A DNA stretch of 60,707 bases from a virus, in the IMG/VR virus record IMGVR_UViG_3300033153_003461, positions 1 through 60,707 of that record; one strand, 5' to 3'. Each line of letters begins with the position of its first letter. Position 1 is the stretch's first letter. Below, piece by piece: positions 1 through 60,707 of this stretch. The translations under genes and the position numbers were made by a program. The notes beneath the pieces were generated by a model that was not told where the DNA came from, made no database searches, and saw only the letters and a list, made by a program, of their open reading frames with translations.

Positions 1-1015
1 AATATGGATACTTCTCAAAAATATCTGCAATAGATAATTGTATAGGATTTGCATCTGCACCAGTATATGTAATTATCTGTTGATCTTCAGTAATGTTATA
101 TGTACCTACTAACTCTACAGAGGTTATATCATTAATAGTTTTTATTACTGCTAAATTGAAGTAGTTATATTGTCCTGATAAGTCCAGGTTTGATACCCTT
201 ACTTCTATTGATTTACCTACTGGATAGTTAAAGTTTACTGTTGTGTTTAACGGATCAGCAATAGGTGTAGGGTTAGTAACTGAATAGTAAGAAGTAAGAT
301 CGCTACCAGCTGCATCTGAATACTGTACAGCAAATTGATATGTTCCAGCAACCAGTGAGCCTACGTTTAGTATATCTTTTACTTCTAAAAAAGGTATGTC
401 GAAATTAGGTTGTATCTTAAGTTGATTACAATCCACTTGATCAGTATATACAGGATCACATCCAGGGTCTGAGTTAGGATCAATAACATATGGAATGTTA
501 TCTATATCTAAATATCTCCTAGCATTAAATCCATCTGTCCAGTATATCTCTGTACTGCAATTTGTTATTCTATGAACTACTTTATGTATAGGATAATCTA
601 TACTAAAGTTTAAACAAGGAGCATTTACTAATGTTTGATATTGACAATCATTATTAAACATGAAACCAATTTCACTATCACCAGTTAAAGGGTTTGTTAG
701 AAAGAATATGTTTTTCTTTTTCTCTGGAATTGTATATTTTCCAATGAGTTCGTACCCATCAGGAAAACTTAAACAAGGCTCATTACCAGGTTCATTTTGA
801 TAGTTGACTGAACTAGAATCAAAGTTCTCTATAGTAGCATTCAATGCATAGGTAAGACTTCCTGTCTTTACTTGATTGATGGTGCTATCCATGTTAAGAC
901 CAGTAGTAGCTTGATTATATTCAAGTCTAACTTGGCCTTTCTGAGCTTTGTCATCTTTTTTAGCAGCAGCAGCTTTTTTAGCTTTTGCGTCTTCCATTTC
1001 TTTTCTAGTAGCCAT
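1..1015 (-). CDS. Large tail-hub / muzzle or stabilization-like protein, partial (N-terminal 338 residues)
   Basis: An open frame starts at the ATG at 1015 and runs off the left edge with no stop, so only the N-terminus is present. It opens with a short Lys/Ala-rich tract (residues 4-28, motif AKKAAAAKKDDK). Beta-rich sequence follows, with extracellular-looking motifs such as EVRVSNLDLSGQYNYF near residue 285. In crAss-like phages the ring-protein genes are followed by a very large tail-hub/muzzle gene, often annotated as stabilization protein; position and style match, but this is inference from order. The start lies 8 bases after the upstream stop, with no Shine-Dalgarno sequence. Confidence 0.6.
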   Translation of the reverse strand, partial: MATRKEMEDAKAKKAAAAKKDDKAQKGQVRLEYNQATTGLNMDSTINQVKTGSLTYALNATIENFDSSSVNYQNEPGNEPCLSFPDGYELIGKYTIPEKKKNIFFLTNPLTGDSEIGFMFNNDCQYQTLVNAPCLNFSIDYPIHKVVHRITNCSTEIYWTDGFNARRYLDIDNIPYVIDPNSDPGCDPVYTDQVDCNQLKIQPNFDIPFLEVKDILNVGSLVAGTYQFAVQYSDAAGSDLTSYYSVTNPTPIADPLNTTVNFNYPVGKSIEVRVSNLDLSGQYNYFNLAVIKTINDITSVELVGTYNITEDQQIITYTGADANPIQLSIADIFEKYPY

Positions 1016-1025
1016 ATGCTATTTG

Positions 1026-2042
1026 TTAACTCCTACCGTTACCTCTCCACAAACCATATCCATATCTGTTTGAATATCTTCCTGACACTTGAGATTTTGC
1101 ATCAGGTAATTCATACATATTATTACGATTGAGATCAGTAATAACTCTTCTTTGTTTTTGATATACTGTTTCTTTCTTAAGTTCTGTTTCTGCCATAATC
1201 CAGGCCTCATCAGACATTTGTTTATAATAAACTAGTTTTTGTTGTAGCTGATTAAATGTTTCATCATTTGTCTGATTTGTTAGAGTTTCAAATACCTTAA
1301 ACTTAATAAACGATTCTATATATTCTCTTACACGATAATTATCTGGAATCAATTGATTTCCTATCTTGTCATAGTCTGTAGAATAGAATACTAAATGAAC
1401 TACTCCTTTTCTAAAGTTAGTAACAAACTTATTGTCTCTTACATCAAAAGAATCGTAAGAAGAAGATCCTGGAGTGAACTCACGTCCTGATAGAGCTAAC
1501 TGATTGTATTGGTCCCAAGAATCTGTATATGCTAAATTACAGCTCTTTCTAGCTGAGATGTTACCTGGTTTAAGTAGGTATGTTCTTCTATATGCTCTAG
1601 GTATTTCACTGTTTGTTTTATATACAGCTTGTACTATCTCAGGCATACATGTCCCATCGCAACTAGGATGTTGACAATCAGGGTTATTACAGGGAGTACC
1701 ACCAATAGTTAAAGGAGCAATTTGAATAGTTGTAGCATTTGCAGCCTGACTATAAAAAGAAGATGCTGCAGGATAAGGGTTTCCTGGAATAACTGCACAC
1801 ATCCAAGCTTCTCTCACAGCATGAAAGTTGTCTGGTAACCTTGCTTCAAAGTCTTCTATAAATAGAACCTCTGTAGTAATCTTATATGTTGTTCTTCCCA
1901 TTTTCCTAAGACACTTATCTAAGTATGTAGGAAATAGTAAATCATCTACAGCACCAGTATCGAAGTAACTTTTAAGCTCTTCTTTTACTGTAGCGTATAG
2001 TGGTTCTGGGGATACAAAATCGTATTTATAATAGTATGACAT
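1026..2042 (-). CDS. Head-tail/tail structural protein, unknown
   Basis: This is a 338-residue protein of unrecognised family. A Cys-rich insert at about residues 117-132 (CNNPDCQHPSCDGTC) could bind metal. The C-terminal third is helical and charged (about residues 250-320). It starts three bases after the IHF-like gene and ends 11 bases before the large left-edge gene, so it is translated within the head-tail operon. By position it may be a ring or tail component of a crAss-like virion. I see no catalytic motif. Confidence 0.6.
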   Translation of the reverse strand: MSYYYKYDFVSPEPLYATVKEELKSYFDTGAVDDLLFPTYLDKCLRKMGRTTYKITTEVLFIEDFEARLPDNFHAVREAWMCAVIPGNPYPAASSFYSQAANATTIQIAPLTIGGTPCNNPDCQHPSCDGTCMPEIVQAVYKTNSEIPRAYRRTYLLKPGNISARKSCNLAYTDSWDQYNQLALSGREFTPGSSSYDSFDVRDNKFVTNFRKGVVHLVFYSTDYDKIGNQLIPDNYRVREYIESFIKFKVFETLTNQTNDETFNQLQQKLVYYKQMSDEAWIMAETELKKETVYQKQRRVITDLNRNNMYELPDAKSQVSGRYSNRYGYGLWRGNGRS

Positions 2043-2045
2043 AAC

Positions 2046-2525
2046 TTATTTTTTCCATTCGTGATAGGTCTGTTGATATTTAGGATCTGCTTTTATATAA
2101 TGAGAAAGGTCTCTGGAAGTTCTTCTAGATGGTTTAAAATACCATAAGTCTGAGTTTCTAAATCTTGCTGTAGATTTAAACCACATCCAACCAAAAAAAT
2201 AACCTTCCGTATGATAGTTAAAGTTATATACAACTTTTCCTTTCTTTCGTGTCTTCTGCCAATCAATAGGAAGATTTACAAACTCCTTTCCATTGATGTC
2301 TTTAGTTTTTCTTCTTTTCTTCTTATTAATTGAAAACTCTCCAAAACCAGTTGGAAGCTTTTCTTTCTCTCCTGTTTCTAAAATATAGTGTTTGAATGAC
2401 TCATTGAAACCATACAGGATATTTCTCCACTCATCAAAAGTTAGAGATATTAAAGGGTGCTTCTTACAGAAGTCCTCGTAATTCTTTTTACTTGCACTTC
2501 GCCAGTCAACTGCTACTCTTGACAT
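2046..2525 (-). CDS. IHF/HU-like DNA-binding protein, divergent
   Basis: A 159-residue basic protein. The segment PTGFGEFSINKKKRRKT resembles the GFGxF turn plus basic arm of HU/IHF proteins and is followed by a segment ending KVVYNFN, where HU has its final beta strand. The C-terminus is Trp/Tyr/Arg-rich. crAss-like phages typically carry IHF-like genes next to the gp4-like ring gene, which supports the call. I chose ATG 2525 (MSRVAVDW), 10 bases after the upstream stop, over the upstream ATG at 2570, which would overlap the previous gene by 35 bases. Confidence 0.5.
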   Translation of the reverse strand: MSRVAVDWRSASKKNYEDFCKKHPLISLTFDEWRNILYGFNESFKHYILETGEKEKLPTGFGEFSINKKKRRKTKDINGKEFVNLPIDWQKTRKKGKVVYNFNYHTEGYFFGWMWFKSTARFRNSDLWYFKPSRRTSRDLSHYIKADPKYQQTYHEWKK

Positions 2526-2535
2526 ATATAATTTA

Positions 2536-3264
2536 TTACTGAGTTGGTTGGGCATTTGGAGCTTGTCCATCTATGCCTTCGTTACTCATGTCGGTTTTAA
2601 TTTGGAAGTATGTAGCTAAGAGTTTTTGTGATACTAATCCTAAAGCTGAAGACTCTAAATAACCTGGTAGAGCATACTCTTTATCCAAAGGGTTTTTACA
2701 ATATTCTTCATCTGTAACATTCACACCACCACAATCACAATCTGGATACATAATTTCACTAGGTACATCTTCTTCAAAAAATGCAGATAGTCTGATTGCT
2801 TTTAGTAAAGGATTGTTTACATATAAGTATCCATTAGATATCCAGAAGTAATAATCATTTTTTACTATTGGTAGTTTCAATAAATTCAAATATCTATTTA
2901 TAGTTATCTCCTTTAATTTAGTTCCTCTTCCTCCCATAGCATCTACAGAATATACACCCTGTATTACATATTGGTAGTTACCTTCCGATATTCTAGGTAG
3001 TTTATGTGCAGTTCTGGATACATTACACTCGTCTGCATACTCACAACACTCTGAGATGGGAACTTCTTTCATCTCTAGACAAGGAATAGTGGTATATAAT
3101 GTATCACTAGCCCATAGTTTTCTTAAATTGGTTTCTCTTTTTATCAACATTTGAGATGCGTTTCTTATCTCAGAAGCAATAACTCTATCCGTTATCAAAG
3201 CATCTGTTGATAAAATCTTATGTGTACCTCTCACATCCGAAACCAATTTTCTTAATGTTGCCAT
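2536..3264 (-). CDS. P22 gp4-like head-tail ring/adaptor protein candidate
   Basis: 242 residues. The N-terminal helical part (residues 1-50: LRKLVSDVRG, then a segment of RNASQMLIKRE type) and the following beta-rich part match the pattern of crAss-like tail-tubular proteins related to P22 gp4, which assemble below the portal. Cys pairs occur at ECCEYADEC and DCDCGG. The C-terminus is low complexity (about residues 228-242). Neighbours are an IHF-like gene and structural genes, as expected for a crAss-like connector block. The assignment is by pattern and synteny only. Confidence 0.5.
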   Translation of the reverse strand: MATLRKLVSDVRGTHKILSTDALITDRVIASEIRNASQMLIKRETNLRKLWASDTLYTTIPCLEMKEVPISECCEYADECNVSRTAHKLPRISEGNYQYVIQGVYSVDAMGGRGTKLKEITINRYLNLLKLPIVKNDYYFWISNGYLYVNNPLLKAIRLSAFFEEDVPSEIMYPDCDCGGVNVTDEEYCKNPLDKEYALPGYLESSALGLVSQKLLATYFQIKTDMSNEGIDGQAPNAQPTQ

Positions 3265-3268
3265 TGTT

Positions 3269-3409
3269 TTATTTTTTATAATTACCGAAGCCTTTTATTC
3301 CTCCCTCTTGGTCAGCCTCTCTCATATAATTCTTTTTCATATTATAAGGACGCACCTTGGGAGCTTTTACATTCTTGCCTGGTGTAGGCTTTCCATACTT
3401 TGTTGCCAT
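3269..3409 (-). CDS. Small basic protein, 46 aa
   Basis: The ATG at 3409 lies two bases after the metallophosphoesterase stop, and the frame ends five bases before the ring-protein start, so it fits the operon exactly. The product is Lys/Gly/Tyr-rich (starts MATKYGKPTPGKNVK, ends GGIKGFGNYKK), with no membrane segment. Function is unknown. It could be a small virion or scaffolding peptide that binds DNA or protein through charge. Confidence 0.55.
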   Translation of the reverse strand: MATKYGKPTPGKNVKAPKVRPYNMKKNYMREADQEGGIKGFGNYKK

Positions 3410-3411
3410 AA

Positions 3412-4653
3412 TTATATTCTTTCTTCAAATTCAGCAACCTTGCCAACTTTACTATCGTAAACTAAAGCTAAGGCAGCTCGTACACTATGTACAAAATTAT
3501 TATCTTTATGCCACCTATCTGTTCCAGATAAACTAGGCATTTGTTGTATCCTAACTCCTTTTATTTCCTTTGCCATATAGTGATGCTTGTCACCTGTATG
3601 AACTTCTCTATATGTAGCATCTCCAAACCACTTACTATATTTTGGATGCGTTGCAAACAATAATGGTAATGCATCAATTTTACAATTACCATGATGAAAG
3701 CCAATAAATGTATTACCTACTACAGTAGCTTTTACTAAACCTTCTTCTCTTACAAAAGATATATTCTTATCTTCCTTAAAATATATGTCTAACGCATGGG
3801 CTAAGTAGTATGATTTAGTTCTATCGTGATTACCTTGTACTAAAATAACCTCAACATGTTTAGAATTAGTCTTTAACATTTTAATAGTATCTACTAAAAG
3901 ATCAAATCCCATCTCGTACTCTGACGCATAATCTAATATTATATCTTGAGGAGTACCATTAGTTGTAGTGTTCTGATAATTATCTGTATGAAAGAAATCA
4001 TTAGATATAGGAAACACTACTTTGTTTATATTGTAAATAGATCTAACTTTATAAGTTAAAGCTTCTGCTATTTGCACAAATCTATTAGCTCTAGTTTTTG
4101 GATCATTATCTCCATCAACATATCTTTTAGCTAAGTGATAATCTGATAAAGATAACTCAATATCTACCAGAGGTTTCAGCTCCATCTGAGGAGCAGGAAT
4201 AGGAATGTAGTTTGACTTATAGTTCTCTAGGAACTTGCTGAAGTCATCAGCTGTATAATCTTTTGGACCTTTTCTTTTAGAAAAGATTGAAGATGTAAAC
4301 TTCCCACTGGGAAGAACTTTAGACCAATAGTTAGTAATTATATACTTTTCTAGATCTATCTTGTGTAATTGTGCTAACTCTATATCACTTTTTGGTTCGA
4401 AGTCTAGAGTTATTGTACTTTCAATTGTGCCCTGTTCATTGCTAACTTTTCTTACTGCTTCCTCAATCTGTTTACTATTTGTTGCCCCATCTAGAAATTT
4501 ATTACTGTCGTCATATTTCTTTCCTTTTAGTTCCTTTTTCAGCTCTTTTACTTCATTAACTGTAACGTTTAGCTTTTCTGCATACCACTCTTCACTTCTT
4601 TTTCTTGTTAACAACTCTTTAAGTTGATTAAGAAGACTCTGATTCTCAGACAT
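3412..4653 (-). CDS. Calcineurin-like metallophosphoesterase with N-terminal HTH-like region
   Basis: 413 residues. The metal-binding motifs of the calcineurin-like superfamily appear in order: DxH at 171-173 (LSDYHL), ND at 218-219 (ISNDFFH), GNHD at 274-277 (VQGNHDR), His at 320-321 (FHHGN) and GDKHH at 354-358. The first ~45 residues are helical and HTH-like (LNVTVNEVKELKKEL). The family hydrolyses phosphomono- or diesters, often in nucleic acids; the substrate here is unknown. It is the first gene after a terminator and a promoter-like site, and leads the head-tail gene group. Confidence 0.85.
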   Translation of the reverse strand: MSENQSLLNQLKELLTRKRSEEWYAEKLNVTVNEVKELKKELKGKKYDDSNKFLDGATNSKQIEEAVRKVSNEQGTIESTITLDFEPKSDIELAQLHKIDLEKYIITNYWSKVLPSGKFTSSIFSKRKGPKDYTADDFSKFLENYKSNYIPIPAPQMELKPLVDIELSLSDYHLAKRYVDGDNDPKTRANRFVQIAEALTYKVRSIYNINKVVFPISNDFFHTDNYQNTTTNGTPQDIILDYASEYEMGFDLLVDTIKMLKTNSKHVEVILVQGNHDRTKSYYLAHALDIYFKEDKNISFVREEGLVKATVVGNTFIGFHHGNCKIDALPLLFATHPKYSKWFGDATYREVHTGDKHHYMAKEIKGVRIQQMPSLSGTDRWHKDNNFVHSVRAALALVYDSKVGKVAEFEERI

Positions 4654-4681
4654 ATGTATCGTATTTAATTAGAAAATATCT

Positions 4682-4713
4682 CAAAGATAGATAAATTATT
4701 TAACTTAACATAA
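4682..4713 (-). promoter_or_regulatory. Bacteroidota-type promoter for the metallophosphoesterase / head-tail genes
   Basis: On the minus strand the -7 element TATCTTTG (complement of 4682-4689) is preceded, after 19 bases, by TTATG (4709-4713), a weak version of the TTTG -33 element. The predicted start would lie about 20 bases upstream of ATG 4653. It sits just after a terminator, where a new transcription unit is needed. Confidence 0.5.
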
Positions 4714-4765
4714 AAAACTTAACCATGAGAGTTATTCTTTATAACTAATTTGGTTATATATAAAA

Positions 4766-4793
4766 CTCCCTAGGGGCGTTTTGCCCCTGGGAG
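4766..4793 (-). terminator. Rho-independent terminator ending the appendage operon
   Basis: CTCCC/GGGAG and GGGGC/GCCCC pair around a short loop (4766-4793). On the minus strand the stem is followed by TTTTATAT. It lies just after the last appendage gene (stop at 4830). A second perfect 9-bp hairpin (AAGTTCTCT 4794-4802 with AGAGAACTT 4815-4823) lies directly upstream on the transcript and is followed by TTT on the plus strand, so the pair may work in both directions. Confidence 0.75.
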
Positions 4794-4829
4794 AAGTTCT
4801 CTAAAACCAACAAAAGAGAACTTTTTATT

Positions 4830-5495
4830 CTATCTCACATCACTTCCACAACATTCGTCATAGATCCATGAAAACTCAAAGTCTACTCCAGACGATCCTA
4901 CCCACTCAAGATCTTCAACAAAACATGGGTTTATTAATGTATTCCCTGATATCTCGTAGTTGCGTATTGATAATGTACCTCGATTATTGTTTCCATTATT
5001 TTGTGTGTTTATCATTTGTACAGTGTTTCTCAGAGTTATTATATCTGGATCAAAAAAGAACAACTGCATGTTGCTCAAGGGACAAGGAAAGTCTGGTTCA
5101 GTTATTACTAACGGTGTATTGCTAGCAATAAATATCGATCCTACTTGAGCATCTTGATTTAGATCTAAATTCCCTATTAAGTTCCCATTTAGGAATACAT
5201 CAAAATTGTCATCCCTGGATGCGTTTTCATTACAAACCTGAAAGACAGTGACAGTATTTGGACAACTTGGAGGTGCGTCTATTTCTCTATCTACATAAGT
5301 ATCACAGTCAGGACTAGTAGATATAATTCTAACTACAGCAGTTCCAAAAGGAACGTTATATGAAACAAATCCTGCAAGTAGTTGATTGCTTGTTACATCT
5401 ACTTCAAAAGCTTCAGTAAAACCATCAACCTGAGAAAACAAGTTAAAAGGTCCAGCATCTGCTCCTATGTTACTAGCTTGTATTAGTATTGCCAT
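4830..5495 (-). CDS. Appendage protein: docking-like N-terminal domain + beta domain copy A
   Basis: 221 residues. Residues 1-75 belong to the repeated N-terminal domain of this locus (GPFNLFSQVDGF, then LLAG, FGTAVVRI and a Cys). Residues 79-221 (from CPNTVTVFQVCNENASRDD to the CC pair near the C-terminus) are a clear homologue of residues 709-852 of the protease-bearing protein at 8949-12503 (CPDKVFVLQVCNEN). There is almost no linker between the domains. It is the last gene of the operon before the terminator. It is probably virion-exposed; ligand unknown. Confidence 0.75.
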   Translation of the reverse strand: MAILIQASNIGADAGPFNLFSQVDGFTEAFEVDVTSNQLLAGFVSYNVPFGTAVVRIISTSPDCDTYVDREIDAPPSCPNTVTVFQVCNENASRDDNFDVFLNGNLIGNLDLNQDAQVGSIFIASNTPLVITEPDFPCPLSNMQLFFFDPDIITLRNTVQMINTQNNGNNNRGTLSIRNYEISGNTLINPCFVEDLEWVGSSGVDFEFSWIYDECCGSDVR

Positions 5496-5513
5496 TTTAT
5501 ATTTTTATTTTAT
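5491..5513. repeat. 23-bp exact direct repeat spanning a start codon, copy 1
   Basis: These 23 bases (GCC, the CAT of the start codon, then an A/T-only leader) are identical to 6045-6067. Each copy covers the start codon and 5' leader of one docking-domain gene. This fits tandem duplication or recombination at gene junctions. Confidence 0.85.
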
Positions 5514-6049
5514 TCACAAAGAGTAGTACAACATAAAACTTCATATCCATTTAAAGCTATCTGTATTGCTGCTACACTTGCGTCAGTTGCACTCGGTCCT
5601 ATTTTATACCATCCTGCATCCAATCCTAATAGACTTGCTGTTGCTGGGTCTGGACCATCATATAAAAAAGATCCAATAGGTGGAGTATAATTAAAACTAT
5701 CACCATTGTGCCAGTACTCAGTTACCGGTGTTACAGATGTATCTGAACATGCATCTATAGCATTATTATGAGGTGCTGGAGCATCAAAAAGTCCAAATCC
5801 AGATGTATACTGTGGGACAATTGATGCGTCAACATAATTATCACAGTCAGCATTGTTATTTTTTATTCTCACAATGGTAGTTCCAATAGGAACAGAACTT
5901 GTAGATATGTTATAACCTAGTGCACTTGTTAGAATAGTTATAGAAACATTCGTAGCAAAGGGCGTTGTATAAAGATTTGCATTTGAATATAGATCAACTG
6001 GTCCTGAGCAACTGCCTGCGGATTCTAGTTTTATTGTTAGTGTTGCCAT
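5510..6049 (-). CDS. Appendage protein: docking-like domain + small C-terminal domain
   Basis: 179 residues. The N-terminal ~75 residues carry the shared domain (GPVDLYSNANLYTTPF, then IGTTIVRI, CDNYVD). The C-terminal ~65 residues (WHNGDSFNY ... GWYKIG ... NGYEVLCC) resemble the C-terminus of the neighbouring 6071-7207 product (WKNGSLVEP ... KWYKFQ ... NGRITNIEEC), so this small domain is also duplicated. Several Cys residues near the end may form disulfides outside the cell. It overlaps the next gene's 23-bp leader repeat. Function is inferred only from its place among tail-appendage genes. Confidence 0.75.
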   Translation of the reverse strand: MATLTIKLESAGSCSGPVDLYSNANLYTTPFATNVSITILTSALGYNISTSSVPIGTTIVRIKNNNADCDNYVDASIVPQYTSGFGLFDAPAPHNNAIDACSDTSVTPVTEYWHNGDSFNYTPPIGSFLYDGPDPATASLLGLDAGWYKIGPSATDASVAAIQIALNGYEVLCCTTLCE

Positions 6050-6067
6050 TTTATATTTTTATTTTAT
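6045..6067. repeat. 23-bp exact direct repeat spanning a start codon, copy 2
   Basis: Identical to 5491-5513. It covers the start of the 5510-6049 gene and the end of its leader, abutting the stop of the upstream 6071-7207 gene. Confidence 0.85.
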
Positions 6068-6070
6068 GGA

Positions 6071-7207
6071 TCATGGACACTCCTCAATGTTAGTAATACG
6101 TCCATTTGTATCAATTTTTATAAGCCAATTTCCTGGATCAACTGTAGTTATAGACAGTTGAAACTTGTACCATTTGTTGTCTCCGTTAAATGTTTGAAGT
6201 GCTGGAAATATTACATCATATGTAAAATCATTTATTTGTGGTTCAACAAGTGATCCATTTTTCCATAGGAATGCGGCAAGGTCAGCAGTACATAAACCAA
6301 TATTTAGATTTGAATTACTAGTTATTGATCTTATACCAGCTGCAAGAGATGCACTAGCTGTTGTACTAGTAGTTGTCGTAAATGGAATTCTAGTTGTTGT
6401 AGTACCAGTAAGTGTTACAGTAGGATTATTTAAGGAACAATCACATGTAGTAGTAGTTGTTGTTGTTGAAGAAGAGCTGGTAGTAGTTGTAGTGCTAGTA
6501 GAACTAGTAGAACTAGTAGTTGTTGTTGTAACTTCTTTATAAGTATCAGCTATAAAGGAGAAGTCTACATCAACTCCTGCTCCAGTATAATTAGGACTTA
6601 GGGCAGTTACAAAACTATCATTACAGAAAGTACACACATCCTGTCCTTGATATAGTATTCCGTCTTTTTGAATTGTATTGATAAAATTGTAAACTCCGAC
6701 TCTGTTACTATCTATTGTAGCAGAAACTACATCTCCTGGTAAGATTTGAATAGTTCCACTTTGTGAAGATGCATTACCTGTAATAGTTGCATCTACAACA
6801 TTATTTCCATTAACATCTATTTTTAAGTTACTGCTCTGTGGTTGTGATGCAATTAAAGAACTTGGTGTGTTGGTTATAAGCTCCCAGTTAAATCTGTTAG
6901 GGGGCTGTTCCGTTGTAGTGGTTGATGTTGATGTTGAAGTACTTGTAGTAGTTGATGTACTAGAACTACTTGTTGTAGTTGTTGTAGGACAATTAGTTGG
7001 TAGGTCAATACAATTTTCACATATATCAACAGAACATACTCTTATAATAGTTGCTCCTGTAGGAAGTTCAATAACATATCCATTAGTTAAAGTTAAAGCA
7101 GGAACTTGTGTTTCAAATGGATTAGTATATCCATCTGCATCTGAGTATAAATCAAAAGGTCCAGCAGAGCCTCCTGGAGGTATGGTTATGTTTATTTGTA
7201 TCAACAT
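6071..7207 (-). CDS. Appendage protein: docking domain, two Thr/Ser linkers, two beta domains
   Basis: 378 residues. The docking domain is residues 1-72 (GPFDLYSDADGYTNPFE). A Thr/Ser linker (75-99) leads to a beta domain (about 106-222, FNWELITN, SSNLKIDVNG, GTIQILPGDVVSATI) that is homologous to residues ~946-1010 of the protease protein (FNWVFNG, ANLKISVNN). A second linker (227-254) leads to a ~120-residue C-terminal domain related to that of the 5510-6049 product. Such linkers act as flexible spacers that hold adhesion domains away from a particle; that role is inferred here. Confidence 0.8.
   Translation of the reverse strand: MLIQINITIPPGGSAGPFDLYSDADGYTNPFETQVPALTLTNGYVIELPTGATIIRVCSVDICENCIDLPTNCPTTTTTSSSSTSTTTSTSTSTSTTTTEQPPNRFNWELITNTPSSLIASQPQSSNLKIDVNGNNVVDATITGNASSQSGTIQILPGDVVSATIDSNRVGVYNFINTIQKDGILYQGQDVCTFCNDSFVTALSPNYTGAGVDVDFSFIADTYKEVTTTTTSSTSSTSTTTTTSSSSTTTTTTTCDCSLNNPTVTLTGTTTTRIPFTTTTSTTASASLAAGIRSITSNSNLNIGLCTADLAAFLWKNGSLVEPQINDFTYDVIFPALQTFNGDNKWYKFQLSITTVDPGNWLIKIDTNGRITNIEECP
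6446..6529 (-). repeat. Thr/Ser-coding minisatellite (linker 2 of the 378-aa protein)
   Basis: Runs of ACN/AGT/TCT-type codons read on the plus strand as GTAGTAGTTGTTGTA-like repeats. They code residues 227-254, almost only Thr and Ser. Codons vary between units, so the tract is an old or selected repeat rather than a fresh homopolymer. Confidence 0.8.
6911..6985 (-). repeat. Thr/Ser-coding minisatellite (linker 1 of the 378-aa protein)
   Basis: Codes residues 75-99, only Thr and Ser, immediately after the docking domain. Any gain or loss of 3-base units would change linker length without breaking the frame. Confidence 0.8.
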
Positions 7208-7210
7208 ATC

Positions 7211-7462
7211 TTATGGTGTTGGTGTTGTTGTGGTAGTTGTAGTTTGTTCTAATACAATATCAAAACTATTTTCACATAATGAATCTGACGTTACTCTTAT
7301 TATAGTAGTAAAATCAGGAACTACAGTACTAGTATAGCCAGCTAATAAATTAACTTTAGTTACACCAGTTTCAAAAGCAGTAGTGAACCCATCTACATCT
7401 GAGAACAGATCGAAGGGTCCAGTATTGTTTCCTGCAGTTGTTAGTTTTATAAATGCTTCCAT
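7211..7462 (-). CDS. Orphan docking-domain protein ending in a Thr linker, 83 aa
   Basis: The whole product is one copy of the shared N-terminal domain (GPFDLFSDVDGFTTAFE, LLAGYTS, IIRVTSDSLCE) followed by seven Thr and PTP, then stop. No C-terminal domain follows, so it is either a minimal dock, a decoy or cap subunit, or the remnant of a larger protein. I chose ATG 7462 (MEAFIKL), which overlaps the upstream stop as TAATG, over a start five codons upstream. The next gene begins three bases after its stop. Confidence 0.75.
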   Translation of the reverse strand: MEAFIKLTTAGNNTGPFDLFSDVDGFTTAFETGVTKVNLLAGYTSTVVPDFTTIIRVTSDSLCENSFDIVLEQTTTTTTTPTP

Positions 7463-7773
7463 TATGATCCGCAACAAGTATTTAGTGTGTTATTTATATT
7501 TATAACTTGTTCTTTTATAGCAGAAATATCTGATGTATTAGTTGCTTGTTGAGTCTTCAATATACAAAGAAGTTCGTCAATTTTAGACAAAGCAACGTTT
7601 AAATCATCACAAGGTTCTACATTAGAACAAGGTAATATTGGTCCATTGTATGTAATAGATTTTGAATAATGTATTCCAGTTTCACATGGATCATTACTTA
7701 CAGAAGTAGAACAACCACAAGTAGTGTTCACTGCTATATTTGTACAACAAGGATTAGTGGGTAAGTATGCCAT
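7462..7773 (-). CDS. Cys-rich small virion protein with C-terminal coiled coil
   Basis: 103 residues. The N-terminal half has nine Cys (CCTNIAVNTTCGCS, CET, CSN, CDD). The C-terminal half is a helical heptad-like segment (NVALSKIDELLCILKTQ, then ISAIKEQVININNTL), ending CCGS. It lies between the tail-collar fibre and the docking-domain genes and overlaps the next gene by one base (TAATG). It may trimerise or cross-link the appendage. No family recognised. Confidence 0.65.
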   Translation of the reverse strand: MAYLPTNPCCTNIAVNTTCGCSTSVSNDPCETGIHYSKSITYNGPILPCSNVEPCDDLNVALSKIDELLCILKTQQATNTSDISAIKEQVININNTLNTCCGS

Positions 7774-7784
7774 TGTTTTTAGTA

Positions 7785-8924
7785 TTAAGGTATGTAAATT
7801 ATATAATATGATCCAATTCCAGGTTGATAATTATTATGTGGTAACCCTCCACCAGTAGAATTTATTGTAACAGTTGTAGCTACACTTTGACTAACTTCAC
7901 TAGTTTTTCCTACAGTAGCTGGATTACTTGCTCCTCTAAGTGCATATCCTAAGTTACCACCTGTGCTTTTTGACTGGCGAATATAGCTATTGCTTGTAGG
8001 AGGATTTGATTCATTTGAACTTCCTAAAGTTGCAACAAGGTGGGTGTGAGAAGCTGGACTAAGTGAAGCTACTACCCTATTAGTGTGTGTATGTGAAGGT
8101 ATTTGTGCTGTTGTTAATACAACTTGATTTGTTCCAGTAAGGTCATTTAGGTTATATGTAGGATTTCCACTAACAGACGGATCAACTATGTTATCCATAG
8201 TTTGACCTGGCATATCAGTAGCTCCAACAGCTACTCTTCCTCTCATATCTGGTGTACCATTATTTCCATTACATAGAAATATTCTATCCCAAATACCTAT
8301 TCCTGCACCTGATGCATCAAATGGTGTTAAGTCTCCAAAGTATGGCTGTGCAGAAAATGGAACCATTCGATTACTAATAAGCTGTTGCTGAGGATTAGTG
8401 TTTAAATAGTTTTCTATATACGTATTAATATCAACAATTTGTACGTAGTTGTTTGTAACATCAGTAATAAAAGTGTTCAGTGACTGCTCAACTTCACACA
8501 ACTTATTTATAGTTTGTTGTAATACATCTGATGTACTTGTAGTATCTGTTACTCCAGATACACAGCCTACATCATAGTTTACACTTGGTCTTCCTGAACC
8601 ACCTTCTATCTCACTTACTTCTTCCTGTAATTTACAGATAGTTTTGATTATACCTACTAGGTAGTTATTTAAAGTTAATGGGTTACAGTCATCTAGATTA
8701 GCCTGCACTGCAGGGCATATATCTGATGGGGGAACCACAGGTGTTATACCTGTTCCGTCTAGTGTAGATCCTAAAAAGGTAATAAGAGCTTGCTCCACAA
8801 ATGATAGGGAGTCTCCATTCTTTATTCCTAGTATAGGAACGTCTACACCTGTGTATTTAACGCACTTGTCTGAAGTAATTTCAGTACATCCGTTATAACA
8901 ATTTGAGCAATTTTGTGTTGACAT
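7785..8924 (-). CDS. Tail-collar domain short tail fibre
   Basis: 379 residues. The N-terminus is Cys-rich (CSNCYNGC). A coiled-coil-like middle (about 95-180) leads to a C-terminal phage tail-collar region: GTPDMRGRVAVG at 223-234, IPSHTH at 275-280, SHTH at 292-295, and the typical C-terminal pattern ending LPHNNYQPGIGSYYIIYIP. In T4 gp12-like fibres this region is a trimeric receptor-binding tip whose HxH motifs coordinate metal. This is the best candidate for a conventional receptor-binding fibre in the window. Confidence 0.85.
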   Translation of the reverse strand: MSTQNCSNCYNGCTEITSDKCVKYTGVDVPILGIKNGDSLSFVEQALITFLGSTLDGTGITPVVPPSDICPAVQANLDDCNPLTLNNYLVGIIKTICKLQEEVSEIEGGSGRPSVNYDVGCVSGVTDTTSTSDVLQQTINKLCEVEQSLNTFITDVTNNYVQIVDINTYIENYLNTNPQQQLISNRMVPFSAQPYFGDLTPFDASGAGIGIWDRIFLCNGNNGTPDMRGRVAVGATDMPGQTMDNIVDPSVSGNPTYNLNDLTGTNQVVLTTAQIPSHTHTNRVVASLSPASHTHLVATLGSSNESNPPTSNSYIRQSKSTGGNLGYALRGASNPATVGKTSEVSQSVATTVTINSTGGGLPHNNYQPGIGSYYIIYIP

Positions 8925-8948
8925 AATTTTATTTATTTGTTTATCACA

Positions 8949-11900
8949 CTATGGTGATGTTTGTGTTGCGTTTAGAGAAATAGCACCTGTTCCTGTTACT
9001 GTAAAGCCTCCAAGCACTGGACCTATTAATGTTTGAGCAGCTCCAGTATCGGTATCACTAAAACTAGTAAATCCACTAACTTGAAGACCACTTACTGTTA
9101 AAGTGCAGTTTTGTCCTGGGTTAAGTGATTGATAAGTTGCTTGTAGATCATAACTCTTTCCGTTTACTAAAGTAAAGTTGTAAGTTCCATTACTGCTTGG
9201 ATCAGCAAGATAAGTCTCTGAAACATTACCGTCTTCACCATCAAAAGATACAAACTGAACTCCGTCTCCAGCATCTTCAAAGTCTATTATAAGACTTGCA
9301 GGTGCAGTTGCAGTAGTAATAGTATCATAATTCCAAGTACTATTACTTACACCTGGTTGAGTCCAGTTGGAAAATAGAAATGTATAGTCACTAGATGCAG
9401 ATACAAGACTTGATGCAAATTGTGGTGGTCTAGTACTAGCGTCTTCTTTGTGTTCAACAAAAACAGTATCACTTGATGTGTTTTCAGTTGTTATTGATGC
9501 ACTAATAATGTCACCCAACGCTGTCATTATAGTGCCACTGTCTGATGTATTAGTTGTGTTTATAACAGAATTTACAACTGCTACGTTATTAACTGATATC
9601 TTAAGATTCGCACTCCTAAATAGACCTGCTGTACTTGGATTAGATGATCCATTAAACACCCAATTAAATGCATACTGTTTAGGATCAACAGTAGTAGTTG
9701 TTGTAGTTGTACTACTTGTACTTGTTGTTGTAGAAGTACTTGTGGACGTACTAGTACTTGTACTTGTGGATGTACTTGTGCTTGTGCTAGTAGAACTACT
9801 TGTAGTAGTGGTAGTAGGTACAGGAGTAGTACTAGTAGTAGTAGTAGTAGGCACAGGAGTAGTAGTAGTTGTTGTTGTTGGTACAGGAGTAGTACTAGTA
9901 GTAGTTGTTGTAGGAGCAACCGTGGTTGTAGTTGTTGTTGTAAATGGACAACATTCTGTATAATCAAATGTTGCTGTCCAATCTTGCCCATTGGGTGGGC
10001 TAAAGGCCTGGTTAGATACTACACAAGGATTTATAAGACTGTTGGGGTCGGTTGGATCTATTTCGTAATTTCTAATTTGAATTGTTCCAGCATTACCATT
10101 TCCATTATCCTGGGTGTTATCCATAAATATAGTATTTATCCCTGTTGTTAAAATACTCGGATCAAAATGATAAACTACCATTCCGGCTAAAGGGCAAACA
10201 AAATCTGGTTGAGTTACAAGTTTATTAGTGTCTGTGCTTCCAATGAAAATAGAGCCTATTTGAGCATTTTGGTTTAAATCAAGAGCTCCGATATATTGAT
10301 TGTTTAAGTACAAATCAAAATCATCATCCCTATCTGAGTTCTCATTACAAACTTGAAGAACAAAAACTTTATCAGGACAAACTGGAGGCGGTGGTAGAGT
10401 AGTTGATGTAGTAGTAGTACTTGTACTTGTACTGGTACTGGTTGTACTGGTACTGGTAGTACTTGTACTTGTACTTGTAGTACTTGTAGTACTGGTAGTA
10501 CTTGTACTAGACGAACTTGTTGTAGTTGTTGTTAACTGATCATCTGGACATAAATAAAAATCAAGAAGGCAACCTGCTAACTTATCTCCTACATGTGTAA
10601 ATGTTAGTTCATTAATTCTATCACCATTGTTTCTAGGAAATATATTAAATAAAGCACGAGCTGGTTGATCTCCTGTATTCAACTTTGCTTTAAATATCAC
10701 ACTACCATCTGTCTCATTAGAAACTATAAAACTATCAGGATTTTCTCTACACACCTGTATAAATGATATATTAAGATCTACGTCAGATGTTACTCTCACT
10801 GTTTCATATATTCCTGGATTAGGATAATACCCTATACCACTACAGTAAAATGCCATAGATGATATTGAGTTATCAAATGACATTGTAGATGAAGAACACC
10901 TTCCACCACCTATAGAATATGTACCCTGATTATTATATTGATTATTGTGGAAACCTTGTAGTGCACAATCTGGATCAGTTCCATTATTTGGAAGAAGTTG
11001 CGGAGAAGAACTTGGAACATATACTGTATCACAATCAGCATTATCAGATGATAATGTCAGTACAAACCCATTACTTAATGTTTTAACTCCATTTCCAGTG
11101 CTTATTCCTGGGAATCCCTCTGGAGCATCAAAGTTATAAGGTTGGCTACAGTTACCTGAAATAGGAGCTGAACTAGTGGTGGTGGTAGTGGTTTCAGAAC
11201 CACAGTTATTTTCTAAACTACCTGTAAATCCTACTTGCCAGTACGCTTCACTTTCACAATATATTATTTTCTGGTCACTTTGTCCCTCTATAGTTATATA
11301 CTCAATTGTATCTGGATCTACTAGTGGACCAGGAGTAACAAACTGCTGTATACCCATTTGTTCTGCAACCATATCTATTCTACAGGCATAACCATATAGA
11401 TAACAACCAGGTACCACCTGAGCTCCACCAGCATAACATAGTCCTATTATCTTGATAGTTCCATTTATATCTGCGAGGAGGAATGATCCTGAATCTCCTG
11501 AATATATAGGATTACAGCAATATTCTGTTGTATTCGCATTATCAGGATCTTCTTGAGGAGGTTTAATAAATCTAATAGCATCAGTAAACTTACAATTTAC
11601 ACTAGCTGCTTGTGAACTAGGATAAGCTATATTTTCAAGCGTAGCACTTATTGATTGAATTACCATAGGACAATCTGGTACAATACCTTTAGGTCCAGTA
11701 GTTCTTCCAGTACTATATACACGAGGGTTTGTAGCTAATAGATTATCTATTTCTAATGTAGAAGCAAATGGTGGTGGATTACTACCTAGTATAGATTCTA
11801 GTCCTACTTGATTCCATGCAACTGTTGGGTCCCATCTTGTTGGATCAATAGAAATTATAGCTGCATCTACCTGATTAAATAAACCTGTAGACTTTGCATG

Positions 11901-12503
11901 AATAGGAACATACTGTAAACTTACACCACAGTTATAACTTGCAGGTGTGGATGCACTTCCAAATTCTCCTTGTTGATATACATAATCTACTGGACTATAT
12001 TCATTTACAAGAGCTCCAGTAACACTTCTATCAGATGTATAAAATGCATCTTGAATAGTAACGTGATTATTTGTTAAACCAACTGAACAGCCTGTTTCTG
12101 AATGTATAACTACACCTCCAAGAGTACCTACACTATTTCCATTATTTCTACTAGAAAAAGAAATACCACCTTGTAAATGTTGAAAGAATTGTCTGTTTGC
12201 TAATGCAGTGTTATTTGTTTGTCCACAAGTTGAAGAACATGTACCTATAACTTCATGCTTTGCTATTTCTATTACATCTGTTTTTATACTTTTTCCAGAT
12301 ACTATAACACGTGATGGAATATGTTCATTTATTGAAATCTCAGAAAGAGGCTTCTTTTTTTCTACAGCTATAACTATAGCAAAGTCACCTGTCCACGTTC
12401 CATTAACAACTTTTCTTCCCCAAGCAACACTAGTTACATTAGGAAGTTGCTGAGACAACTCTAATATTCTATCTTTTATTTCTTGTGTTAATAGTCCTTT
12501 CAT
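8949..12503 (-). CDS. Giant appendage protein with trypsin-like serine protease domain and mucin-like linkers
   Basis: 1184 residues. Residues ~85-390 form a chymotrypsin/trypsin-type protease: GGVVIHSETGCSVGLTNNHV with His147, QVDAAIISID with Asp213 and YSGDSGSFLL with Ser338, in the right order and spacing. Linker 438-446 leads to a beta domain (~450-655). Linker 658-702 leads to a domain (709-852) shared with the 4830-5495 product. Linker 855-938 contains ~11-residue PVPTTTTT-type tandem repeats. A further beta region (~945-1184) starts with a domain shared with the 6071-7207 product. The protease could trim virion proteins or degrade host surface protein; which is unknown. Many Cys suggest an extracellular fold. 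Confidence 0.8.
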   Translation of the reverse strand: MKGLLTQEIKDRILELSQQLPNVTSVAWGRKVVNGTWTGDFAIVIAVEKKKPLSEISINEHIPSRVIVSGKSIKTDVIEIAKHEVIGTCSSTCGQTNNTALANRQFFQHLQGGISFSSRNNGNSVGTLGGVVIHSETGCSVGLTNNHVTIQDAFYTSDRSVTGALVNEYSPVDYVYQQGEFGSASTPASYNCGVSLQYVPIHAKSTGLFNQVDAAIISIDPTRWDPTVAWNQVGLESILGSNPPPFASTLEIDNLLATNPRVYSTGRTTGPKGIVPDCPMVIQSISATLENIAYPSSQAASVNCKFTDAIRFIKPPQEDPDNANTTEYCCNPIYSGDSGSFLLADINGTIKIIGLCYAGGAQVVPGCYLYGYACRIDMVAEQMGIQQFVTPGPLVDPDTIEYITIEGQSDQKIIYCESEAYWQVGFTGSLENNCGSETTTTTTSSAPISGNCSQPYNFDAPEGFPGISTGNGVKTLSNGFVLTLSSDNADCDTVYVPSSSPQLLPNNGTDPDCALQGFHNNQYNNQGTYSIGGGRCSSSTMSFDNSISSMAFYCSGIGYYPNPGIYETVRVTSDVDLNISFIQVCRENPDSFIVSNETDGSVIFKAKLNTGDQPARALFNIFPRNNGDRINELTFTHVGDKLAGCLLDFYLCPDDQLTTTTTSSSSTSTTSTTSTTSTSTSTTSTSTTSTSTSTSTTTTSTTLPPPPVCPDKVFVLQVCNENSDRDDDFDLYLNNQYIGALDLNQNAQIGSIFIGSTDTNKLVTQPDFVCPLAGMVVYHFDPSILTTGINTIFMDNTQDNGNGNAGTIQIRNYEIDPTDPNSLINPCVVSNQAFSPPNGQDWTATFDYTECCPFTTTTTTTVAPTTTTTSTTPVPTTTTTTTPVPTTTTTSTTPVPTTTTTSSSTSTSTSTSTSTSTSTSTSTSTTTSTSSTTTTTTTVDPKQYAFNWVFNGSSNPSTAGLFRSANLKISVNNVAVVNSVINTTNTSDSGTIMTALGDIISASITTENTSSDTVFVEHKEDASTRPPQFASSLVSASSDYTFLFSNWTQPGVSNSTWNYDTITTATAPASLIIDFEDAGDGVQFVSFDGEDGNVSETYLADPSSNGTYNFTLVNGKSYDLQATYQSLNPGQNCTLTVSGLQVSGFTSFSDTDTGAAQTLIGPVLGGFTVTGTGAISLNATQTSP
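9690..9941 (-). repeat. Long Thr/Ser-coding minisatellite with ~30-33-bp tandem units
   Basis: Codes residues 855-938 of the protease-bearing protein. The first part has about four tandem copies of a 10-11-residue unit (PTTTTTSTTPV type); the second is an alternating Ser-Thr tract (residues ~903-926). It is the longest linker in the window. Confidence 0.85.
10398..10532 (-). repeat. Thr/Ser-coding minisatellite (linker 2 of the protease protein)
   Basis: Codes residues 658-702, only Thr and Ser, joining the middle beta domain to the domain copy shared with the 4830-5495 gene. Confidence 0.8.
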
Positions 12504-12512
12504 ATCTATGTG

Positions 12513-15263
12513 TTATGCTGGTTCTGACCCTGCACTGAATTTAGTAAATATTGTTCTTACACCAGGTATAGATGTAGTAGTGGTAGTTGTTGTTGTTATA
12601 TCAGGATCTGTTGTAGTAGTGGTAGTTGTACCAAGTACTGCAAATCCATCATTTGTTCTACATAATGGTAAACTTCCTGAACTTCCACCAAAGTATTCAG
12701 ATTCGTTTGCTACTTCTTCCCAAACATGTGTTTGTAGATTAACTCTATATAAGCTAAGTGATCCTCCTGTAGTACTACGTAAAGTTACATATAAATAATC
12801 ATCAACTACAGCCATGTCTCCACCTTGTTGCCAATTACCAACTGGTCCTGGAATCTCTACTTCTAGATTACCTGTGTCATAATCAAACTGAGCAAGTACA
12901 TATGATGATTTGAGTGCTATAAATTTATTTGGTGTTCCATCTTCTTTAAGGGTAACCACATGTTCACCAGAACCATTAAATGGTTCAGGTATAAAGAATT
13001 TAAGTGCAACTGCTAATGTTGTAGATCCATCTACAAATTCAGCTTCAAACACTTGTTGACCTCCTCCAGCAAAGGAAGAGATACTATACGATAGTACCAT
13101 TAAGTTGTCATTAACCGTACTTACTCCATAGTAAAAAGGTGGTCCTATATTAGGTAACTCACTTTGATCTATAGTATAAAGTATACCCTCCCATGTAAAG
13201 TTTGAAGGTGTACCACTTGGTAATGTGGTATCATAACTCCATCTTGTAAATTGTCGAATTAAATCTCCTTCTGCATCTTTATTGTTAACTTGACCAATAA
13301 AATAATTATTAGTAATATCTGAATTAGGTAGTTGGAAATAGCTACCTCCTGGAAGAGCAATTTCCTCTATAGTATTTGTTACAGTATTTTGTGAATAAAC
13401 TCTATTATAGCTTCCATTCAAATTATCAGGGGCACATATTCCATCACTACAGCTCAATACACCCCTACTAGTAAATATTCTTGAACAACTTAAAGGAGGA
13501 GTGACACAACCAAGCAGAATTGGTCCCCCAGTTGGTGCATTACCGGATATAGTTATAACAGTAAAGTTGGTAGGAGTTGTTACAATAAACTCTCCATCAC
13601 CTTCTGTATTGTAATCTGGCACACCTCCACCTATTCTATTTCCTTGTACTTGTACGTTACATCCATTACTTATTGATATAGAAGGTGTTCCTGTATTTGT
13701 AGTAATTTCATAAACGTCCCCAGCACTAAAGTCAGGAGAAGTGTTAAGTACAGCAGCTCTAATAGGAAGATTATTAATAGGACTTTCAAAAGTTAGAGTA
13801 ATACTAAAATCATTACCTTGAACAGTTGTTAACTTATTAGTTGCAGCTGGATTAGATAATCCACTACATCCGCTATTAGGTATACCTCCAACTGGATTTC
13901 CTGGTAGTAATGCTAAGAAGTTATCGTCAGCACTAGCTGTAACCTGAATTCCCTGATATGTAAAAGTAACAGGCCCAATATAGAAGAGGTTATTTCCAGC
14001 ATCTCGTTCAGTTAGTGCAGGTATCCAAGTAGCCTCACAATCAGGATCTGTTAATTTAATACCAACATTTGCACAACCAGTTGATGTATGTATCCAAACA
14101 CTATCATCAGCCACTGTAGTTTCTAATGTAGCATTATATGGTGCTGTTTGACTTATGTTATATACTTCAAGTGTTTCTGGTTGAATTACTTGTATTAATC
14201 CATTTACACCCCATACAGGCATAGCTTTAGTTGAACCAGTCCATGTAGATGTAAATTCAGGAACACCAGAATTCTGTAAGTTGATTATAGGAGTGTTAGG
14301 ATTTGGTGACCAACTACCAGATGAAGGTAAGCCTGGATATTGTTTAATTCGATTTGAGGCATTGAAATCACTTTCGTTTTCATAATATCTACTAGAAAGA
14401 ATAACATCACCATCATTAGTAATAAACATACCTGTAAGCTCTGTTGTGTGTCCAGAGGTATTACCAAAATTAACATTGACTTCATCAGTACTATTAGATT
14501 CAGTTAATTCAATATCTCCAACTGTAGAAATATCCCATTCGTAAACACCCATAAGAGCGTTTCCATTAAATCTATCACCAAACCCTACAAGTAATGTGTT
14601 ATTATCAGAGGTTGTAGCTATTGTAGATATTTTAGTTCCCCATATACTTTTGTAACTAAGTGAACTTACAGCAATTGTTATTTCTCTAACATAAGATAAA
14701 GTTGGTACAGGACCAGATGTAGTTATGTCCCACTCTTTAATGTATGCTACTGTATCATCAGTTGTAACACTAGCCAACCATAACTTATCTCCTGTAGAGC
14801 AGATAGGTCTGTTGATTCCTACAGTAGTGGTAAAGTCATTAGGTACAAGCACAACAGTTGAGGAATTAGTATTAAAGTCATATACAGCTATTTCTCCAGA
14901 GTTACCTCCATAAGTTGACCAAGTACAAGGTGCTACACCTGGATAATTAGTACTTGTTGTAGTACTTGTTGATGATGACGTGGTTGTTGTTGTTGTAACA
15001 TCACAAAGAATAGATCCAGAAAAATCACAGTTTGGTGTAGCACAAGAATAAATATCTGTTGTATTAGGTGTACACAATGCACCCAAGTCCAACAGTCTAA
15101 CAGTTATAGTTCCATCAGGGGCTAATGATGTTTCATACCCAGACAATAGATCCGCTTTACTCACACCTGTCTCAAATGGAGTAATAAACCCATCTACGTT
15201 CGAGTATAGATCAAAAGGACCTGTGTCTGCACCTGCAAAACTTAATGTTATTATTATTGTCAT
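12513..15263 (-). CDS. Docking-domain protein with beta-propeller-like body
   Basis: 916 residues. The shared docking domain is at 1-75 (GPFDLYSNVDGFITPFETG), a Cys-rich stretch at 64-87, and a Thr/Ser linker at 90-105. The body then shows blade-like repeats of propeller type (about 110-420 and 600-890), for example GEIAVYDFNTNSSTVVLV, DTVAYIKEWDI and LYTIDQSELP. It ends in two Thr runs and a 16-residue tail (GVRTIFTKFSAGSEPA) with no further domain. The body could bind glycan or protein; propeller is my reading of the repeats and needs structure prediction. It starts 24 bases after the VWA gene's stop, in the same operon. Confidence 0.7.
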   Translation of the reverse strand: MTIIITLSFAGADTGPFDLYSNVDGFITPFETGVSKADLLSGYETSLAPDGTITVRLLDLGALCTPNTTDIYSCATPNCDFSGSILCDVTTTTTTSSSTSTTTSTNYPGVAPCTWSTYGGNSGEIAVYDFNTNSSTVVLVPNDFTTTVGINRPICSTGDKLWLASVTTDDTVAYIKEWDITTSGPVPTLSYVREITIAVSSLSYKSIWGTKISTIATTSDNNTLLVGFGDRFNGNALMGVYEWDISTVGDIELTESNSTDEVNVNFGNTSGHTTELTGMFITNDGDVILSSRYYENESDFNASNRIKQYPGLPSSGSWSPNPNTPIINLQNSGVPEFTSTWTGSTKAMPVWGVNGLIQVIQPETLEVYNISQTAPYNATLETTVADDSVWIHTSTGCANVGIKLTDPDCEATWIPALTERDAGNNLFYIGPVTFTYQGIQVTASADDNFLALLPGNPVGGIPNSGCSGLSNPAATNKLTTVQGNDFSITLTFESPINNLPIRAAVLNTSPDFSAGDVYEITTNTGTPSISISNGCNVQVQGNRIGGGVPDYNTEGDGEFIVTTPTNFTVITISGNAPTGGPILLGCVTPPLSCSRIFTSRGVLSCSDGICAPDNLNGSYNRVYSQNTVTNTIEEIALPGGSYFQLPNSDITNNYFIGQVNNKDAEGDLIRQFTRWSYDTTLPSGTPSNFTWEGILYTIDQSELPNIGPPFYYGVSTVNDNLMVLSYSISSFAGGGQQVFEAEFVDGSTTLAVALKFFIPEPFNGSGEHVVTLKEDGTPNKFIALKSSYVLAQFDYDTGNLEVEIPGPVGNWQQGGDMAVVDDYLYVTLRSTTGGSLSLYRVNLQTHVWEEVANESEYFGGSSGSLPLCRTNDGFAVLGTTTTTTTDPDITTTTTTTTSIPGVRTIFTKFSAGSEPA

Positions 15264-15287
15264 CTTTATCTACAATTTTTGATTTTA

Positions 15288-16967
15288 CTAAACTCCATAT
15301 CCAAAGCTTATTAATGTATTTCTTATTTCATCATACCAGTACTGCTCTGGGTTAGCAGGATTATTATCTAGATCCGCTGACCATGCAAATCTTGCAGGAC
15401 TTGCACTTGGGTAGTTTACTAGATTATCTGTAGAACTGTTGTAAGCACTAGCAGGAACATTACCAATACTTGCAACTACAGCTACACCATTATTTCCTGC
15501 ATTAAGAAGTCCTTCAGGTGAAACTAGAGGTTTTATTGTTGATAATGTGTACTGACTTGTAGCTTCTGGATGGAAAAACTTAGCTCTATATACATTAGTG
15601 TTACCTTTTGCATTTTCTACATTCGTAACAAAAGTTCTTACACTTGCTATATCATCTACTATTCTTGAATTTGTTTGACTCGCTCGAGTTGACCAGGCAG
15701 GTCCTGAAACTCCGAAACCACCATCCATATTATATCCATAACCTGACTCATCACCGAATGCCATAATTACTAAATTATCTGCATCAGGAAAATATCCTGT
15801 TGGGCCTATAGTGTCCCCAAGACCTTTGTTTGAGAGCATTTGAATTTGTCTCTCTTGACCACTATGACACCAATATACACGAGCTTCAAACTCATCACTA
15901 CCGTTAGTAGCTCTGTCTGTATTTCCACTTGCTTCAGTTCCACCTGTTGCATAAAAATCTTGAAGTAAGTTTCTTAAATTAGATGGGTTTTGGTAATCAG
16001 CAGTTTTCTGAGCATCTGTTAGATTAAAAGTAATAACACCATTAGCTCCCTGGACAATGTCCGCTGTTGTTGCAACAGGGCTTCCATTAATGTCTACAAG
16101 ATTAAATGTAGTAGTACCTGCTACTGCAATAAAAGTTCCTGCAGGTATTGCAGGATGTATAGCTTCCATACCAGGTACAAGACATAAATATGCCTTACTT
16201 GTAGTGTCTCCACTAACAGCTGACACAGTAACTTTATTTTGCTGATTACCTGATGATAGTTGGACTGTTGTTGATCCTGCTGGTAAAATACCTGAAACTA
16301 GAGACTTTACACCTGTAACACTAGCTATTTGTGCTGTCACTGCAATTGTAGAATCCATAGAACCTGAGGTATCACTCCAGAAAGTAAAGTATGAGTTTCC
16401 TGTGACTGCTATTAGAGTAGTAGTAGTTGTAGTGGTAATAGGATTGGTAGTGGTAGTTGTTGTTGTGCTTGATGTACTTGTACTAGTAGAACTAGTTGTG
16501 GTAGTAGTTGGTGTTGTAAAACATCCTTCCACTCTACAGTCTGGATAGATTGTACTAGTTGTAGTAGTTGTTGATGATGTACTAGTTGTAGTAGTACTAG
16601 AGGTACTAGTTGTTGTTGTTGTTGGATTAGGGCAAGGTTTGATTGCACATGTAGTTATTTCACATACAGTTGGTTCGTTACAGAATGGTACACAACCAGC
16701 TGTAAGACGTATTACCTTACTTGCAATGTCTTCTGTAGATATACTATTGCAATCTTTTGCATAATGACTATCACAAAATCTATGTTGTAATATACGTTTA
16801 TAGACTAACAGTTCTGAAATCTCACTAACAGCTATGGGTCTGTTTAACATAAATACAACATTGTTGTATAAGTTATTCCCTAGCTCTGCAAGTTTACAGT
16901 CTATTTTTCGTAATAGATCAGGAATGTTTGCACACTCCTTACAATTCGTTAGTCTTGGTGAGATCAT
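15288..16967 (-). CDS. Appendage protein with VWA (MIDAS) domain after Thr/Ser linkers
   Basis: 559 residues. A Cys-rich helical N-terminal region (1-112: CKECANIPDLL, CDSHYAKDC, GCVPFC) is followed by linkers at 116-139 and 151-184. A von Willebrand A-type domain comes next: the MIDAS motif DxSxS is Asp199-Thr-Ser201-Gly-Ser203 (FWSDTSGSMDS), and later LVIMAFGDESG fits another VWA strand plus metal loop. VWA domains bind protein ligands through a metal ion. A short Cys-rich gene precedes it. It may be an adhesin; the domain is clear, its ligand unknown. Confidence 0.78.
   Translation of the reverse strand: MISPRLTNCKECANIPDLLRKIDCKLAELGNNLYNNVVFMLNRPIAVSEISELLVYKRILQHRFCDSHYAKDCNSISTEDIASKVIRLTAGCVPFCNEPTVCEITTCAIKPCPNPTTTTTSTSSTTTTSTSSTTTTTSTIYPDCRVEGCFTTPTTTTTSSTSTSTSSTTTTTTTNPITTTTTTTLIAVTGNSYFTFWSDTSGSMDSTIAVTAQIASVTGVKSLVSGILPAGSTTVQLSSGNQQNKVTVSAVSGDTTSKAYLCLVPGMEAIHPAIPAGTFIAVAGTTTFNLVDINGSPVATTADIVQGANGVITFNLTDAQKTADYQNPSNLRNLLQDFYATGGTEASGNTDRATNGSDEFEARVYWCHSGQERQIQMLSNKGLGDTIGPTGYFPDADNLVIMAFGDESGYGYNMDGGFGVSGPAWSTRASQTNSRIVDDIASVRTFVTNVENAKGNTNVYRAKFFHPEATSQYTLSTIKPLVSPEGLLNAGNNGVAVVASIGNVPASAYNSSTDNLVNYPSASPARFAWSADLDNNPANPEQYWYDEIRNTLISFGYGV
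16416..16622 (-). repeat. Two Thr/Ser-coding minisatellites in the VWA gene
   Basis: 16551-16622 codes residues 116-139 and 16416-16517 codes residues ~151-184. The pair is split by a short Cys-containing spacer (IYPDCRVEGCF). Confidence 0.8.
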
Positions 16968-16972
16968 ATGTC

Positions 16973-17083
16973 TTACTTTTTACCTTGCTGTTTTTCTAAC
17001 TTAGCTTTACAGGTAGCACATAGACCATTTGAAAGTCTACAGCCACACCCCACTTTTGCTCCACATCCTGCACACTGTGCCAT
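16973..17083 (-). CDS. Tiny Cys-rich zinc-ribbon-like protein, 36 aa
   Basis: The ATG at 17083 is two bases after the upstream stop, and the frame ends TAA at 16973, five bases before the VWA gene. The sequence has seven Cys in 22 residues (CAGCGAKVGCGCRLSNGLC, then CATC), a pattern of zinc-binding knuckles, and a Lys-rich tail. It could be a metal-binding virion or assembly peptide. The tight fit between genes supports it. Confidence 0.6.
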   Translation of the reverse strand: MAQCAGCGAKVGCGCRLSNGLCATCKAKLEKQQGKK

Positions 17084-17085
17084 AA

Positions 17086-17652
17086 TTAAATAAAGTTTAT
17101 TTGGTAGTTGTTTCCAGTACAACCACAATTTGATTTTATAAATGTATCAAGCATATTACTAGCTTGATTGTATAGTTTTAAAGCTTCTTTCTCAGCACAG
17201 TTATTAGCAGCAGCTAATGACCCTTGAATAAAGAAGTTAATTGTATTTAAAGTAACGTTAGACTGTGTTCTCAGAGCACTGTCACACTCCATCATATTTA
17301 ACTTTAAAAACGCATCGTCAAACTTTTGTTGAAGTTTATCAATACGCATTATAGTCTTTTCTACATAATTCTTGTAGGCAGGTGCCACAGAATATTTCAG
17401 ATAGTATATACCATCTGGAATAGGTTGTTTGCATCCAGCTTCAGTAATTCCTAAAGTATCTGACGCAAAAATATTTGTTTCTAAAGGTTTGAAAGGTAAG
17501 ACTTTTGTTCCAAATCCAGGTATCTCTATTTCAATCGTAGGTGATGAGACCAACGGTGGATCATCTGGATACACTGATGCATCAGTAACTGCTAGTAAAT
17601 TAACACTATAACTAGGAGGAACAATAATATCTAACTGTAAAATAGCTGACAT
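17086..17652 (-). CDS. Virion protein, unknown, 188 aa
   Basis: The N-terminal half (1-95) is beta-like (LQLDIIVPPSYSVNLLAVTD, VLPFKPLE, GIYYLKYSVAP). The C-terminal half is helical (IMRIDKLQQKFDDAFLKLNM, CAEKEALKLYNQASNMLDTF), ending with a CGC motif. It starts only 12 bases after a strong terminator, so it must be expressed by readthrough or a weak local start. It probably connects the appendage proteins to the virion; not a recognised family. Confidence 0.65.
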   Translation of the reverse strand: MSAILQLDIIVPPSYSVNLLAVTDASVYPDDPPLVSSPTIEIEIPGFGTKVLPFKPLETNIFASDTLGITEAGCKQPIPDGIYYLKYSVAPAYKNYVEKTIMRIDKLQQKFDDAFLKLNMMECDSALRTQSNVTLNTINFFIQGSLAAANNCAEKEALKLYNQASNMLDTFIKSNCGCTGNNYQINFI

Positions 17653-17663
17653 AAGAATTATTT

Positions 17664-17713
17664 AAAAAAAAATACCAGAGGATTGAGTATTTAATCCTCT
17701 CACCTCTGGTATT
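17664..17713 (-). terminator. Strong intrinsic terminator between structural and appendage genes
   Basis: AATACCAGAG (17671-17680) pairs with CTCTGGTATT (17704-17713). An inner AGAGGATT/AATCCTCT stem can also form. On the minus strand the stem is followed by an uninterrupted T run. It follows the 17747-18886 gene and precedes the appendage genes, so it should lower expression of everything to its left. Confidence 0.85.
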
Positions 17714-17746
17714 ATAGGTTAGTATTGTTTTATGTAACTCTGTCTA

Positions 17747-18886
17747 TTAGGGAGCAGTAGTTGTAGTTGTAGTTGTAATACAAACATTATTATCAACAAC
17801 AGTTCCAAGAGCAGCCTCTAGGACAGCAGATACAGCTGTAGATAGTCCAGCAGAAGAATCTTCATTAGGTACAGCAATTATTACAATATTGTCCATGTGG
17901 ATATAATCACCCCATTGGTAAGCAGCTTTGTCATATTCATTGAATCTGATTGTGTAGCTATCGTACACAGCTCCATCAGTTACATAAGACTCAAAGTTCT
18001 CATTGTAACCACCCATTCTATAAAGAGATTTTAAATACCCAGCTTGGTAGCTATAGTAGTTAATTTCTGCTTGCTTCCATTCAGTAGATAATCCTGAAGG
18101 GTAAGTAGAGTTTTGGATGATAGAAGAAGTTGCAACAATGTTACATGCGTCAGCTACGATAAAGTCAGCAGTAGTAGCTGGTCCTTCGTATACAAATGAA
18201 TTGAAGTACATTCTGTCATATTCAAATGGGAATGCAGCGACATCACATGGTTGACCATATTGTGTTAATGGTTTTCCGTGGATTCGTAAGATAGTTCCAC
18301 CAACATTTTCAAAAGTAAAGAAAGTGCTGAAAGAAATATTGTCTGGGTTGTTACCAGGAGCTTTCTTATTGAAAGCAGCAATAATTGAATTGATTAATGC
18401 ATTAGTGTCAACATCAGTACATACATCACCACCACACTCACAACATGGAGCTTGGACAGTTACCGAACGTGTAAATCCGTTGAAGTATAACGTATTAATA
18501 TAATTTGAAAAAGCTCTAAGCGTTACAGTTAGTATTTCACCACATTGTACTTTGAAGTCTGTGATGTCAGTAATCTGATTAGCTGCAGTTGCACAACCAG
18601 AAACTTTATACCATTCTGTTACGTTAGAGTTACAAGATGCACCAGCTGTTGGGCATCCTTTAATTTTGTCAGATCTTTTAGATCCTTGCAAATAAGTATT
18701 TGCTCTACCTTGTGCGACATAGAAATATGGTGAATCAGCAATATCTGTAGCATCAACTGCTGCATATGTATTGCTAAAAAAACCAACTTCACCAGCGGTC
18801 AAGTCTTGGGTAGATTTCGAACCAGAGCTAGGTATTGTAGAACCTACTGGCACCACGAATAACGTGGTTAATGCGAATGTACTCAT
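17747..18886 (-). CDS. Probable abundant virion protein with Thr-rich C-terminus
   Basis: 379 residues, beta-rich, with a Cys cluster (CCECGGDVC, about residues 148-156). It ends CI-(T)7-AP, a truncated form of the Thr linkers used downstream. Its position just before a strong terminator suggests high dosage. It may be a head fibre/decoration or tail-barrel protein; sequence alone does not decide. The start ATG is preceded by an A/T-rich leader. Confidence 0.65.
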   Translation of the reverse strand: MSTFALTTLFVVPVGSTIPSSGSKSTQDLTAGEVGFFSNTYAAVDATDIADSPYFYVAQGRANTYLQGSKRSDKIKGCPTAGASCNSNVTEWYKVSGCATAANQITDITDFKVQCGEILTVTLRAFSNYINTLYFNGFTRSVTVQAPCCECGGDVCTDVDTNALINSIIAAFNKKAPGNNPDNISFSTFFTFENVGGTILRIHGKPLTQYGQPCDVAAFPFEYDRMYFNSFVYEGPATTADFIVADACNIVATSSIIQNSTYPSGLSTEWKQAEINYYSYQAGYLKSLYRMGGYNENFESYVTDGAVYDSYTIRFNEYDKAAYQWGDYIHMDNIVIIAVPNEDSSAGLSTAVSAVLEAALGTVVDNNVCITTTTTTTAP

Positions 18887-18914
18887 AATTTAATTTATAT
18901 TTAAGGGTTAATAA

Positions 18915-19646
18915 TTATTCATTTGTTTGAATTCTAAATTGTGCACTTTGTACAGCAGCAGCATTCTCTGTGTACATAGCTAGATTCTGAACTGTTAAAT
19001 CTACAATTTCATCCTCTAGATATTCTTCTAGTTCACAATTTACGTCTGTAGATGGTGTACCATCTAACATAATATATCCTGATTTATTTATATATACAGG
19101 ATATCTCATATACATTATATATATCATTGTGGGGGTAAATGTACCGTCCGTATAGACACTTAGACTATTAGAAGACAATGAGTTCATTGTTTCCTGATAC
19201 TCGAAGCTTGGTTTATAATGATCATTGTTAAGTAATAAGGATATGTCTCCATGTTTACTTAGATCTTTATTAATCCAAATCTTACGATCTTTGCATCTTC
19301 CTTTATCAGCTAGCAAATAACTATCTACATAGAACATGTATTTAGGTTTGAGTTGTGTAAGGTCAGCATCCCACTGATGTAATTGTGTATTAGTTTCTAC
19401 TAATTGTAATGGTTGGTTTGTAAAATCTACAACTAAGTTTTGTAAATCCTCATACCTTTTTTTAAACGCATCAAAACCTAATCTGTTAGGAATTGGAAAA
19501 CCATCAACTTTTTGTTTTATCAACTTAATCTGAGCCTCATTCAAACTCAAGATTTTGTCTTCTAGTGCAATTTGTTGATGCTCGTTAGTTGATAGTTTAT
19601 TTAGTTTTTGATCAATCTTGTATAATAAACTATCGACTGGTATCAT
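18915..19646 (-). CDS. Structural protein, unknown, 243 aa
   Basis: The N-terminal ~80 residues are helical and coiled-coil-like (LLYKIDQKLNKL, IALEDKILSLNEAQ), followed by a beta region and an acidic stretch (CELEEYLEDEIVDL). It lies 28 bases from the 379-aa gene in the late operon. No family motif is seen. It may be a head-tail or collar component. Confidence 0.6.
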   Translation of the reverse strand: MIPVDSLLYKIDQKLNKLSTNEHQQIALEDKILSLNEAQIKLIKQKVDGFPIPNRLGFDAFKKRYEDLQNLVVDFTNQPLQLVETNTQLHQWDADLTQLKPKYMFYVDSYLLADKGRCKDRKIWINKDLSKHGDISLLLNNDHYKPSFEYQETMNSLSSNSLSVYTDGTFTPTMIYIMYMRYPVYINKSGYIMLDGTPSTDVNCELEEYLEDEIVDLTVQNLAMYTENAAAVQSAQFRIQTNE

Positions 19647-19676
19647 ATTTAACTAGTTTTATAAAAAACTAGCTAC

Positions 19677-20645
19677 TTATACTGCAGCTAGTTTCTTAGA
19701 TTTTAATTTCTTTTCGAGTACTAGTAAGTCATCTTGGTGATCTTCATCAATTAGATACTTAACTAATTCATCTTCATCCATTGCTACTTCATAATCTCCT
19801 TCGTATATCTTACCGCTCGGTTTGATTCTATAGATAGAATGTTGAATAGCTTGTTTAACTAAATCTTTAATATGTAGTAAATTATCTTTCATGTCTGCAA
19901 ATCTGCCAAACACTTCTACAGGATTTAATCCTTTGAAAGAACCACTTTTAACTTCAGATTGTTTTAACATATTATCAACTAAATTATAAACAACTTCCTC
20001 TTTGGAATCTGATGTAACTGGTAATCCGAGTAGTCTTGCAACTTTTCTCTTCTTCTCCATACTCATGCCATCGAACTTAATGATAGCTTTATTAATTTGT
20101 TGTTTCTTTTTATAAACTATTTGACTTTCAACCTCATCATTTACAACATAAAACTGTGTATCTGCTGGAAACTCACCTCTTTCCCACGCTTGGTAAGAAG
20201 ATGCAATGGTTGGATGTACTCTTAACCATGCAAAAGAAAGTTCTTGAATAGGTACAGTTAAATCGTAAAGATTATCTCCATCTAAAAGTTTAACTGCTTT
20301 TACATGTAAGAGATCTTGTGATCCAGTTGATAGTCCGTAGTTCCAAAACTTTGATCTTGGTCCTAAATCTATATCTCCTAGAGCAGCTTGAAGTTTATCT
20401 TTAAGCTCAGTAACTCTTTCTATCTCTAGTTCTTTTTCAAGAGGATCTTGAATCCTTTTAATATACCCAGCTTCAGGATCTAAACCTGTTCGGTACTTAC
20501 CATCTAATTCCTTGTAAGGGTACTTAAATACCCCTGTTCCAGGAATCCTTGTCATACCTTGTTTAGATAGACCACTTTGAAGGGTCTGTAGTTGACTGCT
20601 ATTATACTCTTTCTTAATCGTAGAGATTTTTCCTAATTTACCCAT
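19677..20645 (-). CDS. Structural or assembly protein, unknown, 322 aa
   Basis: Charged and largely helical, with Lys/Glu-rich segments (ELEIERVTELKDKLQAAL, KKKQQINKAIIKF). It is the first gene downstream of the MCP and is separated from it by the structured RNA at 20725-20797. In crAss-like genomes the genes just after MCP encode virion proteins. No catalytic motif is recognised. Confidence 0.6.
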   Translation of the reverse strand: MGKLGKISTIKKEYNSSQLQTLQSGLSKQGMTRIPGTGVFKYPYKELDGKYRTGLDPEAGYIKRIQDPLEKELEIERVTELKDKLQAALGDIDLGPRSKFWNYGLSTGSQDLLHVKAVKLLDGDNLYDLTVPIQELSFAWLRVHPTIASSYQAWERGEFPADTQFYVVNDEVESQIVYKKKQQINKAIIKFDGMSMEKKRKVARLLGLPVTSDSKEEVVYNLVDNMLKQSEVKSGSFKGLNPVEVFGRFADMKDNLLHIKDLVKQAIQHSIYRIKPSGKIYEGDYEVAMDEDELVKYLIDEDHQDDLLVLEKKLKSKKLAAV

Positions 20646-20724
20646 AATGTAGTTTAATTAATTATTCTTTTTGGTTTTATTTTACTTAGTAGAGTGATCC
20701 AATTGAATGGGTAGAAACTTAATT

Positions 20725-20797
20725 CTTCACTCTGATTGAGAAGCCTGTCCCCTCTGAGGAGGGACAGTGTGGGTGAGGGGACTACTTCTCTGTGAAG
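20725..20797 (-). ncRNA. Structured RNA element in the MCP 3' region
   Basis: Nested stems can form: CTTCAC (20725-20730) with GTGAAG (20792-20797), GAGAAG (20738-20743) with CTTCTC (20785-20790), and CTGTCCC (20745-20751) with GGGACAG (20761-20767). GTCCCCTC (20747-20754) can instead pair with GAGGGGAC (20775-20782), so two inner folds compete. No T run follows on the minus strand, so it is not a standard terminator. It may protect the 3' end of the capsid mRNA or act as a processing site. Confidence 0.55.
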
Positions 20798-20836
20798 GGT
20801 GAGTATTACGCTAGCAATAATTCACCTATTCTGTTT

Positions 20837-22402
20837 TTAGAACTGTGGAATTTCTTCAATAAGTACAGTTCTTGATAAATCCTCGATAAATACATCGCAT
20901 CTATCTTTCATCCAGATTTCGTATCCTGGGAATTTATTAGCAGACTGCATTCCTTGAGACTTAGCAAAGCCTAGGTGGGAACGAGTTCCGTCAATATAAC
21001 CCCAAGTCATAGAAGGAGCACCCTTCATACGAACTTCTCGGATGTTGTTTACCATTGCACCATCAGATAGTGGAGAAACATCAAACACCATAAATACTGG
21101 AGTAGATTTCATGTTTTGTCCAAACTCTAAATTAGTTTGTGGTAAATCAAGTTCTTTCAAGTGAATTAATTCAACTCGACCTGTCTCTCTTGTAACCATT
21201 GCATCAAATGCAAAGTTATAAGTGATATTTTGTCCTTCTCCTTGCATGTATCTGTTTCCAGAATCTGCAACGAAAGTAAGACCTGAATTAAGTGCATCGT
21301 CTTTAAGAGCTTGTTGGAATACATCGAATCCAGCCTCATTAGTATACATCTTAACTCGTCTATCTTTAACATCCACTCGTCTATAGAACAAGTCTCCAAA
21401 TACTGAACGAATCAGGTTTGCAGAGAACTCACCTCTATTGTATTGTACTAAGTTTCCGTTATTTCTCATTCTGTGGTATACACCAGCAGAAGTTCTTTTT
21501 AAGTTTTGTTGTGAACCACCAGTTTTAACAGTACCTGGAGAAGCCCAGATCATTCTTTTAACTTTTAGTTCTAGCATAGACTTACGCATCCAGAACTCAA
21601 TAAATGGCTCCCACTTAACATCTTCTCTTCTTAAAGGAAGTTGATTACGTCTTTGTGGAGCATATACTAAGATATCTAGTGGCTTACCAGCAGAATCACG
21701 CAACATTTTGTCATCAGCCCATTCTGTAATTTTGTGCTCATATCCATATGCAGAACCTAGTGATTCAAACATAGTGATTTCTTCACCTAATTTAGGAAGG
21801 CCTAATAGATCTTGATCAAATTCACCGATAGCAGCATCTACTAATTCTAATTCAACACCTTGTGTTAAGAATGTAGGATTAACAAAGTCTACAATTGGAT
21901 TATCACTTACTAGTGTGAATTTGTAAATCCATCCCATGTTCCATGGTTGTGGATCTTTAATTACGTAGAAACGTGGTCCATATTGACGTGTTCCTACAGA
22001 GATGATAGCATTCTTGGAGAATTCGTTAGAACTTAAGATAAGCTCAAACTCTTGTCCATCAACACCAACTTTACCTCCAGCATCAATCACATCTTGTGTA
22101 GATTTTGGAATGTCAATAATTTTAGGGAATTTGTAAGGAACTGCGATATTCCATTTCCATGCATCGCTGTTATTATCAATAAAGTAAGGTGTACTCTTAT
22201 TGATCATGTCTAGAAAATCATTGCTATACAATGAAGATTGAGTATACAGACTGATAATCTTTTTATCATAGTCTGCAGGCTCAGTAGAGTGAAAAGACTC
22301 TAGGTGGTTTGCATCTGTAAGTTTACCTACAGCACGTGCGTCCATAGACGCTACACGAGCATAAGTAAAACCAGTTAAACCTGGGATTGTTTGAATTGCC
22401 AT
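20837..22402 (-). CDS. Major capsid protein candidate (crAss-like)
   Basis: 521 residues, in the size range of crAss-like MCPs. It follows portal and scaffold-like genes as expected for an HK97-fold capsid. The sequence is a mixed alpha/beta protein without low-complexity tracts, with Trp-rich segments (NSDAWKWNIAVPYKF, VKWEPFIEFWMRKSML). Its own A/T-rich leader and the structured RNA downstream fit a highly expressed gene. The identity rests on position, size and general pattern. Confidence 0.7.
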   Translation of the reverse strand: MAIQTIPGLTGFTYARVASMDARAVGKLTDANHLESFHSTEPADYDKKIISLYTQSSLYSNDFLDMINKSTPYFIDNNSDAWKWNIAVPYKFPKIIDIPKSTQDVIDAGGKVGVDGQEFELILSSNEFSKNAIISVGTRQYGPRFYVIKDPQPWNMGWIYKFTLVSDNPIVDFVNPTFLTQGVELELVDAAIGEFDQDLLGLPKLGEEITMFESLGSAYGYEHKITEWADDKMLRDSAGKPLDILVYAPQRRNQLPLRREDVKWEPFIEFWMRKSMLELKVKRMIWASPGTVKTGGSQQNLKRTSAGVYHRMRNNGNLVQYNRGEFSANLIRSVFGDLFYRRVDVKDRRVKMYTNEAGFDVFQQALKDDALNSGLTFVADSGNRYMQGEGQNITYNFAFDAMVTRETGRVELIHLKELDLPQTNLEFGQNMKSTPVFMVFDVSPLSDGAMVNNIREVRMKGAPSMTWGYIDGTRSHLGFAKSQGMQSANKFPGYEIWMKDRCDVFIEDLSRTVLIEEIPQF

Positions 22403-22431
22403 TTTATTTGTTTTTTATTATTAATTAAAAT

Positions 22432-23715
22432 TTACAAGAACCATGAATTAGGTTTCTTATTGTTACTACTTTGTTTTTTAGAAGCAACAGTTTTAGCTTT
22501 TGTAACTTGTCTTGCAACTTCTCCAAACAACTGGTTAGACTTTTTAGTCACACCTGCTCTTTGTATCGTAGATAACGTTGGATCTTTTTCTAACACCTTT
22601 AGTAGTAATCCCACTTTTACTTTTAATTCATGATTCTCTGGTCTTTTCAAATCTAAGATAGAACGATCAAAATCTGTTAGGGTATCTCCACTTGGTGTTT
22701 TCCATTTATCCACTAGTAAGAAGTCTTGTAGTTCGTTTGCTAAATTAGAGTTGATAGGTATACCATCGAACTCTTTTTCTTTTACTTTATCTGAAAGTAT
22801 AGTCTGAACATTAGTAACATACTCTTGCTTAATAGCATTTTTTGTTTGTAACTCTTGTTGAGACTGTGCCTCTAGTTGTTGAAGCTTTTTAGCTTCCTTT
22901 TTTACTAGCACCTTATGGTGTCTAGTTGATACGGATTCTAGATCACCGTAATTTTGTAATCTTTCAATTTCTTTATCTATGTCTTCTGTTTCGAACCCTT
23001 GATCAGAAAGTGCTTGTTTCATCACTTGTTTTTGATTGTTTTCTTTGCTCAAGTCCATTTCAGAGAAGTTAACAATATTATTGTAAGTTCCGAAATATTC
23101 TTTTGGGTTTACACCTTTTACAAAGATTGATTCAAACGCCTGTTGATAATCTTCACCAAATTGACCTATGAATTGTTGAACTAAATCTTGTGCTCCTTTT
23201 TTCTTTTCAGATTCAAAACGAGCTAAGAAGTCTTCTGGTGATTCTATGTTTACCTCTTCATCTTCTTCCTTGTTAAATACTCCTAGTTGAAATAGGTCAT
23301 TTGCTAAAGCTGAAAAATTAGGGGCAGTTGCATCAGATTCGTCATCTTCTACCTTATCTAGAACATCAGGTTCTGGTTCTGGTTCAACCACTGGAGTTTC
23401 CTCTGTAGTTATTTCTTCCTCTTCTGCATCCGGACTATCACTTAAGAAGTCAGCAATTAGAGATTCTCCAGTTTGCTTTTCTTCTTCAGTCTTTCCGTCT
23501 ACACTTTTAGGAGGAACAATATCTTTACCTTTGGGAGCTGTCTTTTCAGGGACAGTATCTTCTACCTCTTTGACTATTGGCTCTACTGCTTCTGGATCTG
23601 CTTGAGCAGTCTCAGGAGCTAATAAATCGTTTAGTAACTGGGTATCACCAGCTCCACCAACATCCATGGTATCTTGTATGCCAAAGTTACCTTGTGCTTG
23701 CATATTATCAGACAT
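22432..23715 (-). CDS. Acidic scaffold-like capsid assembly protein
   Basis: 427 residues. The N-terminal ~150 residues are highly acidic and disordered-looking (EEEKQTGESL, DAEEEEITTEE, PEPEPDVLDKVEDDE). The middle is helical with coiled-coil (KKEAKKLQQLEAQSQQELQT). The C-terminus is basic (KAKTVASKKQSSNNKK). An acidic N-part, coiled coil and basic tail between portal and MCP fit a scaffolding protein. No protease motif is seen. Confidence 0.6.
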   Translation of the reverse strand: MSDNMQAQGNFGIQDTMDVGGAGDTQLLNDLLAPETAQADPEAVEPIVKEVEDTVPEKTAPKGKDIVPPKSVDGKTEEEKQTGESLIADFLSDSPDAEEEEITTEETPVVEPEPEPDVLDKVEDDESDATAPNFSALANDLFQLGVFNKEEDEEVNIESPEDFLARFESEKKKGAQDLVQQFIGQFGEDYQQAFESIFVKGVNPKEYFGTYNNIVNFSEMDLSKENNQKQVMKQALSDQGFETEDIDKEIERLQNYGDLESVSTRHHKVLVKKEAKKLQQLEAQSQQELQTKNAIKQEYVTNVQTILSDKVKEKEFDGIPINSNLANELQDFLLVDKWKTPSGDTLTDFDRSILDLKRPENHELKVKVGLLLKVLEKDPTLSTIQRAGVTKKSNQLFGEVARQVTKAKTVASKKQSSNNKKPNSWFL

Positions 23716-23870
23716 ATGTAGTTATTTTTATTATAAATTGGTTTTACTTCCGTATTTTACTGTAAATTTAATTCAGTCATTTCGAATTACAAAACTTTAT
23801 TTATCTATTTTTGTAAATTCTTGAAATAATATAGCATTAATATTTTCTCTTCTATAATGAAGATAATTAT
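23716..23870. other. AT-rich spacer between portal and scaffold-like genes
   Basis: 155 bases without an open frame. A/T runs dominate. A one-mismatch -7 element (AAGTTTTG on the minus strand) is the only promoter-like site I see; no convincing hairpin is present. It may simply be a long leader for the scaffold/MCP genes. Confidence 0.4.
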
Positions 23871-26453
23871 TTAGCTTTTCTTTCTTCCTTTTGCGTTCTC
23901 TTTTGCTACAGCTAGATCATTTGCTTGATTGTCACGAGCTAGTTTTATTTTGTCTCGTTCAAGTTGTAGTTTCTGCTGTGATAAGGAGTTTCTATTGTTA
24001 ATCTCTGCCATCTTTCCTTCAAACTCTTTATTTGCTTTGTTTGTTTCTGCTGACAGTTTAGATAGTTCTATTATATCAGGAGCACCTGAGTTATCAATGT
24101 CAGCCCCTACACCTTGTGGATCTTTAGCCATAGCATTAATAAGAGCTATCTCTTTTTTATTAACTCTATCAAGTTCATTTTGTCTATCTGAATTAGCTTG
24201 ATCTTGCAACTTCATTTGAGCAGCTTGCTGTAATGCAGCCTGGGCTTGTTGTTGTTGAGCCTCTTGCTGTTGTTGCTGCAATTGAATTTGTTGTTGTTGT
24301 TGAGCATCCATCTTATCTCTGAGATCCTTAAATGTTTTCTTCATCTCTCTCATTGATTTGGTGCTGTATAATTCTATTACATCATAAAGTGTACCACCGT
24401 TTTGAATAACTGCTTGTGATAATTGTCTAAGCTCATTAAACATTTGAGTGTCTTCAGGTCTATTAGTTAAGAATACTTGAAGATCACGTAATGATAGGTC
24501 TGTACCGTTAACTTGCACAAATGCAGACTCACCTTCATTAGTTATATATGATAATGTAGATTGTGGTTTCTGACTTTCTATATATAGAGCTGCATCTACA
24601 ATTGCTTGATATAATTGCCCTGTTACATACTCATGAGCAACGAATAGAGGCTCTGTCTGAGAGTAACTCTGTTGCATTGCTGTTCTTGTACCTGTTGCTG
24701 TTTCTGATGCAGCTACAGATCCCATACGTTGTTTCGACATACCAATGAGTTCCCAACATTCTACTTTCATTTGTTGTGCTAGGGTATATCTTGATTGTAT
24801 TTCCTGTGTACGTGTAAGATCTAGTGATGTGAACTGGTTAAATGAACTTGGAGCTTTTAAGTTCTCTGGACTATCGTCTACAAATACTACACCTCTATTT
24901 CTTGCTTCCATTTCCCACATCTCTAATGCATCTTGTGAGTCTCCATCTTTAGGAATAGGAATGTGGCGTAAAGACATAAGCTGAACTTTACCCATCTCCT
25001 TCTCTAGTAACTTATATAATTGATTCATGCAAACATTATAGATAACCTGGAAAGGTTTCATTAAGTCTACTAAAGATTTAGCTTCTGTATTCTTCTGCTC
25101 ATAAACTGTACCTATAATAGGACAGTAGTCTAGTAGTTTATAAGGTTTAACATGATAGATGTCTGCACCTATTTTGATTCCTTGATACCATTGATTTACC
25201 CATCCCCACTCTAGTGAGATTTGTGTAGGCATCATACCATTCTTGTAATTTTCATCTACAAGTGTAGATTGTTCATTACCTAGTTCGTCTAAATATATAA
25301 GTCTACCAATTTTCTTTTTAGAAACCCAATAGCTTCTAACAACTACATACTTGTATCCAAACGCTGACACATTATTAGTTAGACCTAAAAAGTCTCTCAA
25401 CCCATCATCGTTCTCCTTCATTTCAGACTCTATAATCATACGTGTCTGTAACACTAAAGGATCATAAGTATCGTAGGTAATAGAATCAGTACCTGGTGTA
25501 ACATCTGGATTAGTAAGGTTAGATTCTGAAACATTTAGCAGTCCATAGTTTTCAAGAGATGACCTTAAGTGATCAATCTCTTCTTTAGTTAGTTCTGGAA
25601 CTGCTTCAATTATCTCTGATAGCTCCATTACTTCTACTGTACCTGCAGCATATGCCCCTTGTTTTCTACCTGTAGGATCAGATATATACTTCTTATTAGG
25701 TGTAGTTAAATACCAAGTGTTTCTGGGATTAGTAACTTCTATATTATATCCTGCCTTAGAGTTATCTTCATAAATGTGATAGAATTGACGTGCAGATATT
25801 AGAAGGTCCCTAAATGCTTCCTCTGACTTTTCTTTCATATTAAAGTCTGCTTTCTGTGCAGTAAGGACATGGTTGGCCCACTTTTCTGCTACAGAGGTGT
25901 AACTATCAAGTTGATCTTTTACTTGATCAAATGTAAGTTTCTCTAAATCTTGTTGACTTATTTCTTCTCCAGCAATGGCTGCTTTTTGAACAACTTGTTC
26001 TTTTACTTTTCCTACAACATACGCTTTTAATGTGTCTGTTTTAAATTGTAGCTCCTGAGCTTGACTGTCATCATCAAATGCCTTCACTCTAAATGAATCA
26101 GGACGTTTTGATATCTCACCTACAAGTTCGTTTACTGGAGTAGTTACAATAGAATACATCTTTACATAAGCAGGTAAGTCTGCATCTGAAACTAATTGAT
26201 CTGTAAAACTTCTTACTTCTGGCTCCTGATAAAAATCTTCTCTACGAAGAATTCCTTTCATTAGATCATAGTTCTTTACAAACGTATCCCTATTTCTTAT
26301 GTACATTGCATATGCTTGATTTGCAAAGTAGTCCATTGTGTTCTTAACCCAACTGTCATCTTGTTTCTGCTTCTCAGTTTTAAACTGATCAGGAAATATG
26401 TTTAAGTACGCATACTTAACTGTTGAATCGTTTGAATATCTTATAATTGCCAT
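23871..26453 (-). CDS. Portal protein, long crAss-like form
   Basis: 860 residues, directly after TerL and overlapping it, as portals usually are. The N-terminal part contains portal-like helical and Tyr/Trp-rich segments (AYAMYIRNRDTFVKNYDLMK; SLEWGWVNQWYQGIKI). The stretch with VYNVCMNQLYKLLEKEMGKV looks like the stem/wing helices. A Gln-rich segment (about 735-775) precedes a charged helical tail (NRNSLSQQKLQLERDKIKLA). It forms the dodecameric DNA channel of the capsid. The length exceeds most siphophage portals but fits crAss-like ones. Confidence 0.75.
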   Translation of the reverse strand: MAIIRYSNDSTVKYAYLNIFPDQFKTEKQKQDDSWVKNTMDYFANQAYAMYIRNRDTFVKNYDLMKGILRREDFYQEPEVRSFTDQLVSDADLPAYVKMYSIVTTPVNELVGEISKRPDSFRVKAFDDDSQAQELQFKTDTLKAYVVGKVKEQVVQKAAIAGEEISQQDLEKLTFDQVKDQLDSYTSVAEKWANHVLTAQKADFNMKEKSEEAFRDLLISARQFYHIYEDNSKAGYNIEVTNPRNTWYLTTPNKKYISDPTGRKQGAYAAGTVEVMELSEIIEAVPELTKEEIDHLRSSLENYGLLNVSESNLTNPDVTPGTDSITYDTYDPLVLQTRMIIESEMKENDDGLRDFLGLTNNVSAFGYKYVVVRSYWVSKKKIGRLIYLDELGNEQSTLVDENYKNGMMPTQISLEWGWVNQWYQGIKIGADIYHVKPYKLLDYCPIIGTVYEQKNTEAKSLVDLMKPFQVIYNVCMNQLYKLLEKEMGKVQLMSLRHIPIPKDGDSQDALEMWEMEARNRGVVFVDDSPENLKAPSSFNQFTSLDLTRTQEIQSRYTLAQQMKVECWELIGMSKQRMGSVAASETATGTRTAMQQSYSQTEPLFVAHEYVTGQLYQAIVDAALYIESQKPQSTLSYITNEGESAFVQVNGTDLSLRDLQVFLTNRPEDTQMFNELRQLSQAVIQNGGTLYDVIELYSTKSMREMKKTFKDLRDKMDAQQQQQIQLQQQQQEAQQQQAQAALQQAAQMKLQDQANSDRQNELDRVNKKEIALINAMAKDPQGVGADIDNSGAPDIIELSKLSAETNKANKEFEGKMAEINNRNSLSQQKLQLERDKIKLARDNQANDLAVAKENAKGRKKS

Positions 26454-28474
26454 TATGAAAAAAGTTTATTTCTTTTTCTACCAAAGAGTCCCCTTGACTC
26501 TGTAAATAGAATATTTTTCTTATTTTGTTTACGGAATGATGAAAATCTTTCATCTTCCTTTGCACCCACTTTACCTATCATTGGATCTAGTTTCATTGCT
26601 AGTCCTATAGCTAACTCAGCTGCAATAATTCGGTCAAAGTTACCTGACTCGTTATATTGTATCATTTCTTCGAGCAGTACAGGGTCTAATATTTTAGACA
26701 TACCTTTTACCTCTGATACTGTTTCTCCTTCTTCATTGGTTTCTGTGTGTACCACTTCTTCAGTGTATTTCTTCAAACAACTATGTAAGAAGTCTCGTAT
26801 CTTTTCTGAAGATCTATGTATACCGTAGTCACGTCTCACGGTAGTATTTGGTACTATTTCTTTTAACCACTGTGGTTGTTTTTCTAAATAATGAGCATCC
26901 CCTTTGTTAATCATGTAGTCAATAAAGGATATCTCATCATTTTCACACAATGCTCTTGCATTGTAGTACTTTATTAGATATCTAGCTTGTTCTTCCCAGG
27001 TTTCTTTCTTGTCTGGACGTGCACAATAGCTTGCAACAAACATATCTTGGTACTTTTCTCCAGATATAGCATGCATACGCTTATATATGTATACAGAACC
27101 TAATGATGAGCTATATGCTGATTTACCCTGTCTATATGGGTCAATACCTGCAACATATAAGCCATATGGAGGATTTTCTATAGGAAACTCGTATATAATC
27201 ACCGGTGCATCCTTCATATCAGTCTGCTTTAGTGGAAAGTTAGTTATAGGAAGCTTATCTGTAAAATCATGCTTTACTCCTTCTCCATCATCGTATAATA
27301 TAACAGGTGTACCTGTTTTTTCTTGTTCTGATATTCTATACTTCTGACGCTTAGCTGCTTCTATGTCAAATATGTTTGTATCTTCATTCAAGAATATATC
27401 ATCTACGTCTTGAGGATAATACATCTTTTCTTTTAAGTAAGCAACTCTATCACCAGCCTTCTTTAATCTTTCTAGGATATCGTTTGTGATCTCTGTTGCC
27501 TTCTCTTCATTTGATACTAGCATAGGGATCTTAGAAAGGGAAGAAGACTTTTCTTTATTCAAGAAATTACCTAATGTGGATTCTTCTTTTGCCTCCATTC
27601 TATATTTATGTGATATGAATAATCCATGAACACGCTTCTCATCTTTTTGGTTATTGTACGTAAGAAAGTTAAAATTATCTACGTCAAACATTAATGACTT
27701 TGCATCCATAAACATTTTCATGTCACCACCTGTACCTGTAAGAATGGGACTACAACCCCATCCAAAAGGTGTGGTAAATCCTGGTATTGCAGCTTGTAAG
27801 CCACGTAAGAAGTTACCTTTACCTATCTCATCAATAATAAGTCTACGAGGCTTTGTACCTGCAATAGCTTCTTCATTGTTACCTCCATCCAAGTTACGAA
27901 TAAGGATCTGTGAGAATGGTATTCTTGTACCAGATTTAGTTTTTATACCAAGTGTTACTTGATTTTTCCAGTTATCTTCTACTCTTTGCCATCTCCATTC
28001 TTTTGGTAAAAAGTTTAAACCTTTATCAATCTTATCTGTAATTAACTTTATATCAGGTGCATTCAAACCTGCAATAATGTTTTGAGAGTTTTCATCAAAG
28101 GTAGCACCATGACCAATGTAACTAGCTTCTATCACTGACTTAGCAAAACGTCTAATTCCTAATATCACTAGACCTTTCTTTTCTTTGTGAGCTCTATCTA
28201 TCTCATTAGTTACCAACCACTCATTGTCACGTAATAATGGATTTGAATACTTTTGATTAATCCTACCGTACTCATCAATTATATCTACCTCTGTGTGCCA
28301 GAAGTTTAAGTGCCAATATAAGAATGGATTTATATATGTACCATCTACCGTACATCCATTCATACACACCTCCTTATGAAAATCAAAGAATGCTTTATGT
28401 TCTTCTGAGTCTGGATCTGGAATTCGTTTCTGATTTATAAACCACTCAGAGTATTGCAAGTTTTGATAATCCAT
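26453..28474 (-). CDS. terL: Terminase large subunit
   Basis: 673 residues, the DNA-packaging motor. The ATPase domain has a variant Walker A at 106-113 (GIRRFAKS) and Walker B at 210-218 (RRLIIDEIG). The nuclease domain begins with VAGIDPYRQ at 441-449 (Asp445), followed by CENDEIS and later GNFDRIIAAELA, consistent with RNase H-fold metal ligands. The Walker A lacks the usual second Gly before Lys (FAKS), as in other large phage terminases. It overlaps both neighbours at start/stop codons, showing coupled translation. Confidence 0.9.
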   Translation of the reverse strand: MDYQNLQYSEWFINQKRIPDPDSEEHKAFFDFHKEVCMNGCTVDGTYINPFLYWHLNFWHTEVDIIDEYGRINQKYSNPLLRDNEWLVTNEIDRAHKEKKGLVILGIRRFAKSVIEASYIGHGATFDENSQNIIAGLNAPDIKLITDKIDKGLNFLPKEWRWQRVEDNWKNQVTLGIKTKSGTRIPFSQILIRNLDGGNNEEAIAGTKPRRLIIDEIGKGNFLRGLQAAIPGFTTPFGWGCSPILTGTGGDMKMFMDAKSLMFDVDNFNFLTYNNQKDEKRVHGLFISHKYRMEAKEESTLGNFLNKEKSSSLSKIPMLVSNEEKATEITNDILERLKKAGDRVAYLKEKMYYPQDVDDIFLNEDTNIFDIEAAKRQKYRISEQEKTGTPVILYDDGEGVKHDFTDKLPITNFPLKQTDMKDAPVIIYEFPIENPPYGLYVAGIDPYRQGKSAYSSSLGSVYIYKRMHAISGEKYQDMFVASYCARPDKKETWEEQARYLIKYYNARALCENDEISFIDYMINKGDAHYLEKQPQWLKEIVPNTTVRRDYGIHRSSEKIRDFLHSCLKKYTEEVVHTETNEEGETVSEVKGMSKILDPVLLEEMIQYNESGNFDRIIAAELAIGLAMKLDPMIGKVGAKEDERFSSFRKQNKKNILFTESRGLFGRKRNKLFS

Positions 28475-28803
28475 TAATCTCTAGTTTTTAGAAAATCTTC
28501 AGCCATGCTACCTAGTGCTGCACCTCCTCTTGTTTCTACTTTTTTAACTTCCTTCTCACGAAGATTGTCTACCTGACCTAATAAGGCTAAGTAGTTTTTC
28601 ATGGTATCTTGTATAAATTTACCTTGTGATTCAATAGAAGCTACAACCATAGGTATAGATCCACCATTTGCAGTTTGCTTATACTCTATCCTGTCTTTTA
28701 AAGATGGAAGAGGATTTGCATCTACATAAGCTTTCCATTGGACCAACTGTTGTTCAGCCCAATCTAATTCTGCATTTATGTATGTAGTTTTCTTTACTGG
28801 CAT
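28474..28803 (-). CDS. Small protein upstream of TerL, possible small terminase
   Basis: 109 residues, helical and charged (LDWAEQQLVQWKAYVD; coiled-coil VDNLREKEVKKVETR). It ends at the TerL start codon. Position and size would suit a terminase small subunit, but I see no clear HTH, so this is a positional guess. Confidence 0.45.
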   Translation of the reverse strand: MPVKKTTYINAELDWAEQQLVQWKAYVDANPLPSLKDRIEYKQTANGGSIPMVVASIESQGKFIQDTMKNYLALLGQVDNLREKEVKKVETRGGAALGSMAEDFLKTRD

Positions 28804-28810
28804 TCATTTC

Positions 28811-29059
28811 TTATTTGCCTATTGACATTCCGTCTTCTATAATTTTGTTTAAATCAAAATTATCATCAAGTAACTCCACTGCATCCAGTTTAGCTTGGTA
28901 GTCATTTAGGAGATTATAAAACTTTTTATCTGAGATAGACCATACATCTTCTCCATCTAATGCTGTGGCAATATGTTTGCCTATGTTCATTTTAGGGTGA
29001 GTCTTTTTAAGAAGGTCTATAATATTAATTATCTTTTGTACGTACATTGGTTTAATCAA
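28811..29059 (-). CDS. Small helical protein, 82 aa
   Basis: Helical, mildly acidic (YVQKIINIIDLLKKTHPKMN; NLLNDYQAKLDAVELL). It overlaps the upstream gene by eight bases. Unknown; part of the early-late packaging operon. Confidence 0.5.
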   Translation of the reverse strand: MIKPMYVQKIINIIDLLKKTHPKMNIGKHIATALDGEDVWSISDKKFYNLLNDYQAKLDAVELLDDNFDLNKIIEDGMSIGK

Positions 29060-29342
29060 TTAGGTCATTTATATCTTCGTCTGATATAGGGGGTAAATTT
29101 TCTTCGTAATCTTGTTCGGTAACCATATACTCTGGATCAGTGTCATACATTTTGTTTTCTTCTGTTTCTTGATCGATATAGTACTCAGGTTTAACTGTAA
29201 TTTTAATCATGTCTTGATCTGAGTCAGTTGGTTCACCTTCTATATCTATAAAGTCCGCACCATCATCATATATCTTCTTAAGCATATCTATTAATGCTAT
29301 AATAGACACTTTTCTTAGTTTTGTAAATCTCTTTGCACTCAT
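29052..29342 (-). CDS. Acidic small protein, 96 aa
   Basis: A basic N-terminus (MSAKRFTKLRK) is followed by a very acidic C-terminal two thirds (DIEGEPTDSDQD; YEENLPPISDEDINDL). It may be a DNA-mimic or an assembly partner. Start and stop overlap its neighbours, so it is translated with them. Not recognised. Confidence 0.5.
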   Translation of the reverse strand: MSAKRFTKLRKVSIIALIDMLKKIYDDGADFIDIEGEPTDSDQDMIKITVKPEYYIDQETEENKMYDTDPEYMVTEQDYEENLPPISDEDINDLID

Positions 29343-29641
29343 AACTCATGTTCTTCAATTACATCTTGTTGTTCATCATTTAACACTGCCAACCATTTGT
29401 GTATAGGGCATTCGCAAGATAGGCATTTTGTTTTAGCTGACAAAGTACAACCGCAACTAACACAATGTGCATCCGGTCTAACTACCTTATGATTCTTTGA
29501 ATGGTTAGGACAAGCTTCACATATGGCCATACGTTCTGCACTCACCAAGTCTATCTGCTCCACCATATCGGCATCAGGGAGTAGCTTATTCTTCCATCCT
29601 TCGTATATCTGACCTACGTTGATTTTTAGATTTTTATACAT
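29339..29641 (-). CDS. Zinc-binding Cys-rich protein, 100 aa
   Basis: Eight Cys in paired knuckles: CEAC near residue 41, CVSCGC near 60 and CLSCEC near 73, then PIHKW. This is a treble-clef or double zinc-ribbon pattern seen in small phage proteins next to packaging genes. Function is unknown. It overlaps the genes on both sides. Confidence 0.6.
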   Translation of the reverse strand: MYKNLKINVGQIYEGWKNKLLPDADMVEQIDLVSAERMAICEACPNHSKNHKVVRPDAHCVSCGCTLSAKTKCLSCECPIHKWLAVLNDEQQDVIEEHEL

Positions 29642-29994
29642 TAGTCCTTTAGTTTTGGTTTTATAGAATTCAATGTTAAGTTGAGATTGCTAAGTTTACT
29701 CTTTATCACATCTAACTTTTTTGTTGGCAATGTACCTTCGGCTAGTTGCTGTTCGTAAACTTTTTTTATTTTTTCTAACTTCTCAACATGCCTTTCGGCC
29801 TTGGATTTGTTAAATATAAACTTTCCAAATCCGGAAATTTCTACACTGTTGTTTGTCTTTGTAGCGTCTTCAGCAGAATTAAACTGATGTGTAATCACTT
29901 GACTGATCACTCTTTCACTCACTACTAGACCCACTGCCATCTTCTTCACTATATGTTCTCTCAGTGTCGTTACTGTCTTGTCTATCTTCTTCAT
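29641..29994 (-). CDS. IHF/HU-like DNA-bending protein
   Basis: 117 residues. VSERVISQVITHQFNSAEDA ... VEISGFGKFIFNKSKAER matches the HU/IHF helix pair and GFGxF turn. A Lys-rich helical tail (to residue 117) extends beyond the normal ~90 residues. IHF-like genes near TerL are a crAss-like hallmark. The start at 29994 keeps the first helix but overlaps the upstream gene by 80 bases; ATG 29940 (MAVGLVVSER) is a shorter alternative. Confidence 0.7.
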   Translation of the reverse strand: MKKIDKTVTTLREHIVKKMAVGLVVSERVISQVITHQFNSAEDATKTNNSVEISGFGKFIFNKSKAERHVEKLEKIKKVYEQQLAEGTLPTKKLDVIKSKLSNLNLTLNSIKPKLKD

Positions 29995-30343
29995 GCTCTA
30001 GTTGTATGAACAAATTAATATGCTTATCAAAGTCTAAAACTATTACAGGGTTTACCTTCACCTTACTATCTTCTTTGATGAATATACCCACTTTCTTCAG
30101 CTTGCTCACTATATTATTGATCGTAGCTGTTGTTGTGTTATACATCTGACAAAACTCTGTTCTAGCATTAGCATACGTGATTGTACCTTTTATAGCTGTA
30201 TAAGCTACCAATTGTATCTCTCGCTCTGTAAGCTTTAAGTTGTTAAGTGCAGATAGCAATGAATAGTACTTCTGTGCAAGCTTGTACTTATCACTGTGCT
30301 GCATTGCTAGTTTTTGAACTACCTTATTATTCTGTGCTTCCAT
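29915..30343 (-). CDS. Winged-helix-like protein, first gene of the leftward operon
   Basis: 142 residues. A helical, HTH-type region (LKLTEREIQLVAYTA; MYNTTTATINNIVSKLKKVG) and a wing-like strand (VKVNPVIVLDFDKH) are followed by a strongly acidic tail (about residues 115-142). It is the first gene after the divergent promoter, so it may regulate late or structural transcription. DNA binding is inferred from the HTH pattern. Confidence 0.6.
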   Translation of the reverse strand: MEAQNNKVVQKLAMQHSDKYKLAQKYYSLLSALNNLKLTEREIQLVAYTAIKGTITYANARTEFCQMYNTTTATINNIVSKLKKVGIFIKEDSKVKVNPVIVLDFDKHINLFIQLEHEEDRQDSNDTERTYSEEDGSGSSSE

Positions 30344-30372
30344 TATTTAGTTATATTGGCTTTTACTATATG

Positions 30373-30405
30373 CAAATATATAAAAAAAATATTTGACTTA
30401 TCAAA
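30373..30405 (-). promoter_or_regulatory. Leftward Bacteroidota-type promoter of the structural operon
   Basis: Minus strand: TTTG (complement of 30402-30405), a 21-base spacer, then TATATTTG (complement of 30373-30380), matching the TTTG/TAnnTTTG consensus. Transcription would begin about 20 bases before ATG 30343. Confidence 0.7.
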
Positions 30406-30407
30406 CT

Positions 30408-30415
30408 TATCTTTG
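30408..30415 (+). promoter_or_regulatory. Rightward -7 element
   Basis: TATCTTTG matches TAnnTTTG on the plus strand, facing the rightward operon. No good TTTG lies 19-21 bases upstream (the nearest, 30392-30395, is 12 bases away), so the promoter is weaker or needs an activator. Confidence 0.45.
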
Positions 30416-30483
30416 TAGAAAAGCTATATTATGTATAAACATTCATCGATTCACTGGTCCACAGGAGCATCGATAAGAGGGAT

Positions 30484-30500
30484 GCTTAGAATCACTAAGC
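30484..30500 (+). other. Leader hairpin (6-bp stem)
   Basis: GCTTAG (30484-30489) pairs perfectly with CTAAGC (30495-30500) around a 5-base loop, directly before the CCCA repeats. Confidence 0.45.
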
Positions 30501-30641
30501 CCACCCACCCACCAAAGGTATAACATTATATCCCAAAGTTCCAAATTTTTAAATGCCCTTTTTCTAAAACACCCTCCCCCCATCGTGTGTGTGCGATAGG
30601 AGACCCCTTCCCATTGAAACCCCACTAAAAAAAAGCGTGGT

Positions 30642-30655
30642 GGGGGTAGTCCCCC
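30642..30655 (+). other. GGGGG-TAGT-CCCCC hairpin in the leader
   Basis: A compact 5-bp GC stem followed by TTT, 35 bases before ATG 30691. It could be an attenuator or a structure that controls translation of the first rightward gene. Confidence 0.45.
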
Positions 30656-30690
30656 TTTGACAAAACACGTAACACTAAATACATAATACA

Positions 30691-31092
30691 ATGAGTAGTA
30701 CATTATTAAACTGGAACACCTTTGTTCCAACAGAAAGAGAAGAAATCGGAATGGTTGCAGAACTGTGTGGCCCAAACGGAACTTTAAACCTTGTTCCAAG
30801 CAACTTTGCTAACCCTGATAAGCGTGTTGTGGTTGTGCTTAAACGTGAGGACGGTACATCAACAGCTATCACTTGTTCATCACGAGTTAGTGAGGGTGTT
30901 AGAGCCAAGGACATTACTATTAGCAATCTGTTTGGCTTTACTGTTTACAAACAAATCAATAGCACAACAGGCGAAGAATACGCTATGATAGGAATGCCTT
31001 CAGGCAACTCAACTCTCATCAGCTTTAAGAACGAGGGTGTTGTTGACTATCAACCAGAACTTGTCAACACTGATGACTTAGTAGCATTCTAA
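30691..31092 (+). CDS. First rightward gene, unknown 133-aa protein
   Basis: Beta-rich soluble protein (KRVVVVLKREDGTSTAI, YAMIGMPSGNSTLI) with an acidic C-terminus. It has a long structured leader and a hairpin (31110-31137) directly after it, so it may be a separately controlled, abundant early product. Its codons are more GC-rich than those of most neighbours by eye. Not recognised. Confidence 0.6.
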   Translation: MSSTLLNWNTFVPTEREEIGMVAELCGPNGTLNLVPSNFANPDKRVVVVLKREDGTSTAITCSSRVSEGVRAKDITISNLFGFTVYKQINSTTGEEYAMIGMPSGNSTLISFKNEGVVDYQPELVNTDDLVAF

Positions 31093-31109
31093 TAACTAAC
31101 CAATAAGAG

Positions 31110-31137
31110 CTTGGAGTGGGAGCAATCTCACTCTAAG
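31110..31137 (+). terminator. Hairpin after the first rightward gene
   Basis: CTTGGAGTG pairs with CACTCTAAG (9 bp, one G-T pair). No strong T run follows, so it may be a processing or weak termination site. Confidence 0.45.
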
Positions 31138-31150
31138 TTACTTATATATA

Positions 31151-31184
31151 GGGTGGGAAAGTTAGGGTTGGGCCTTATATAAGG
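31151..31184 (+). other. G-quadruplex motif followed by a 12-bp palindrome
   Basis: GGG-T-GGG-AAAGTTA-GGG-TT-GGG (31151-31172) meets the canonical four-tract G-quadruplex pattern. CCTTATATAAGG (31173-31184) is a perfect palindrome next to it. It lies in a 228-base gap (31093-31320) with no gene, in an AT-rich genome where such G tracts are rare. Confidence 0.55.
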
Positions 31185-31320
31185 AGAATAACAACAAACA
31201 AGGGTAAAGTTGTACATGTTTTACGTGTGTGTGAACACAGTAGTGTACTCACCACCCACTTTAAGCCACTTTTTACCACCTTAGAATATATCACACCTAT
31301 AATATACATATAGCATTAAC

Positions 31321-31458
31321 ATGACAAAAGAAGACATACTATACAGACAAGGTAGATCAGAACAACAGTATGCATCTGCTATGATATGTACAACTATCTC
31401 CTATAGAGGTTTGATAGTTTCCTTTATACTAATACTAATAGATACAATAAGATTATGA
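31321..31458 (+). CDS. Small protein with C-terminal membrane segment, 45 aa
   Basis: Starts MTKEDILYRQGRSEQQYAS and ends with a hydrophobic helix (GLIVSFILILIDTI). It overlaps the next gene as ATGA. It is likely a small early membrane peptide; function unknown. Confidence 0.5.
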   Translation: MTKEDILYRQGRSEQQYASAMICTTISYRGLIVSFILILIDTIRL

Positions 31459-31604
31459 ACCGCAAGATTAAACTACTACCTACAGCATTTCATAAGTTCA
31501 GACAGGTTGCATTTGCAGCTGGTGTGTTCTTTATATGCAGTATACAAAACTCAGAGTACACTGTTGAAGCAGATGACTCTCAATTAGAACAATTAGGATA
31601 TTAA
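31455..31604 (+). CDS. Small protein, 49 aa
   Basis: Basic N-terminus (MNRKIKLLPTAFHKFRQ), one weak hydrophobic segment (VAFAAGVFFICSI) and an acidic tail. It starts inside the previous stop (ATGA), which supports translation. Unknown. Confidence 0.5.
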   Translation: MNRKIKLLPTAFHKFRQVAFAAGVFFICSIQNSEYTVEADDSQLEQLGY

Positions 31605-31610
31605 TACACT

Positions 31611-31718
31611 ATGATTGATACAGTTTGCCTTAAAACTCAATGGACATCAGGCTTAGAGATAACCAACGAGTATCAATCATTTTACAACAAGGGCTGGACT
31701 AACAATCGTGGATTCTAG
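31611..31718 (+). CDS. Tiny protein, 35 aa
   Basis: ATG six bases after the previous stop; contains CLKTQWTSGLEITNEY and ends NKGWTNNRGF*. Supported only by spacing and lack of other coding. Confidence 0.35.
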   Translation: MIDTVCLKTQWTSGLEITNEYQSFYNKGWTNNRGF

Positions 31719-31744
31719 ATAACTATAAGTGTAGGTAGTCTAAC

Positions 31745-31855
31745 ATGCCAAGTCACTTACCTCAACGCTGCAGGAGAGCAGATGAAAGGCCCTTTTATAA
31801 ACTATTAAAAAATCGGAAAGATGAAAACATTACTAATACTACTAATGTTCGTTGA
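31745..31855 (+). CDS. Possible tiny basic protein, 36 aa
   Basis: Starts MPSHLPQRCRRADERPFYKL. It overlaps the next gene by 35 bases, so it may be spurious. Confidence 0.25.
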   Translation: MPSHLPQRCRRADERPFYKLLKNRKDENITNTTNVR

Positions 31856-32168
31856 TGTGTCAGTTACAGCAACGATATATCATGCAGTGCCAGGTCAGAC
31901 AGACAGCACACCATTCATTACAGCATCCAACAAGGTTATCAATAAGGATAATCCTGGTGCACATAGATGGATTGCAGTGTCTAGAGACTTAGAAGCTTTG
32001 GGTTATACATTTGGCACAAGAGTATGTGTTGACAATGCAGGCCCAATGAATGGATACTGGGTGGTGCAAGACAGAATGAATAAGAGATGGAAACACAGAA
32101 TAGACTTTCTAGTTGATGAGTCTATGAAAGGTGGCAAGTGGGAAGACGTAAAAATATACATAGAATGA
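31821..32168 (+). CDS. Secreted 3D-domain (double-psi beta-barrel) protein
   Basis: 115 residues. A signal peptide (MKTLLILLMFVDVSVTA) is followed by a 3D-domain-like core: TIYHAVPGQTDSTPFITAS, RWIAVSRDLEALGY, FGTRVCVDNAGPMNGYW, and VVQDRMNKRWKHRIDFLV with the last Asp set. This fold occurs in MltA C-termini and cell-wall-linked proteins. It could act on or bind peptidoglycan in the periplasm, for example in lysis. The enzymatic role is not shown. Confidence 0.7.
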   Translation: MKTLLILLMFVDVSVTATIYHAVPGQTDSTPFITASNKVINKDNPGAHRWIAVSRDLEALGYTFGTRVCVDNAGPMNGYWVVQDRMNKRWKHRIDFLVDESMKGGKWEDVKIYIE

Positions 32169-32398
32169 GATTCAAAAAGACAAGACAAACTATCAAATAC
32201 AATGGGATCTATTTAGATTGTGTGGGGTACTACGAACCAGGTGAAGCAATGACATACGAATATCCAGGTAGCTCAGCTAACTTTGATGTTCATGAAGTGT
32301 TTGTTGATTCAACAGATATCATGGATTTACTTGATGATACACAGCTAGAAGAGATAGAATTAGAAGTATTGGATGCTATTGATGATAATGATTGGTAG
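32165..32398 (+). CDS. Small protein, basic N-terminus and acidic C-terminus, 77 aa
   Basis: I chose ATG 32165 (MRFKKTRQTIKYN), which overlaps the previous stop as ATGA, over one nine codons earlier. The C-terminus is very acidic (LLDDTQLEEIELEVLDAIDD). Unknown. Confidence 0.5.
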   Translation: MRFKKTRQTIKYNGIYLDCVGYYEPGEAMTYEYPGSSANFDVHEVFVDSTDIMDLLDDTQLEEIELEVLDAIDDNDW

Positions 32399-32413
32399 TT
32401 TAATCAGTGAGTG

Positions 32414-32468
32414 GTGGAGGTCAAGCGTGGAAAAGAAGCGTGCAGGGTTACCGAGTCCCAACCTCCAC
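32414..32468 (+). ncRNA. Compact structured element closed by an 8-bp perfect stem
   Basis: GTGGAGGT (32414-32421) pairs with ACCTCCAC (32461-32468) and encloses a GGG/CCC hairpin (32445-32459) and a direct repeat AGCGTG (two copies, 13 bases apart). It lies in a 110-base gap between small genes. It is 55 bases long, so too short for a tRNA. It could be a small RNA domain or mRNA processing site. Confidence 0.4.
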
Positions 32469-32508
32469 TTACTCTTAATAATAAATAAGAACTTTTAAAA
32501 TAAATACA

Positions 32509-32679
32509 ATGAACAAGCAATATCCAGAAGAAATGACAAGCAACAAGCAGCCACACATAATGTGTCCGGAATGCTTTAAAGGAACTGTAGTGATGAGCTA
32601 CGTACATAAAGAGGGAAGCTGTGACAACTGTGGCACAGAGTTTCACCTATTAGGAAATAACAGATTAAGATATAAATAG
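32509..32679 (+). CDS. Zinc-ribbon protein, 56 aa
   Basis: CPEC and CDNC knuckles about 20 residues apart (MCPECFKGTVV, GSCDNCGTEFHLL) form a zinc ribbon. It ends TAG two bases before the next ATG. It could contact nucleic acid or polymerase. Confidence 0.6.
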   Translation: MNKQYPEEMTSNKQPHIMCPECFKGTVVMSYVHKEGSCDNCGTEFHLLGNNRLRYK

Positions 32680-32680
32680 C

Positions 32681-33160
32681 ATGGGAAAAGAAAGAAACTT
32701 AGTGTGGATAGCAATAGAGCTTGTTCTTCACCATGACTACGATGAAAAGATACTACCAGAAACGTTGTTTATGAACATTCACTATCCTGGTAGTGACAAA
32801 GAGTTTGTAGAGGTTTATCCTTTAGGCTCTGCAGCATATAAAGTTTTTGAGAAAGGTATGATATTACCAGATTCATTTGGATACCCTGTTAAGCCACATA
32901 TTATTGATGACAATGGAATAACAGTTGTTCATCCTGATGAGATAGGTTATTTTGATAATCCAAGAACTGATGATGAGTATGAAATGTTTACAAGTAAGCA
33001 GATGAACATCATTTTACAAGACTTTGATGGTATATGTGAACTACTTGTTTATGAAGACGAACTAGAAGATAATTTTATACAACCTGTATACATAGGTGAT
33101 GATAATTTGGTTGTAATAAGAGGACTAACGCCTAATGAAGATGATGATGAGGCGGACTAA
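32681..33160 (+). CDS. Acidic unknown protein, 159 aa
   Basis: Strongly acidic (DHDYDEKILPE, EVYPLGSAAYKVFE, ending PNEDDDEAD) with no Cys motif beyond one site. It is the longest product of the small-gene cluster. Acidic early phage proteins can mimic DNA or inhibit host factors; that is only a possibility here. Confidence 0.55.
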   Translation: MGKERNLVWIAIELVLHHDYDEKILPETLFMNIHYPGSDKEFVEVYPLGSAAYKVFEKGMILPDSFGYPVKPHIIDDNGITVVHPDEIGYFDNPRTDDEYEMFTSKQMNIILQDFDGICELLVYEDELEDNFIQPVYIGDDNLVVIRGLTPNEDDDEAD

Positions 33161-33170
33161 AAACAATATT

Positions 33171-33410
33171 ATGAGTAAGAAAGAACAGTTTTATGACTAT
33201 GTTTGTAACTCGTGTGATGCAAATTATACGAGCAATGAACATGAGACTGAATGTTTCTATTGTGGTGAAAAGACAATAGTGATTCAGGTTAAAAGGCCAA
33301 GTATAATTAGAGTTAGAAAGAAAACAGCACGCCAGGAGCTTGATGAAGCTCTTGATGCTATGTCTAGCCCTGATTTTGATTGGGATTACGCAATAAATAA
33401 ACACAAATGA
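33171..33410 (+). CDS. Zinc-ribbon protein, 79 aa
   Basis: CNSC and CFYC (YDYVCNSCDANYTSN, ETECFYCGEKTIV) form one ribbon. A basic middle (RPSIIRVRKKTARQ) and an acidic tail follow. I chose ATG 33171 (MSKKEQ) over an earlier ATG overlapping the previous gene. It overlaps the next tiny gene as ATGA. Confidence 0.6.
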   Translation: MSKKEQFYDYVCNSCDANYTSNEHETECFYCGEKTIVIQVKRPSIIRVRKKTARQELDEALDAMSSPDFDWDYAINKHK

Positions 33411-33505
33411 CAAAAGAATTGCTATTAAATAGAATTGAAAAAGGACATACAAATGGGCTTTACGTTTCAAGCGAAATACTGAGAGAGATTAACAAACTTA
33501 AATAA
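33407..33505 (+). CDS. Tiny helical protein, 32 aa
   Basis: MTKELLLNRIEKGHTNG type. It overlaps the previous stop as ATGA and stops two bases before the next ATG, so it is plausible. Unknown. Confidence 0.4.
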   Translation: MTKELLLNRIEKGHTNGLYVSSEILREINKLK

Positions 33506-33507
33506 AT

Positions 33508-33627
33508 ATGGGACTACAAGAAAGAGCAAAGAGAAGACAAGCATTTCAGAGATGGATGCTTATGATCAATAATAAATACATTAAAGACGAGAAACAGATG
33601 CTAGCAGCATACAAGAAAATCAAATAA
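33508..33627 (+). CDS. Tiny basic helical protein, 39 aa
   Basis: Starts MGLQERAKRRQAFQRWML and ends AAYKKIK. It has a tight start and stop fit with both neighbours. Its net positive charge suggests binding to nucleic acid or protein. Unknown. Confidence 0.45.
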   Translation: MGLQERAKRRQAFQRWMLMINNKYIKDEKQMLAAYKKIK

Positions 33628-33629
33628 TT

Positions 33630-34196
33630 ATGGGAGTAGATATATACGGTAGAAAAACAGTATGGGTTGGTGAAAGACCAGAGATAAACTGGAGTGAAGA
33701 CCACACAGAAGAAGCTAAAGACGAATTCTTTAAACTATTAGAGGAGTTTGAAGACAACAATCCTGGATACTACTTCAGGAGTAACTGGTGGGGCTGGAGA
33801 CCAATAGTCATGCTAAGTGAGATAGCAGCAGTAAACGAAGGACTAGATATAGACTTTGAGTACTGGGGTTCTAATGATGGTAAAGGACTAGAGACACAAG
33901 AACAATGTAACAAACTTGCTGATGCAATTGAGAAGCTTATGCAATCAGATGGTGGATTTGTAGAAGACTTTGATACATTGTATGTTAATATGGGATCATG
34001 GACCAATTCACAAGGAGGCTTTGTAGAAGAAGCTATAAGGAAAGAGCTAAACAAGACACTACCTGAAGGTAGAGTTGCATTTACAGGAGTTGTACATGAT
34101 GAAGGTGTATTCTATCCAGCACATAGTGCAGATAAAAAACACATAGATAATTTTATCGAGTTTTTGCGTGATTGTAATGGCTTTACTATTTGGTAA
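33630..34196 (+). CDS. Conserved-looking phage protein of unknown function, 188 aa
   Basis: It starts MGVDIYGRK and carries GYYFRSNWWGWRPI, a pattern I associate with uncharacterised phage and host proteins that begin MGLDIY. It is soluble and mixed alpha/beta. It is the last gene before the promoter at 34189-34219. No catalytic assignment. Confidence 0.6.
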   Translation: MGVDIYGRKTVWVGERPEINWSEDHTEEAKDEFFKLLEEFEDNNPGYYFRSNWWGWRPIVMLSEIAAVNEGLDIDFEYWGSNDGKGLETQEQCNKLADAIEKLMQSDGGFVEDFDTLYVNMGSWTNSQGGFVEEAIRKELNKTLPEGRVAFTGVVHDEGVFYPAHSADKKHIDNFIEFLRDCNGFTIW

Positions 34197-34219
34197 TGTA
34201 ACTAAATTTGTTATTTTTG
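34189..34219 (+). promoter_or_regulatory. Bacteroidota-type promoter for the PolB gene group
   Basis: TTTG (34189-34192), a 19-base spacer, then TATTTTTG (34212-34219), matching TTTG/TAnnTTTG. Predicted start about 15 bases before ATG 34242. Confidence 0.75.
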
Positions 34220-34241
34220 TAAAACAATTCACACACACATA

Positions 34242-34439
34242 ATGAAATTCATAACCTTTCTAATTAGATGGATAAGTCAACAGCTGGCTATACCATTCTG
34301 GATAGTTGGACACATACATTTGTCTATTCATGACTGGCATGACCTATACGAAATACTAAGTAGTGTAGGTCTGCATATAATTGTAGGCATTGGGTTCTAT
34401 TTAGACTATAAAGACTATAAAGACCAACCGGATGTGTAG
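34242..34439 (+). CDS. Small membrane protein, holin-like size, 65 aa
   Basis: Two hydrophobic stretches (ITFLIRWISQQLAIPFWIVG and GLHIIVGIGFYL) and a charged tail (DYKDYKDQPDV). The size and two-helix pattern fit a holin, but no lysin lies nearby except the 3D-domain protein 2 kb upstream. It is the first gene after a good promoter. Confidence 0.5.
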   Translation: MKFITFLIRWISQQLAIPFWIVGHIHLSIHDWHDLYEILSSVGLHIIVGIGFYLDYKDYKDQPDV

Positions 34440-34575
34440 ACCTATTATCAAATGTAGTAGATGTGATGAAACATTCTGTACAGGTTTAGATTACAGATGG
34501 CATTACGATAAGCATTTAGATGAGTGGTGGAAAGCTGAAGATAAAGATAAATACATAAAACAAACAACACAATGA
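34432..34575 (+). CDS. C2H2-type zinc-finger protein, 47 aa
   Basis: CSRCDETFCTGLDYRWHYDKH gives the C-x2-C...F...L..H-x4-H arrangement of a C2H2 finger. An acidic/basic tail follows. Its stop overlaps the PolB start (ATGA), so it is translated with the polymerase. It may bind DNA or the polymerase. Confidence 0.6.
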   Translation: MCRPIIKCSRCDETFCTGLDYRWHYDKHLDEWWKAEDKDKYIKQTTQ

Positions 34576-36536
34576 TTGAAGACATAATTATTTATGATAT
34601 AGAAACTATGCAGGAGTGTTTTATAGTTGTATGTATGCAACCAGGTAAGACACCTAAGAGCTTTACAGTTAGTAAGTGGAAGAATCAACTAGATGCATTT
34701 GTTAAATATACAGATGAACACAAGGATGCACATTGGGTGGGTTACAACAACCTACGCTTTGATGCTCAGGTAGTTGAATGGATACTTAGGAACTATGAGC
34801 ACTGGCATGACTTAACTGGACTAGAGATATGTGCTAAGATTGCACAAAAGGCTCAGGATGTTATACATGATGCTAACTATGATGTGTTTCCAGAGTATAG
34901 AGAATGGGAACTATCGCTTAAGCAGCTGGATCTGTTTAAGATACATCACTATGATAACAAGAACAGGCGTGTAAGTTTGAAGAGGTTAGAGTTTGAGATG
35001 GACTTAGAGAACATCGAAGAGATGCCCATACATTATGCAAAGACAGGATTGACAAAAGATGAGGTGTTCTTGTCACTGCAGTACTGTTTTAATGATGTGG
35101 ATGCAACCTATGAATTCTATAAGGTAACAATAGGTGAGACAGATCATCCATTATACAAGGGTAACAACCAGATACAACTAAGGCTTGATATACAAGATGA
35201 GTTTGGTATAGATTGTTTAAACTACTCAGACAGTAAGATTGGTGATGAGATTATCAAGAAGTATTATTGTCATGAGAAGAACATTGATATCAAAGAGTTA
35301 CCAAGAAAAGGCTTCTTTAGGAAGAGCATTGCATTGAAGAACTGCGTTGCACACTATGTTAAGTTTGAAACAGAACAGCTGAAGACATTCCTTAAGAACA
35401 TTAAATCAATAACGCTTGGACTCCAGGATGACTTTAAAGAGCACATAAACTTCTACAATAATGTGTATTCGTTTATGCGTGGTGGTTTGCATACAGAAAA
35501 CAAACCAGCAATATTTGAGGCTGATGAAGATTACGAAATCATTGACTGGGATGTAGCTAGTTACTATCCTGCTATTATTATTAACAACGGTAAGTATCCT
35601 GCACACTTGGGTAAGCAATTCTTATTCGGATATAAAGAAATGTACGAGAAGAGACTAGCTTTAAAACAAAGTGGGGCCAAGGATGCTAAGACAATGGGTA
35701 TTATAGGTGCACTTAAGCTTGCAGTTAACTCTGTATACGGTAAGTCATCTGACATGCTTTCATGGATCTACGATAGGCAGTTAACTATGTTCACTACAAT
35801 TACTGGTGAGCTTAGCTTGATGATGCTTATAGAACAGTACGAACTGAATGGCATACAGGTGATATCTGCTAACACAGACGGTGTAACTGTAAAGGTTAAG
35901 AAAGATCTTATACCTAAGATGTACGAAGTTAATAAGGAGTGGGAAGAGACTACTCAATACATCCTGGAGAGAACTGATTACAGTAAAATTATATTCTCCA
36001 CGGTTAATGACTACATAGCTATCACACCAGATGGTTATGTAAAGAAGAAGGGGGATTTCCTAACAGACTTTGAGCTTCATAAGAACAAATCTGCCAGGAT
36101 TGTACCTCTTGCTCTTGAACAGTATTATGTAAATGGTACTAATGTAAGAGATACTATTAAACAGCACAAGAATCTATTTGACTTCTGTATAAGAAAGAAA
36201 GCCTCCAAGGACTTCTTCTTTGAGGGAGTGCATAGAACTACAGGTGACACCACTAAGTATAACAAACTAATTAGGTATTATGTATCACAGTCAGGTGAGA
36301 AGATATACAAGGTTAGAAAAGAGGAGTCTACTAGTAAAGCTGTTAAGAGATCTCAAGCAGAAGCTGGTGATTGGTTATGTACTGTTTGTAATTATCTTCC
36401 TGATAACTCAGTTTTAGATAACGTCAACTATACATATTATATACATAAGGCTGAGAAGCTAATAAGTAAGATTAAAAGTGGTGGTAAAAGAATAAAAGTA
36501 AAAGTAGCACCTAACCAATTAGATTTATTCGCATGA
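34572..36536 (+). CDS. Family B DNA polymerase with 3'-5' exonuclease
   Basis: 654 residues, compact. Exonuclease: ExoI Asp9/Glu11 (YDIET), ExoII Asp64 (NNLRFD), ExoIII Asp175 (YCFND). Polymerase: motif A 327-333 (DVASYYP), motif B 382-390 (KLAVNSVYG), motif C 434-437 (NTDG), with the second catalytic Asp436 kept but the usual first Asp replaced by Asn. It replicates the phage genome. Size and motif spacing are close to short phage PolB enzymes; whether it uses a terminal protein is unknown. Confidence 0.92.
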   Translation: MIEDIIIYDIETMQECFIVVCMQPGKTPKSFTVSKWKNQLDAFVKYTDEHKDAHWVGYNNLRFDAQVVEWILRNYEHWHDLTGLEICAKIAQKAQDVIHDANYDVFPEYREWELSLKQLDLFKIHHYDNKNRRVSLKRLEFEMDLENIEEMPIHYAKTGLTKDEVFLSLQYCFNDVDATYEFYKVTIGETDHPLYKGNNQIQLRLDIQDEFGIDCLNYSDSKIGDEIIKKYYCHEKNIDIKELPRKGFFRKSIALKNCVAHYVKFETEQLKTFLKNIKSITLGLQDDFKEHINFYNNVYSFMRGGLHTENKPAIFEADEDYEIIDWDVASYYPAIIINNGKYPAHLGKQFLFGYKEMYEKRLALKQSGAKDAKTMGIIGALKLAVNSVYGKSSDMLSWIYDRQLTMFTTITGELSLMMLIEQYELNGIQVISANTDGVTVKVKKDLIPKMYEVNKEWEETTQYILERTDYSKIIFSTVNDYIAITPDGYVKKKGDFLTDFELHKNKSARIVPLALEQYYVNGTNVRDTIKQHKNLFDFCIRKKASKDFFFEGVHRTTGDTTKYNKLIRYYVSQSGEKIYKVRKEESTSKAVKRSQAEAGDWLCTVCNYLPDNSVLDNVNYTYYIHKAEKLISKIKSGGKRIKVKVAPNQLDLFA

Positions 36537-36790
36537 AAAAGAAAGTAAATAGAGGTAATATCATGAGACATTTGATTGAGTATCAACTAGATATAATCGG
36601 TAAACGATTAGTTGACACTCTTGATGATGACAAGTGGTACTTTAACTGGACAATGACTAGTACTCAACGTATAGAGTTTAATAAATACGCAATTCAAACT
36701 ATGAAGAAAGTTTTTAAGTTTAATACAAACAAAGCTAAGGACTGTCTTGCATGGTTTCATCAACAATTCGGATTAAGAATCAAAGATTAA
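36533..36790 (+). CDS. Small basic helical protein, 85 aa
   Basis: Starts inside the PolB stop (ATGA). Contains FNWTMTSTQRIEFNKYAIQT and a Lys-rich helix. Possibly a polymerase or DNA accessory protein; unrecognised. Confidence 0.5.
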   Translation: MKKKVNRGNIMRHLIEYQLDIIGKRLVDTLDDDKWYFNWTMTSTQRIEFNKYAIQTMKKVFKFNTNKAKDCLAWFHQQFGLRIKD

Positions 36791-36815
36791 TATTAATAAT
36801 TAAAATCAAGTAAAA

Positions 36816-37058
36816 ATGGAAATTTCAACAATTCAAGTAGTAATCGCAATCGTAGCAATAGTTGCTATATTTGTAGGAGTAAGAGGAGTAAACAAGACTC
36901 CAAAGAAGATCGTAGCACCTAAAGCTACAAAACCTCGAAGAGGTAGACCAAAAGGCAGTAAGAATAAGACTGCTAAAGTGGTAGTTAGTAAACCAAAGCG
37001 TGGAAGAGGTAGACCTAAAGGTTCTAAAAACAAGCCAAAGAATGTCAAAGTTAATTAA
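36816..37058 (+). CDS. Membrane-anchored AT-hook DNA-binding protein, 80 aa
   Basis: Residues ~5-24 form one transmembrane helix (TIQVVIAIVAIVAIFVGV). Two AT-hook motifs follow: RRGRPKGSKNK (41-51) and RGRGRPKGSKNK (62-73), joined by Lys/Pro-rich linkers. AT hooks bind the minor groove of AT-rich DNA. The layout suggests anchoring phage DNA to the membrane, as terminal-protein phages do by other means. It lies in the replication operon. Confidence 0.75.
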   Translation: MEISTIQVVIAIVAIVAIFVGVRGVNKTPKKIVAPKATKPRRGRPKGSKNKTAKVVVSKPKRGRGRPKGSKNKPKNVKVN

Positions 37059-37266
37059 CGAAGACTGGGAACATGCAGCATATGCTAATGATGAAGTGTA
37101 TGCTGCAGAACGCCAGTACCTGATGGAACTAGAACACCAGCAGTGGGAGCACGAGCAGGCTAAGAAGAAACAGAAGCCTGCAATTATTAAACTATCAAAA
37201 CCAATTAAAGATGAAGCTACACATAACCCCAGAAAAGTTCGAGGAGCTCATCAAGAAAAGCTATAG
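37042..37266 (+). CDS. Small charged helical protein, 74 aa
   Basis: I start at ATG 37042 (MSKLINEDWEHAAYA), since earlier codons lie inside the AT-hook gene; the overlap is 17 bases. The middle is Glu/Gln-rich helix (RQYLMELEHQQWEHEQ), the tail Lys-rich. It overlaps the next gene by 56 bases, so either it or the next start may be off. Unknown. Confidence 0.5.
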   Translation: MSKLINEDWEHAAYANDEVYAAERQYLMELEHQQWEHEQAKKKQKPAIIKLSKPIKDEATHNPRKVRGAHQEKL

Positions 37267-37840
37267 TTTAGACATTATCTATTTACTTAAGTTGATTGAG
37301 GCAGAGTATGACGTAGAACCTCTCTATGAGAATAGTATGCGTATCTCTGCCATCTATCAATCACTTAGACGAAAAGGACTAATAGCTGAAGATGAGAACA
37401 AACTAACTACAGTGGGACAAGACTTGCTTAAGTACTTACATCCAGAAGAAACTAAAAGAAAGTTTGTAAAGAGAAAACCTCAGGCCACAGCATTTGAAGA
37501 GTGGTGGAAAACATATCCTGGTACTGATACATTTACTTATGAAGGTAAGAAGTTCAGGGGAACAAGGGCTCTGCGTAAAGACAAGCAGGCCTGTAAGATT
37601 AAGTTCGATGCAATATTATTAGAGGGAGATTATACATCTGATCAACTAGTACAAGCTCTAAGATACGAACTTGAGCAAAAAGTATTGATGTCAATGAAAA
37701 CTAAACAAAACAGACTTACGTTTATGCAGAACAGTCTAACTTATCTGAATCAGAGAACCTATGAGGCTTTTATAGAACTTATAGATGAACAAGGTTCAGA
37801 TCAAGGAGGCAGTGTACCAAGTGGGTCTACAGATATATAA
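37211..37840 (+). CDS. Replication initiator/organizer-like protein with winged helix
   Basis: 209 residues. The N-terminal ~80 residues look like a winged helix (IYQSLRRKGLIAEDENKLTT). The C-terminal part (FEEWWKTYPGTDTF, RKDKQACKIKFDAIL) resembles phage replisome organizers. It lies next to polymerase and helicase genes. It could load the helicase at the origin; inference. Confidence 0.55.
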   Translation: MKLHITPEKFEELIKKSYSLDIIYLLKLIEAEYDVEPLYENSMRISAIYQSLRRKGLIAEDENKLTTVGQDLLKYLHPEETKRKFVKRKPQATAFEEWWKTYPGTDTFTYEGKKFRGTRALRKDKQACKIKFDAILLEGDYTSDQLVQALRYELEQKVLMSMKTKQNRLTFMQNSLTYLNQRTYEAFIELIDEQGSDQGGSVPSGSTDI

Positions 37841-37849
37841 ATTATAATT

Positions 37850-38071
37850 ATGAACAAAACAGCAAGAGATATAGTTTTAGAATTATTTAAAGAGGATCAT
37901 ATAACTAAAGAGGAAACAGATTTGCTCTTAGATTCTATTGAAAAAGGAGGTACTAATTTTATACCTGTACCTTATAGAGAAATAAACCCAACACCAGACT
38001 GGACATACGATCCTTACAGACCAGGTCAACCTTGGTATACAGTTATAGGTAATAATATAGTGCGTCACTAA
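37850..38071 (+). CDS. Small unknown protein, 73 aa
   Basis: Helical N-terminus (ARDIVLELFKEDHITKEE) and a Pro/Trp/Tyr-rich C-terminus (DWTYDPYRPGQPWYT). The N-terminus resembles that of the 60-aa product at 52840. Function not recognised. Confidence 0.5.
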   Translation: MNKTARDIVLELFKEDHITKEETDLLLDSIEKGGTNFIPVPYREINPTPDWTYDPYRPGQPWYTVIGNNIVRH

Positions 38072-38089
38072 CAGATAAAACTACAACAA

Positions 38090-38371
38090 ATGGGAAAGAA
38101 GAAGAGTTTGTGGAGGAAAAATAGATACGGAAAGTGGTATAAACTTAAGGAACCTGAAGGTAGAAAAGTTAAGTTTATACCTTGTGACGAAGATAAACAA
38201 GTATATAGCTGGAGTAGAACTAACAAAAAGGCCACAGAGAACTTCAACGGTGGACCAACAGGTGCAATTTGGAGGAAAGAAAGAGGGCCTGTACATGAGT
38301 ATTTGAATAGAGATAAAGAAGAACAAGCAGAACAAAAGGGACCAGACTTAAAGGATGACTACCCTTTCTAA
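38090..38371 (+). CDS. Basic unknown protein, 93 aa
   Basis: Lys/Trp/Arg-rich (MGKKKSLWRKNRYGKWYKLK), one Cys, no membrane helix. Possibly nucleic-acid binding. It lies 18 bases after the previous gene. Confidence 0.5.
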   Translation: MGKKKSLWRKNRYGKWYKLKEPEGRKVKFIPCDEDKQVYSWSRTNKKATENFNGGPTGAIWRKERGPVHEYLNRDKEEQAEQKGPDLKDDYPF

Positions 38372-38381
38372 AAATAAATAA

Positions 38382-38498
38382 ATGGAAGAAGCAATTAAAT
38401 TAATAGTCAGTATTGTAATATTACTCTTTTTTATAAAGTGGGTCGGTAAGTTTATATGGCCAGATGATGATGATGATTGGCATAACCTGCAATATTGA
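38382..38498 (+). CDS. Single-pass membrane peptide, 38 aa
   Basis: Hydrophobic helix KLIVSIVILLFFIKWVGKFI, then an acidic DDDDDW tail. The spacing to its neighbours is tight. Possible holin-like or membrane-targeting peptide. Confidence 0.45.
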   Translation: MEEAIKLIVSIVILLFFIKWVGKFIWPDDDDDWHNLQY

Positions 38499-38501
38499 AT
38501 C

Positions 38502-38807
38502 ATGAGCTATAAACCACTACCTGAGTCTTTAACTATCAAAGACTCTAAAGTACACGGACTAGGTCTGTTTGCTAAACAAGACATTGTAAAAGGTATAAGT
38601 CTAGGAACAACACACGTATACAATGAGAATTTTGAAAACAACTACATTAGAACACCACTGGGAGGTTTTATAAACCATAGTGATAACGCTAATGCACAGT
38701 TGATAAAGCTAAACGATACTTTAATGTTAGCTACAACTCGTTTTATAAAGAAGGGAGAGGAGATCTTCACAACTTACAAACTATATAATATAAAAGATGG
38801 GATTTAA
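38502..38807 (+). CDS. Minimal SET-domain protein
   Basis: 101 residues, about the size of the smallest viral SET enzymes. Motifs in order: HGLGLFA (18-24), the cofactor-site type GGFINHSDNAN (54-64, FINHS...N) and GEEIFTTYKLY (85-95, the Tyr-containing active-site strand). SET enzymes methylate lysine with S-adenosylmethionine. The post-SET Cys cluster is absent. Its target in a bacterium is unknown; candidates are the phage's own basic DNA-binding proteins or host proteins. It lies just before the DnaB-like helicase. Confidence 0.75.
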   Translation: MSYKPLPESLTIKDSKVHGLGLFAKQDIVKGISLGTTHVYNENFENNYIRTPLGGFINHSDNANAQLIKLNDTLMLATTRFIKKGEEIFTTYKLYNIKDGI

Positions 38808-39861
38808 ACTATTAAAAGAAGAGGTAGACAAGGGTCTAGCTGGTAGAAACGGTGGTATACCTATGGGATTCGACAGACTAAACAGGTATGTTGGTATCCG
38901 TAGGTCTATGTATTACTTAATAGGTGGACTAACCGGTTCAGGTAAGACTAGCTTTATCGATGATGCATTTGTACTGAACCCAGTAGACTGGGCCCTATCT
39001 AAAGAAGGACGTGAGTCTGGTATTAAGGTGAAGGTGTGGTACAGATCTATGGAGCGTAGTCAGACATACAAACTAGCTAAGTGGACCTGCAGGAAGATCT
39101 TTCAAGAAGAAGGAGTTATCATTCCTGTTAACAAACTACTGGGCTGGACAAGCAAGATGACTAAGGATGAGCATGACTTGTTCCTTAAGTATGAGGACTA
39201 TATGAATGAGCTTATGGAAATAGTTACTATTATAGATGGGCCAGAGAATCCGGTTGGTATTGCTAAAGAGCTTAAATCTTATGCACTAGAACGTGGTGAG
39301 ATAAAACAGTTAGATACATACAACAAGATATACGTTCCTAATGATCCTAATGAGATAACACTAGTTGTGCTAGATCACATAGGCTTGTTGAAGTGTACAA
39401 GTGCACAGCCCACCAAGAAGCAGGCTATTGACAAGATGAGTGATGAGCTGAGGTACGCTCGTGACTTCTATGGTTATTCACCAGTTGTTGTTAGTCAGTT
39501 CAACCGGTCCATATCTAATCCCATCAGGATAAAGAATGGTGATGTTGAGCCACAGATGGAAGACTTTGCTGATAGTTCTACAACACAGAATGACTCAGAC
39601 ATATGTATGGCCTTATTTGACCCTATGAGGTACAAGGTAGAAGATCCATCAGGCTATGACCTCAACAAACTTAAGGATGAGTTCGGTGGTAAATACTTTA
39701 GGAGTCTACGTGTAATAAAGAATAGCTATGGCGAAGATGATATCAGGATTGGTCTTGGTTTCCTTGGCCAGATAGGTATGTTCAAAGAGTTACCTAGACG
39801 TAGAGATATAACAGAATCAGACTATCAGTCTGTAATTAATAAATCATTTTTTCTATCATGA
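38797..39861 (+). CDS. DnaB-like replicative helicase
   Basis: 354 residues. RecA-fold: Walker A 44-52 (GLTGSGKTS), Walker B 189-196 (LVVLDHIG) and SQFNR (233-237), which matches the DnaB H3 Gln-sensor pattern. There is little N-terminal domain before the fold, as in compact phage helicases. It unwinds the fork 5'-3'. It is coupled to the next gene by overlap. Confidence 0.82.
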   Translation: MGFKLLKEEVDKGLAGRNGGIPMGFDRLNRYVGIRRSMYYLIGGLTGSGKTSFIDDAFVLNPVDWALSKEGRESGIKVKVWYRSMERSQTYKLAKWTCRKIFQEEGVIIPVNKLLGWTSKMTKDEHDLFLKYEDYMNELMEIVTIIDGPENPVGIAKELKSYALERGEIKQLDTYNKIYVPNDPNEITLVVLDHIGLLKCTSAQPTKKQAIDKMSDELRYARDFYGYSPVVVSQFNRSISNPIRIKNGDVEPQMEDFADSSTTQNDSDICMALFDPMRYKVEDPSGYDLNKLKDEFGGKYFRSLRVIKNSYGEDDIRIGLGFLGQIGMFKELPRRRDITESDYQSVINKSFFLS

Positions 39862-40937
39862 CAATAAGAGATAAAAGACAAAAAGAGTTTGCACAGGTGT
39901 GGATAAACCACGGTAGGTTTGGTATCCTTAACTTGTGTCCAAGGTTTGGTAAGATCAGAACCACTATACATATATTGAATGAGTTACAGTCAGATCAAAT
40001 ACTTATAGCATATCCAGATAATAAGATTAAACAGTCCTGGATTGATGAGTTCGAGGTAATGGGTTACAAGAATAATAATATAACTTATACAACACACAGA
40101 TCAATAAACAAATACATAGACGTTTATGATCTTGTAATTATAGATGAGATACACTTGTTATCACCTAACCAACGAAGAACATGTGAAGAGTTAATTCTAT
40201 CAAACAGTAATGTTCTTGGCCTCACTGGTACATTATCTAAGTGGACCAAGAAAGACTTACAGATGGAATTAGGTCTGCAGGTTATGGCTGAGTATCCAAT
40301 AGAGAAAGCAATTGAGGAGGGAGTTATAGCAGACTATGAGATAACTGTAATACAGGTGCCATTAGATAACACTGTGGTGCAAACTTACACCAAGAAGAAC
40401 ATTCGTAAGACAGAGCTACAGCAATTCCAGTTCTTAAGTGCCATGATTAATAAAATGATGTACTCTGGAGCTAACACTATGTTTCATAGACTAGCACGTA
40501 TGAGAATTATACAGAACAGTATAGCTAAGCTTAACAAAACAAAAGAGATACTTCAGGATAATCCTGATGAGCGTATCCTTGTATTCTGTGGTATAACTAA
40601 AGTGGCTGATTCATTGGGAATACCTTCCTATCATAGTAAATCAAAGGATAAGGAAGCATTGCAGCGTTTTGCTGAAGGTGAAGGTAATCACATGGCTGTT
40701 GTCAAGATAGGTAACACAGGTGTGACATATAAACCACTCAATAAGGTAATCATAAACTACTTTGATAGTAACGCAGAGAATCTAGCTCAGAAGATCAATA
40801 GATGTATGGCCATGGAGTATAACACTCCTGATAAAAAGTCTCACATAACTATTATATCATCTAAGCAAAATGTCGAAGAGAAATGGCTTAATAAAGCTCT
40901 TGAATTCTTTGATAAAAGTAAGATTAAATACGCATAA
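39858..40937 (+). CDS. SF2 (SNF2/DEAD-like) helicase
   Basis: 359 residues. Variant Walker A 27-35 (CPRFGKIRT), DEIH at 96-99, motif III GLTGT (121-125), and a C-terminal half with ILVFCGITKVADSL and QKINRCM. SNF2-like helicases are part of the crAss-like replication set. Likely role: recombination or fork restart. Confidence 0.78.
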   Translation: MTIRDKRQKEFAQVWINHGRFGILNLCPRFGKIRTTIHILNELQSDQILIAYPDNKIKQSWIDEFEVMGYKNNNITYTTHRSINKYIDVYDLVIIDEIHLLSPNQRRTCEELILSNSNVLGLTGTLSKWTKKDLQMELGLQVMAEYPIEKAIEEGVIADYEITVIQVPLDNTVVQTYTKKNIRKTELQQFQFLSAMINKMMYSGANTMFHRLARMRIIQNSIAKLNKTKEILQDNPDERILVFCGITKVADSLGIPSYHSKSKDKEALQRFAEGEGNHMAVVKIGNTGVTYKPLNKVIINYFDSNAENLAQKINRCMAMEYNTPDKKSHITIISSKQNVEEKWLNKALEFFDKSKIKYA

Positions 40938-40943
40938 ATATCG

Positions 40944-40951
40944 TATATTTG
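40944..40951 (+). promoter_or_regulatory. -7 element before the Sak4-like gene
   Basis: TATATTTG, exact TAnnTTTG, 32 bases before ATG 40984. The -33 region is weak, so strength is uncertain. Confidence 0.4.
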
Positions 40952-40983
40952 TAAACCTAATATTAATAAATAAATACATAAAA

Positions 40984-41655
40984 ATGAGTTCAAAATTAAT
41001 TGGAGTTGTTGGCGAAACAGGGACAGGTAAGTCAACAGCAATAAAGCACTTAAACCCTGAAGAAACTTACATTATTAACGTTGCAAAGAAAGAGTTACCA
41101 TTTAGAGGTTCTCAAAAACTTTACAACACAGACAACAAAAACTACAAAGAGGTAGATGATCCGGTAGAAGTAACTAGACTTTTAAAAGTTATTTCTGAGA
41201 AAGCACCACACATAAAAACTATTGTCATTGAAGATAGTAATTATCTTATGGGCTTTAGAATGGTAGAGAAAGCTACTGAGACAGGATTCACAAAGTTCAG
41301 CATAATGGCTAAAGACATGGTTGACATGTTTAGATCAGCTAGAGCACTACGTGATGACCTGGTTATATTCTACTACTCCCACCCTGAAACTATTGAGGAT
41401 GCAGGAGAAATAGTAGGATACAAAATTAAAACAGCCGGTAAATTAATTGACAACCAAGTTTTGTTGGAGGGATTATTAACCGTATGTTTGTACACCAACA
41501 TAGAGGAAGGTAAGGATGGTAATGTTACGTACAGCTTTCTTACTAATCGATATAGAAAAAGACCAGCTAAGAGTCCTGATGGAATGTTTGAAACAACAAA
41601 GGTCCCAAATAACTTGCAGCTAGTTAGAGACACAGTAATGGAATATTATAACTAA
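40984..41655 (+). CDS. Sak4-like single-strand annealing/recombination ATPase
   Basis: 223 residues from ATG 40984 (MSSKLIGVVG); an upstream in-frame extension overlaps the helicase gene and is unlikely. Walker A GETGTGKST (10-18), Walker B TIVIEDSNY. The small RecA-like ATPase pattern and the following SSB candidate match Sak4-SSB pairs. Role: phage recombination. Confidence 0.65.
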   Translation: MSSKLIGVVGETGTGKSTAIKHLNPEETYIINVAKKELPFRGSQKLYNTDNKNYKEVDDPVEVTRLLKVISEKAPHIKTIVIEDSNYLMGFRMVEKATETGFTKFSIMAKDMVDMFRSARALRDDLVIFYYSHPETIEDAGEIVGYKIKTAGKLIDNQVLLEGLLTVCLYTNIEEGKDGNVTYSFLTNRYRKRPAKSPDGMFETTKVPNNLQLVRDTVMEYYN

Positions 41656-41669
41656 ATAAACAAATAAAT

Positions 41670-42545
41670 ATGAGTACAATAGGTGGAGTAAAAAGAGAAT
41701 CTACAAACACAGAAAGTAAATTTAACAAGAAAGTAGGCCTGTTTGAGGCTAACGTTGTTGCTATCAACCCAACAAATGAAGAGTACAAAGACGTGCTTGG
41801 AATAGAATTAGGTGAAGACAGCAAAGCAACTAATTATCTAGGAGAAACAAGAGATGGTAATACATATCTCCGTGTAGATGTATGGTTGCAGGAGGTAAAG
41901 AATCAAGAGAACTTTAAAGTATCATTCTTTCTAGAAGATAGAGAGCGTGAGAATAGGGACCAAACTAAGAAACAATATTTAAACAGTGTAGGTATGACAT
42001 CTTGGGCTGATGATGAGAACAATTTATTTGACTGGTTCAAAGAGAACCGTGAGTATAGAGTTGCATTTATTGGTGAGGAAGACTTATATGATTTCTTACG
42101 TACCTGGTTGGGACAACTAGACTATAGAAGTGCAGAAACTACACTAACCCTTGACTGGAGTAAGCTTATGCGTGGTAACGTAAAAGATCTTAAGGACCAG
42201 GTAGATGGTGAGTGGTGTAACAGCATTGTAGCACTAGCTACTGTAGTTACTAAAGAGCGTGATGGTGATACAGTAGAATATCAAGGTGTTTACAACAAAG
42301 CATTCTTGTCTGGATACACTATGCGTCAGTTTAGACTAGTAGATTACACGGAAAGCAGAATTGTAAATCAATTGAAGTCACGTAAACCTAGAGAGCTGAA
42401 GCCACATGAAAGATTTGTAGTGAAAGTCACTGGTGAATATGGTTGTAAAGATTACTATCAACTTAAAGAGATAGAAGATTACAATCCTGATGAGAACTTA
42501 GTAGCTTCTGATGATTATATATCTGAGGACGGAGGAGATTACTAA
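41670..42545 (+). CDS. Single-stranded DNA-binding protein candidate
   Basis: 291 residues. Beta-rich, with an acidic C-terminal tail (ISEDGGDY) as in gp32-type SSBs. It lies between the Sak4-like ATPase and primase and is followed by a strong terminator, fitting an abundant SSB. No OB-fold motif can be proved by eye. Confidence 0.5.
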   Translation: MSTIGGVKRESTNTESKFNKKVGLFEANVVAINPTNEEYKDVLGIELGEDSKATNYLGETRDGNTYLRVDVWLQEVKNQENFKVSFFLEDRERENRDQTKKQYLNSVGMTSWADDENNLFDWFKENREYRVAFIGEEDLYDFLRTWLGQLDYRSAETTLTLDWSKLMRGNVKDLKDQVDGEWCNSIVALATVVTKERDGDTVEYQGVYNKAFLSGYTMRQFRLVDYTESRIVNQLKSRKPRELKPHERFVVKVTGEYGCKDYYQLKEIEDYNPDENLVASDDYISEDGGDY

Positions 42546-42568
42546 CTAAGTATTTAACTTTAAACAAA

Positions 42569-42597
42569 AGCTCTGCAGAAATGTAGGGCTTTTTTTA
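42569..42597 (+). terminator. Rho-independent terminator after the SSB candidate
   Basis: AGCTCTGCA (42569-42577) pairs with TGTAGGGCT (42582-42590; two wobble pairs) around GAAA, then a T7-type run. Confidence 0.8.
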
Positions 42598-42608
42598 ACT
42601 AATAAATT

Positions 42609-43616
42609 ATGGCAATAGGAGGAATAAAAAGAACAAAACTGAACAAACAGTCTATACTTGATAAGATATCTGAATATGATATATTTAGATACTATATGCC
42701 AAACACTAACTGGAAACTGAATGTTAAAACCCATTCACCGTTTAGAGAAGAACGTACACCATCATTTATTATTAGTCAGGGTCACAATGGAGTTAGCTTC
42801 TATGACTTTGGGGACACTAGTAAGAAAGGAGACTGCTTTGCATTTGTAAAGATGCTATATATGTGTAGTAACTATGATGAGGTTCTTAAAAAGATAGATT
42901 ATGATTTTGGACTAGGTATATCTGGTAGTAAGGTTAAAGACTACAAGAGAATAGTTGCTCAATACAAACAGCCTGAGAAGGTTGTTAAGTCATACTCTTT
43001 TATACAGGTGAAGACCAAACCTTTTACTACTGAAGAGTTAGATTACTGGAATCAGTATTATCAGGATGAGAATGATCTTCGAGCAAACAACATATATTCA
43101 ATTCAAGAACTATTTCTAAATAAGAAGAGGTGGGTAGTAGATCCTACTGTACTAACCTTTGGTTATTTATATGATGGGCACTGGAAGGTATATAAACCGT
43201 TTGCAGACAAGAAATACAAATGGGTACCTAATAATGTTCCTATCACAGCTATGGATGGTAAAGATGACATAAAGAACTGTCATACAGCATTCATAACTAA
43301 GAGTAAGAAAGATTATATGGTAATGAAGAAGATCTTCCCTACATGTTGTGCAGTGCAGAACGAAGGATTGGGCTGCTTTGATGATGATAACGTAGAATAC
43401 ATCAAGGCTAATTCAGATATACAGATACTATCATTTGATTCTGACACTACAGGTGTAGAGAATTCAAAAGCAATTACAGATAAGTTTGGATTTGATTACT
43501 GTAATGTTCCAAGGAAATACCTGGCAGAAGGAATAAACGACTGGGCAGACTTGGCTAAACATTACGGATTAAAAGTTATAGAAGATTACTTAATAAATAA
43601 AAACATAATAAAATGA
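42609..43616 (+). CDS. DnaG-like primase
   Basis: 335 residues. HSPFREERTPSF (42-53) and YDFGDTSKKGDCFAFV match the primase N-terminal zinc-type region, though without a full Cys set. The Toprim domain has ITKSKKD (229-235) and FDSDTTG (276-282). It makes RNA primers at the fork. Start ATG 42609 lies just after the terminator, so this gene begins a new unit. Confidence 0.82.
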   Translation: MAIGGIKRTKLNKQSILDKISEYDIFRYYMPNTNWKLNVKTHSPFREERTPSFIISQGHNGVSFYDFGDTSKKGDCFAFVKMLYMCSNYDEVLKKIDYDFGLGISGSKVKDYKRIVAQYKQPEKVVKSYSFIQVKTKPFTTEELDYWNQYYQDENDLRANNIYSIQELFLNKKRWVVDPTVLTFGYLYDGHWKVYKPFADKKYKWVPNNVPITAMDGKDDIKNCHTAFITKSKKDYMVMKKIFPTCCAVQNEGLGCFDDDNVEYIKANSDIQILSFDSDTTGVENSKAITDKFGFDYCNVPRKYLAEGINDWADLAKHYGLKVIEDYLINKNIIK

Positions 43617-44392
43617 TTACAGAAACAGTAAAAACATATGAGTCCGCTGAGGACATAATGTTAAAAGCACAGGTTCCTATAGAAACTAGGACATATAAAC
43701 CAATTAGTCACAGACAATTAGTTGACTTAACTCTAGAGAGTGTACTACAGTCAGGATTCACAGTTGATAAACAAAAGTATTCAGTTGGGAGCAATGGTAA
43801 TGTAGCATCCGGTAGATACACCATTTCTAATGTAAAGGATGAAGACATGCAACTACAGATTGCTTGGCAGAATAGTTATGATAAAACTACAACCTTAAAG
43901 TTTGCTATTGGTGTACAAGTATTTATATGTAGCAACGGTATGGTATCAGGAGATCATGGATCTTTCGCAGAGAAGCACATGGGAGGTATACAGGAGTTCG
44001 CAGCTAGTAGTATCACTGAGTATATCAAAAGATCAGGTGATGCGTTCACTAAAATGCAACAGGACAAAGAAGCTTTCAAAGCCCATGAGATATCTAAGGA
44101 ACGCAGGGCTGAACTATTAGGACTTATGTTCGCACATGATAAGTTTCTAAAGTCAACTCAATTGAACATGATTCAGAGAGAGTTTACTAATCCAACACAT
44201 GATTATAAATCTCCTAATACATTGTGGGAGCTCTATAACTATGTAACTTTTGCAATGAAAGAGATTCATCCAACACTATGGATGAAGAATCACATTAAGT
44301 GTCATGACTTCTTTGCAGCTCAGGCTGACTTAGAACACGAGAAGATCATACATCAAATTCAACCAGCTAACCAATTAATAATGGAACTATGA
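43613..44392 (+). CDS. DUF932-like phage/plasmid protein
   Basis: 259 residues. The beta-rich middle (ALGVQ-type VFICSNGMVSGDHGSF and AEKHMGG) and helical C-part fit DUF932-type proteins, which are common in phages and plasmids. Function not established. It overlaps the primase stop. Confidence 0.6.
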   Translation: MITETVKTYESAEDIMLKAQVPIETRTYKPISHRQLVDLTLESVLQSGFTVDKQKYSVGSNGNVASGRYTISNVKDEDMQLQIAWQNSYDKTTTLKFAIGVQVFICSNGMVSGDHGSFAEKHMGGIQEFAASSITEYIKRSGDAFTKMQQDKEAFKAHEISKERRAELLGLMFAHDKFLKSTQLNMIQREFTNPTHDYKSPNTLWELYNYVTFAMKEIHPTLWMKNHIKCHDFFAAQADLEHEKIIHQIQPANQLIMEL

Positions 44393-44613
44393 CAGTTAGA
44401 AACTATATAAATACCCTTGTAGAGATGGTAAAGAAGAATCCAGAGATAGAGCACTATGAAGTGATATATTCTGCAGACGATGAAGGCAACACCTTTCAGA
44501 AGGTAAACTTTACACCAACAGTAATGATAGCTGATGGTCTAGATAACGCCTATATAGAAGTTGAGTCAATAATGAATGTTGACGAGAATGCTAATGCTTT
44601 ATGTATTAACTGA
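44389..44613 (+). CDS. Small unknown protein, 74 aa
   Basis: Acidic; helical N-terminus (YINTLVEMVKKNPE), then beta segments (YEVIYSADDEGNTF). It overlaps both neighbours by start/stop, so it is translated. Unknown. Confidence 0.5.
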   Translation: MTVRNYINTLVEMVKKNPEIEHYEVIYSADDEGNTFQKVNFTPTVMIADGLDNAYIEVESIMNVDENANALCIN

Positions 44614-45485
44614 TGAGAGCACTTGTAACAGGAGGAGCAGGTTTCATAGGAGGTCACGTAGTTAAAGACCTACTAGATAGAGGCCATGAGGTTATTATAT
44701 TAGACAATTTCTCTACCGGTAGTATAGCTAATGTTGCTACCGGTATAGAATCCTTACACGTTTATACAATAGGAAGTGATGATCCATTTCCTGATTGTTT
44801 AAACTTTGACACACTTATACATTTAGCAGCACCTGTGTCTGTTGAAGAGAGTATTAAAGATCCAGTTAAGTACTATAACGAAATAGCATATGGAACAGAA
44901 AAACTATTTAAGTGGGCTACAGGTTGTGGATGTGATAAGTTTGTAGTGGCCTCAACTGCTGCAGTGTATGGTAGTACTGACAATGTACCTATTAAAGAGG
45001 AAGCTAATATATATCCTGAGTCACCTTACGCATCAGCTAAAGCACTTATGGAATTAATGATAAGTAGTTCTTACAAATCTGACGTAGCAATACTTAGGTT
45101 CTTTAATGTGTATGGTGAAGGCCAAAGAAGCACTGGTGGATATTTATCAGCTATACCTATATTTAAAAAACAATATGAAAGTGGTAAATCTATAACAGTT
45201 ACAGGAGATGGCGAACAAAGCAGAGACTTTGTTTATGTTGGTGATGTAGTATCAGCAATCTTTGCAGCTATTGGTAGTAACGGTACATGGAACATTGCTT
45301 CTGGTATAGAGGTTAAGATAATAAATATAGCAAAGGCTTTTAGTGATGATATAAAATTTATCAAAGCTAGAAGAGAAGTTAAAAGGTCATTAGCTAGCAT
45401 AGAATCTGCTAAGTACTGGCTTAATTGGAAACCAAAAACAAAACTAGGAAACTGGATAAAATCAATAAAAGATGAATTGGGATAA
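44613..45485 (+). CDS. NAD-dependent sugar-nucleotide epimerase/dehydratase
   Basis: 290 residues. Rossmann motif GGAGFIGG (7-14), ASTAAVYG (113-120), catalytic YxxxK at 139-143 (YASAK). Extended SDR of the UDP-glucose 4-epimerase type; substrate unknown. Such enzymes supply activated sugars, and the window also encodes two glycosyltransferases 14 kb downstream. Confidence 0.88.
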   Translation: MRALVTGGAGFIGGHVVKDLLDRGHEVIILDNFSTGSIANVATGIESLHVYTIGSDDPFPDCLNFDTLIHLAAPVSVEESIKDPVKYYNEIAYGTEKLFKWATGCGCDKFVVASTAAVYGSTDNVPIKEEANIYPESPYASAKALMELMISSSYKSDVAILRFFNVYGEGQRSTGGYLSAIPIFKKQYESGKSITVTGDGEQSRDFVYVGDVVSAIFAAIGSNGTWNIASGIEVKIINIAKAFSDDIKFIKARREVKRSLASIESAKYWLNWKPKTKLGNWIKSIKDELG

Positions 45486-46194
45486 ATTTAAACAAAACTT
45501 TCATCCTTCTTGGCATACTAAAATGAAACCCTTCGTAGAGAGCGAAGAGTGTGACATTCTATATGCACATTTGAAGAAAGAAAGTAAGAGAGGGAAGCAG
45601 GTTGCTCCTCTCTCTAGTAACGTGTGGAAGGCATTTATGCTCACACCTATGGACGATCTTAAGTTTGTGATGATGGGAATGTCTCCATATCATACGTTTA
45701 AGAATGGATTACCGGTAGCTGATGGACTCATGATGAGTTGTTCAATTACTGAATATCTACAGCCTTCACTGAAGCAATTGTATAAAGCTTTTGAAACTGA
45801 GTTTCATAAAGGTCTTAACCTTAGTTATGATCCTACACCTGACCTTAGTTATCTAGCTGAGCAAGGAGTGCTATTACTAAATGCTTCTTTGACTGTAGAA
45901 AAGAATAAAGCTGGTTCTCACATAGAGATATGGGAACCTTTTATTAAATATTTATTTGAGAATGTAATTGTACCACTAGGCCTTCCTGTTGTGTTTCTAG
46001 GTAAAGACGCAGGCAAGTACCAAAAGTATATGGGAATATTCTCACACTCCTTTGTTGTATCGCACCCAGCCAGTGCATCATACAAAGGTATAGATTGGGA
46101 CTCTGAAGGAGTATTTAGTAAAATAGATCAATTATTAATGCAAAACAATGGATTTAGTATCGAATGGCTTAAAGATGCTGAACCACCATTTTAA
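45472..46194 (+). CDS. Uracil-DNA glycosylase family protein, altered catalytic motif
   Basis: 240 residues. Motif A reads GMSPYH (69-74) instead of GQDPYH, so the catalytic Asp is Ser71. Other UNG parts are kept: VLLLNASLTVEKNKAGSH, and SHPASASYKG in place of the HPSP loop. It may bind uracil DNA without the normal chemistry or use another residue, or serve as a replication clamp partner as in poxviruses. crAss-like phages carry a UNG-type gene. Confidence 0.75.
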   Translation: MNWDKFKQNFHPSWHTKMKPFVESEECDILYAHLKKESKRGKQVAPLSSNVWKAFMLTPMDDLKFVMMGMSPYHTFKNGLPVADGLMMSCSITEYLQPSLKQLYKAFETEFHKGLNLSYDPTPDLSYLAEQGVLLLNASLTVEKNKAGSHIEIWEPFIKYLFENVIVPLGLPVVFLGKDAGKYQKYMGIFSHSFVVSHPASASYKGIDWDSEGVFSKIDQLLMQNNGFSIEWLKDAEPPF

Positions 46195-46204
46195 AACAAC
46201 AATT

Positions 46205-46558
46205 ATGAATATAGAACAGAATTTAATTACAGATTTTAGTCAACTCAAAAAAGATGATGTTGTACTAACTAACAAAGGAGCAGAATTAGTAGTATTTAAA
46301 CTTATGGAAACACCTAGATTGAGTGCTAAGAAACATCAGTACTCAACAAATGGCTGGAACAGTAAACTGCCTAACGGTCAACCAAGAAGTAGATATATTG
46401 CAGTAAGATGTAAGGTTGCTACAACAACCAGAAGCTCTGCTAATGCTGCCTATACCTGGAAAGAGTACGAGTTTAGAATGCCTAGAGAAGATGATCAAGT
46501 AGAGAAGATGGACTTTAACTATAAAAATGTTTACAGAATAAAAACAATTAATAATTAA
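46205..46558 (+). CDS. Unknown protein, 117 aa
   Basis: Start at ATG 46205 (MNIEQNLITDFS) follows the UNG stop; an earlier in-frame start would overlap it. Beta-rich, basic middle (RSRYIAVRCKVATTTRSS). No known motif. Confidence 0.5.
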   Translation: MNIEQNLITDFSQLKKDDVVLTNKGAELVVFKLMETPRLSAKKHQYSTNGWNSKLPNGQPRSRYIAVRCKVATTTRSSANAAYTWKEYEFRMPREDDQVEKMDFNYKNVYRIKTINN

Positions 46559-46570
46559 TAAATAAGTAAA

Positions 46571-48931
46571 ATGATAATTAAAAAACAAAAGGAAGCGAAA
46601 GTTCTCCAGGTGGGAGAAACAGAAAGCAGTACTAAGATGTCATTAGACATGGATTCAGCTCAGATCTTAATGCAGATGTTGAGTAAGAATTTATATTCTG
46701 ATGAGGTTGGTTCTGCAGTGCGTGAGTGTGCAAGTAATGCACTAGACAGCCATAGAAGAGCTGGTGTAACAGATCCTATTGTAGTATCTCTACGTGTAGT
46801 AGATACAGGATGGGAGTTTAGTGTTGAAGATTTCGGAATAGGTCTGAACCATCAAGATGTAGAGAACATCATTAGTAAATATGGTAAGTCAACCAAGCGT
46901 AACAGTGCAAATGAGCTTGGTATGATGGGTCTAGGATTCAAAGCACCACTAGCCTACTGTTCTAGCTTTTATTTTATAGCTAGAAAACATGGTATGGAGC
47001 GTAAATATATGATGTACGAAGGAGAGGAAGTAAATACTATTGACCTTTTGTACTCTAAGCCAACTTCTGAGCGTAATGGTGTTAAAGTTATTATACCTGT
47101 TAAATCTTGGCATGTTAGTGACTTTGCTACTAAAATTAAAGAGCAATTATGTTACTTTGAAAACGTATACTTTGATGTAGAGGATATAGATAACAATTTT
47201 GTTATACACAGAAGTGAATACTATCAGTTCTCAGAGCTATGTAATGAAACTGAGATGCATGTTTGTTTAGATAATGTTTATTATCCTATTGATTGGTCTA
47301 AGCTAGACATGGATAGAATCAGAATGCCTCTCGGTCTTCGATTTAGTCTTACTGATAATTTATTCCCAACACCAAATAGGGAAGCTCTTAGGTATACAGC
47401 TGAGGCCAAAGAGGTTGTTAAGTCAAGAATTCAGGACGTAGCTAATCACTTTGTAGAAAAGTATAATGAAAGTGTTGAAACAGGGACAGACCTGAAGTCT
47501 TTATATGAATATTATAACAATCAAGAAAGATATATTAAGCACCTAGGTTCAAATTTGAACATCAGTGAGTTAATTAAGTATTCTAACAAGACAATTGTAA
47601 AACCAGATATGCTTGGTCTTAATTCTATGACGTTTGAAGATTTGTATAAGATTAAAGAGTACTGGCTCAACTGCTTCAATGTGAAGTTTACGATGAAAAA
47701 TGGTAAATTACATAATGCTGATAAAACATATGTGAACAATTGGAGCATAGGTAGACTTATTGGAGCTGCAAGTAGATATAATTCATCACCTCAGCCTTTG
47801 ACAGTTTATTACTATGCAGATCGAGTTGGTGGTGTAATGAAAGACTATTTAAGATCTAAACATTGTAATGATGTGATGCTTGTTAAAATTAAGACAGATG
47901 AGATTCCTATGTTTGCTTCATCGACTCTTGACCCTATAACCTGGGAAAAGGTTCTTAAATTAACTAACGAACCAAAGGATCAATGGCCTGTTAAGATAGC
48001 TGACTTTAAGACTCTTATTAATCTAATTACTGAAGATTGGATAGATCTAGACTCTATGGTAGTCCCTCAAGACTTTTTAGATGCTAGAAAGAAGAAAAAG
48101 ATACAGAATAAATCAAAGAAGCCTGGATTAAAAGGTGACTCTGGAAGACGTAAAGTATCAGGTGAGATGAGTTGTAAACAAGCCGTTGATCTTCTTAGAT
48201 ATAACGATGGTAGAAACTGTAAGTTTGAGTCTAATATATATGACTTAAAGAAACTAATGAAAGGTGGTAAGTATTTTATTTATACTGAACATGAGAACTT
48301 TCTTGATTTAGATGCGTTATACAAACATATAGATCATGGCACTACCAAACTTATTACTTTATCTCCTAGAGAAAAAGGTCAAATAGAAAAACTAGAAATA
48401 CATAATTTAATATCATATGAAGAATTCATGAAAGGAAAAACTAAAACGTTCAAGAGGATTGTAACCTCAGCAAAGATAGATACGTTTATTAATAAGTATT
48501 CAGATATCTTTGAGCATAGGAACACAACAATAAAGAAAGCTTCTAGCGATCTTTCTATTAAGTTGAACAACTTAACGATCTATAGAGACAAACATTACAG
48601 AAGCCATGGATATGGTGACCGTGAGAAAAGACTCTATGAAGCTATGTATGCTGTTGCAGATAAACATAATCTATATGATATGAAAATTTATCCAGAGTTC
48701 TTAGCTATGGAAGAATTAATAACTAATACTATACCTTGGTTAGATATTCTACTCCGTAGATTTTATGCAAAGAATAATGATGAAGATAACAAGATGCAGG
48801 TATCTGTACTTGTAGACATGATGAAATATTACAAACAGAAAGTAGAACTTGAGCACTATATTACTATAACAGATGAAACAGAAGATTTAGAACCTGTTAC
48901 TGATGAGCTAGAAATAGAGTCAATATTTTAA
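46571..48931 (+). CDS. rIIA-like GHKL ATPase-domain protein
   Basis: 786 residues. GHKL motifs: N-box ECASNALD (52-59), G1 DFGIG (87-91), G2 GMMGLGFKAPLAY (117-129). T4 rIIA has the same type of domain. The C-terminal half is helical and basic-to-acidic. Paired directly with an rIIB-like gene. rII proteins protect T-even phages from RexAB-type exclusion; a membrane or anti-defence role here is inferred. Confidence 0.78.
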   Translation: MIIKKQKEAKVLQVGETESSTKMSLDMDSAQILMQMLSKNLYSDEVGSAVRECASNALDSHRRAGVTDPIVVSLRVVDTGWEFSVEDFGIGLNHQDVENIISKYGKSTKRNSANELGMMGLGFKAPLAYCSSFYFIARKHGMERKYMMYEGEEVNTIDLLYSKPTSERNGVKVIIPVKSWHVSDFATKIKEQLCYFENVYFDVEDIDNNFVIHRSEYYQFSELCNETEMHVCLDNVYYPIDWSKLDMDRIRMPLGLRFSLTDNLFPTPNREALRYTAEAKEVVKSRIQDVANHFVEKYNESVETGTDLKSLYEYYNNQERYIKHLGSNLNISELIKYSNKTIVKPDMLGLNSMTFEDLYKIKEYWLNCFNVKFTMKNGKLHNADKTYVNNWSIGRLIGAASRYNSSPQPLTVYYYADRVGGVMKDYLRSKHCNDVMLVKIKTDEIPMFASSTLDPITWEKVLKLTNEPKDQWPVKIADFKTLINLITEDWIDLDSMVVPQDFLDARKKKKIQNKSKKPGLKGDSGRRKVSGEMSCKQAVDLLRYNDGRNCKFESNIYDLKKLMKGGKYFIYTEHENFLDLDALYKHIDHGTTKLITLSPREKGQIEKLEIHNLISYEEFMKGKTKTFKRIVTSAKIDTFINKYSDIFEHRNTTIKKASSDLSIKLNNLTIYRDKHYRSHGYGDREKRLYEAMYAVADKHNLYDMKIYPEFLAMEELITNTIPWLDILLRRFYAKNNDEDNKMQVSVLVDMMKYYKQKVELEHYITITDETEDLEPVTDELEIESIF

Positions 48932-48958
48932 TAATTAATAATAACTAAATAAATAAGT

Positions 48959-50410
48959 ATGAGCAGTAAATTTATGTCTCTTGATTGGTTCAAGGGAAGG
49001 GTAGAAAATTCTATCGACAGAGTAATAGCTAAAAAGCTAGATGATGTTATGGGTGAAGATAATTCTTCATCCATAGACATTAGTAAGATTAAGTTAGTTA
49101 ACGATCAGCTAACTGTAGTACTAAGTGATGGTACAATGTTTACTAAAACTGACGCTACTGAGTGTGACTTTGATTCTGCACAGAATGCAACAACAGAACA
49201 ACAACTGGAATGCATTATGATGACTAACGAAGTTGCTGACCAGAAAGAACAACAACGTAGAGATATCGAAAGAAATAAAGCTATGCAAATAGGTATCGAT
49301 GCACTAGTTGAACTTGATGACTTTAGAAGAGAAGGTGATAGTTGCTATCTATCAGGTACTAACAGAACTCTACCTGGTTTGTTAGTAGAGAAGTTTATTG
49401 AAGTGGTATATAGAATCAAGCAGAACCGCAGTGAATACAATTCACTACAAGAGCTTTGTGATAAAGATGATGAGTATCAATCTCTAAAGAACTTCTTTAT
49501 GTGGTGTTGTTTGAATCCAAGAGCTGAGGTAGCTAATGAACTATATAGGTTCCTGCATGAAAACAGTTTCAGAATAACTAAGCAAGGATTCTTCGTAGCA
49601 TTGCGTAATGTAGTAACGTTACACGGTAGTCCAGAGCTTGTACACTTTATATCTAATACATATAATAAGGTGAAAGCTGTGTGGGGTAATGATCCGGATG
49701 ACTACACTATCTTTATGGAGGAAGGTGAATACAAGATTGTTCACAAGAACGGTCTGTATGAAACCAAAACCGAGTTAATTGAAGAAGAGTGGGATGATTA
49801 TGAACAGTGCCATGTAGAGTGCGAGCCATATGAAAATGAATATGAAGTTCCTATTGATTATGGTGAGAAGCTAGGTAATCTTACAGAGTTGTATCTTGAT
49901 TTACCTAATAGACATGAGAACAGATTCACTGATGATTGGACTAAGACGTTTGACATCAGAATTGGTAAGCCTGTTAACATGCCTAAGGAAGAGTGTAACT
50001 GGTCAACACAAGATTGTGCTGCAGCTGGTTTACACTTTACTTCTGATCAAATACACTATGTAGGATGTGGTGATCAATCTGTTCTAGTTCTAATTAATCC
50101 AATGAAAGTTGTTGGTATTGGTGAACATAAAGGTAGATGCTATGAGTATCTTCCAATTATGACTGTACCAAGAGAAGAGGCCACAAGTATATTACATGAC
50201 TTGAGGTTTGATACTCTACAACTGGATGAAGGTTACGCTATTAGAGAGCTTGATAATCTAGAGGAGAAAGCCAAAGAAGGCTTTACTGTTGAGGTAAGTA
50301 AACATGAGTTTAATATACCTCATACAACTTATACTGAAATTAAAGATGTTGTTGCTAGTCTTAGCAAAATGAAAGACACAATTAGTGACAGAGTAAGTGC
50401 AATAGAGTAG
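48959..50410 (+). CDS. rIIB-like protein
   Basis: 483 residues, longer than T4 rIIB (312). The conserved-looking core is LPGLLVEKFIEVVYRIK, FFMWCCLNPRAEVAN and FRITKQGFFVALRNV. It follows rIIA in the same order as T4 and is separated by 27 bases. A long C-terminal extension is acidic then helical. Role with rIIA inferred. Confidence 0.7.
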   Translation: MSSKFMSLDWFKGRVENSIDRVIAKKLDDVMGEDNSSSIDISKIKLVNDQLTVVLSDGTMFTKTDATECDFDSAQNATTEQQLECIMMTNEVADQKEQQRRDIERNKAMQIGIDALVELDDFRREGDSCYLSGTNRTLPGLLVEKFIEVVYRIKQNRSEYNSLQELCDKDDEYQSLKNFFMWCCLNPRAEVANELYRFLHENSFRITKQGFFVALRNVVTLHGSPELVHFISNTYNKVKAVWGNDPDDYTIFMEEGEYKIVHKNGLYETKTELIEEEWDDYEQCHVECEPYENEYEVPIDYGEKLGNLTELYLDLPNRHENRFTDDWTKTFDIRIGKPVNMPKEECNWSTQDCAAAGLHFTSDQIHYVGCGDQSVLVLINPMKVVGIGEHKGRCYEYLPIMTVPREEATSILHDLRFDTLQLDEGYAIRELDNLEEKAKEGFTVEVSKHEFNIPHTTYTEIKDVVASLSKMKDTISDRVSAIE

Positions 50411-50421
50411 TTTTAATTAAG

Positions 50422-50458
50422 GTGATGTCTCATTTATTTATTATATTTGGGACATCAC
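50422..50458 (+). promoter_or_regulatory. Inverted repeat enclosing a promoter -7 element
   Basis: GTGATGTC (50422-50429) and GACATCAC (50451-50458) are perfect 8-bp inverted repeats. TATATTTG (50442-50449) lies between them. This looks like an operator over a Bacteroidota promoter for the HNH gene (ATG 50476), or a leader hairpin. An ATG near 50425 falls inside the repeat and is less likely to be the start. Confidence 0.55.
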
Positions 50459-50475
50459 TAATTAAAAACAACAAC

Positions 50476-50871
50476 ATGGCAGTTAAAAAACCAAGAGTAC
50501 CACGCACACGAAATGCTGGTACTATGACAGAAGCAGCTTTCTGGTCTATGATCAGAAGTGCTTTAAGACAGAAGAGTAGATGGTGGAAACCTATTGCTGA
50601 ATGTAAAAAACTTGCTAGAAGGATTAGTAAATCCAAGAACAAGCGACAAAAGTGGGAGTATCAATGCAAAAAGTGTAAGAAATGGTACAAAAGTGATCAA
50701 GTTAATGTTGATCATATCGAACAAGCAGGAAGCCTAAGATCATATGACGACTTACCAAGATTTGTAGAAACATTATTCTGTGAACAGGATAATCTACAAG
50801 TGCTTTGTAAATCATGTCATGATGAGAAAACCAAACTCGAAATACAATTAAAGAAATTTAAACAGAAATAA
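50476..50871 (+). CDS. HNH endonuclease
   Basis: 131 residues. Basic N-terminus, then a treble-clef HNH: Cys64/Cys67 (CKKC), DH at 79-80 (NVDHIEQ), Asn106, and CKSCH at 111-115. Cuts DNA; may be a packaging-type or homing-like nuclease. Its position by rIIB and PD-(D/E)XK nuclease suggests DNA metabolism. Start 50476 (MAVKKPRVPRT) follows an A-rich leader. Confidence 0.8.
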   Translation: MAVKKPRVPRTRNAGTMTEAAFWSMIRSALRQKSRWWKPIAECKKLARRISKSKNKRQKWEYQCKKCKKWYKSDQVNVDHIEQAGSLRSYDDLPRFVETLFCEQDNLQVLCKSCHDEKTKLEIQLKKFKQK

Positions 50872-51908
50872 TGATACAAGGGACAACAAAAACAGAAGAA
50901 CTATACAGAGCTGTGATGCTGGATAGTTCTAGCTCATTGAAGGACTTTTCAATGGACAGAAAGAAATATCACAGAAAACATATATTAAATGAAGACGTTA
51001 AAGAGAAAGACTCTGTAGCTGCAAACTTAGGTAGACTAGTAGAAACTATGCTATGGGAGCCAGAGCTATTTGATGATAAGTTCTTTATGTCAACAGTTGC
51101 ATACATTCCTACAGGACTTATGTTAGAGTTTGTAGAGCGTTTGTATGAAGTAACACTAGATTCTACAGATGAGTCAGGTAACATATCTCGTAGCTTTTCA
51201 GAGCTAGCAGAGGAAGCATACACACTATCATCTTTTAAGATTAAGTTTGAGCAAGTGCTCAAGAAGTTTATAGGTTCTGATGCAGAGTTGTACTACAATG
51301 AGATACGCCAGGTACGTTCTAAGAACTTAACTGTGGTGGACACACAACAAGTAGCTACAGCTGAGAGAATTATAGAGACACTAAAGACTGACCCTAATGT
51401 TAAGGATATAGTTAACTGTGTGACAAGTCAAAGATATGATGTCAAAGATCAAATGCAGGTAGAAGACTATACTGTGGATGGCCACCAGTTTAAGTCTATG
51501 ATGGACCGTGTTATAGTGGATCATCAAGAAATGACAATTCAAGTGTATGATTTAAAATGTACATGGAATGTTGAGAACTTCTATGAGGAATACTATTTAT
51601 ATAGAAGAGCTTATATTCAAGCCTATCTTTATATGAGAGCAGCAGAGTGGGCATTTAGAGGATACGATAAGTACACTGTATTAGAACCTATATTCTTGGT
51701 TTGTGATAGTGCAAACTACTTTAGACCATTACTTTATCAAGTTAATAGTGTTAATTTATTTGATGCATATAATGGTTTTGAACATAAGGGTAGAAAATAC
51801 CCTGGTGTTAAGGCTCTTATTAGTGAACTAAGTTGGGCTCACACAAATAACATATGGAACATTTCACTAGAAAATTTGAATAACAATGGAATAGCAATTT
51901 TAAAATGA
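50871..51908 (+). CDS. PD-(D/E)XK exonuclease, Cas4/RecE-like
   Basis: 345 residues. GRLVETMLWEP near 54-64, then Asp212 (MMDRVIVD), DLK at 227-229 (VYDLKCT) and the QxxxY-type motif at 250-254 (QAYLY) give the RecB-family nuclease core. Likely partner of the Sak4-like ATPase and SSB in recombination, or a nucleotide-recycling nuclease. Confidence 0.72.
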   Translation: MIQGTTKTEELYRAVMLDSSSSLKDFSMDRKKYHRKHILNEDVKEKDSVAANLGRLVETMLWEPELFDDKFFMSTVAYIPTGLMLEFVERLYEVTLDSTDESGNISRSFSELAEEAYTLSSFKIKFEQVLKKFIGSDAELYYNEIRQVRSKNLTVVDTQQVATAERIIETLKTDPNVKDIVNCVTSQRYDVKDQMQVEDYTVDGHQFKSMMDRVIVDHQEMTIQVYDLKCTWNVENFYEEYYLYRRAYIQAYLYMRAAEWAFRGYDKYTVLEPIFLVCDSANYFRPLLYQVNSVNLFDAYNGFEHKGRKYPGVKALISELSWAHTNNIWNISLENLNNNGIAILK

Positions 51909-52474
51909 AAAAAACAATAACCACTATCTTTATGGTTCCAACATTGAATATACCTAAGGGGGCACTACGCCTCCTTGGGTTTATTAATGCATACCAACGA
52001 GACATGGACCGAGATTTAGATTATGGTGAAGATAATGTAATTTACCTTCTCTTTAAGCCGGAAGACATGATTTACTTCAGGGAGTTTCTAGATGCTGAGT
52101 ATCAAAGGACCAGCAAAATTATAGAAGACTATGATTATCCTGAAGGCTATGTGATTCTGATTTATAAGCTTGATGACAAGTGGAAGAGAGATTTTAAATT
52201 AATTAAAGCCGGTAAATATTCTACTACATCTCTTGGTTTTCAAAAGATGTTTCCTAAAGTAATCAAGATAATGAAGAACGGTTTACACAAAGATGAGATC
52301 AGTCTTCAGTATAGAGTGTTTAATAAAACACCAGATCTTGTAGAGTTTTGGGAAAAGAAACTAGGAATAGACTGGTCAGATGACATGGAGGTTTGGAGTG
52401 GATGGGACGAAGCCACAGAGATATTAAATATGATGGAAATTAAAAACAAAGAAAATGAAACAGCAAATAATTAA
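51905..52474 (+). CDS. Unknown protein, 189 aa
   Basis: Overlaps the nuclease stop by ATGA. Mixed alpha/beta, Lys/Asp-rich (YVILIYKLDDKWKRDFKLIK), Trp-rich C-terminus (DDMEVWSGWDEATEIL). No recognised motif. Confidence 0.5.
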   Translation: MKKTITTIFMVPTLNIPKGALRLLGFINAYQRDMDRDLDYGEDNVIYLLFKPEDMIYFREFLDAEYQRTSKIIEDYDYPEGYVILIYKLDDKWKRDFKLIKAGKYSTTSLGFQKMFPKVIKIMKNGLHKDEISLQYRVFNKTPDLVEFWEKKLGIDWSDDMEVWSGWDEATEILNMMEIKNKENETANN

Positions 52475-52865
52475 ATTATTAAACAAGAACCCCCACTCAA
52501 CTAAAGAAGTGCAGGCTTGGTTCCTGAGCAATCTACTAAAGACAGTAGATGATGACATGCCAGAGGAGTTCAAAGAGTTTGTTAAAGCTCAACAAATAGA
52601 CGATGATAAGTTAGCTACAATGATCAAAGAATCCCCACGAGGTTTACTAGATGTATTTGACGAGCATGAGATTTATATAAACGTTGTGTATCAAGATGAA
52701 GTAGGTTTTGTTTGGCACCTGGGACACCCATACAGTGAGGGTGGAGCTAGCATTCCATACAACACACGTAAGAAGGCTGAGCATAAAGCTATATTTAAGG
52801 CCATCGAAATTCTTGATAACAAATTAAAACCTAAGAAAGATGAAAAAACCAAAGAAAAAAGTTAG
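52455..52865 (+). CDS. Unknown protein, 136 aa
   Basis: Helical N-part (TKEVQAWFLSNLLKT) and a C-part with WHLGHPYSEGGASIPYNT, ending in Lys-rich sequence (KPKKDEKTKEKS). Overlaps both neighbours. Confidence 0.5.
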   Translation: MKQQIIKLLNKNPHSTKEVQAWFLSNLLKTVDDDMPEEFKEFVKAQQIDDDKLATMIKESPRGLLDVFDEHEIYINVVYQDEVGFVWHLGHPYSEGGASIPYNTRKKAEHKAIFKAIEILDNKLKPKKDEKTKEKS

Positions 52866-53022
52866 GTCATTAGCTAAAATTGTTTTAGATTTGCTAGCCG
52901 CAGAATTGATTAATAAAGATGAGGCTTTGACTCTTCTTAATCAAGGCGATCCTATTCGATCTCCAGGTGGGTGGTGTACAACTTGCACACACGATATAAA
53001 CATCCACTATGAGAACAATTGA
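52840..53022 (+). CDS. Small basic protein with CTTC, 60 aa
   Basis: KKPKKKVRSLAKIVLDLLAA, then WCTTCTHDINIHYENN. The helix-turn portion (LINKDEALTLLN) resembles that of the 73-aa product at 37850. Possible nucleic-acid binding. Confidence 0.45.
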   Translation: MKKPKKKVRSLAKIVLDLLAAELINKDEALTLLNQGDPIRSPGGWCTTCTHDINIHYENN

Positions 53023-53341
53023 AGAATTTAACGGAGTATGGCATCTCATCATTGATGGGCCAGGACTAGGTATTGATGTACCTCAAGTTGTTGCGTTTAT
53101 GAATAACGTAATGGATGATCTTTCTACTATAGAAGGATTTAGACTTAAAGAAGTTTCTACAGTACGTGGAATTCCTAGAGTGCAGAGCAATTTGTCTGAC
53201 ATTATGCCTTGGGTAGCTAGAGTTATTCATGCAGAGATCGAAGAAAAACTTATGATGATACTGAAAGTAGAGTTTGAGTTGGAACAAAGATTACAATCAA
53301 TTGGATTAGATATTAATGGTAAACCCCTACAACATGAATAA
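53009..53341 (+). CDS. Unknown helical protein, 110 aa
   Basis: Alpha-helical (IEEKLMMILKVEFELEQRLQ), Pro-Gly loop (IIDGPGLGIDVPQ). It precedes NrdB by overlap. Not a recognised RNR part. Confidence 0.5.
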   Translation: MRTIEEFNGVWHLIIDGPGLGIDVPQVVAFMNNVMDDLSTIEGFRLKEVSTVRGIPRVQSNLSDIMPWVARVIHAEIEEKLMMILKVEFELEQRLQSIGLDINGKPLQHE

Positions 53342-54314
53342 GAACATTTTCAAACCTAGAGTAAATATACTTCCCTACGAATACCCACAGCTGTTAGCTT
53401 ATAAGGATGCAATTAGACATTCTTATTGGATTGACACAGAGTTTAACTTTACTGAAGATATACAAGACTTCAAGATTACAATTAGTGATCAAGAACGTGA
53501 TGTTATCAAGAAAACTATGCTTGCTATAGCACAGATAGAAGTAAACGTTAAAACATTTTGGGGTGATTTGTATAAACGTATGCCAATTACAGAGATAGGT
53601 GATGTAGGATTTACATTTGCAGAGTCTGAGGTTAGACATAAAGATGCATATGCAAGACTATTGCGTATACTTGGTTTAGAGAAGGAGTTCGAGAATGTAG
53701 TAGAGGTGCCAGCTATAGCTAATAGAATTAAGTACTTAAAGAAGTACCTAAATGGTACACGCTCTAAAGACGACAAAATGTATACTAAGTCTGTTTTACT
53801 GTTCTCTTTATTTATAGAACACGTAAGCCTGTTTAGTCAGTTTCTAATTATGATGAGCTTTAACAAAGATCGGAATGTACTTAAGGGTATATCTAATGTG
53901 GTTGAGGCAACTAGTAAAGAGGAAGAAATACATGGTAACTTTGGAGCTGAGATCATTAACATTATAAAGAAAGAGAACCCAGACTGGTTCAATGATGAGT
54001 TTAAGGAACTAATATATTCTGCGTGTAAGAAAGCTTATATAGCAGAGTGTGGTATACTTGACTGGATATTTGAGAAGGGTGAACTATGGTTTCTTCCAAA
54101 GGAAACTATACAACATTTTATAATGAACAGATTTAATAATTCACTGAGAAAGATTGGTATGGACCCATTGTTTGAAGTTGATGACAATTTATTAGAGTCA
54201 ACAAAATGGTTTGATATAGAAATAACTTCTACTAAGGAGGGAGATTTCTTTTACAAGAAGTCTGTGGATTACAATAAGAAAAGCAAAAGTATAACAGAAG
54301 ACGATTTATTTTAA
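53334..54314 (+). CDS. nrdB: Ribonucleotide reductase class Ia small subunit
   Basis: 326 residues from ATG 53334 (MNKNIFKPRV), which overlaps the previous stop by eight bases; a start six codons upstream also exists. Iron ligands and radical site are intact: E99xxH102 with Tyr106 four residues later (EVRHKDAY), Glu162 (LFIEHVSLF), and ExxH at 197-200 (KEEEIHG). It makes the tyrosyl radical for the next gene's enzyme. Confidence 0.92.
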   Translation: MNKNIFKPRVNILPYEYPQLLAYKDAIRHSYWIDTEFNFTEDIQDFKITISDQERDVIKKTMLAIAQIEVNVKTFWGDLYKRMPITEIGDVGFTFAESEVRHKDAYARLLRILGLEKEFENVVEVPAIANRIKYLKKYLNGTRSKDDKMYTKSVLLFSLFIEHVSLFSQFLIMMSFNKDRNVLKGISNVVEATSKEEEIHGNFGAEIINIIKKENPDWFNDEFKELIYSACKKAYIAECGILDWIFEKGELWFLPKETIQHFIMNRFNNSLRKIGMDPLFEVDDNLLESTKWFDIEITSTKEGDFFYKKSVDYNKKSKSITEDDLF

Positions 54315-54316
54315 TT

Positions 54317-55942
54317 ATGGAATATACAAGATATTACTGGCTTAATAAAGACAGTAGACAGTTCTTATCCAGAGGGTATATAGATGAGGAGCCGGAACAA
54401 AGAATCAGGGACATAGCTAACGTAGCTGAAAAGTACTTAAAGATGCCTGGTTTTGCTGCTAAGTTTGAAAGCTACATGGCAAGAGGTTTCTATAGTCTAT
54501 CTACACCAGTTTGGATAAACTTTGGTAAGAGAAAGGGACTACCGATCAGTTGTTATGGATCTAATGTAGATGATACACTAGATAGCATATTAAATGCTGG
54601 ACGTGAAGTGGGTATGATGTCTAAATATGGAGGAGGCACAAGTGCATTCCTTGGTAACATCAGACCAAGAGGAACAAGTATTAGTACTGGAGGGCTGGCA
54701 GATGGTCCTATACACTATGCAAGAATATATAACACAGTGGTGGATGTTTGTAAACAATCTGAAGCTAGACGTGGTGCCTGTGCAGTTTATCTACCAGTAG
54801 AGCACAAGGACATAGATGAGTTTCTAGACATAGGTACCGAAGGTAACCCTATACAGAATCTACAATATGGTGTTACTGTTACAGATGCATGGTTGAAATC
54901 CATGAAAGCAGGAAGTAAAGACAAACGTAAGACATGGGCCAAGATCATTCAACACAGGAATGAGTTTGGATTTCCATATATTATGTTCTATGACAATTCA
55001 AACAACAACACACCGTATAAGAACTTAGGATACAAGATCACAGCATCTAATCTATGCTCAGAGATACAACTACCAACAGACAGCTTTAATAGTTTTGTTT
55101 GTTGTTTAGGATCTATCAACTTATTACATTGGGATGAGATAGTAGAGACAGATGCAATAGAGGTGTACACACATTTCTTAAATGCAGTGATGGATGAATT
55201 CATACAGAAAGCTGAGTATATGGCCGGTATGAAGAGAGCCTGGAGATTTGCTTCACAACATAGAGCAATTGGTGTAGGGGCACTAGGATATCATTCCTAT
55301 TTACAATCAAAGTTGATAGAGTTTGAATCCATGGAGGCCAAGATGATTAACACTAAGATCTTTAAAACTATTAAAGAACGGACGGAAGAAGCATCTCGAT
55401 GGTTACACGATGCAAAAGGATACAAATCAATTAGAGAAGGTTATGCTAACACCACATTGATGGCTATAGCACCAACTAAGTCTAGTTCATTTATACACGG
55501 TGCAGTATCTATGGGTATTGAGCCTATCAAATCTAACTACTTCGTTAAGGATCTTGCAAAGTCTAAGACTGTATATAAGAATCCATTCCTTATAGAAGAG
55601 TTGGAGAAGTATCAGTTGAATAACAAAGAGACCTGGGAAAGTATCTTAAAGAAGGACGGTTCAGTGCAACATCTAGACTTCCCTACTAAGAAAGTTTTCA
55701 AGTCTTTTATAGAAATTAGTCCAAAGGAGATAGTGATCCAAGCTGCTTCACGTCAGAAGTTCATAGATCAGTCACAGAGTTTAAACTTGATGATTGATCC
55801 TAGTGTACCAGCAAAAGATATCAATCAATTGTATCTATTTGCTCACGAACAGGGAGTTAAAACACTATATTATCAGTTCAGTCAGAGTTCAGCTCAAGCG
55901 TTTGCACGTGACATTTTAGAGTGTGCAAGCTGCGAAGGCTAA
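54317..55942 (+). CDS. nrdA: Ribonucleotide reductase class Ia large subunit, short form
   Basis: 541 residues, shorter than the ~760 of typical NrdA, mainly because no ATP-cone (activity) domain precedes the barrel. Active-site residues are present: Cys79 (PISCYGSN), the Asn245-Leu-Cys247-Ser-Glu249 loop (ASNLCSEI), CCLGSINL at 262-269, and the C-terminal CxxC pair (CASC, 536-539). It reduces ribonucleoside diphosphates for phage DNA synthesis. Activity inhibition by dATP may be lost. Confidence 0.9.
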   Translation: MEYTRYYWLNKDSRQFLSRGYIDEEPEQRIRDIANVAEKYLKMPGFAAKFESYMARGFYSLSTPVWINFGKRKGLPISCYGSNVDDTLDSILNAGREVGMMSKYGGGTSAFLGNIRPRGTSISTGGLADGPIHYARIYNTVVDVCKQSEARRGACAVYLPVEHKDIDEFLDIGTEGNPIQNLQYGVTVTDAWLKSMKAGSKDKRKTWAKIIQHRNEFGFPYIMFYDNSNNNTPYKNLGYKITASNLCSEIQLPTDSFNSFVCCLGSINLLHWDEIVETDAIEVYTHFLNAVMDEFIQKAEYMAGMKRAWRFASQHRAIGVGALGYHSYLQSKLIEFESMEAKMINTKIFKTIKERTEEASRWLHDAKGYKSIREGYANTTLMAIAPTKSSSFIHGAVSMGIEPIKSNYFVKDLAKSKTVYKNPFLIEELEKYQLNNKETWESILKKDGSVQHLDFPTKKVFKSFIEISPKEIVIQAASRQKFIDQSQSLNLMIDPSVPAKDINQLYLFAHEQGVKTLYYQFSQSSAQAFARDILECASCEG

Positions 55943-55983
55943 CTAACTTAGTTAAAAAAGTTCATTGATAAGGTTAGAATTGT

Positions 55984-56015
55984 TTTGGTTTGTCCGTATA
56001 CTAATTGTATATTTG
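55984..56015 (+). promoter_or_regulatory. Strong Bacteroidota-type promoter
   Basis: TTTG (55984-55987), 20-base spacer, TATATTTG (56008-56015). Exact match to both consensus parts. It drives the leader RNA before recA. Confidence 0.85.
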
Positions 56016-56021
56016 GATCTG

Positions 56022-56168
56022 AAAGAGGTGGAAGGGTCCACTTTAAAAACAATCAACCCTAGAAAGAGGACCCTTTGTGGTTTCTCATGATTATTTGAAT
56101 TAAGTATTTCTGTTCTGTTTTTTTAATTGTTGAAGAAGAGCCTTGGATGTAAATCCAGGGCTTTTTTT
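56022..56168 (+). ncRNA. Candidate recA leader RNA or small RNA with two alternative folds
   Basis: Starting near 56022, the RNA can form hairpin A (GTGGA/TCCAC, 56028-56041) or the longer pairing AAGGGTCC (56032-56039) with GGACCCTT (56068-56075); both use the same bases. It ends at a strong terminator (56139-56168) 57 bases before the recA ATG. No open frame of useful length exists. It could be a transcription attenuator of recA or a free-standing small RNA. Confidence 0.55.
56139..56168 (+). terminator. Intrinsic terminator / attenuator before recA
   Basis: AGCCTTGGAT (56139-56148) pairs with ATCCAGGGCT (56153-56162) around GTAA, followed by a T run to 56168. Confidence 0.88.
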
Positions 56169-56192
56169 ATCAGCAATATCACATAAATTTCG

Positions 56193-56200
56193 TATATTTA
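56193..56200 (+). promoter_or_regulatory. Possible second recA promoter
   Basis: TATATTTA, one mismatch to TAnnTTTG, 24 bases before ATG 56225 and after the terminator. It could give terminator-independent recA expression; the -33 is weak. Confidence 0.4.
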
Positions 56201-56224
56201 CACATAACATTTAAACAATTAAAT

Positions 56225-57343
56225 ATGGCAAAGAAGTCACAAAAAGCGACAGATGGTGCAAACACTTTTGAAGATGCACTAGAAAGATTAAACAAACAAT
56301 ACGGTAAGGGAACTGTATTGTCATTAGAAGGTAAATCTGAGGGGACGTATGATACATTCAGTACAGGATCAATTGGTTTTGACTGGAAGACATTAGGCGT
56401 AGGAGGATTTGTGAGAGGTAAAATGTATGAACTCATGGGCTGGGAAGGTACAGGTAAGTCTACTATATGTGGACATGCTGTAGCTAGCTGTCAAGCACAA
56501 GGAGGTAAGGTGGTATATATTGATGGCGAGCATGCTGTTGATACAAATTACTTTAAAGCTCTAGGTGTAGACACAGAGACTATGATGATTGCACAACCAT
56601 CCTGCGGTGAAGAAGGTTTCAACATTGCAGTAGAACTAATGCAAACCGGTGAGGTAGATCTAATCATTATCGATTCAGACTCATCACTTATACCTAAAGC
56701 AGTACTAGATGGGGCTGTAGGAGAACATGCAATTGGTAAAAAAGCAAGACTAAACAGTAGTGCATACCCTAAGATTAAGTCTATGTGTCATAACACTAAC
56801 ACTTGTGTCATTGTAGTGTCTCAGTACAGAGAAAAGATTGGTGTTATGTTTGGTAACCCTACAACTACTCAGGGTGGACATGCACTTAAGTTCTATTCAG
56901 ATGCAAGAATAGAAGTTAGTAGATCACTAGCTAAAGATGCTGGTCAGGTGTATGGTAACATTACTAAGGTTAGAGCTATCAAGAACAAGATGACTCCTCC
57001 TTACATACTATCAGACTTTGAGGTCCTATATGGTGTAGGTATTGATAAGGTTGGTGAGATGATGCAGCTACTTAATGACTATGAGTTAGGTAGAAAGTAT
57101 GGTAAGACTATGACAGTCGATGGTGTTAAGCATGATCTTGAAGAGTTTAAAGACATGGTGCGTAATGATGAAAAGTTCTACAATGAGCTACGTATGAAGA
57201 TCATTACAGCTATCAAAGGTGAAGAGATGAATGAAGAAGAAGAAGAGTCTCCCATAGTAGAGATGACAGATATGATTAGTCAGATAGAAGTGGTAAAACC
57301 ACAAGAAGTAACACCACAACTTTTTGATACTGATGAACTGTAA
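56225..57343 (+). CDS. recA: RecA/UvsX-like recombinase
   Basis: 372 residues. Walker A GWEGTGKST (72-80), YIDGEHAVD (98-106, like RecA FIDAEHALD), Walker B LIIIDSDSSL with GAVGEHAIGKKAR like the RecA LexA-contact region. Acidic tail (EEEEESPI). It catalyses strand exchange. Expression seems controlled by the leader RNA described above. Confidence 0.9.
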   Translation: MAKKSQKATDGANTFEDALERLNKQYGKGTVLSLEGKSEGTYDTFSTGSIGFDWKTLGVGGFVRGKMYELMGWEGTGKSTICGHAVASCQAQGGKVVYIDGEHAVDTNYFKALGVDTETMMIAQPSCGEEGFNIAVELMQTGEVDLIIIDSDSSLIPKAVLDGAVGEHAIGKKARLNSSAYPKIKSMCHNTNTCVIVVSQYREKIGVMFGNPTTTQGGHALKFYSDARIEVSRSLAKDAGQVYGNITKVRAIKNKMTPPYILSDFEVLYGVGIDKVGEMMQLLNDYELGRKYGKTMTVDGVKHDLEEFKDMVRNDEKFYNELRMKIITAIKGEEMNEEEEESPIVEMTDMISQIEVVKPQEVTPQLFDTDEL

Positions 57344-57746
57344 AGTTTGTGGTGCAAAAAGTGAAAGTGAATATTGTTTTAGGCACAAGCCAAGAAAACC
57401 ATTAGCTGGTACCACTACTCAACCAGCTATGAGGAGGAGAACCCTTAGATCTAATAAGTCTAAGGGGAAACCTTCACCTAATGAAGATCATTTATTTTTT
57501 ACACAGATATGGAAAAAGAGACCACACCGGTCTGAGATCAGTGGTGAGTATCTAGGAAAAGAACCATCAAGTGCTTTCTTCCATCATATACTACCTAAAA
57601 ATAAATATCCCAAGATTAGGATGGATGAGGAAAATATTATACTTTTGACGTTAGATGAACATGCTGATGTTGAATCAGATATGTACAAATATGATATAAT
57701 AAACCAACGTAGAACCAAACTATTAAAAAAATATGAGTTATACTAG
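57333..57746 (+). CDS. HNH-family nuclease with N-terminal zinc finger
   Basis: 137 residues from ATG 57333 (MNCKVCGAKS). A C-x2-C...C-x2-H finger at 3-18 and an HNH-like core (HHILPKN 84-90, Asn101, His110) suggest a NinG- or EndoVII-like nuclease. It overlaps recA, consistent with Holliday-junction or recombination processing. Confidence 0.6.
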   Translation: MNCKVCGAKSESEYCFRHKPRKPLAGTTTQPAMRRRTLRSNKSKGKPSPNEDHLFFTQIWKKRPHRSEISGEYLGKEPSSAFFHHILPKNKYPKIRMDEENIILLTLDEHADVESDMYKYDIINQRRTKLLKKYELY

Positions 57747-58044
57747 AAACCAATTCTTTTATAAAAGAAAAGAAGCAGTGGAGGGAACAGACCCACAAGA
57801 ATTTACTGAGTTCACAGACAGCATTAACCTTGATAAGGTTATAAGATCTGTACAGATGTCTACTGATACTATTGTAGTATTGTTAGATGATATGCATGAA
57901 CGTATACAAGAGGTGCCTAACATTAATCCTAAGAACAATAAGGTGATTGGGACAAAGAAGAAAACACAGGTATTTCAAACTGAGGCATATTTATCAGGAG
58001 ATGATAAAGAAAGATTTGAGAAACTAACTAATATAGAATTATGA
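57733..58044 (+). CDS. Unknown protein, 103 aa
   Basis: Charged, beta-helix pattern (VQMSTDTIVVLLDDMHERIQ). Overlaps neighbours by ATG/stop. Unknown. Confidence 0.5.
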   Translation: MSYTRNQFFYKRKEAVEGTDPQEFTEFTDSINLDKVIRSVQMSTDTIVVLLDDMHERIQEVPNINPKNNKVIGTKKKTQVFQTEAYLSGDDKERFEKLTNIEL

Positions 58045-58337
58045 GCAAGAAACCATATAAAAGACTCTTAGGTAATCGTGTATATGTACACGTACCTGAA
58101 AGAAAGAAAAGTAAACTTGAAGTAGATGCTAACACTAAAGAGGCTCTACAGAGAGAAATGTTAAAAAAGATGTCTAAGCTTTTAGTTTATGATGTCGGAG
58201 ATTTAGTAACACATTTCAAACCAGGAGATGAGGTCTTAGTAGATCCAGGTAAATTAAAAGATGCACACTTGATACCTCTTACCGATGATCAAGAGGTTTT
58301 ACTCTTATCTCCATTTGATGTAATACATGTCTGGTAA
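58041..58337 (+). CDS. GroES-like co-chaperonin
   Basis: 98 residues. The C-terminal part YDVGDLVTHFKPGDEVLVDPGKL and VLLLSPFDVIHVW matches the Cpn10 barrel (G-x-GDKVLF and EDDILAVI positions). The N-terminal mobile-loop region is replaced by a Lys/Glu-rich helix. It could work with the host GroEL to fold capsid protein, like T4 Gp31. The match is partial. Confidence 0.6.
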   Translation: MSKKPYKRLLGNRVYVHVPERKKSKLEVDANTKEALQREMLKKMSKLLVYDVGDLVTHFKPGDEVLVDPGKLKDAHLIPLTDDQEVLLLSPFDVIHVW

Positions 58338-59103
58338 AGACTATATAATACCATCCTTAGGGGGCAGATTAGGTAATCAAATGTTTATGATTGCTCACGC
58401 CTATGCACAATCTCGTAAGCAAAACAGAGAGCTTAAAATTAGTAGACATGATCTACGATACGAAGGCCATGAGTATGATACAAACATATTCAGAAAGTTT
58501 CAGTTCATACCAAACTTTGAATCTAAAGACAAGTCAGCAATAGTTTATGGAGGATACTTTCAAAGTGAAAAATATTTTGAAGAGTATAGTGATGAAATAA
58601 TAGAAAAGTATTCACCCTCTCCCTCATTTATCTCTACAGTAGAAGAAGTATTTCCTATGATAACTAATAGGGATAAGATTATTACTGTTGTAAACGTTAG
58701 AAGAGGAGACTATCTAATGTTTCCTGATTATCATCCCACTGTTTCAGAAGAATATATATACTCTGCTACAAAGTTAATCCCTGACACTGATCAGTATCTT
58801 GTAGCTAGTGATGACCTGGATTGGTGTAAAGCAAAACTAAAGTTTGATAAACCGGTTACATATCTACAGGGGTGGAAAAGTCATGAACAGTTATGGATAA
58901 TGTCCATGTGTCATCACTTTATTATATCCAACTCTTCATTCAGCTGGTGGGCTGCATACTTATCTACATATAAGAATAAGATAGTGGTTGCACCAAAGAC
59001 ATGGTTTGGACCAAAATTCTCAGGAGGTTGGGAAGATATGTATTGTAAAGGATGGACAATATTACCAACTTATTTTAATAACGGACTAATACTACCAACA
59101 TGA
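58327..59103 (+). CDS. Glycosyltransferase family 11, alpha-1,2-fucosyltransferase-like
   Basis: 258 residues. GGRLGNQMF (12-20), VNVRRGDYL (the HxRRGDY-type donor motif) and ISNSSFSWWAAYL match GT11. Transfers fucose from GDP-fucose to a sugar acceptor. Next to a GT2 and a DUF6165-like gene, so it belongs to a glycan-modifying set; acceptor unknown. Confidence 0.8.
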   Translation: MSGKDYIIPSLGGRLGNQMFMIAHAYAQSRKQNRELKISRHDLRYEGHEYDTNIFRKFQFIPNFESKDKSAIVYGGYFQSEKYFEEYSDEIIEKYSPSPSFISTVEEVFPMITNRDKIITVVNVRRGDYLMFPDYHPTVSEEYIYSATKLIPDTDQYLVASDDLDWCKAKLKFDKPVTYLQGWKSHEQLWIMSMCHHFIISNSSFSWWAAYLSTYKNKIVVAPKTWFGPKFSGGWEDMYCKGWTILPTYFNNGLILPT

Positions 59104-59786
59104 TATCAGTTTTAACAATTACATACAAAAGACACCATTTATTAGAAGAAGCTATTGAATCTTTTTTAAGACAAGAACTACCTCCACAATGTGAGATGGT
59201 TATAATAAATGATAATGCAGAAGTTGAATATAAATTAGATCACCCTAATGTAAAAATTATAAATCATAAAGAAAGATTTTCATCTATAGGGGCTAAGCTA
59301 GAGTGGGGATACAAGCAATGTAAATATGATTACATATATAGATTAGATGATGATGATTTACTTACACCATGGGCATTAAGTAATGTGATGGCAGATATAA
59401 ATGCTAATCCTGGACATGACATATACAGAAGTAGTGGAATGTATTTTTTTAGTAATAATGTATTTGAAAGAGAGTCCAGCAACATTAATAATGGAAATGT
59501 ATATGCAAAGTCATATTTAGACAGAATTAAATTTCCTGAAAAGAGTGGAGATGAAGATGCAGATATAACCTTCGCTCACGGTGGTACAGTCTATGAATCT
59601 AAATTATTAAAACATACAATGATTTATCGTTGGGGAATGAATACCTTGCACATTTCTGGTATGGGAACTTTTGATAGTGAAGCTATATTTAATCAAGCTG
59701 ATAAAGTATTAGACAATAGAAAAGGAACTGTTCAGCTAGAACCCAAGTTTTTAAATGACTACTATACAGATATAGTTAAAAGATGA
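59100..59786 (+). CDS. Glycosyltransferase family 2
   Basis: 228 residues. ISVLTITYKR at the start, VIINDNAE (nucleotide-binding), RLDDDDLLTP (81-90) with the DxD-type metal site. GT-A fold inverting enzyme; donor unknown. It overlaps the fucosyltransferase stop. Confidence 0.85.
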   Translation: MISVLTITYKRHHLLEEAIESFLRQELPPQCEMVIINDNAEVEYKLDHPNVKIINHKERFSSIGAKLEWGYKQCKYDYIYRLDDDDLLTPWALSNVMADINANPGHDIYRSSGMYFFSNNVFERESSNINNGNVYAKSYLDRIKFPEKSGDEDADITFAHGGTVYESKLLKHTMIYRWGMNTLHISGMGTFDSEAIFNQADKVLDNRKGTVQLEPKFLNDYYTDIVKR

Positions 59787-60160
59787 AAATAGAAGTATCA
59801 AACGGAGAAATACTAGATAAGCTTACTATATTAAATCTAAAGCTAGACTTTATCAATGATCCAAATAAGTTAGCTAATATTAGAAAAGAAGCTGCAGAAC
59901 TTAATCCTATAGCAACTGACATGTTTCAGAAGTATGGAAAGGAATTAAGGGACCTTTACGAAGATTTGTCAACAATAAATACCAAACTTTGGTATATAGA
60001 AGACTGGATAAGAGATTTTGAGAAAGAAGAATCCTTTGGTCAAGACTTTATAGACTTAGCCAGATCAGTGTATATTACAAATGACAAAAGAAGTGAAGTT
60101 AAAAAGAAAATAAACATAATAACAGATTCACAATTAATAGAAGAAAAGTCTTATGAATAA
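59783..60160 (+). CDS. DUF6165-like helical protein
   Basis: 125 residues, helical, beginning MKIEVSNGEILDKLTILNLK, a pattern of DUF6165 proteins that are often found beside glycosyltransferases. Function unknown; the setting suggests a role in glycan synthesis. Confidence 0.65.
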   Translation: MKIEVSNGEILDKLTILNLKLDFINDPNKLANIRKEAAELNPIATDMFQKYGKELRDLYEDLSTINTKLWYIEDWIRDFEKEESFGQDFIDLARSVYITNDKRSEVKKKINIITDSQLIEEKSYE

Positions 60161-60275
60161 ACTATTTAACATTATAAAATACACTATAATATCTTCACTT
60201 CTTCTGCTTGCAGTGAGTGGAATATTGTTTTGTATAATACAAGTTATTATTGACCCTACATTTAGAGTTGACTAA
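60153..60275 (+). CDS. Single-pass membrane peptide, 40 aa
   Basis: One long hydrophobic helix (ISSLLLLAVSGILFCIIQVI) after a short basic start. It overlaps the DUF6165 stop. Unknown. Confidence 0.45.
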   Translation: MNKLFNIIKYTIISSLLLLAVSGILFCIIQVIIDPTFRVD

Positions 60276-60424
60276 TGAACATAGAAGACATAGTATATAG
60301 TGCTGAAGAACATGGTAGAAGAAATCTTCTATTCAATGAAGTGAGCATATTAAGAAAAAAAAACCCTAATAAAGATCTAACAGAGATCTATGAAGAGGCT
60401 TATAGAACAGTGATGAATACCTAA
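60275..60424 (+). CDS. Small charged protein, 49 aa
   Basis: Helical, Glu/Arg-rich (YSAEEHGRRNLLFNEVSI). Starts within the previous stop as TAATG. Unknown. Confidence 0.45.
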   Translation: MNIEDIVYSAEEHGRRNLLFNEVSILRKKNPNKDLTEIYEEAYRTVMNT

Positions 60425-60427
60425 GAT

Positions 60428-60523
60428 ATGAAAGAGAAATATATGAAGATTATAGCTTGGACTATAATAGCAGCGATCACAATAGTTATATGGAGCAGTT
60501 TATATAACTTAATAATGGGATAA
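60428..60523 (+). CDS. Tiny membrane peptide, 31 aa
   Basis: Hydrophobic helix AWTIIAAITIVIWSSLYNLI. Three bases after the previous stop; stops before a terminator-like hairpin. Confidence 0.4.
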   Translation: MKEKYMKIIAWTIIAAITIVIWSSLYNLIMG

Positions 60524-60547
60524 TGAACGTAAGTAAATAACAATTTT

Positions 60548-60572
60548 AAACCCCCTCGAATATGAGGGGTTT
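60548..60572 (+). terminator. Terminator-like hairpin
   Basis: AAACCCC...TC pairs with GA-GGGGTTT around GAATAT, with one bulged C; short T tract after it. Confidence 0.6.
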
Positions 60573-60582
60573 GCACAGGATT

Positions 60583-60707
60583 ATGAATAAAATAGAACCA
60601 ACTAAAATTACTTTAAAGTTTTATAATAAAAAAATATCTACACAGGTAGATCATTCAGATGTAACTTTAGAGCAGCTACATGAAATGTGGTTAGAAATAG
60701 TAAGAGC
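60583..60707 (+). CDS. Protein running off the right edge, partial
   Basis: Opens at ATG 60583 (MNKIEPTKITLKFYNKKIS) and has no stop within the window; 41 complete codons are visible. Too short to classify. Confidence 0.45.
   Translation, partial: MNKIEPTKITLKFYNKKISTQVDHSDVTLEQLHEMWLEIVR

Follow-up and report, generated by a model that had tools for sequence, protein, structure and literature searches.

The window analysed here, a virus record of 60,707 bases (IMG/VR IMGVR_UViG_3300033153_003461, positions 1-60,707), carries a G-quadruplex (G4) element at 31151-31172 (+) which, as judged by comparison with its relatives, probably forms the right half of a conserved control region at a divergent gene junction. 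The motif looks like a selected nucleic-acid structure, a G4 on the strand with the rightward-transcript sequence, and in many relatives with long spacers a small hairpin is predicted in the central loop of this G4. We tentatively interpret the element as a G4/R-loop switch coupled to transcription, and the junction as the likely origin, a reading which we prefer while holding it with less than even confidence.

The terminase, portal and major capsid proteins of the window match PHROG head families, and in tblastn searches its TerL finds its best match among annotated phages in Leptolyngbya phage Lbo-JY46 (40.6%), with Cellulophaga phi17:2/phi4:1 at about 31% and Crassvirales cr4_1 at 26%. Because of this proximity of TerL to crAss-like phages and the assignment of the head proteins, the window is, on protein similarity, classed as a crAss-like phage, and its TerL relatives together with the left promoter described below suggest a host among the Bacteroidota. 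The structural genes of the window run leftward, and those encoding DNA polymerase, a DnaB-like helicase, RecA and ribonucleotide reductase run rightward; the two sets diverge between 30343 and 30691, and the skew sign flips about there. The original prediction had placed the G4 at the start of the rightward arm, in agreement with this divergent junction. A gene for an HU/IHF-like bacterial DNA-binding protein (Pfam PF00216; 29641-29994, -) lies beside the junction.

Four GGG tracts separated by loops of 1, 7 and 2 bases make up the element (GGGTGGGAAAGTTAGGGTTGGG, that is GGGTGGG-AAAGTTA-GGGTTGGG), exactly as the original prediction had described it. It has the make-up of a canonical G4 (four runs of at least three G, loops of 1-7) and is the only one on both strands of the 60,707 bases, whether loops of 1-7 or of up to 12 are admitted. 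By chance, a mean of 0.02 canonical G4 is expected per first-order Markov copy of the window, and 6 of 300 such copies had one. The minimum-energy RNA fold of the window element, a result of the energy model only, includes the G4. With its 7-nt spacer, AAAGTTA, the window copy represents the short-spacer form without a central hairpin, and it consequently falls outside the definition of a quadruplex-duplex hybrid, in which a hairpin occupies a loop. The TA stretch TATATATA (31143-31150, +) adjoins the first G tract; in 46 distinct sequences the positions before the first G are A/T, mostly alternating TA, in two registers, and we suggest that this stretch acts as a melting element or as a promoter -10-like element.

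The surroundings of the G4 are not as empty as had been thought when the motif was described as having no gene nearby. In fact, a 133-aa ORF (30691-31092, +) ends 58 nt before the G4, and between the two lies a terminator-like hairpin (31108-31139, +) with the GC-containing stem and T-rich tail of an intrinsic terminator; two hairpins of this kind were found in 30300-31400, compared with a mean of 0.6 in shuffles. Directly after the G4 follows the 12-bp palindrome CCTTATATAAGG (31173-31184), to which the original prediction had also drawn attention. The palindrome is present, but at chance level and specific to a lineage: the window holds 13 perfect 12-bp palindromes where 21.9 +/- 4.1 are expected, and in the relative L004, whose neighbouring protein shares 83% identity with that of the window, it is lost while all four G tracts stay, for which reasons it was rejected as a functional site. 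Pairing of the palindrome with the TA stretch, with the G4 enclosed between them, is possible mainly for close relatives of the window, and only a handful of sequences near the window form a strong flanking stem of this kind (n=47, mean z -0.42 +/- 0.20).

The 133-aa product of the first rightward gene has an acidic/hydrophobic C-terminal tip and is encoded with a codon use like that of the major capsid gene. No PHROG or Pfam family was found for it, and the best match of a PDB sequence search had an E value of 0.42. Its predicted model (pLDDT 82.6) gave weak structure matches, OB-folds among them and none at E <= 0.001 in PDB; one viral structure match is an uncharacterised protein of Virus NIOZ-UU157. 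This model weakly suggests that the protein may bind ssDNA. Proteins matching that of the window account for 34 of 54 first-gene products (E <= 10, its own included), and several seemingly unrelated small protein families occupy the position (e.g. MKNYVINNGAF..., MTLAEAKSKIV...), many first-gene products ending in an acidic-hydrophobic tip like DDLVAF. The first rightward gene appears to be swapped but positionally fixed and fast-changing, and the G4 element stays even where unrelated ORFs have taken the place of this gene, as they have in part of the relatives.

The original prediction, which was to fall if the motif were absent in relatives and no change in skew or depth occurred at the site, had called for a study of conservation; most testable relatives were found to keep the G4, so that this condition for refutation does not apply. 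Among 81 sequences (80 of 479 terL relatives, and the window), 17 are too short or have no anchor and 64 are testable; in 45 of these 64 a canonical G4 matching in location and strand was found, with TAT upstream and longer spacers allowed, in 11 a near form with a short tract, and in six neither form. By eye the canonical count is 47 of 64, since L050 and L072 also carry a canonical G4, with a weaker TA stretch, and were scored as none by the script. When similar sequences were collapsed (n=50), the script assigned 35 to the canonical form, 7 to the near form and 8 to none. The six testable sequences without the G4 are L040, L061, L077, L094, L100 and L102, of which L094 retains a single GGGTGGG block, while in L077 an additional leftward ORF close to the contig end disturbs the region; the G4 is therefore not indispensable. 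Three IMG/VR contigs encoding close relatives of the 133-aa protein likewise keep the G4, the middle loop being one base longer in two of them.

Searches with other patterns extended these counts. When a scan admitted any loop letters and loops of up to 12, 29 of the 80 terL loci gave a plus-strand G4 and four a minus-strand G4, the latter located at the left block described below. In 14 long relatives the strict pattern occurred exactly once in nine and was absent from five, of which L037, L044, L056 and L104 have a variant form and L102 none. A broad-pattern search returned at least 120 loci: 67 match window proteins, one more has the left element only, and the other 52, with neither, mostly look like chance hits; L189, L265, L269 and L273 among them are perhaps clade fragments. 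In the stretches around terL of Leptolyngbya phage Lbo-JY46, Cellulophaga phi17:2, csAssE-Sib and cr4_1, neither the left nor the right element was found. To the right of the element, CCTATATATATAGG-like palindromes occur in part of the clade (L084, L086, L087, L099, L102), and in some of these same sequences the element is also followed by AAACTTTTTACGAGGGAGAAAAAAACTTTTT-like stretches, a motif absent from the window.

Across the clade the core of the element consists of an A/T stretch, mostly alternating TA, followed by GGGTGGG, a spacer of 6-26 nt and a second block, GGGTGGG or GGGTTGGG, i.e. GGGT(T)GGG. Clade membership was assigned by tblastn of nine window proteins to 214 of 292 sequences (291 loci and the window), and the clade sequences yielded 96 distinct elements, 29 with spacers of 6-11 nt and 67 with spacers of at least 12 nt. 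No stem of four Watson-Crick pairs was found in the 29 shorter spacers, the window copy included. Of the 67 spacers of 12-26 nt, 34 contain a Watson-Crick stem of 4 bp or more close to a fixed position, its start being the last G of tract 2 or no more than two bases away, compared with a mean of 6.9 in 1000 shuffles, none of which reached the observed mean stem. With the register fixed, such that the 5' arm runs from the last G of tract 2 and the 3' arm ends 2-5 nt before the second block, all four Watson-Crick pairs are present in 25 of 67, against 0.9 in shuffles (at most 5). The 34 stems comprise 27 different 5' arms. When the tail measures 3 or 4 nt, a G-C pair between the third G of tract 2 and a C closes the stem in 45 of the 67 long spacers and in 38 of the 39 elements that have at least three of the four pairs, and pairs 2-4 are mostly A-T, T-A, G-C or C-G in turn. 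The elements share descent, so these stems are not independent events, and composition-preserving shuffles fall far below the observed values. An earlier test on 44 elements had been weak (mean stem 2.88 vs 2.58 for the 24 with spacers of at least 12 nt; 2.6% of shuffles as high), with no signal once G-T pairs were allowed, and the strong signal came with the larger set of 96 distinct elements and the position constraint.

Stems that change in sequence and are still paired support selection for a folded plus strand. Allowing G-T pairs added nine stems (5.7 expected) and allowing A-C pairs added none (0.9 expected), an excess of G-T which leans weakly towards a folded plus strand, be it RNA or single-stranded DNA. 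Quadruplex-duplex hybrids, in which a Watson-Crick hairpin sits inside a quadruplex loop, are known mainly as designed or single genomic sequences. The long-spacer forms of the relatives (at least 12 nt) share this architecture, holding a Watson-Crick hairpin in the loop; in contrast to the known hybrids, the phage hairpin covaries across a clade and takes the third G of tract 2, and it is missing from the window copy. Since one guanine of tract 2 is taken up by the closing pair, 11 guanines are left free for a three-layer quadruplex, and the hairpin forms could possibly contain a vacancy, adopt a two-layer quadruplex or switch between two folds. Among the matches listed in searches of the literature on G-quadruplexes in crAss-like phages, phage genomes and origins or R-loops, a scope outside which most subscription journals lie, there was no such element, nor was there one among the matches listed for quadruplex-duplex hairpin loops conserved in phage.

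The left counterpart of the G4 is made up of a -7 box, TACCTTTG (30513-30520, -), which matches the Bacteroidota sequence TAnnTTTG, a -33 TTTG (30542-30545, -) at a spacing of 21 nt, and the G-rich run GGTGGGTGGGTGGG (30500-30513, -), which shares one base with the -7 box. In the Bacteroidota, the -33 consensus is TTTG. The arrangement TTTG-N21-TACCTTTG, adjoining GGTGGGTGGGTGGG on the minus strand, corresponds to a Bacteroidota sigma-A promoter (TAnnTTTG with TTTG about 20 nt upstream). In Flavobacterium psychrophilum (PMC9723704), TAnnTTTG at -12 to -5 is the box of the primary sigma factor, and the left element resembles such Flavobacterium/Bacteroidota promoters in both its -7 box and the TTTG 21 nt upstream. 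From the position of the -7 box the leftward start is expected inside the G run; accordingly, the left half of the control region is predicted to be a host-type promoter with its first transcribed bases in GGTGGGTGGGTGGG, on the minus strand. In contrast to usual Bacteroidota promoters, this expected start falls in a G4-capable run, which much of the clade keeps.

The spacer between the -7 and -33 boxes is exactly 21 nt in 33 of 41 distinct sequences, CCCACCCAC belongs to the left element in 50 of 62 sequences, and in many relatives TACCTTTG adjoins GGYGGGTGGGTGGG on the minus strand. In several relatives the G run is cut to GGCTGGGTGGG or less, and therefore it is not always G4-capable. When up to one mismatch was allowed, exactly one copy of the left motif was found in 11 of the 14 long relatives and none in three. 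The exact motif is present in 59 viral stretches, 36 of which also contain the right element (29 strict, 7 relaxed), nearly always at a distance of 570-735 bp, the exceptions being L121 (1015 bp) and L114 (2163 bp). The remaining 23 stretches either hold too little sequence or have room for the element but show none. Just before the first leftward gene, at 30373-30405 (-), TATATTTG and a TTTG placed 21 nt upstream of it form another promoter-like pair directed leftward. Two further AT motifs are conserved: GCTATATTATG at 30423-30433, to the left of the G-rich promoter, whose 9-mer GCTATATTA recurs in 50 of 62 sequences, and TATAGCATT at 31309-31317, just before the second rightward gene, in 40 of 62.

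The stretch that separates the leftward promoter from the first rightward gene holds a conserved block (CGTGTGTGTG ... GAGACCCCT ... ACCCCAC ... GGGGTAGTCCCCC; 30572-30655). In an alignment of 31 distinct sequences this block of about 85 nt is strongly conserved, even where the first gene is unrelated (e.g. L084), and it could be a phage promoter or an origin core. Its CCCC/GGGG parts were considered as a covarying RNA and this was discarded, the consensus fold energy over the 31 distinct sequences being about -0.8; it is the sequence that is conserved instead. Likewise, neither TATATATAGG nor GTGTGTGTG was retained as a repeated early promoter, as no repeated intergenic use was seen in the window apart from the two copies of GTGTGTGTG at the junction.

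The cumulative GC-skew minimum lies 13-231 bp to the right of the left element in three long relatives (113-114 kb), one of which, G007, is without the G4, and both G-rich runs are on outward-transcript strands near this minimum. The two gene arms are unequal and GC skew tracks gene direction; therefore, skew cannot separate an origin from transcription, and the GC-skew analysis proposed with the original prediction places the minimum close to the left element in a manner confounded with gene direction. In the one skew test that could have told the two apart, third-position skew in the first rightward gene is negative and would have pointed to an origin at the G4; it was rejected as evidence of an origin, being explained by the codon use of highly expressed genes. 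The suggestion that the site is a replication origin or a transcription control site thus keeps a conserved G4 at the junction in its favor, but the palindrome is not a meaningful part of it and the skew is tied to gene direction. The six sequences without the G4 also count against an origin.

Two known systems resemble the phage element. At CSB 2 of human mitochondria, transcription is ended by a G4 that RNA and the non-template strand form together, and this hybrid may supply primers (PMC5027508); the phage G tract would likewise lie on the non-template strand of a control region where transcription and, putatively, replication meet. The strand of the right element agrees with CSB 2, while a right promoter is suspected from the TA stretch only and the left one is well supported by sequence. 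Unlike CSB 2, the phage has two outward elements instead of one, its blocks are interrupted (GGGTGGG) and often come with a hairpin loop, and termination, R-loop and priming are here putative. In the pilE G4 of Neisseria gonorrhoeae (GGGTGGGTTGGGTGGG), which needs an associated small-RNA promoter and forms on transcription of that small RNA (PMC10094033), the G blocks are nearly the same as those of the phage. Nevertheless, the pilE G4 serves pilin recombination and is without a loop hairpin, and the two have no demonstrated common descent.

Based on these analogues and on the outward G runs near the skew minimum, we favor the G4/R-loop switch, albeit tentatively. Conservation, strand, hairpin covariation and the sequence of the left promoter are observed, and from them we infer folding in vivo, an R-loop, polymerase arrest and priming. 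Rightward transcription would start at the TA stretch, or run past the terminator, with the AT-rich flanks opening; the RNA would remain annealed to the C-rich strand, freeing the G-rich one to fold into the quadruplex by itself or together with RNA, which would arrest the polymerase and leave an R-loop able to prime and open the rightward leading strand. The left promoter would act likewise in the leftward direction, and the junction would serve as a transcription hub and likely replication start. We regard it as unlikely that the junction is a transcription-primed bidirectional phage origin, a counterpart of CSB 2 in which both outward primers have G4 switches, the right one being the covarying quadruplex-hairpin and the left one a host promoter whose start lies within a G4 run.

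A role confined to transcription, if somewhat doubtful, is a serious rival. The TA stretch would then serve either as a phage-specific promoter core or as the end of a composite terminator, with the G4-hairpin acting as a boundary that parts an abundantly expressed first gene from the remaining rightward operon and taking no part in replication. In agreement with this, the codon use of the first gene is that of a highly expressed gene, and all 46 distinct sequences, as against 11% of shuffles, have a terminator-like hairpin of varying sequence no more than 90 nt before the G4, at 5-21 nt from the element in 39 of them. Over the full range, however, this distance is loose (5-55 nt), yet the TA stretch adjoins the G4, and the host-type -33 TTTG was found 20-22 nt before the right TA stretch in 0 of 46 distinct elements; a host-type promoter on the right is therefore not supported. 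Moreover, none of the 14 long relatives searched has more than one occurrence of the strict pattern, and a phage would be expected to need many terminators and promoters.

It is rather improbable, though also a reading to be taken seriously, that the element acts as RNA, in a rightward transcript with a 5'- or 3'-terminal quadruplex and hairpin that would protect it or bind a phage protein, for instance the neighboring, possibly ssDNA-binding one; a precedent is the gene II mRNA of filamentous phages. The structure does lie on the transcript strand, the G-T wobble excess leans weakly to the plus strand, though it is small, and the minimum-energy RNA fold contains the G4 in 22 of 45 canonical elements, the window included, but not in the other 23, in a model that may not admit the longest spacers; the family of the neighboring protein, however, is swapped while the element is kept. 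Still less credible is the reading that a phage protein with a replicative, packaging or regulatory role binds two GGGTGGG direct repeats and that the quadruplex never forms. First and third loops are single-T or TT in 26 of 29 matches of the scan that admitted any loop letters (the corresponding 94 of 96 is partly by construction, the pattern having admitted only T or C there), as repeats of a binding site might be, but the repeats stand 6-26 nt apart and long spacers keep pairing and not sequence, features that a double-strand binding site does not explain. A chance G-rich run without function, to which the absence from six of 64 testable sequences could be referred, is hardly conceivable in view of the conservation of the element, its position and strand, and the compensatory changes in its hairpin.

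Most quadruplex predictions start from a single sequence and are disputed; a phage clade that keeps one quadruplex motif at one place, with compensatory changes in a loop hairpin, provides evolutionary evidence for selection on the structure itself. The natural variants, with and without the hairpin, with a shortened tract, and the six without the G4, constitute a ready-made test series. If the element marks an origin, it would offer an entry point to the start of replication in crAss-like phages, tied to transcription by R-loops.
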